This document shows positions 1-25,135 of a DNA stretch of 25,135 nucleotides, one piece after another. A program made the position numbers and the translations under genes. Source of the DNA: Spirogloea muscicola (taxonomy: Eukaryota; Streptophyta; Zygnematophyceae; Spirogloeales; Spirogloeaceae); NCBI GenBank assembly GCA_009602725.1, contig WELB01000138.1:239110-264244 (forward strand). Reading direction: 5' to 3'. The stretch's first letter is position 1, and each line of letters begins with the position of its first letter. A model generated the notes under the pieces. The model saw only the letters and a list, made by a program, of their open reading frames with translations, did not search any database and was not told where the DNA came from.

Positions 1-77
1 CGCCGCCGCCGGCGGGCCCTGGCCGCGGCATCGGCAGCGAGGGGAGGGGCCGCCGCCCCGCCCAGCAAACGTCGCCG
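1..77 (+). promoter_or_regulatory. GC-rich 5' leader / promoter-proximal end of the ABC transporter gene (truncated by window)
   Basis: Very GC-rich sequence with CCG runs immediately before the ATG at 78. It is presumably 5' UTR and proximal promoter, but no TATA-like or other discrete element can be recognised and the window edge cuts it. Confidence 0.3.
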
Positions 78-3000
78 ATGAGGACGCGCGCGGCTGGTGC
101 CGCCTTCGTCCCCTGCATGCTTCTCCAGCGGCGGCGGCGCCGCCGCCGTTCCTCTGGCGGCAGCTTTCGACGGGGCAGCCGCCGCCGGCGGCGGCAGCAG
201 CTGCCGCTGCTCAGCGCCAGTCTGGGCCTGCGGTAAGGACGCCGCTGACGCGTTCCCGCTCGCGCCGGTGACGGGTCTAGGATTTGAACCCGGGTTTCGA
301 GTTTAGGGTTTAGAGTTTAGGGTTTAGGGTGTGGGGGCTCAGGGGTTTAGCAGACCCTACTTGGTACTCGTCAATGGTTTAGGCAAACCAATTTGATGGG
401 GGCCCCTTGTACTGTGACCAGGCCAGCCAGGCCCCGCAGAAGGCAGCGGCGCCGGCCTCGTCGGCTGGCGAGGACGGCGAGCCCGGCGCGGACATCCGCA
501 TCCTCCGCACGCTGTCGGCCTACCTGTGGCCGCGCGACAACCCCGAGCTCCAGCGCCGCGTCGCTGGCTCGCTCGGCCTCCTCGTTGGCTCCAAGGTGGG
601 GTTTTGGGGTTTCGAGGAAGGCCAAGCCCGCAAGACTCTAATAATATGCAATTTGTGGACCTGAACGTGGGCACTCATCGCTGCAGTCAGAAAACCTCAT
701 GAAAGGGCTTGCACCTTCAGCTACTTCATAATTAGCAATTATTGAGAAGATAACGGAAGATGTAGTTACTACGTGGTCTGCTGAACTATATATTACATGC
801 TTATCATCTGTAGTTATGTATCCCATCAATACTTGGTCGTACTTAATACTACATGATGATGATCTGTAAGTATATACCCTGTGAATACTTGGTGGACGTT
901 GCCACTCCTCAGGTCCTCAATATCCAGGTGCCCTTCTTCTTCAAGTACGTGGTGGACACGCTGTCGGCATCGGTCGGCGCTGCGGGCGCAACGGCCGCCG
1001 CCGCCAGCAGCCACCCGCTGCTGTGGCTGGCGGCGTCCAGCCCGCCGGCGCTGCTCCTGGGCTACGGCGCCGCGCGCGCCGGCTCTGCCGCCTGCAACGA
1101 GCTCCGCAACGCCATCTTCGCTAAGGTCGCGCAAGGCACCATCCGCCAGGTCGCCAAGAAGGTGAACACATACTGGGCTGGGCCTGATTATGCTTGTGAT
1201 AGATAACCGGCCGGGAAGTGCTCGGTGCAAATTGTCCAGCTACATCAGAAAGCCCATCTTATCACAGTCAAGGCGGTTCGTTGGCAATCCTGGGCTCTCG
1301 CAGATCCCTTAGTTCGGTTACATTTCCAACATGGGTAGCTCGTAGCGTGTTTTAGAAGCTCGATCCAGCAGCTGCAAGGTGGTCTCGGACGTGCGCTTGG
1401 AACCTGCAGAAGCATCGCAGATCTCAATCCCCCATGGCCGCCAAGAAGCTCGTCAAGCGCAGCTGCTCGCGTAAGGAGGCTCAACAGAAGTTGGCTAGAA
1501 TACAGGATTGCGATTGGTGTGTCTCCAGCCTAGGTCTTGGGGTTTAGGCAGCCTATGTCAAAGGCCTTAAGCCTGGTAAGATGATCAAGTGCTTAGAAGA
1601 GGACCTTAACAATGAACCTCTAAGTGAGGCGCTGCCCGAGCATGTGCAGGTTTTTCTCCACCTCCACAACCTGGACCTCAGCTACCACCTGAGCAGGCAG
1701 ACTGGCGCGCTCAGCCGCACAATCGACCGTGGCATGCGTGGCATCAATTTCATCCTATCCTCCATGGTTTTCAATGTCGTTCCGACGGTGCTGGAGATCA
1801 CTCTGGTCGCCGGCATCCTCGCCTGGAAGTTCGGCTCGCCCTTTGCTCTCATAACGTCCGCCACTGTTGCGGCGTACACTGCCTTCACGCTCGTGGTTAC
1901 GCAGGTTAATATAAGGTCATGTTTTAGGGTCTAGATTGAAGACGAAGTCAAGTGAGCTGTTGCTGCTTGCTAGTCCCTGCAAACTCTGCAATTTTGACAA
2001 CCTCTCTTTTGATAGATATTCAGTATGATGCAACTTGCATATTTGTGACTGTTCCGCTAGTGGCCAAAGCGTTGATATTGATCAAACCTTGTATTGCGAC
2101 GTGGGCTTCCCTGGCTCCATCACTGCAGTGGAGGACCAAGTTTCGGCAGCAGATGAACCAGGCCGACAATGCAGCGAGCTCCCGCGCCGTTGACTCGCTG
2201 ATCAACTATGAGACGGTCAAGTACTTTAACAACGAGGCGCTCGAGGCTGAACGCTATGACAAGTACTTGAAAGGTCTGCACTGATCTGGATCTTTGTTAG
2301 ACCCCACGCTATGAACACAAGGTCGTGACATGGCGGCAGGAAGTGGCAGAGCATCACTTGAGCACGTGTTCCATGGAATGGTTAGGGACATCATAGTTAA
2401 CGGCTGGCCGACCGTGCAGACTATGAGGATGCATCCCTGAAGACGCAGACCAGCCTCTCGCTGCTCAACTTTGGCCAGAATGCCATTTTCAGCTCAGCGC
2501 TCGTCGCGGCAATGATCATGTGCTCCAACGGCATCGTGGCCGGCACCATGTCCATTGGAGATCTGGTAGGCCATCACCACTGGGCAGAAGGAAGAGACTT
2601 GCCTCTTTTGTAAGAGCTTCTATAAGATAGCTGAACAAGCTTGCTCGTGCTTGCCTACTACCGCTGCCAAACCCAAGCCCCCCAGAGCAGGAGTCTGAGT
2701 TGGCCAAGCAAGCAACTTGGCACAGCTGCAAATGTCGCCAGGCTTGAAGTCTGCCATGCTCTGAAGAGCAGGCATAACTATGTTCAATGTAATGTGATAA
2801 ATAATGTAATTGATGGAGCAGATATTATTGGTAACGTTGGTCTCAACAGTGCCGCTGGCATGCCTGCAGGTCATGGTCAACGGGCTTCTCTTTCAGCTCT
2901 CCCTGCCCCTCAACTTCCTCGGCTCCGTGTACCGCGAGACGCGGCAGAGCTTGATTGACATGCAGGCCATGTTCTCTCTCTTGGAGGCAGGATGCTCTTC

Positions 3001-4624
3001 TTAAGCACTACCTCTCGAGATTCTTATGGAGTAATGTGACGAGAGGGTTATGAATAATGTGGCAGTTGTCGTGGCAATGATCAGGACCACCACTAAGGCC
3101 TTTACTTGCAATCTAATCTCGTAGCTGAGAAGCCAAGAGTAAGGAGTCACTTAGAGCCACATTCTTTTACTACATCTCGTGTTCCTGACGTAGTTCCGTG
3201 CCTGACTGTCACTTAACTGCAGGTAGAGCCAGGCGTCTACAACAAGCCCGGTGCAAAGCCGCTGCAGCTGCAGAGCGGCACCATAGAACTGAAGGACGTG
3301 AAGTACGGCTACTTACACGAGAGGCCGATCCTGGACGGAGTCAACCTCACCGTCCCCGGTGGCAAGAGCGTGGCCATCGTTGGCTCCAGCGGCAGCGGCA
3401 AATCCACAATCTTGCGCCTGCTCTATCGCTTCTTCGACCCTGAAGCAGGCGCTGTGAGTCGGAATCAAGTGAAGCAGGCGCTGTGAGTCGGAATCAAGCA
3501 AAGGAATCCTGGGCCCTGAGTTTGGTATTTGAGCATTACTGGAAATTGACATTTGCTGCTGTGGGCAGTGCCTGCTCAGGTCCTGGTGAAGAACTTGTGG
3601 TTGCTTGTCAGAAAATGTCAACTGCCTCAGGTCGAGATTTTCACAGCAGCCTCCAACTTGGCAGGTTCTCGTTGACGGGCAAGATGCGAGGGATGTGACT
3701 CTGGAGAGCCTGAGGTCGTCCATTGGGGTTGTACCGCAGGACACGGTGCTCGTCAATGACACCATCTTTTACAACATACAGTATGGCCGGCCTTCTGCAA
3801 CTGAGGAGGAGGTGAGCATGGCGGGGCCGGCGATGCTGCTTGTATGCTCTATCTGCTGATGACCTCCTTGGCAACACGCAGATAGAACGCCTGCCCCTTG
3901 GACATCTCATGAGTACAGAGAATTGAGCAATGAAGAATATAATGCAGACTCAAGTAGCCATGAGTTGTGGCAGGTGCACCACGCGGCAAAGCAGGCGGCC
4001 ATACATGATGCGATCCTGCGCTTCCCCGAGGGTTACGGGACACAAGTGGGCGAAAGGGGCCTCAAGCTGAGCGGCGGCGAGAAGCAGCGTGTGGCGCTCG
4101 CCCGCGCCTTCCTCAAGTCCCCTGCCATCCTGCTGTGTGACGAGGCCACCAGCGCCCTGGACAGCACGACCGAGGCCGACATTCTGGCTGCTCTTCGGGC
4201 ACTGGCTCAAAACCGCACGTCCATATTCGTCGCGCACCGGCTCACTACCGCCATGCAATGCGACGAGGTCGGCAGATTGAGGGTTCTTGTGATATGATTG
4301 ACTATTTCGTCACAGACAGCTTCTGTCAGGACCTGCTGATGGTCTCTACTGCTTGTAAAACCCAACCCAATGAAAGTGCGGGAGTATACTTCTTGATTAG
4401 GCCATGCTTTAGCCCGCTGACTTTTGCACCGAAAGCTACTGACCTCGCATCTCTTCTGCACTGTGCCCCAGATTGTGGTGCTCGAGCATGGGCAGGTTGT
4501 GGAGAGGGGGTCTCACGATGAGCTGATGCACCAAGATGGACGATATGCACAGCTGTGGCATCAGCAGCAGAGCCTCGATGGAGACGTCATTCATAGTGAG
4601 AAAACCACAGCCGTCACAGGGTAA
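78..4624 (+). CDS. ATM1: Mitochondrial ABC half-transporter, ATM1/ATM3/ABCB7 type (11 exons, complete)
   Basis: Exons read as 78-232, 427-595, 913-1161, 1650-1904, 2129-2273, 2420-2565, 2870-2986, 3223-3453, 3665-3811, 3974-4267, 4472-4624; every phase closes, giving 686 residues, the usual family length. Residues 1-51 are very Arg-rich without acids, as expected of a mitochondrial transit peptide. The six-helix membrane domain lies at about 95-420 and carries the family signatures [15 protein letters not shown] and [13 protein letters not shown]. The ATPase domain follows: Walker [10 protein letters not shown] near 466-474, Q-loop VVPQDT near Q514, signature LSGGEKQ near 570-576, Walker B ILLCDE near 590-595, H-loop His near 626. 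Family knowledge: homodimers in the inner mitochondrial membrane export a glutathione-linked sulfur compound needed for cytosolic Fe-S proteins (and molybdenum cofactor in plants). Oddities: the exon 7 donor appears to be GC, and the exon 8 donor is duplicated. The ATG at 78 is the first that yields a transit peptide; the exact exon 2 acceptor is the least certain junction. Confidence 0.95.
302..329 (+). repeat. Interstitial telomeric repeat (TTTAGGG)n in intron 1 of the ABC transporter
   Basis: Four consecutive 7-mers: TTTAGGG, TTTAGAG, TTTAGGG, TTTAGGG. This is the plant/chlorophyte telomere unit lying inside intron 1 (233-426). The same motif is a known 'telo box' in plant promoters and first introns, so it could be regulatory or a scar of telomere insertion at a break. 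Confidence 0.85.
3441..3498 (+). repeat. 29-bp perfect tandem duplication covering the exon 8 donor site
   Basis: The 29 bases at 3441-3469 are repeated exactly at 3470-3498. The unit contains the last 13 bases of exon 8 and the GTGAGT donor, so two identical donors (after 3453 and after 3482) lie in tandem. Use of the second would add 29 nt and shift the frame before the Q-loop exon, so the first must be used for a functional transporter. Confidence 0.97.
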
Positions 4625-4940
4625 TTGCCCAATGTGAAGATCGCCCTTCCAAATTCTTTTGAATAAGTCCTCAAGAACTCTCAAACAGTGCCTCATAAAG
4701 TGGGGCAGTCCCTAAGAGTAACAGTAAGTGCTTCAATCAATTTTAGCGTTGTGGCTTGCCGGCTTATGGGTTGAGAAGCATGCAGTAAGGGTCAGCACCA
4801 TGTCTGGAACTCAAGATTTCACTGAGACCAGCGCAGTATGCTGATGCACTGCGAGTAAAGCTGTTCTAAGCTGGAGAAATACTAAGCTCCAATCGCCATG
4901 ACTGAATGAATTCTGCTTAGACTGTGAGCCTGGTGAAGGG

Positions 4941-5066
4941 AGAAGGGCGGTGGCTGTGAGAGGCCAGCCAAGAGAGAAGAGTGAACAAGGTTCGAAGAGG
5001 CAAGGGGAAATGCCGAGACACACAGGGAAGCTAGTAGGCTACGAAACACTTAGTAACCTCCTACTA
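4941..5066 (+). repeat. Dispersed hairpin repeat, copy 1
   Basis: Contains the family core GGCTGTGAGAGGCCAGCC, followed by GAACAAGGTTCGAAGAGG, and ends with the family tail resembling CTTAGTAACCTCCTACTA. It lies in the 3' intergenic region of the ABC transporter gene, directly abutting copy 2 in the same orientation. Confidence 0.75.
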
Positions 5067-5069
5067 ATG

Positions 5070-5215
5070 AAGAAAGTGCTCGCCCATAGAGAAGAGGGGC
5101 TGGCAAAGCCAGCCCAAAAAGAATGGACAATGTTCAAAGCCAAAGAAAGAAGTGCCGAAAGAGGACTACACTACAAAGTGCAAGACGGCGCAGAGGGAGA
5201 TGCAGATGGATACTA
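5070..5215 (+). repeat. Dispersed hairpin repeat, copy 2
   Basis: Begins with the family head GAAGAAAGTGCTCGCCC and carries the hairpin GGGGCTGGCAAAGCCAGCCC followed by AAAAAGAATGGACAATG. The 3' part is diverged. It is head-to-tail with copy 1 and about 0.3 kb upstream of the cysteine-module gene. Confidence 0.7.
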
Positions 5216-5501
5216 ACGAGCAGTCGCAGGCAAGCGAAGCTAAGTAACCGGCGGATGGCGGCGCGCAGCAGTCAAGGCGCGCGCTTGGGCGCCGGCGCCA
5301 CGTGGCGACGGGGCGCGGGCTCCCGCGCTCCGGCCCGTTGCGCCCGACGCCCCCGACGGCCCGCCCGTCCGGCCCCCCCGGACGACACCCGCGCGGCCGC
5401 CTCGGATCGTCGGGCGCAGGCCGCCGCCCGACGAACTACTGTCTGCCGCAGGCGGCCGCCGACGGTCAACGGCGCGCAGCTCCCTCCGCCCGCGAGCTGA
5501 G

Positions 5502-5649
5502 CTCCCCGGCGACGCACTCTCCACTCACTCTCCTCCGCTGCCGCCGCTGCNGGCAACCCGACGTGCCGCGTGGGCGGGCGCGCCGTGCCCGTCGGCAGCA
5601 ACTGCGTCGTCACCGCCGCCACCGCCTCCTCCCCCTTCAACCAGGTCCG

Positions 5650-5681
<32 letters not shown>

Positions 5682-7705
5682 AGTGCTGCTGCCCGCCTCA
5701 AGGCCGTGGCTGGCGCCGTCCATGGCGGCCATAGCTTGGAGACCTGGAGATCTGCCGCCGCCAGCGCCCCGCGCTTGAGCCCTGACGCCGCAGCTACCGT
5801 CGTCGGTGCGCAGAATTATGGCATGTATATCGTTGGCGCTCGCGGCAACTGCGTCTGTCGCAAGCGTGAGAGCCAGCCCGCCTCACCAGCAGCAGCTGCG
5901 GCGTTGCTTGTGGCACTCAGCTAGCCGTTGCAAGCCCACTGACGTTACCGGCGGCGTCGTTTGTGGACCTAGCTCGCTGCTGCAAGCCCACTGACGTTGC
6001 CAGTGGCGTCTCTCAGCATCGCCGCCGCCGCCAGCAAAGGCATCCAAGGCCCCCGGGAATCCCACCTGCGTGACGCCCAGCGGTGCTGTCGTCGCGCCTG
6101 CCTCCAATTGTCAGCTCACTGCGTCGGTGAGGCTCTCAGCAATCCTGGAACAGGGTCGGCAGCGCCATTGGCGCTCAGAGTAGCCAAGCACTGGCGCCGA
6201 CATCAGAAACGTGTACTGCATTGACAACAACAGCAGCTCTTAGGATGCTCTCTGCAGTCGTTGGCTCCTGAAGCTTGTTGTAATGAGATTGTTGCGGCAA
6301 TTCCGCAATCTTCTCTTGTGGACGTCCTATGCAGACCTTTGGCGTGTACGTCGTGAATCCCAAGAGTCCCGGCCACTGCCTCTGTATCAAGGTCGCTCCC
6401 AAGCGTGAGCGACACGCCCCATCTCTCTGTCACCTCTGTGCAACATGTGGTGTGGGGACACCTTCTGTCGTGGACTTCGCCTGGGAGTTGTAAGCGCGTC
6501 AACCTGTCCTGTTGTCTGCAGCGCCCCCTGCTACGAAGGCACGGCCAGGCCCTGGAAATCCCACGTGCAAATACAACGGCCTCACTGTCATCGTGTACAG
6601 CAACTGTGCTCTCGGCCCCCGGGTCTGTCCTGCTCCTTCAGCCAAGGGGGTCCTTGCTATGGCCCCGCATGTAGTAAAGTGGAGCTTAAGCATGACTGCA
6701 TCAGAGTCATGGATGATGCCTGCAGGACCTCAAGCACCTAGGCGCAAGTGGCAGATGCAAATAGTGACTAGCTGAACTACAACATGCTTGGGAAATAAAG
6801 CTGCTGCCCAGCACCCCTCCGTCTACGGCTCTGAAGAGAGTGCAGGTTACTCAGTGCACAGCCTGACACTTGCCTCCATCTGCCGCAGTCATATGGGTAT
6901 TACAAGTTGAACCCCTTGCGCAAGGGGACGTGCATCTGCCAGAAGCCCAGTGAGTTGCTGCCCTTTTAGCACCTGTGCTCCTCAAGCATTGTCTCCGATA
7001 AGGGCTGACCAACCAAGTTGAAGCTGCACACAGACTGGCTCTCACTCAGAGCTTCATTGCAACTGCACAACCCTCACAGTGTATCCTTCACAGCCTGTGG
7101 AGGGCCCAGGCCTGACTTTCCTTGTACTTGGCAGCGCCAGTTGCAACTCCCGTGAGCAACAACAGCCCTGGCAATCCAACATGTCGCACAGATGGCGGCG
7201 CAATTGTCCCCATCGCCAGCAATTGCATCGTCAACGCCAGCAAGGTCATAATATTTGCCAGTGCGCGCCATGTCATGCACTCCTGCATTAACAATCACTC
7301 GTCATCGCCATCAAATTGTTTATTGCCATCAATTTGTTGTCTTCATGAAGACCTCAAGGCTTTCATCTAATGTTCACAATTGAGCAGGCCCTGATCTGAC
7401 AGTGCTTATCATGCACATTCTCAGGGGCTGTTCGGGGTATGGTTCAGCAACCCCGCCAAGCCTGGCTACTGCCTCTGCGGCCACCGTCCAAAGCGTGAGC
7501 CTCTTTTGCAACCACCTTCTTTGCTTTGTTCCAGATACAATTATGGCATGTTGTAAGTTGGGCCACATCCTTGCTGAGTTGCACTTTGCAGTCCGTGACA
7601 AGGGTAGAGGAGCCAACCTTGCCGCCGCAACTACTTGTCATTTACCATGTGTTGTCATCGTGTTTCTGAGTGCAACCTGCTGCCCCTTTCACAGGCGGAA
7701 TGTGA
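5502..7705 (+). CDS. Four-module cysteine-rich protein, probably secreted; family not recognised (5' end missing)
   Basis: Exons read as about 5502-5644, 5814-5865, 6017-6126, 6335-6404, 6522-6622, 6889-6949, 7135-7244, 7425-7494 and a last exon 7695-7705 with TGA. They pair into four modules. The first exon of each pair encodes a PGNPTC...G..V...SNC segment; the second encodes (Y/F)G.(Y/W)....PG.C.C...PK, so each module has four Cys (two likely disulfides). Introns inside a module are phase 0 and those between modules are phase 1, and every donor and acceptor agrees, which is strong evidence that the model is real. Modules are joined by short Pro/Lys linkers such as SPPPPAKASKAP. A start exon with signal peptide is not visible: the first module exon meets an N at 5551. 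The paralogous locus at 11337 retains a typical signal peptide, so secretion or a cell-wall location is inferred. No function can be assigned. Confidence 0.75.
5551..5551. other. Ambiguous base (N), probably a gap placeholder inside the cysteine-module gene
   Basis: Sequence left of the N (5441-5520) matches the region upstream of the signal-peptide exon in the duplicate (11176-11250), while sequence right of it is already the first module exon. The signal exon and first intron that should lie between are absent. Confidence 0.6.
5648..5680 (+). repeat. (CCG)n microsatellite in the first visible intron of the cysteine-module gene
   Basis: About ten uninterrupted CCG units between the 5644 donor and the 5814 acceptor. 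It is intronic under the exon model given, so it does not encode a Pro or Ala run. Confidence 0.85.
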
Positions 7706-9338
7706 TTGAATTGAATTCCCTTAATACATTGCCCATCAGGGTGGTGAAAACCACACTGGTAATAGATGGACTGCCGAAACTTTTACTCACCTGCATATCT
7801 TCTATATCGTTGTATGATAAGTATAGGTAGCAAGTACCACTTGCAAGGACATATGAGTAAACGCAGCCACTGGGCACGGACTTTCGCATATTGTGTTAAG
7901 ACATTCATTTATTCATTTTTTCTGGCGCGGCAAAGCCTGCTGCAGCTGTACCATCCATTCCGCAATGCAATATATCAGTCTGATTCTAGCAATAACACCA
8001 CAGTGTAGTCAAGCTAGATCTTACTCGTATGTTACTGCAAGGTATTCACAGAATTCTTGCACACTGTAAGTGCCACTCTTGGCCAAGTCCCTTACTCATG
8101 CTGCTCATGCTGCTGCAAGTGCCACTGCTGGCCCACCTTCAGATTGCGGATTGCCATGCACCTGCTTGCAAGAAGTAATGAGTTGAATGGCAGGGTAGAT
8201 GTAAACCTAGTCATTGTGAGGGCATTGTAGACCATCCAGGCAGTAAAGGCCATGGCCTACTTTCGTATATTACACCAATGTTACACCAAAGCGAGGACAA
8301 GGTAGTCGTTCACAGTGGCGCATATGGGACAATGCTTAAAGACAACAATGCTGGTGACATTTTGCAAGAATCAGGGGCACTTGCTGAGGTGGCACGGTAG
8401 GCAGTTGGGGCAGCTGGCACGTGTGCAGAGTAGTTGCAAGACAGGCGCCGGAAGTTGCTCGAAAGGCCTACGCAAGGTAAACAAGCTGGCCGTAGGTGCT
8501 TTCATAGATAGGAATTCAGATGTTTTGGTTGCTGTGGGAGGCCAAACCTGAAAGGATAGACAGTGCTGTCAAGCTTCATGCAATCTGTTGTCTGCCATGC
8601 GACCCTGATAGGCTGGATTAGCAGGGTAATCAATTTAGATGCTCTGGTCCACATAGTAGGCCAATTAGATCACATATACTTGTAAGAGCAGGATTGCGAT
8701 ATGTGTAGGGAATAGCTGTACTAGTACTGAATAAGCAATACATGCGGAATAGCATTGACATATTACGCTTTAAGAAGTTCTCATGGGTGCGCTTGACATC
8801 TCAGTATAAGGACGTGGCAAAGATGGCAACATAAGTGACAAGTGTCCCAATCATTGAAGTAAGTGAATCAGTCTTTGTGGAGCGAGACTTCTCATTTCAT
8901 GACACGCAATGCATGTGGAGCAAGGCTGACTGTACTTTAGGACACCACAATGCACAAGACTGAGGAATGTATATTGGAATACCTTACAGAGGGTCGTGTA
9001 AGACGGTAACAATGGAAAAGCGAAGAGGAACAGTACATGAGTAACAAAGTAACAGTGACAGAGGAATTGGGAGAAAGAGCCCAACAGATTCAATGTCCAC
9101 AAGTTGTAACATATGTTGATACGGAATGCCACAGGAAGCGATCACACAGGAAGGTGGTGCAAAACCACGTACCATACCTACATAGCATCGAATGACAATG
9201 GCTGTCACGCAGAACACGAGCTTGCCTTGCAAGAATTTGAGCTGCATATTGTAACCGGCGAGCTGGGAGTGGTGAGGACAATGTAAAGAATCCCCACCAA
9301 TCAACCGTCAGTCATCATGACAACCACCCACGCAGCTG
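7706..9338. other. 3' flank of the cysteine-module gene; no further gene seen
   Basis: Roughly 7706-8500 aligns in patches with 12237-12940 downstream of the duplicated pseudogene (for example CTTGCAAGGACAT at about 7838 and 12337, and a GGCGCC.GAA.TTGCT.AAAG block near 8448 and 12883). It is therefore shared 3' UTR/flank of a segmental duplication. TGTAA, the usual chlorophyte polyadenylation signal, occurs at about 8066 and 8200. From 8500 to 9338 only short unsupported open frames are present. Confidence 0.5.
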
Positions 9339-9510
9339 GGCGTGTGGACATAGTCCGTAATCATACGTGAGCACCTGTAGTATTTTCCCCTTGTACGCTC
9401 TACTGTTAGAGAACCGGGGTACTCGAGGTACTAGGGTTCGTAGTAAGGGGAATGGCCGAGACAGCCAGGTGCCCACGTACGAACACAGACTGTGTCCACA
9501 CGCCCAAGTT
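9339..9510. repeat. Long imperfect inverted repeat (foldback / MITE-like, about 172 bp)
   Basis: The left end starts TGGGCGTGTGGACATAGTC and the right end finishes GACTGTGTCCACACGCCCA; the match continues inward through TACGTGAGCACCTG / CAGGTGCCCACGTA and TTCCCCTT / AAGGGGAA. The arms are about 65-75 nt with a short centre. No open frame or clear target-site duplication was found, so it could be a foldback element, a small-RNA hairpin precursor or a decayed MITE. Confidence 0.85.
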
Positions 9511-9711
9511 TATGAGAGTGACTATTTCAACGACTACGACTTAGTGGTGGGAGTTACTTGATGTAACCTGACCCACTTGTAAGTAAGCATGCACGCCACA
9601 CTGGCCCCCTTCCGGACGAGGCCTGGCGTTGCTGTCGCATGCGCCGCCGTCGCCAATGTCCTCATCAGCCCGTCCTCGTATCATCGTTGTAATCGGGTTC
9701 CTCGTTCCCAG

Positions 9712-9750
9712 TCCTATGGCCAGGCCTTTTTTTTTTTCCTATGGCCAGGC
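9712..9750 (+). repeat. Poly(T) tract flanked by 14-bp direct repeats
   Basis: TCCTATGGCCAGGC occurs at 9712-9725 and again at 9737-9750, separated by C plus a run of ten T. The arrangement looks like a target-site duplication around a poly(A/T)-only retroinsertion, or simple slippage. Confidence 0.85.
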
Positions 9751-10060
9751 TCCTTTTCCCGTGAGGACCAGCGCGGGATGCGCAGCTAGTGAGGCTTCAC
9801 GTGGGCCGCAAGAGTGTCGTTGGGCAGGGTTGGGTCCAGCCGCTGGCAATGGTAGGACACAGGCCCAAGCTGCGCGCCTTCACGGTCCTGTTGTAGGCTG
9901 CGTCGTCAGTGGGCTCCGCCGCAGTTGGGCCGATGTTGTCGCCGACGTCTTCCGATCGTTTCTTCTCTTTGTTCATCTTCAGACATTAAACTGGCTTGCT
10001 TTGGACTTCGTCCACGTCATGCGCATTGCGCGCCTTCTGCGCTTGTCTTTTCCGGCTCCG

Positions 10061-10125
10061 TTGGACCTTGTTCGTGGGCTGGCATTCCCCAGCCCTCGCC
10101 CCCTTTGCAAGAGCTTCTCTCTCTT
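10061..10125 (-). repeat. Dispersed hairpin repeat, reverse copy r1
   Basis: Reads GGGCTGG...CCAGCCCTCGCCCC on the + strand, the reverse complement of the family core GGCGAGGGCTG...CCAGCCC. Only the core and part of the flanks remain. Confidence 0.6.
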
Positions 10126-10617
10126 TGGGACAGTGCCTTTGCCACACTTCGGCAAAGCTGTCGGCTTGAGTTAGGGCGGTGTGTCGATAGCGGCACATCC
10201 AGGTGCTCACAAATGAGTGCCAATCACGTCACAACGCCCAGCTGCATGTGGGTGGCTGTCCCGACGACTGACGATTGGTGGTGTCAAATAATGACAATGT
10301 CCTGAACCACTCCTCTTAGGCCGTATTATGATTGCATGGGCCTACACAAAGCGAAGTCTAAATGTGGCCAATGATGGAGGAGCCATCAACACTCTCCTCT
10401 ACCACAGCCGATTGCCTCGTTGGGTCGTACGTCGGCCACTTGGTGGGCTTCTCTGCTTCTCTTCAAGAGGCGCGGGTAAAGCTGATGGGGCCAAAGGTGA
10501 GGGCGGCGCTGGGGGTTGGAGGTGCTGCAAGCGCAGCGTGGTCTACAGGCGTTTTTAGCTTTTTTACAACATGCATTCTGGCCCTTTCAGCTTGAAGAAA
10601 GCGCTTTGCTTCATTTT

Positions 10618-10800
10618 GAAGAAAGGGCTCGCCCATTGAGGATAGGGGCTGGACAAGCCAGCCCAAAAAAGAATGAACAAAGAACGAGAAGGGGGCCAGA
10701 GGAAGCCAGAGGAAGCGCTAAGAAACCAAAGCACACAAAGAAAGAAAGCAGCTACAAATTACTCAGTAACCCCTGCTAAGCAGCCGCAAATCAGAGAGGC
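10618..10800 (+). repeat. Dispersed hairpin repeat, copy 3 (near full length)
   Basis: Head GAAGAAAGGGCTCGCCCATT, hairpin GGGGCTGGACAAGCCAGCCC, then AAAAAAGAATGAACAAAG, a middle with GAAGCGCTAAGA, and the tail ACTCAGTAACCCCTGCTAAG running into GCAGCCGCAAATCAGAGAGG. The same head, hairpin and tail recur in the same order at 24813-25104, which defines the element's extent. Confidence 0.85.
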
Positions 10801-11175
10801 TAGGGTCCTGGAAGTGGGTCCCCTGGACAGAGCCAGAGGCAGCAGCGAGGGCTCTCCCGGCACGAAGGTGCAGCGCACGGGCCATGGACCTCTGCAGCGA
10901 GACGGCCAAGCGCATGCTTTCAGCCCCTTGTTCCATTCCTTGTGGGCTAGCCTCTCATAACCATTCTCTTACATTTGGAAGAGCGCTTTCTCTTCACTCT
11001 AGACCGTAGACATCGCCTTTTAATTTTCAAATATTTAGCTACATTAGCATCCTTGGCAGGTCAAGACGAAGGAGCCACGAGGAAGCACGACAACTGGTTC
11101 CCAAAAGAAAGAGCGCACTATCAATCAGGTAAACAAGCGTTCAAAAGTCCACACGTGGAACAGCAATGATCGCTC
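10801..11175. other. No feature seen
   Basis: Between repeat copy 3 and the duplicated locus. Mixed base composition, only short unsupported open frames, no recognisable RNA gene or repeat. Confidence 0.4.
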
Positions 11176-12240
11176 CGCCATGCAGGCGGCTTCGGCGGTC
11201 AACGACGCGCCCTCGCTGGCGAGCTGAGACTCCCAAGTGCGCATTACCCGATCTCCCGCCATAGTCTTCTCCAAGAGGGCCAGAGCCCCCGGCCCCGCCG
11301 CCGCCCGCCGCCGCTTCAGGATGTTCTGTACGTGCTATGGCGGCGCTGCCGCTGCCGCTGGTGCTGCTCTTGCTGCTGCTGCTCGTCACTGGCCCCGCTG
11401 CCTCGCTCGCTCCAAAACTACTCGAGCTCTGGGTTGCTGGCTGCCCAGGCTGGAACGTACCATGAGCTACATGGTGCTGACCTGAGAGGACCTCTACATG
11501 GTGCATCACTAGCGCCAGGATTACCACTTTGGGCCATCACAGGTGCCTCGTGAGCCAGCGCGTTGTGCCGGTCGGCAGCAATGTGTCTCGACATGACCGT
11601 GCCTATAGCATCGCAGTCCGCCGTCGCCGTCGCCGCTGGCGCCCACATAATTGCCGCCACTGCTCCCGTTGCCGCCGCCTGCAGTCGCCGCTGCCGTGCT
11701 GCTGCACCTCGAGGGCATGGCTGGCGCATTGCGGCTAGCTTGGCACAGACGGCGGTGCAGTTGTTGCTGTTGGCAGCAACAGCGTCATCAATACCAACAA
11801 GGTTGACATTAACGCCCCGAGACCTTGTGTTAGCCGAACGCTTGCTCTTGTAGGACAGCCGCTGCCGTCAGATATGCCTATTTCCTACTGTTCGCACTGA
11901 AGCAGGCCCAGGTTGTGACAGTGGCCATCAGTCAATATTTGTCAGGGGCTCTTTGGGGTGTGGTCCAACGATCTCTATCTGGATTCCTGTGGTGGGTATT
12001 GCAGCTGCAGCCCATCATTCCAATCGTGAGCCCTGCTTGTTACGCTGCTGCCACCTTCTTAGCCTTGTTCCTTGATTGGTATCACACCCTTTCATTACTG
12101 CGCTTCGTCCGAGCATGACTGCTGAGATGCAGATTGCGGTCTGTCACCACGGAAGAGTCAGTCTTGCTGTCGCAGCAACATGTCTTGTACCTTTCACACT
12201 TAAGTGCTATTGCTGCCCCATTTGCAGGTGGATAGTAAAG
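11176..12240 (+). pseudogene. Decayed, internally deleted paralogue of the four-module cysteine-rich gene
   Basis: 11176-11250 matches 5441-5520. A clean signal peptide starts at 11337 (MAALPLPLVLLLLLLLVTG, then PAASLAPK). First-module remnant at 11534-11582 aligns codon for codon with the intact copy (RCLVSQRVVPVGSN against TCRVGGRAVPVGSN) but then loses one base at the SNC cysteine, reaching a stop within a few codons. After intron-like sequence matching 5685-5745 the text jumps, near 11743, to the second half of the fourth module (GTDGGAVVAVGSNSVINTNK up to a donor at 11799), where the SNC cysteine is Ser. The last second-half exon, about 11946-12025 (GLFGVWSNDLYLDSCGGYCS), is out of phase. 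The last exon follows the acceptor ending at 12227. The corresponding 5746-7165 interval is deleted. A short secreted product from the start exon cannot be excluded, but the module protein is dead. Confidence 0.7.
11337..11468 (+). CDS. Signal-peptide start exon retained in the paralogue
   Basis: ATG at 11337 opens a frame of 43 codons including stop (42 residues). It has a short polar start, an 11-residue Leu/Val-rich hydrophobic core and a small-residue cleavage region around TGPAAS, then reaches TGA at 11463-11468 unless spliced at one of the GT sites near 11430 or 11457. It is the best secretory signal in the window and is the likely model for the start exon missing from the intact gene. 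It may now be a non-functional relic. Confidence 0.5.
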
Positions 12241-12523
12241 TGGATCGCCGATAACTTGCACTCCTGAGCTGAGTGTGGGACTTGCAACATCTTATCAAAC
12301 TGGATCTCATTGTCATGCTCACGTGAGTCCATTCTCTTGCAAGGACATGAGAGTAGACAGCTATTGGTCACAGACAGTGCATTCACCACTTGCATCCATT
12401 GCTTCTAGACACGCAAAGCAGGTGTGCCTCCCTGGCCAGTGCAAATTAGTCATAAGCTGCTTAGCCGCCCTATGCTATCGCTGCAAGAGACTACTGACTT
12501 AGAAAGAGGGTTCCCTCTGGCAT

Positions 12524-12585
12524 GTCCTCTTGCTTTTCTGGGCTGGCCATTCACAGCCATCGCCCTCTAGTGGAAGCGTCTTTCA
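12524..12585 (-). repeat. Dispersed hairpin repeat, reverse copy r2
   Basis: Contains GGGCTGGCCATTCACAGCC followed by ATCGCCCTCTAG, the reverse complement of the family core. It sits in the 3' flank of the pseudogene, between it and the RPC3 stop codon. Confidence 0.65.
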
Positions 12586-12941
12586 TCTCCTTGCTGTTGT
12601 TTGATACCGCTGTAGGCCACGCTCATGCAGCTATAGGATCTGCACCAGATTGCAGGACACAACAATTTGACTGAAGGGCTTGTATACCTATACCTGTGAC
12701 TTGCTTTTGTACATGATGCATACGTATCCTTACAAGGCAATGTGGCAGAGAAAAAGGGCGCCAGAAGAGGGACACGAGGGTCAGAAGACAATGCTACTGC
12801 TTGTTTTAATTCGTCACAGAGACCTGCTGACACTGCAAATTAGGCAGCTAAACAGCCAGCAATTGAGTGAAAGAGCAGGAATTGGCGCCAGAACTTGCTA
12901 AAAGTGCAAACGCAAGGAAGAACGCTGGCAAATGAAGGCTG

Positions 12942-15900
12942 TCAGAAGTCGCTAAAAGCAATGATTGCCTCGTCGAGTCGGAGCAAGGAGGATTCCAATA
13001 CAGCGGCCACCTGGCGGACCCGCTCCAGCTGCTGCCGCTGGACAGGTGTCAGAGTCACCGGCTGCACAGGCGTCATGCTGCCCGAGGATGCCGACCTCTG
13101 CATCTGCTCTAGCAGCGCAAGGACCTGCACAAGAATGTGTAATCAGCTTGTCACATTTACCACTTGGATTGCTCGTTTTTGCCATCATACAGGCAAAGCA
13201 ACTGGTATTTGAGAACATGGTCACTAGTCATGGACCAGCTAGAGACACTAATATGCTGCCCTTGGTGGACCTTTTGAGACTGCATGAGCTTTGCAGGCTG
13301 AGAACATCTTGTGAGAAGGTTTGCTTGCTGTCAAGGACACTGCGCTCATGCAAGCACACATGAGGCACTCATCTCAGCCCATGATGAGAAGCAACGAAAG
13401 CAAGGCTATGTCAGCAAGTCAGTTGCATGAAGCTACTTGCACCACCAAAGCTGCTTCAATGTGTCAAGCTCCTGACCTCCTGCTCCTGCTCCACCTCGCA
13501 TGCCAGCCGCTGCCGAAGGTTCGATGCTGCCTTGAACATGCTGTCCAGGACTATTTCACTGACCCGCCCCATGTTGACGTGCCAGAGGTAGAAAGTCCTG
13601 GATGGAGCATGGTCTGACGTCTTCGCAATCTCCTGTGAATCAGCCCAGCAGCATCCTCTATCGTCAGCTACCCCCATAATCTGGCCCCCTTCCAATTCTG
13701 TCTCATGTTGCTATTTTCCGATAGAGATAGCAGCATGTCAGATGGAGCAGAGGCTGAGGTAGCGTAAAGTGGCCTGAGGAGGAGGCAGCAGCCAGAGTCC
13801 AGCTTGGAAGGTCAAGCATAAAGCAGGCCAGACTGCAATTGACATCATTTCTGTATGTACCTGGAGCTGGACAAATTCCTCCTGCAACATTTTGTAAAGC
13901 AGCTCACGGGTATTTTTAATGGGAATCATGGCCATCTCTGCAATCTGTAAAGTAGGTACAACATCAAGGTCATCGTACGAGTGAGGAAGCTGCTCATAGC
14001 TATGCTTGAACTCTGTATACATTGATCTTGACATGGCCTGACATAGTGGTCTCTGCGCAAGGACTTCAGCAGATGCCCATATTGAGCACTTCAACATGCC
14101 CGTAGGATGAACTGGGCTGATTTACTTCGGTGAGATTGAGTGCCAGTCAAAGGGATATGCACTTATTATGAGGAGTACCTGTTTGTGCTCGAGCTGCTTC
14201 TTGCTAAGAAGAAGCCCAAGGATGCGGCAGCTGTGAAGGCCGTACCTTTGAGACACCACAGCTCGAATCTGGCAGAACAAGGCACAATCAGAAGATGCAT
14301 TTGCAGTGGGCAGTCACTGAGCACCAACGCCAAGGCAGAGTAAAGACTATTGGGCATCTGTTGAAAGGCTTGGGTTGCACTTATGTACTTTTCTGCACAT
14401 GCTTTGCCAGCAGGCTGTTCACTGAATAGCAGTCCACTGAAACTTGTCACATCAAGAGAGCTTGATAGGGATCCTACCTCCTGCCTGCGAATTAAGTCAA
14501 CGATTCTGCCGAGATCTGATCGGAGATGGAGTCAAGGTGAGAGCCACCAGGCTTTGTCCTTCATCTCCCTCTCAGGGAGTATAAGCTCATCCAACACACA
14601 TCCAGCAATAGAGCGTATGACATTCCCTCACCCCTGATCAGGCTGCGAGAGAACCATGCTTTGTGGAACTAGCAGGCACAAAGTGGCAGTGACAGATATA
14701 GTACTGTGCAATTTCTGTCAAACCAAATATATGTGTAAATAAACAACTATGGTTGATCATGTAAGATATGACATAATAGTAATATTAACTTACACAGTGT
14801 TGAGTGGTGCAGAGGATATGGCCAGGACTGCTCAACCACATACCCACAAAGATGACGGCCCTTGTCATTGTGATCCCAACAAGAAGGCTACAGATTAAGA
14901 ATTGCCGAAGGTGGTAGCAATATGGAGAATTCAACTGACGGACGGATACTTATTACAAATTGGCCACCGCCGCTTCCTTCGCCAACTCGAGAAGCCAGGC
15001 CTTCGGCATCTGACGCCATGAGTTGCAGTGCAGTCCGGACGCGATCGAGCGTAAGAGATGTTCCTTTGGGCATCCGTTGAGTTGCCTGCAGAGCTGCTTC
15101 AACGGTGATGGGAGCTGCACGCAAGTTGCTGAGAGTGAGAAATCGCTGGTGAATCAAGTATGTATTAAGCCTCTTGCTCATTTAGGATTGTATCACTATG
15201 TCATTGGACATAGTTGTGTGCAGATTGTGTGAAGAGCACGTGCCACTTAGGCGCAACTTTGGAGGACAACACTGAATTCTCATTACTGCATGTGCTGAAG
15301 CTTAAGGTGAACCATAGCTGTTACATCTCTCAATCTTGCTTGATGAAGAAGCAACGTGCTGGTGGACCTGTGTACGCTTGCTGGAGGGAGCTTTCGCTAG
15401 TGCGTCCAGAGTCCAGGATTGCCTCCAGCACTGTCCCCGCCAAGGGGTCTATACGCTTGCGCACTTGCTCCACGCAGGCCTGCGTGAGCTTCGGCATTGT
15501 TCTGAGATGCTCCTGAATGATGAACTCCAGTAACCCTCTCAAACCCACACCCCATTCCTGGTTGGTTGCACCCAACAGACGCGCAGCTACGCCAAACCAG
15601 GGGGCAGCTCAAGCAGCATGTTGTCTGCCGAACCTGGTGCCGGAATCGTCGGAGGATTTCGGAGAAGTTCACTTTCCACAACACATCCGTTTCCTCAGCA
15701 TCCAGACGATCTTTGTCTTCTTGTTCATCAGCTGGCACATTTGCGTGCTCCTCTGCTTGGTCGGCGTCGTCATCCATGATGACCCTCCTACGCTGACCAT
15801 GACAGAACACTTGCATTACTCTATGAAGCTCAGCTACAACCTCGCCGTGCAGGCTGCTGGCTATCAGCATGGCTCCTCCAACAGCTTGCACTTGACAACT

Positions 15901-17667
15901 GCTCATCTGCAACAGTTTGAAGCCACAAGAAGGCAAAGCAGCTGCAAGCTCCTCACCTTCATGGCAGGTGTGTGGCTGCTCTGATCAAGACCATCCTCGT
16001 TGGTGTGAGCCTGAGCGAATGCAAGGGAGGACGGCAGGCGGAATCTGTCTGTTCCTTCTGGCATGGCAGCATTTACAATCCGCAACTCTTCTGTGGCGCC
16101 AACGCCCGCTTCAATGATCGCTCTGCCCCGCTGGTTCACGCCAGGGCAGAGCAAGGTACGAGTGCATTAGAGACGGACATAAATGGAGGGCAGCTTACTA
16201 TATAGTTGGAGATGGCTTGCCCTTGACAGTGGCTCGCTCGATATTCTCATATCCCTCTGTGAGCCAATTCTCAATAGTGCAGCCAGGGTTCTAGGACAGC
16301 TCTCAGGCCTTTATGCAAGTTGCATCAGATGAACACCTTGATCAATGCTCTCCTTCCTTGCACATATCTTCTGCTGGACACTTACTTGTCCCCTCTGACC
16401 TTTTCTGTAAGCATCCACGCTGTCAAGGCTTGGCAATGCAGGCTCTGGCTTGGGGCATCGCTCCAGGTAGAATTCTGAAACAAGAGCTACAAATGCTGCT
16501 TGCACGGACTTACGGGCCTCCTTCTCACCTGTAGGTGACGACCAAAGTGTCACAGAAAAGACTACTTGCTGACTGCTCGTCGATAAGGCAATATGATCAG
16601 GTGATGAGCACAGTAGAGTAGGACCAGCAAGCTGTGAGGTTGGTCAGACACAGCACCTAAAGTACTACAAGTTATCAGAAGAGCACCTTGACTGCCTCGT
16701 GCGGCAGCTCGCTGAACAATCTGCTGAAAGGACAGTCGACCATGCTCCAGAAGGCCTTCCACGACCGCCTCTGTCTGCAACACCATCAGGCCGTCTAAGC
16801 TGGTGACTGGAGACAATCGTCTTTGTCCTCCATCTGATCGAAAGGTGGGATAAGAAGACTGAAATGTTGCTTCCATACCTCGTTCCCAAGCTTATTGCGT
16901 ATGTGGAGGAGAAAGCGTGGGTATCTCAACCGCTGCCTGATGTTGTCTGTGAGGGCAGTGTAGTAGGTCTGCATTCTAGCTGCAGCTGAGTTGGCTGCAC
17001 AGAGGAGAGATAACATATAGCTGTCAGAGCAGGCATCAGCATAATAAGTCAACTCTTTACGATTTTCCAGAATTGACTAGATAAGACAATTCGAGGAACC
17101 TGACTTGCTCTTGCTGCAAATCAGAGGACCATTGGCAGCGGTCTATTATATACAAGACAAGTGAAGGCCAAGAGCATCCCAGAGAGACGTGACTGACCGT
17201 CCGCCTCCACTCTGTAGGCTTGCACGCAGTGATGCTGGACGAGGACCAGCAAGTAGCTGCGAAGGTCCGCAGGAGGAAGGCCAGTCTCGCGCGAGATCTC
17301 CGCCAGGGTCAGCTGCCCCTTGTGGACGAGCGTAGAGCACACCTTCTTCGCAGTAGCAATGGCAGCTGCAGCAGAAGCTCCTTGCAGGAGCCTGTAGCTA
17401 TGCACGGCTGCTGTTATAGAGCGAGCAATGGCGGACGTCGACCGCACGGAGCACGCCGTCAGGCATTTGGCCAGCTGCGGCAATGCCACACTCTACGACC
17501 TCTGCTGTGCAACTGACAGCCTGAGCAGCTGATTGGCTGCACGACAGTGCAGCAACACGGCGGCGGCGGCGGCGGCGGCGGCGGCTGCGGCGCACCTCGA
17601 CGAGGGCGCCGAATGTGTCCTGCACGGCCTCGCAGGCGAGCTTCAGGCCATGGCGCGTGCTCGGCAT
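12942..17667 (-). CDS. RPC3: RNA polymerase III subunit RPC3 (RPC82/POLR3C), 14 exons, complete
   Basis: Exons in coding order: 17667-17596, 17345-17198, 16979-16879, 16774-16687, 16528-16386, 16130-15957, 15906-15634, 15512-15368, 15114-14950, 14515-14478, 14268-14179, 13944-13861, 13632-13477, 13124-12942. All phases join, giving 619 residues (human about 534, yeast about 654). Recognised blocks, in order: N-terminal winged helix (HGLKLACEAVQDTFGALVE, KGQLTLAEISRETGLP, LLVLVQHHCV); RLRYPRFLLHIRNKLG; VVEGLLEHGRLSFQQIV; acidic linker then LWKVNFSEILRRFRHQ; GGGQFVINL; VVSQRYGLHSCRILGLLLSK; AEMAMIPIKNTRELLYKML; KTSDHAPSRTFYLW; C-terminal RLDEAIIAF. Family knowledge: RPC3 with RPC6 and RPC7 forms the Pol III heterotrimer that helps open the promoter and recruit TFIIIB for tRNA and 5S rRNA synthesis in the nucleus. 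Exon 10 is only 38 nt and the intron between exons 6 and 7 only 50 nt. The exon 2 acceptor may be 3 nt off. Confidence 0.93.
17555..17584. repeat. (CGG)n microsatellite in intron 1 of RPC3
   Basis: A run of about nine GGC/CGG units on the + strand, just downstream (in coding sense) of the exon 1 donor at 17595. A Walker-like or Gly-rich protein reading is not supported by the exon model. Confidence 0.85.
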
Positions 17668-18330
17668 GATGCCTCGCGCCGGAGCTCCGGCGACCGCCTC
17701 CGCCGTGCGCCGTTTACACCGCCGCAGCCGCCGCCGCCGTCGCTGCCGCCGCCGCCGTCCGCGCTNCGGTGGCGCCCGCTTCGCCGCCGCCGCCGCCGCC
17801 GCCGCCGCGAGGCGCGCTCTGCGGCGTTGGTTTTTCGGCGCTCGAGCGAGCCACTTAGCAAGAAACTAGCGGTCAAATTTCACCCGATAGTCACTGAGCT
17901 AACCAGTGCAACCTCAGGGTGGCGCGGGATGCAAGCAGGGTCTTAGCTAGATGTTAGCTGGGTCTCATCGACAGACCCGCGGCGCTAGCGGGCGTCGGGT
18001 ATCCCCGCTTGCTCGGCGTCGACAGCTACATTGGGCGCTTAGGACACGCGTCATGCAGCCCGCCGTCGTCGCCGCCGCTCCCGGCGCCATTTCAGCCGCC
18101 CTTCCGGCAGCCTTTCACGCCGTGGCCGCCGTCGCCGCCGGACGACTGGCATTCCAAAGTACGATCACAAAGCAGCAAGTTGGCTGACACAGGAGGCGAC
18201 TTAGCAAGAACACCATCCCGCAAGGACAGGAGAGTTGTAATATGTTGGGTTTTCAGGAGGGACTACAATGACAATTGCTACACTCTTGTTTGGCTATAAG
18301 AGCCCTTCCATTCGAGTGTCTTGCCAAATC
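17668..18330. promoter_or_regulatory. GC-rich 5' region of RPC3, with a single N and CCG-rich tracts
   Basis: GC-rich up to about 17830 with dense CCG/CGC triplets, then AT-richer from about 17850. It is the expected promoter/5' UTR of the minus-strand RPC3 gene and the 3' flank of the next minus-strand gene. An N at 17765 sits in the CCG-rich part and may mark a collapsed gap. No discrete promoter motif could be named. Confidence 0.4.
18029..18162 (+). other. Proline-rich open stretch, possible exon of a wall-protein-like gene
   Basis: A frame after an AG at 18040-18041 reads SCSPPSSPPLPAPFQPPF followed by a PWPPSPPDDWHSK stretch, then a possible GTACGA donor. Pro/Ser runs of this kind are typical of hydroxyproline-rich extracellular proteins (pherophorin-like linkers) in green algae. 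No partner exon, start or stop could be attached on this strand, so it may be chance in a CCG-rich promoter. Confidence 0.2.
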
Positions 18331-18334
18331 TGAT

Positions 18335-20708
18335 TCAGACTTGATGTGCTGAGAAATTGTACATGAGTTGCACGTTAGCTTCATCGTGCGAAGTGCTTGC
18401 TGCAGCACTTTCACGACCATTGGTGAAAATGCCAAAATGCGTGGCTGACTTTGACACAGCCAGAAGTTGCAAAAGGTCAGCTCTCTTCTCCAGTACAGGA
18501 GTCTCAAATTGCCACTGCAACTGCCTTTCTCTGGAGTCGCGTTCAGAGTCTTTAAGTAGTAGCGTTGTACATTTAATATATGAATAGAAGCATGATAATA
18601 AACACCATGGTGTTTAGGGCTTATGTTGGTACATTAGTTTCTTTCATGCTTCCAGCAAAGGTAACAGAGCCTTCACGTGGCCGACTGTCTCCAGCCAGGC
18701 CTGTACCACTCATGTCCTGCATATTCGGAATCCAGAGCCCAATGGCACCAAGGAGTAAGCTCCCAGCAATAAGTGTCAGCCTTGCGTATCATGCACACAG
18801 CTGTATACATTGTCCGCAATATGGGTCGCAGGCATATAGAGTGATGCACAGCATATTGCTGCGACACCAACAGCTGTCTCTGCCTTCTATCGCAGTTTGA
18901 TCCGCACGTTGTTGCACACCATACCAATTTTTATGCAATGTGCAATCTGCACTGCAAAGCAACGGCCAATGAGAACAGCTTGAGCACCTCTGTCCATGCG
19001 GACAAAAATCGGCATTGCGAGATGTTTGTGGCAGTGGCCACCTCCAAGACTCCCTCGCAATTGTCAAGCATGGCAACTGATAATAGCTGCCTGCTTCGGT
19101 CGCTTAAAAATCTGCGGGGAATACGGAGCCAAAAAAGACTTGCAACAAACGAGGGGGTGGGTCTGAAGTGTGTACAACGCTAACAGCACCACAAGCACCA
19201 TTTCACTCACTGTTAGATACTCCAAAATTTTTGAAGCCGAGAACGGGGTGCAGAGTGCATCCCAGGAAGCACCGCATCGCTTGATATGGGAAAATTGGAT
19301 CGGAGCATTGACTCTGGCGACAGCTTTGAAATTGACCGAGACACAAGAACGTTGTGGGCCTCCTTCACCTGAAGCTGGCCGTAATAAGTGCTGTGCCCGA
19401 CCTAGCAGCATGTGTTGAGCCGCTCCTCCCTTATCTTAGTGTGTTGAGACCGTGGTGCCAGGTAAAGCCGCAGCCGCAAGTAGGCAATTCGCATCATGCA
19501 AGTCCGAGTCATTTGTCTCTATTTGGAGGAGTTTGAGTCCGGTTCTCTTGCACGTCTTATTATGCAATTTGCAGCTGGAAGCACCTTAGACTGCTGCTGC
19601 CATTGAACAGTAGCCACAACTTCGTAATCTGCATGTGGCCTCTTGCAAATAGGCAGGCTGATGAGCTGATCTTCAGGCCTTTCCTGCGGCAAAGCTTTCC
19701 CTGAAACACTTGGTACTCACCGAGATGCATCTACCAGCATTGCAGTCCTGATTGTCCCATTCTTGAATAATAAGAGCAAGTAGCAACATCGTCCGGTGCA
19801 ATAGCTCGCAATCTTTCTTTGGTTTCCCTGCTGTCCAACAAGCATGACATCTCGGTAACAGAATGAAGCTGAAGTGTAGTCATGGTCCTTCTGCATTGTG
19901 ACAGAGAGAGCAATGTTAGCGATAATACTACCTTCCTATGAGCTTTTGCCTTTGGCAGACGTACGCTCATTGCCTCCATCTCTGCAACAGTATGCAAGGT
20001 GTAGTCAACAGCCTCTCTGTCTAAGATGACTTTGTGAATACCTTTAGGCAATAGTCAGTCCAAGTGGTAACAAGGGATGATCAAAACCCTGCGTCGGGTA
20101 TAGTGTTCTGTGAAAACGACTCTTGGGAACTAACAGCCAGCTCACAAAATTCAATCAACCTCAGAAAAGAAAATAGCATGAAAATATGGACTCATCTCCC
20201 GTCCCCTGCTAGGTGCTGCAGCTACTGTTTACATGACATGAGTCTCCATATACTGCTCGGCTAGCAGCTGGAACACTTCCATGACCGGATCCTCCAACAG
20301 CTGTGGACCGTTTCCTTGCTCTTCAGAAGATGCAACACTGGCTAGAGAAACAATAATGACATTCCTCGCAGTATCTTCAATGACATTACGTCCCAATAAA
20401 AGCAGATTAGCACCTTCTCTCTTGACAGTGCTGCCCAGCTGCCCTAAATTCCACAGACATCTCAACGTAGTGATGATCCTTCCTGTCTGCTGAGTTGTCA
20501 CCAGGCGTAGTCCTGTGGCGACGTTTACCCCCCTAGTTCATGCAGTAATGATGGACGGCTCTGATTCCCTTGGCAAGACACTCAGTCGCCACCACAAAAA
20601 TCTGCTTGTAGATTAACGTGGACCTCAAACTCATGCACAAGCGTTGCGTCAAGGTGTCCTCCACGACGAGTTGTGTCCTCTCCAGACATAGTAGTGCTGA
20701 GTCCAGAT
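18335..20708 (-). CDS. Probable multi-exon gene, unrecognised product (model incomplete)
   Basis: Several minus-strand open blocks bounded by plausible splice sites suggest one gene: 20708-20533 (CLERTQLVVEDTLTQRLCMS; IFVVATECLAKGIRAVHHY), 20489-20233 (LRCLWNLGQLGSTVKREGA; RNVIIVSLASVASSEEQGN; MEVFQLLAEQYMETH; donor GTAAAC), 20041-19932 (VILDREAVDYTLHTVAEME; donor GTAGTA), a block near 19888-19731 (frame uncertain), 19368-19210 (two competing frames; donor GTGAGT), a block near 19111-18960, and a last exon 18549-18335 (LQWQFETPVLEKRADLLQLL) ending in TGA. The helical, Leu-rich character of the first two blocks resembles HEAT/armadillo-type proteins, but no family is recognised. Junction phases do not all close, so exons may be missing or wrong, or the gene may be decayed. 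It lies tail to head with RPC3. Confidence 0.35.
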
Positions 20709-20818
20709 CTAGTAGACGGCATCCAGATGTAACAAGAGCAGTCCCAGATTAAAGCAAGGCAGATCAGAGTCAAAGCTCTATTATGTTTTGTCCACGTTCA
20801 GTCTGATGTCTAAATAGA

Positions 20819-20852
20819 TGCGAGTCTACTCGCTTTATTTGAAGCGAGTCGA
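20819..20852. repeat. Clustered GCGAGT/ACTCGC inverted repeats
   Basis: GCGAGT-CT-ACTCGC forms a perfect 6-bp palindrome around a 2-nt centre, followed 11 nt later by another GCGAGTC and then CGATCG. It lies just upstream of the first candidate exon of the unrecognised minus-strand gene, so it could be a regulatory element or a small hairpin. Confidence 0.5.
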
Positions 20853-21410
20853 TCGAAATAGAGCATTTTTTCTTCTAATAAGCGGGTTCAGAAGAGCCAG
20901 AAAACTCGACTTTACATCGGGCCAGAGTCAGAGACTTGTAAAATGTCTTATAAAAGTCTTATTAAAATGACATATCTTTCTCTTTGGACAGATATCGCAA
21001 AGATGCAATTGATGCAGCCAAACCATGCCCAAGGCAATCTCATAGTTAAGCGAGTGGCACTGGGTCAAGCACCACTAGCCCACCAGCTTCATGACAATGT
21101 TCAAAAGATGATGGTCAAGCAACGACGAGCTTGCCTGGCAAAGTCTCCAGTATTCGTACTGGTCGACGACAGGCTGTCGGGGTAAGGCTCTTTAGCGCCC
21201 GCTCTGCCCAGTGCCCACGCTGTGCCTTCTTGACGCTGCGTATTCGCTCAAAATGCCCGCCAGAAGAGAAAGGCTGTGGCGCTGGTACTCGTTCCAAGGA
21301 AGACATTTTGATCAGGGCATTGCCCGGTCTCGGCCCTCCACTTTCTCATGCTCGGTCACTCAACATTTGTGCGCGGACCGTCTGCTTCACAAGAAAGTAC
21401 GCTTCCAGGA

Positions 21411-21566
21411 GAGGGCGGTGGCTGGGAAAGAAAGTGGCTTTCCTAATGGCAGCAAGGGGAGTTGCCAGCCAAAAAAAAAACATCAATGAAAGAACATTTG
21501 AAGGGGCCAAATAGCACACAGGAAAGCAAGGAGCTACGAACACTCAGCAACCCCTGTTGAGCATCA
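21411..21566 (+). repeat. Dispersed hairpin repeat, copy 4
   Basis: Starts GAGGGCGGTGGCTGGGAAAG, has GCCAGCC followed by a run of ten A, then GAACATTTGAAGGGGCCAAA and the tail ACTCAGCAACCCCTGTTGAG. Relative to other copies about 35 nt are inserted inside the hairpin. Confidence 0.6.
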
Positions 21567-22007
21567 TATAGCTCACCGGACATGGCCAATTTGGCGTGGG
21601 ACCATTACTTCCTTATTAAACTTTCTATTATCCCGCTACTGCCTAGCCAGCTCCCACCACAGCTGCGTAAGGTGGGTTACAATCTCGAGGCATGCTTAAG
21701 AGCTTTTGGCTATTCAGTGTGCTTACAATTGAGTGACGCGGGCGGCTGGAAACTATGTGTACTGATGCCACCTGTGGCACGAGCAGATAGGAAAGACTCA
21801 TTGAATAAAATAAGCTCGAAGTGCTGTCCTCGCAACTCCTTTCACACCATACAGAAGTCCGCCTTCCGTGTCCGCACATTCAGCAGCTCACCATCCCTGT
21901 CAGATTGACACGGGATGAGCCATCAGTAAAACTTGGATCGACACCTTCTCCATTAGTATTAGCCTGGCCTTTCACGGTGTCTTGTCCCGTGACGATCGCC
22001 CTTCTTG

Positions 22008-22085
22008 AGAGAAGATGGTCTTACGGAGAGGCCGATGGCTGTGAAAGATTAGGCCCAAAGGCATGGACAATTCTCAAACGGGCCG
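22008..22085 (+). repeat. Dispersed hairpin repeat, copy 5
   Basis: GATGGCTGTGAAAGATTAGG, then CCCAAAGGCATGGACAATTC and CGGGCCGG: the core is recognisable but the 3' half of the hairpin is mutated. Confidence 0.55.
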
Positions 22086-22152
22086 GAAAGAAGAAGGCAG
22101 TGAGTATGCACGATCTTACTGTGAGGGTGCTGAATAAAGGCCCCCCTGGGAG

Positions 22153-22166
22153 TTTAGGGTTTAGGG
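22153..22166 (+). repeat. Short interstitial telomeric motif, two TTTAGGG units
   Basis: TTTAGGGTTTAGGG directly followed by TTTT, lying between repeat copies 5 and 6. Same unit and strand as the intronic array at 302-329. Confidence 0.8.
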
Positions 22167-22189
22167 TTTTCGTGCTTCGCAGAAGAAGC

Positions 22190-22240
22190 AGCTCTTTAGA
22201 GGGCGAGGGCTGTGGCCAGCCCACTAAAGGTTAACAAGGT
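22190..22240 (+). repeat. Dispersed hairpin repeat, copy 6 (short)
   Basis: GGGCGAGGGCTGTGGCCAGC then CCACTAAAGGTTAACAAGGT; the loop of the hairpin is shortened compared with other copies. Confidence 0.55.
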
Positions 22241-22254
22241 TATAATAGACAACA

Positions 22255-22333
22255 AACAGCTCTTTTCACAAGGTAAGGTGGTGGCTGTGAGAGGCCAGCC
22301 CAAAGGAATGTACAACATCTGAGCTTAAAGGGC
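22255..22333 (+). repeat. Dispersed hairpin repeat, copy 7
   Basis: GGTGGCTGTGAGAGGCCAGC then CCAAAGGAATGTACAACATC and AAAGGGCCGG. Its core is identical to copies 1 and 9. Confidence 0.75.
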
Positions 22334-22825
22334 CGGCGCAAAATAACGAATCACCTTCTCAGAACTTCTACTTGGGAGCCAAACAACGTAGAGACGCTTA
22401 GCTTCAATCTGCCAGTTTGGCCTTCGCTTTTTCGTGGGGCCCACGATACGGGCGGCGGCGAGATTACCGCACTGGGCACGTCCTAGGCTCGAGGAGGCGC
22501 CACTGCGCATCGGAGGACGCGCCTGCCCTGCCAAGCTGCCTACAGGGGATGTCCACAGTGCCGCCTGCCTGAGTTGACTCGGCAAGCCACGTTGCAGTGA
22601 AGTGCGCGCGGGCCCTGCGCTAGAGCCGGCTGCTCGCCTGTCCCACCAATATTTGTGGCGATGCAGCCGAAAGTAAGAGAAGGCGTATCGATTGAAAAGA
22701 GGCCAAATCAAGCCAGTGCAGTATCAGATTAGTAACACGGAATGACTAAACAGATATCTACAAGTGCCTAAAGGTAACAGGAAACAACCCAGCGATCCTA
22801 TTTTGCAGAGGGTAGCTCGGGCGAA

Positions 22826-22933
22826 ACAGCACTTTCCAATGTAAGGCTATGGCTGTAAGATCCAGCCCAAAAGAAACAGCTCTTCCAAAAGAATGTACAG
22901 AAGGAAAAGTTACAAGGTCTGACAGGGCCAGGG
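22826..22933 (+). repeat. Dispersed hairpin repeat, copy 8
   Basis: GCTATGGCTGTAAGATCCAG then CCCAAAAGAAACAGCTCTTC and, after a short inserted stretch, AAAAGAATGTACAGAAGG and GGTCTGACAGGGCCAGG. Confidence 0.65.
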
Positions 22934-23002
22934 AAAGGTTTGGATATCATTCTGGGCGCTCAATCAATACTTAGTCAACGTGCAAATTGCAGTAAGTAGT
23001 GC

Positions 23003-23046
23003 CCGGGCCCACAAGCGCCGACGGCGTCTTGTGCGGAGGGCCCTGG
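23003..23046. other. Strong GC-rich hairpin
   Basis: Outer arms CCGGGCCC and GGGCCCTGG enclose CACAAG...GCC-GAC-GGC...CTTGTG, giving a nested stem with a 3-nt loop. It could be a structured RNA, a transcription-related hairpin or a remnant of a foldback element; there is no run of T or flanking gene to make it a terminator. Confidence 0.6.
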
Positions 23047-23186
23047 TCCTCTTGGATATAGCAATAAGGTGAATCAGTGGGTTGGTAGAATCACCCATTC
23101 CGCTCATTCTGCTATGCCGATGAGAGTCTCCCTAGATAAGGGAGGCCCCGGCTGATGATATGATAGGCCCGAACAATCTTGTAGCT

Positions 23187-23365
23187 CTGAGTGCGGCGAA
23201 GCGGCGCTGTGTGCGCGGCGGCTCTGTGTGCGGCGAGGCGGCGGTGTGTGCGCGACGGCTCTGTGTGCGGCGAGGCGGTGCTGCGTGCGCGGCGGCTCTG
23301 TGTGCGACTAGGCGGCGCTGCGTGCGCGGCGGCTCTGTGTACGGCAAGACGTTACTGTGTGTGCA
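23187..23365. repeat. 37-bp GC-rich minisatellite, about 4.5 units
   Basis: Four units of exactly 37 bp at 23201-23237, 23238-23274, 23275-23311 and 23312-23348, each close to GCGGCGCTGTGTGCGCGGCG followed by GCTCTGTGTGCGGCGAG, with partial units on both sides. Because 37 is not a multiple of 3, the apparent Arg/Cys/Ala-rich peptides change frame in every unit, so it is not a coding repeat. Confidence 0.93.
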
Positions 23366-23825
23366 GCCAGGTGGAGCTGAGTGCTCGGTGAGTAATCAGG
23401 CAAGCCTTTGTGTCACTCTGAACTCTTTGTGACCATATCTGCGGCTGCGTCTGCATCTGCGCCAACAGGTGACGGTCTGCTGGTCGTCCCACATCAAGAC
23501 AGGAAGTGGCTGTAAGACATGAAGGACAGATACAGGATATAGATCGTGAACAGCAGGTTCAGGTTGCAGGACAAGGAAGGCGAGCGCAGGCGGAGCAAGA
23601 AAACTTTCAGGTCCCACGGCCACGCGGCCCCTCATGCGGGCCCGCTGGGTATCAAGCATGCAGAAACATGAAGTTCAGTATCCTGCTTTTGCGCCTTCAG
23701 GCCTTTTCCAGACCTTTTCAGAGTGTCTTTCTTCTTCTTGTAACATGCCTCTGGGCAGCCCTATCACAGCCAACGCCTTACAGAGCGTTTGTGGCCCGCG
23801 GCGGTACCAGGCAAGCCTTGCTGAC

Positions 23826-23915
23826 TAGAAACAGCGCTCCAAATTGACTGGTGGCTGTGAGAGGCCAGCCCAAAAGAATGGACAAGGTCTAGAGGGGTCG
23901 GATGGCTCACAAGAA
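23826..23915 (+). repeat. Dispersed hairpin repeat, copy 9
   Basis: GGTGGCTGTGAGAGGCCAGC then CCAAAAGAATGGACAAGGTC and AGAGGGGTCGG: closest to the inferred consensus and followed directly by copy 10. Confidence 0.8.
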
Positions 23916-23924
23916 GAACTTGGC

Positions 23925-24190
23925 ACTTCCAATGGGGGCAAGGGCTGTGAAAAGCCAGCTCGGAAAGAATTGACGAAGGTTCGAAGGGGCCAAAATCGCT
24001 TAGCAGCTACTAAGGGGCCTGAAGAAGCTACGTCAGAACGGAGGAGGATGGACCACTCAGTATCTTGCTCAGAAAAGTAAGATACGGATTGCTAAGCCGG
24101 CAGCAAAGGGGCTCTCAGGGCCAAAAGGGCTCTCAGAAGTGGTGGAGGATGAGAGCACTCAGTAACCACGAGTGAGGAGCCGCAGATCCG
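23925..24190 (+). repeat. Dispersed hairpin repeat, copy 10 (with tail)
   Basis: GCAAGGGCTGTGAAAAGCCA then GCTCGGAAAGAATTGACGAA, GGTTCGAAGGGGCC, and further on the family tail CACTCAGTAACCACGAG...GAGCCGCAGATCC at 24157-24190. Confidence 0.65.
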
Positions 24191-24700
24191 AAGACTAGCT
24201 GCCAGAGAGCAATACGCTGCTGACAAGCACTGAAAGAAATTACTACTACATTAAGGACCATACGGAGAGTGTGGACGTGGAGCTTTGGTCCAGCGCCTGC
24301 GTGCCGCCCGCGCCACGACGGCCCGCCCGGCGGCCGCGCATTAAGTGTGCTATGCGCCAAACGCTGCCGGCGCGCCGCCTGATTGGCCAAGTACGATGGC
24401 AGGCACATTGGCAGATTGTACATGACCTGCTGCTGAGCTGACGAGAGATACAGTAGCATCAGAGATGAGGAGGACGAAGCATGCCCGCATGAGAGCTCCC
24501 CACATGAACAGATACGACAAGGGAGAGTGGGTACGTCAGCTACAGTGTAGTACCTGTACCTGACACCACTTTTCTGTCAAAGGGTGACGGAGCTCTAGCT
24601 CTAATCACAGCTAAGGCAGAATATGCATAGTATTTCAGACAATTACTGCTACCCAAGGGCTCATCCTACATGCTCCTGCATCAGTATTCGTTTCGCGCTT

Positions 24701-24765
24701 GTCGGCCCCCCTCGGACCTTGTCAAATCCTCTTTGGGCTGGCCAGTCACAGCCCTCGCCCCCCCA
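24701..24765 (-). repeat. Dispersed hairpin repeat, reverse copy r3
   Basis: On the minus strand it reads GGGCGAGGGCTGTGACTGGC then CAGCCCAAAGAGGATTTGAC and AAGGTCCGAGGGGG. It is inverted with respect to copy 11, which begins about 50 bp to its right, so the pair can fold on itself. Confidence 0.75.
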
Positions 24766-24812
24766 GAGCGGCTGGTTTTGTCGCGGCTGCAGCAGGGTGG
24801 GCCCGCCTAATA

Positions 24813-25104
24813 AGAAGAAAGCGCTCGCCCACTGAGGATGAGGGCTGGAAAAGCCAGCCCAAAAAAAGAATGAACAGAGTAAGAGAAGGGATCGTGTATT
24901 AGAAAGAAATGTAGGCCAAATGGCCAGGTACAAAGTCAAGCACATCTAAAAATCTACATAACCTACAGCAGATTGACCCGCTCAATAACCACGGGTCAAA
25001 ACCAGGGGGCCAGGGGAAGCGCTAAGAGAAACAAGCACACAAAATAACAAAGCAGCTATGAATCACTCAGTAACCCCTGCTAAGCAGCCGCAGATCAGAG
25101 ATGC
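24813..25104 (+). repeat. Dispersed hairpin repeat, copy 11 (full length with about 115-bp insertion)
   Basis: Head GAAGAAAGCGCTCGCCCACT, hairpin GGGCTGGAAAAGCCAGCCC, AAAAAAAGAATGAACAGAG, then extra sequence (about 24895-25005), GGGAAGCGCTAAGAGAAAC and tail ACTCAGTAACCCCTGCTAAG plus CAGCCGCAGATCAGAGATGC. Same order of parts as copy 3. Confidence 0.85.
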
Positions 25105-25135
25105 TGGCGCCCCACCGGCCCCCCCCATCCCCCCC

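Follow-up and report, generated by a model that had tools for sequence, protein, structure and literature searches.

Modules that are bounded by phase-1 introns are called class 1-1 in a 2021 review, which also raises the question of why exon shuffling is confined to Metazoa (PMC8001218). The animal class 1-1 modular extracellular proteins treated there share several features with the gene described here from the alga Spirogloea muscicola, namely phase-1 module borders, tandem copies, a probably extracellular location and a disulfide-type cysteine pattern. In contrast, the algal module is split by a phase-0 intron and occurs in one gene type only. The plant proline-rich tandem-repeat wall proteins (PMC3149072) are similar to the algal protein in their proline-rich stretches, repeats and possible wall location, although they repeat a short proline motif, whereas the unit repeated in the alga spans about 40-46 residues and carries four cysteines. 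Hevein-type and cysteine-bearing LysM sugar-binding domains are likewise small, with cysteines, aromatic residues and tandem repeats; unlike them, the algal modules have no Pfam match. Additionally, the cysteine spacing of both differs from that of the algal module.

Organization of the four-module gene

The window, which is the whole stretch of 25,135 nucleotides that was analyzed (C138:239110-264244 of the 153 Mb assembly), belongs to a region that was found in three syntenic copies (window 1-13500, C4:1448001-1460500 and C5:256501-270500), whose main aligned blocks are approximately 75-89% identical at the DNA level. Splicing of the window sequence produced one frame of 219 residues, made up of eight coding exons plus a terminal exon of 11 bases and ending in a TGA at 7705. 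The features of this gene, referred to as A, are as follows.

5551, + strand: assembly N directly 5' of the first exon, where the start codon and leader were presumably lost
5552..5644, + strand: module 1 first half (GNPTC..SNC), ending in phase 0; 5' end incomplete; 89/93 identical to C5, and missing from the C4 assembly
5814..5865, + strand: module 1 second half (NYGMY..GNCVC), ending in phase 1
6035..6126, + strand: linker and module 2 first half, starting in phase 1 and ending in phase 0; acceptor CCAG
6335..6404, + strand: module 2 second half (TFGVY..GHCLC), ending in phase 1
6522..6622, + strand: Pro/Lys-rich linker and module 3 first half
6889..6949, + strand: module 3 second half (SYGYY..GTCIC), ending in phase 1
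7135..7244, + strand: Ser/Asn/Pro linker and module 4 first half
7425..7494, + strand: module 4 second half (GLFGVW..GYCLC) and basic tail, ending in phase 1
7695..7705, + strand: terminal 11-base exon with stop (..RGM*); 11/11 identical, with acceptor AG, in all three syntenic copies

All eight introns of the window gene had GT..CAG ends and lengths of 117-266 bases. The four introns inside modules were in phase 0, and the three between modules, together with the one before the last exon, were in phase 1. In a search of the six frames of the window, the first half-module (GNPTC..SNC) and the second half-module ([YF]G.[YW]..G.C.C) were each found four times, and neither was found in 100 dinucleotide shuffles; the DNA pattern for GNPTC had four exact matches in the window, all inside this gene. 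The residues invariant in the four modules were GNPTC, one G, one V, SNC, G and GxCxC. In particular, the four cysteines, including those of CxC, were invariant in the four window modules and in 10 aligned module sequences. When module pairs were compared against shuffled sequence, with the B modules taken from the second copy at C4, the ten pairs among A1-A4 and B3 gave z-scores of 8.7-18.7, and the five pairs with B4 gave 3.7-16.5. These results agree with an earlier note on this DNA, which had claimed two half-module motifs with four occurrences each, four homologous four-cysteine modules, one gene with four exon pairs, and phase 0 within and phase 1 between modules: all four pairs were present and spliced into one frame, the z-scores support homology, and the phase pattern was borne out at all eight introns.

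The span of 5502-7705 given in the earlier note does not hold at its 5' end, as 5502-5551 cannot contain the gene start as read. No in-frame ATG was present upstream of module 1 after the stop at 5498-5500, and the N lies at 5551. We also observed N's in the same 5' region of the syntenic copies; C5 has 144 N directly before AAGNPTC, and C4 has one N, after which the first exon is absent, leaving eight of nine exons in the C4 gene. We read these N's as a gap in the assembly that conceals the start codon and leader. In the reversed C4 stretch, approximately 250 bases at 3180-3430 (about C4:1457071-1457321) replace the first exon, and module 1 was not found there; the replacement reflects either an assembly error or the true loss of this exon from the C4 copy.

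The linkers that connect the modules are rich in Pro, Lys, Ser, Thr and Ala. Without a leader, the 219-residue product contains 16 Cys, 28 Pro, 9 Tyr, 2 His, 24 Lys and Arg taken together, one Asp and no Glu. The computed pI was 9.8 for the product and 7.9-9.3 for the modules.

Sequence constraint across the three syntenic loci

A protein search of the genome gave 29 matches, which covered 8/8 module exons at C138, 8/8 at C5 and 7/8 at C4; five of the remaining matches were to second copies beside the C5 and C4 genes, and one was weak and unrelated (E 0.5). Comparison of the C138, C5 and C4 genes revealed no indel in any exon present (the C4 first exon is missing). The splice junctions and frame were kept at 8/8 introns in C5 and 7/8 in C4, and all aligned cysteines were conserved. 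For the three locus pairs, exon identity was 617/660, 526/567 and 536/567 (93-95%), and intron identity was 1248/1457, 1249/1456 and 1248/1470 (85-86%), with Fisher p values of 1e-7, 1e-5 and 3e-10 for the difference. The changes at the three codon positions numbered 10/5/28, 11/3/27 and 4/3/24, and omega was 0.16, 0.15 and 0.078, at a dS of about 0.2 between syntenic copies. The modules were more constrained than the linkers in each pair, as linker omega was 0.23, 0.37 and 0.12, compared with 0.13, 0.09 and 0.05 for the modules. The lack of exon indels, the higher identity of exons than introns and the low omega thus indicate a constrained gene. Judged by these alignments, the four-module gene is real, is under purifying selection and did not arise by chance.

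A decaying tandem copy

Approximately 6 kb downstream of A, what is left of a second gene, B, lies at 11.3-12.2 kb of the window and has the following two parts.

11337..11411, + strand: copy B leader MAALPLPLVLLLLLLLVTGPAASLA, hydrophobic and signal-like by eye, with homologous stretches in C5-B and C4-B
11532..12240, + strand: remains of copy B, with module 1 first half, both halves of module 4 and the last-exon region

In the window copy of B, modules 2 and 3 were not found, cysteines have been lost (SNC of module 4 reads SNS) and two stops lie between the leader and module 1. In the homologous stretches, the leader ATG reads TTG in C5-B, and the frame is broken in C4-B, where the stretch stands right before module 1. 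None of the three B copies has an open frame that runs from the leader into module 1. B modules 3 and 4 were located at about C5:257.7-258.6k and C4:1449.2-1450.4k, with the second half of module 2 included in the C4 range, and the B first-exon region lies 3.6 kb (C5) and 2 kb (C4) from them. In the C4 copy, module 1 can be read in its first half and module 2 in its second half, and modules 3 and 4 are also readable and retain their cysteines; by inspection, the intron phases of this copy were the same as those of A. Between C4 and C5, the exons of B modules 3 and 4 were identical at 294/343 positions and the intervening introns at 521/612 (p 0.85). Since its exons diverge at the rate of its introns, copy B looks released from selection, and this parity serves as an internal comparison against which the constraint on A stands out.

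The same-numbered A module was the best match for all six B halves scored; the second half of B1 and the first half of B2 were not found and were left out of this scoring. By these best matches, the four modules predate the A/B tandem duplication, and the A/B split predates the three syntenic copies. The three syntenic copies and the decayed tandem copies together make the order of events readable.

Probable growth by exon-pair duplication

The three between-module introns and the intron after module 4 are all in phase 1, which places the modules in class 1-1 for the borders downstream of module 1, the border before module 1 being out of view. Duplication of a unit that has phase-1 introns at both ends leaves the reading frame intact. 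The proposal that the gene grew by duplication of exon pairs is supported by the homology of the modules, and the two-exon unit would have multiplied before the tandem duplication and the regional triplication. The introns of different modules showed no clear homology, with one 11-base match at E 0.096; either the module duplications are therefore old or the introns have turned over. Reuse of the module in other gene architectures was not encountered, as 28/29 genome matches fell in A and B at the three loci and a second genome query placed 20/20 matches in the same loci, in searches whose scoring was limited to the best candidates and whose reach was limited to fairly close copies. Because the module was found in no other architecture in its own genome, we call the process tandem duplication and not shuffling.

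Genomic context

Two further genes flank the locus in the window.

about 400-4600, + strand: multi-exon ABC transporter gene, upstream, with PF00005 in the exon 3923-4297
about 13738-17489, - strand: RNA polymerase III subunit RPC82/POLR3C gene, with PF08221 and PF22536

The neighboring ABC-transporter gene, which we take to be of the half-transporter type, has an exon with three close copies (C138, C4 and C5) that are 98-100% identical in protein, and the next match was at 56%. The nuclear Rubisco small subunit was found at four two-exon loci (C39, C8, C42 and C441) and not at three, and chlorophyll a/b-binding proteins are also present in the genome. A Rubisco small-subunit fragment matched PDB chains with a best E of 2e-34 (1ej7, 9e-34; 1aa1, 4e-33; 1gk8, 3e-24); we take the better-matching chains, such as 1ej7 and 1aa1, to be from land plants and 1gk8 to be from Chlamydomonas. 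From the three syntenic copies of the region and these gene copy numbers, a triplicated genome is possible, and triplication of the whole genome is reported for Spirogloea muscicola (PMC7994812, PMC11547041 and PMC9065682).

Several additional features were observed in the window. A stretch of approximately 700 bases (9378-10074) is absent from C5, where window 9377 joins 10075, and inverted-repeat arms at 9329-9377 and 10200-10248 flank it; this stretch may have been inserted as a mobile element. C4 in turn lacks window 8958-9621. The palindromic dispersed repeat GGGGCTGGCNAAGCCAGCCC was found at three + strand sites (5096, 10645 and 24841) with up to 2 mismatches; for up to 3 mismatches, the shuffling expectation was 0.01 matches. 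The window gave no match to Rfam.

Search for known relatives

Single sequences were scanned against Pfam, NCBIfam and PHROGs, and no family was found at a limit of E 10, with HMMER filters that drop most matches above about 0.1. In Pfam, the whole protein, two single modules and all 10 module sequences had no match. Neither the 219-residue protein nor a profile of 10 modules matched a PDB chain sequence at E values of up to 10. Scans of viral contigs and prokaryote genome contigs, each using between one and six short peptide patterns, and a search of phage records, all run without a positive control, yielded no confirmed relative. Literature searches by motif strings revealed nothing on such a protein in the titles and abstract starts, and searches on secreted cysteine-rich algal proteins revealed nothing on the four-module gene, in both cases among the matches listed. 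The idea that the domain is undescribed thus stood in so far as it is absent from Pfam, NCBIfam, PHROGs and the PDB sequences; the word means absence from the sets searched, because eukaryotic proteomes were not among them. It is possible, if doubtful, that the modules form an undescribed domain family confined to zygnematophytes or other streptophyte algae, in which a multivalent extracellular protein was built by class 1-1 exon-pair duplication independently of animals.

Putative function of the four-module protein

A basic, proline-linked repeat of four-cysteine modules with conserved aromatic residues fits a wall- or mucilage-associated binding protein. We propose, with a confidence just short of an even chance, that the gene encodes a secreted, basic, multivalent protein that binds wall or mucilage. 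Export would depend on a signal peptide at the N-terminus, which the assembly gap would have removed, and the four cysteines of each module would form two disulfides. The conserved aromatics around Y/F-G-x-Y/W, together with a basic surface, might bind a wall or mucilage polysaccharide, which is a guess from composition. Four linked modules could then hold several chains at once and thereby cross-link or anchor them. The hydrophobic leader kept by copy B would suit export; against secretion, no B copy at the three loci reads openly from this leader into module 1, and the leader of the intact gene is unseen.

An unlikely alternative is a structural wall or mucilage protein, held by tyrosine and disulfide cross-links and having no specific sugar binding. 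The repeat architecture and the Pro, Tyr and Cys content (28, 9 and 16 in 219 residues) are consistent with such a protein, but the module omega of 0.05-0.13 is a tighter constraint than would be expected of a loose structural repeat.

Slightly less likely again is a secreted precursor that is cut at basic linkers to release four small cationic disulfide antimicrobial peptides. The product is basic, Lys or Arg occurs in several linkers, each unit holds one compact four-cysteine module, and the linkers evolve faster than the modules by the omega values given above. However, two of the three inter-module linkers contain no dibasic site by inspection, the modules have a computed pI of 7.9-9.3 with many uncharged residues, and there was no Pfam match of any kind.

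We consider it improbable that the modules are individual metal sites (C..C..CxC) and that the protein binds or stores metal. The invariance of the four cysteines, CxC included, in the four window modules and the 10 aligned modules would suit such a site, but the product has only 2 His and no Pfam match, and the copy B leader, if it is a signal peptide, would direct the protein to an oxidizing compartment. Finally, that there is no gene and that chance open stretches lie between splice-like sites is rejected as scarcely credible: although the gene model was derived from sequence alone and its start is missing, the half-modules were found in 0/100 shuffles, and the exons present are free of indels with omega of at most 0.16 across the three loci.

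If the module proves to be new and specific to streptophytes, it would add a wall or mucilage component in an algal group next to land plants, and the gene would be a clean example outside animals of an extracellular protein that was enlarged step by step through duplication of exon pairs.
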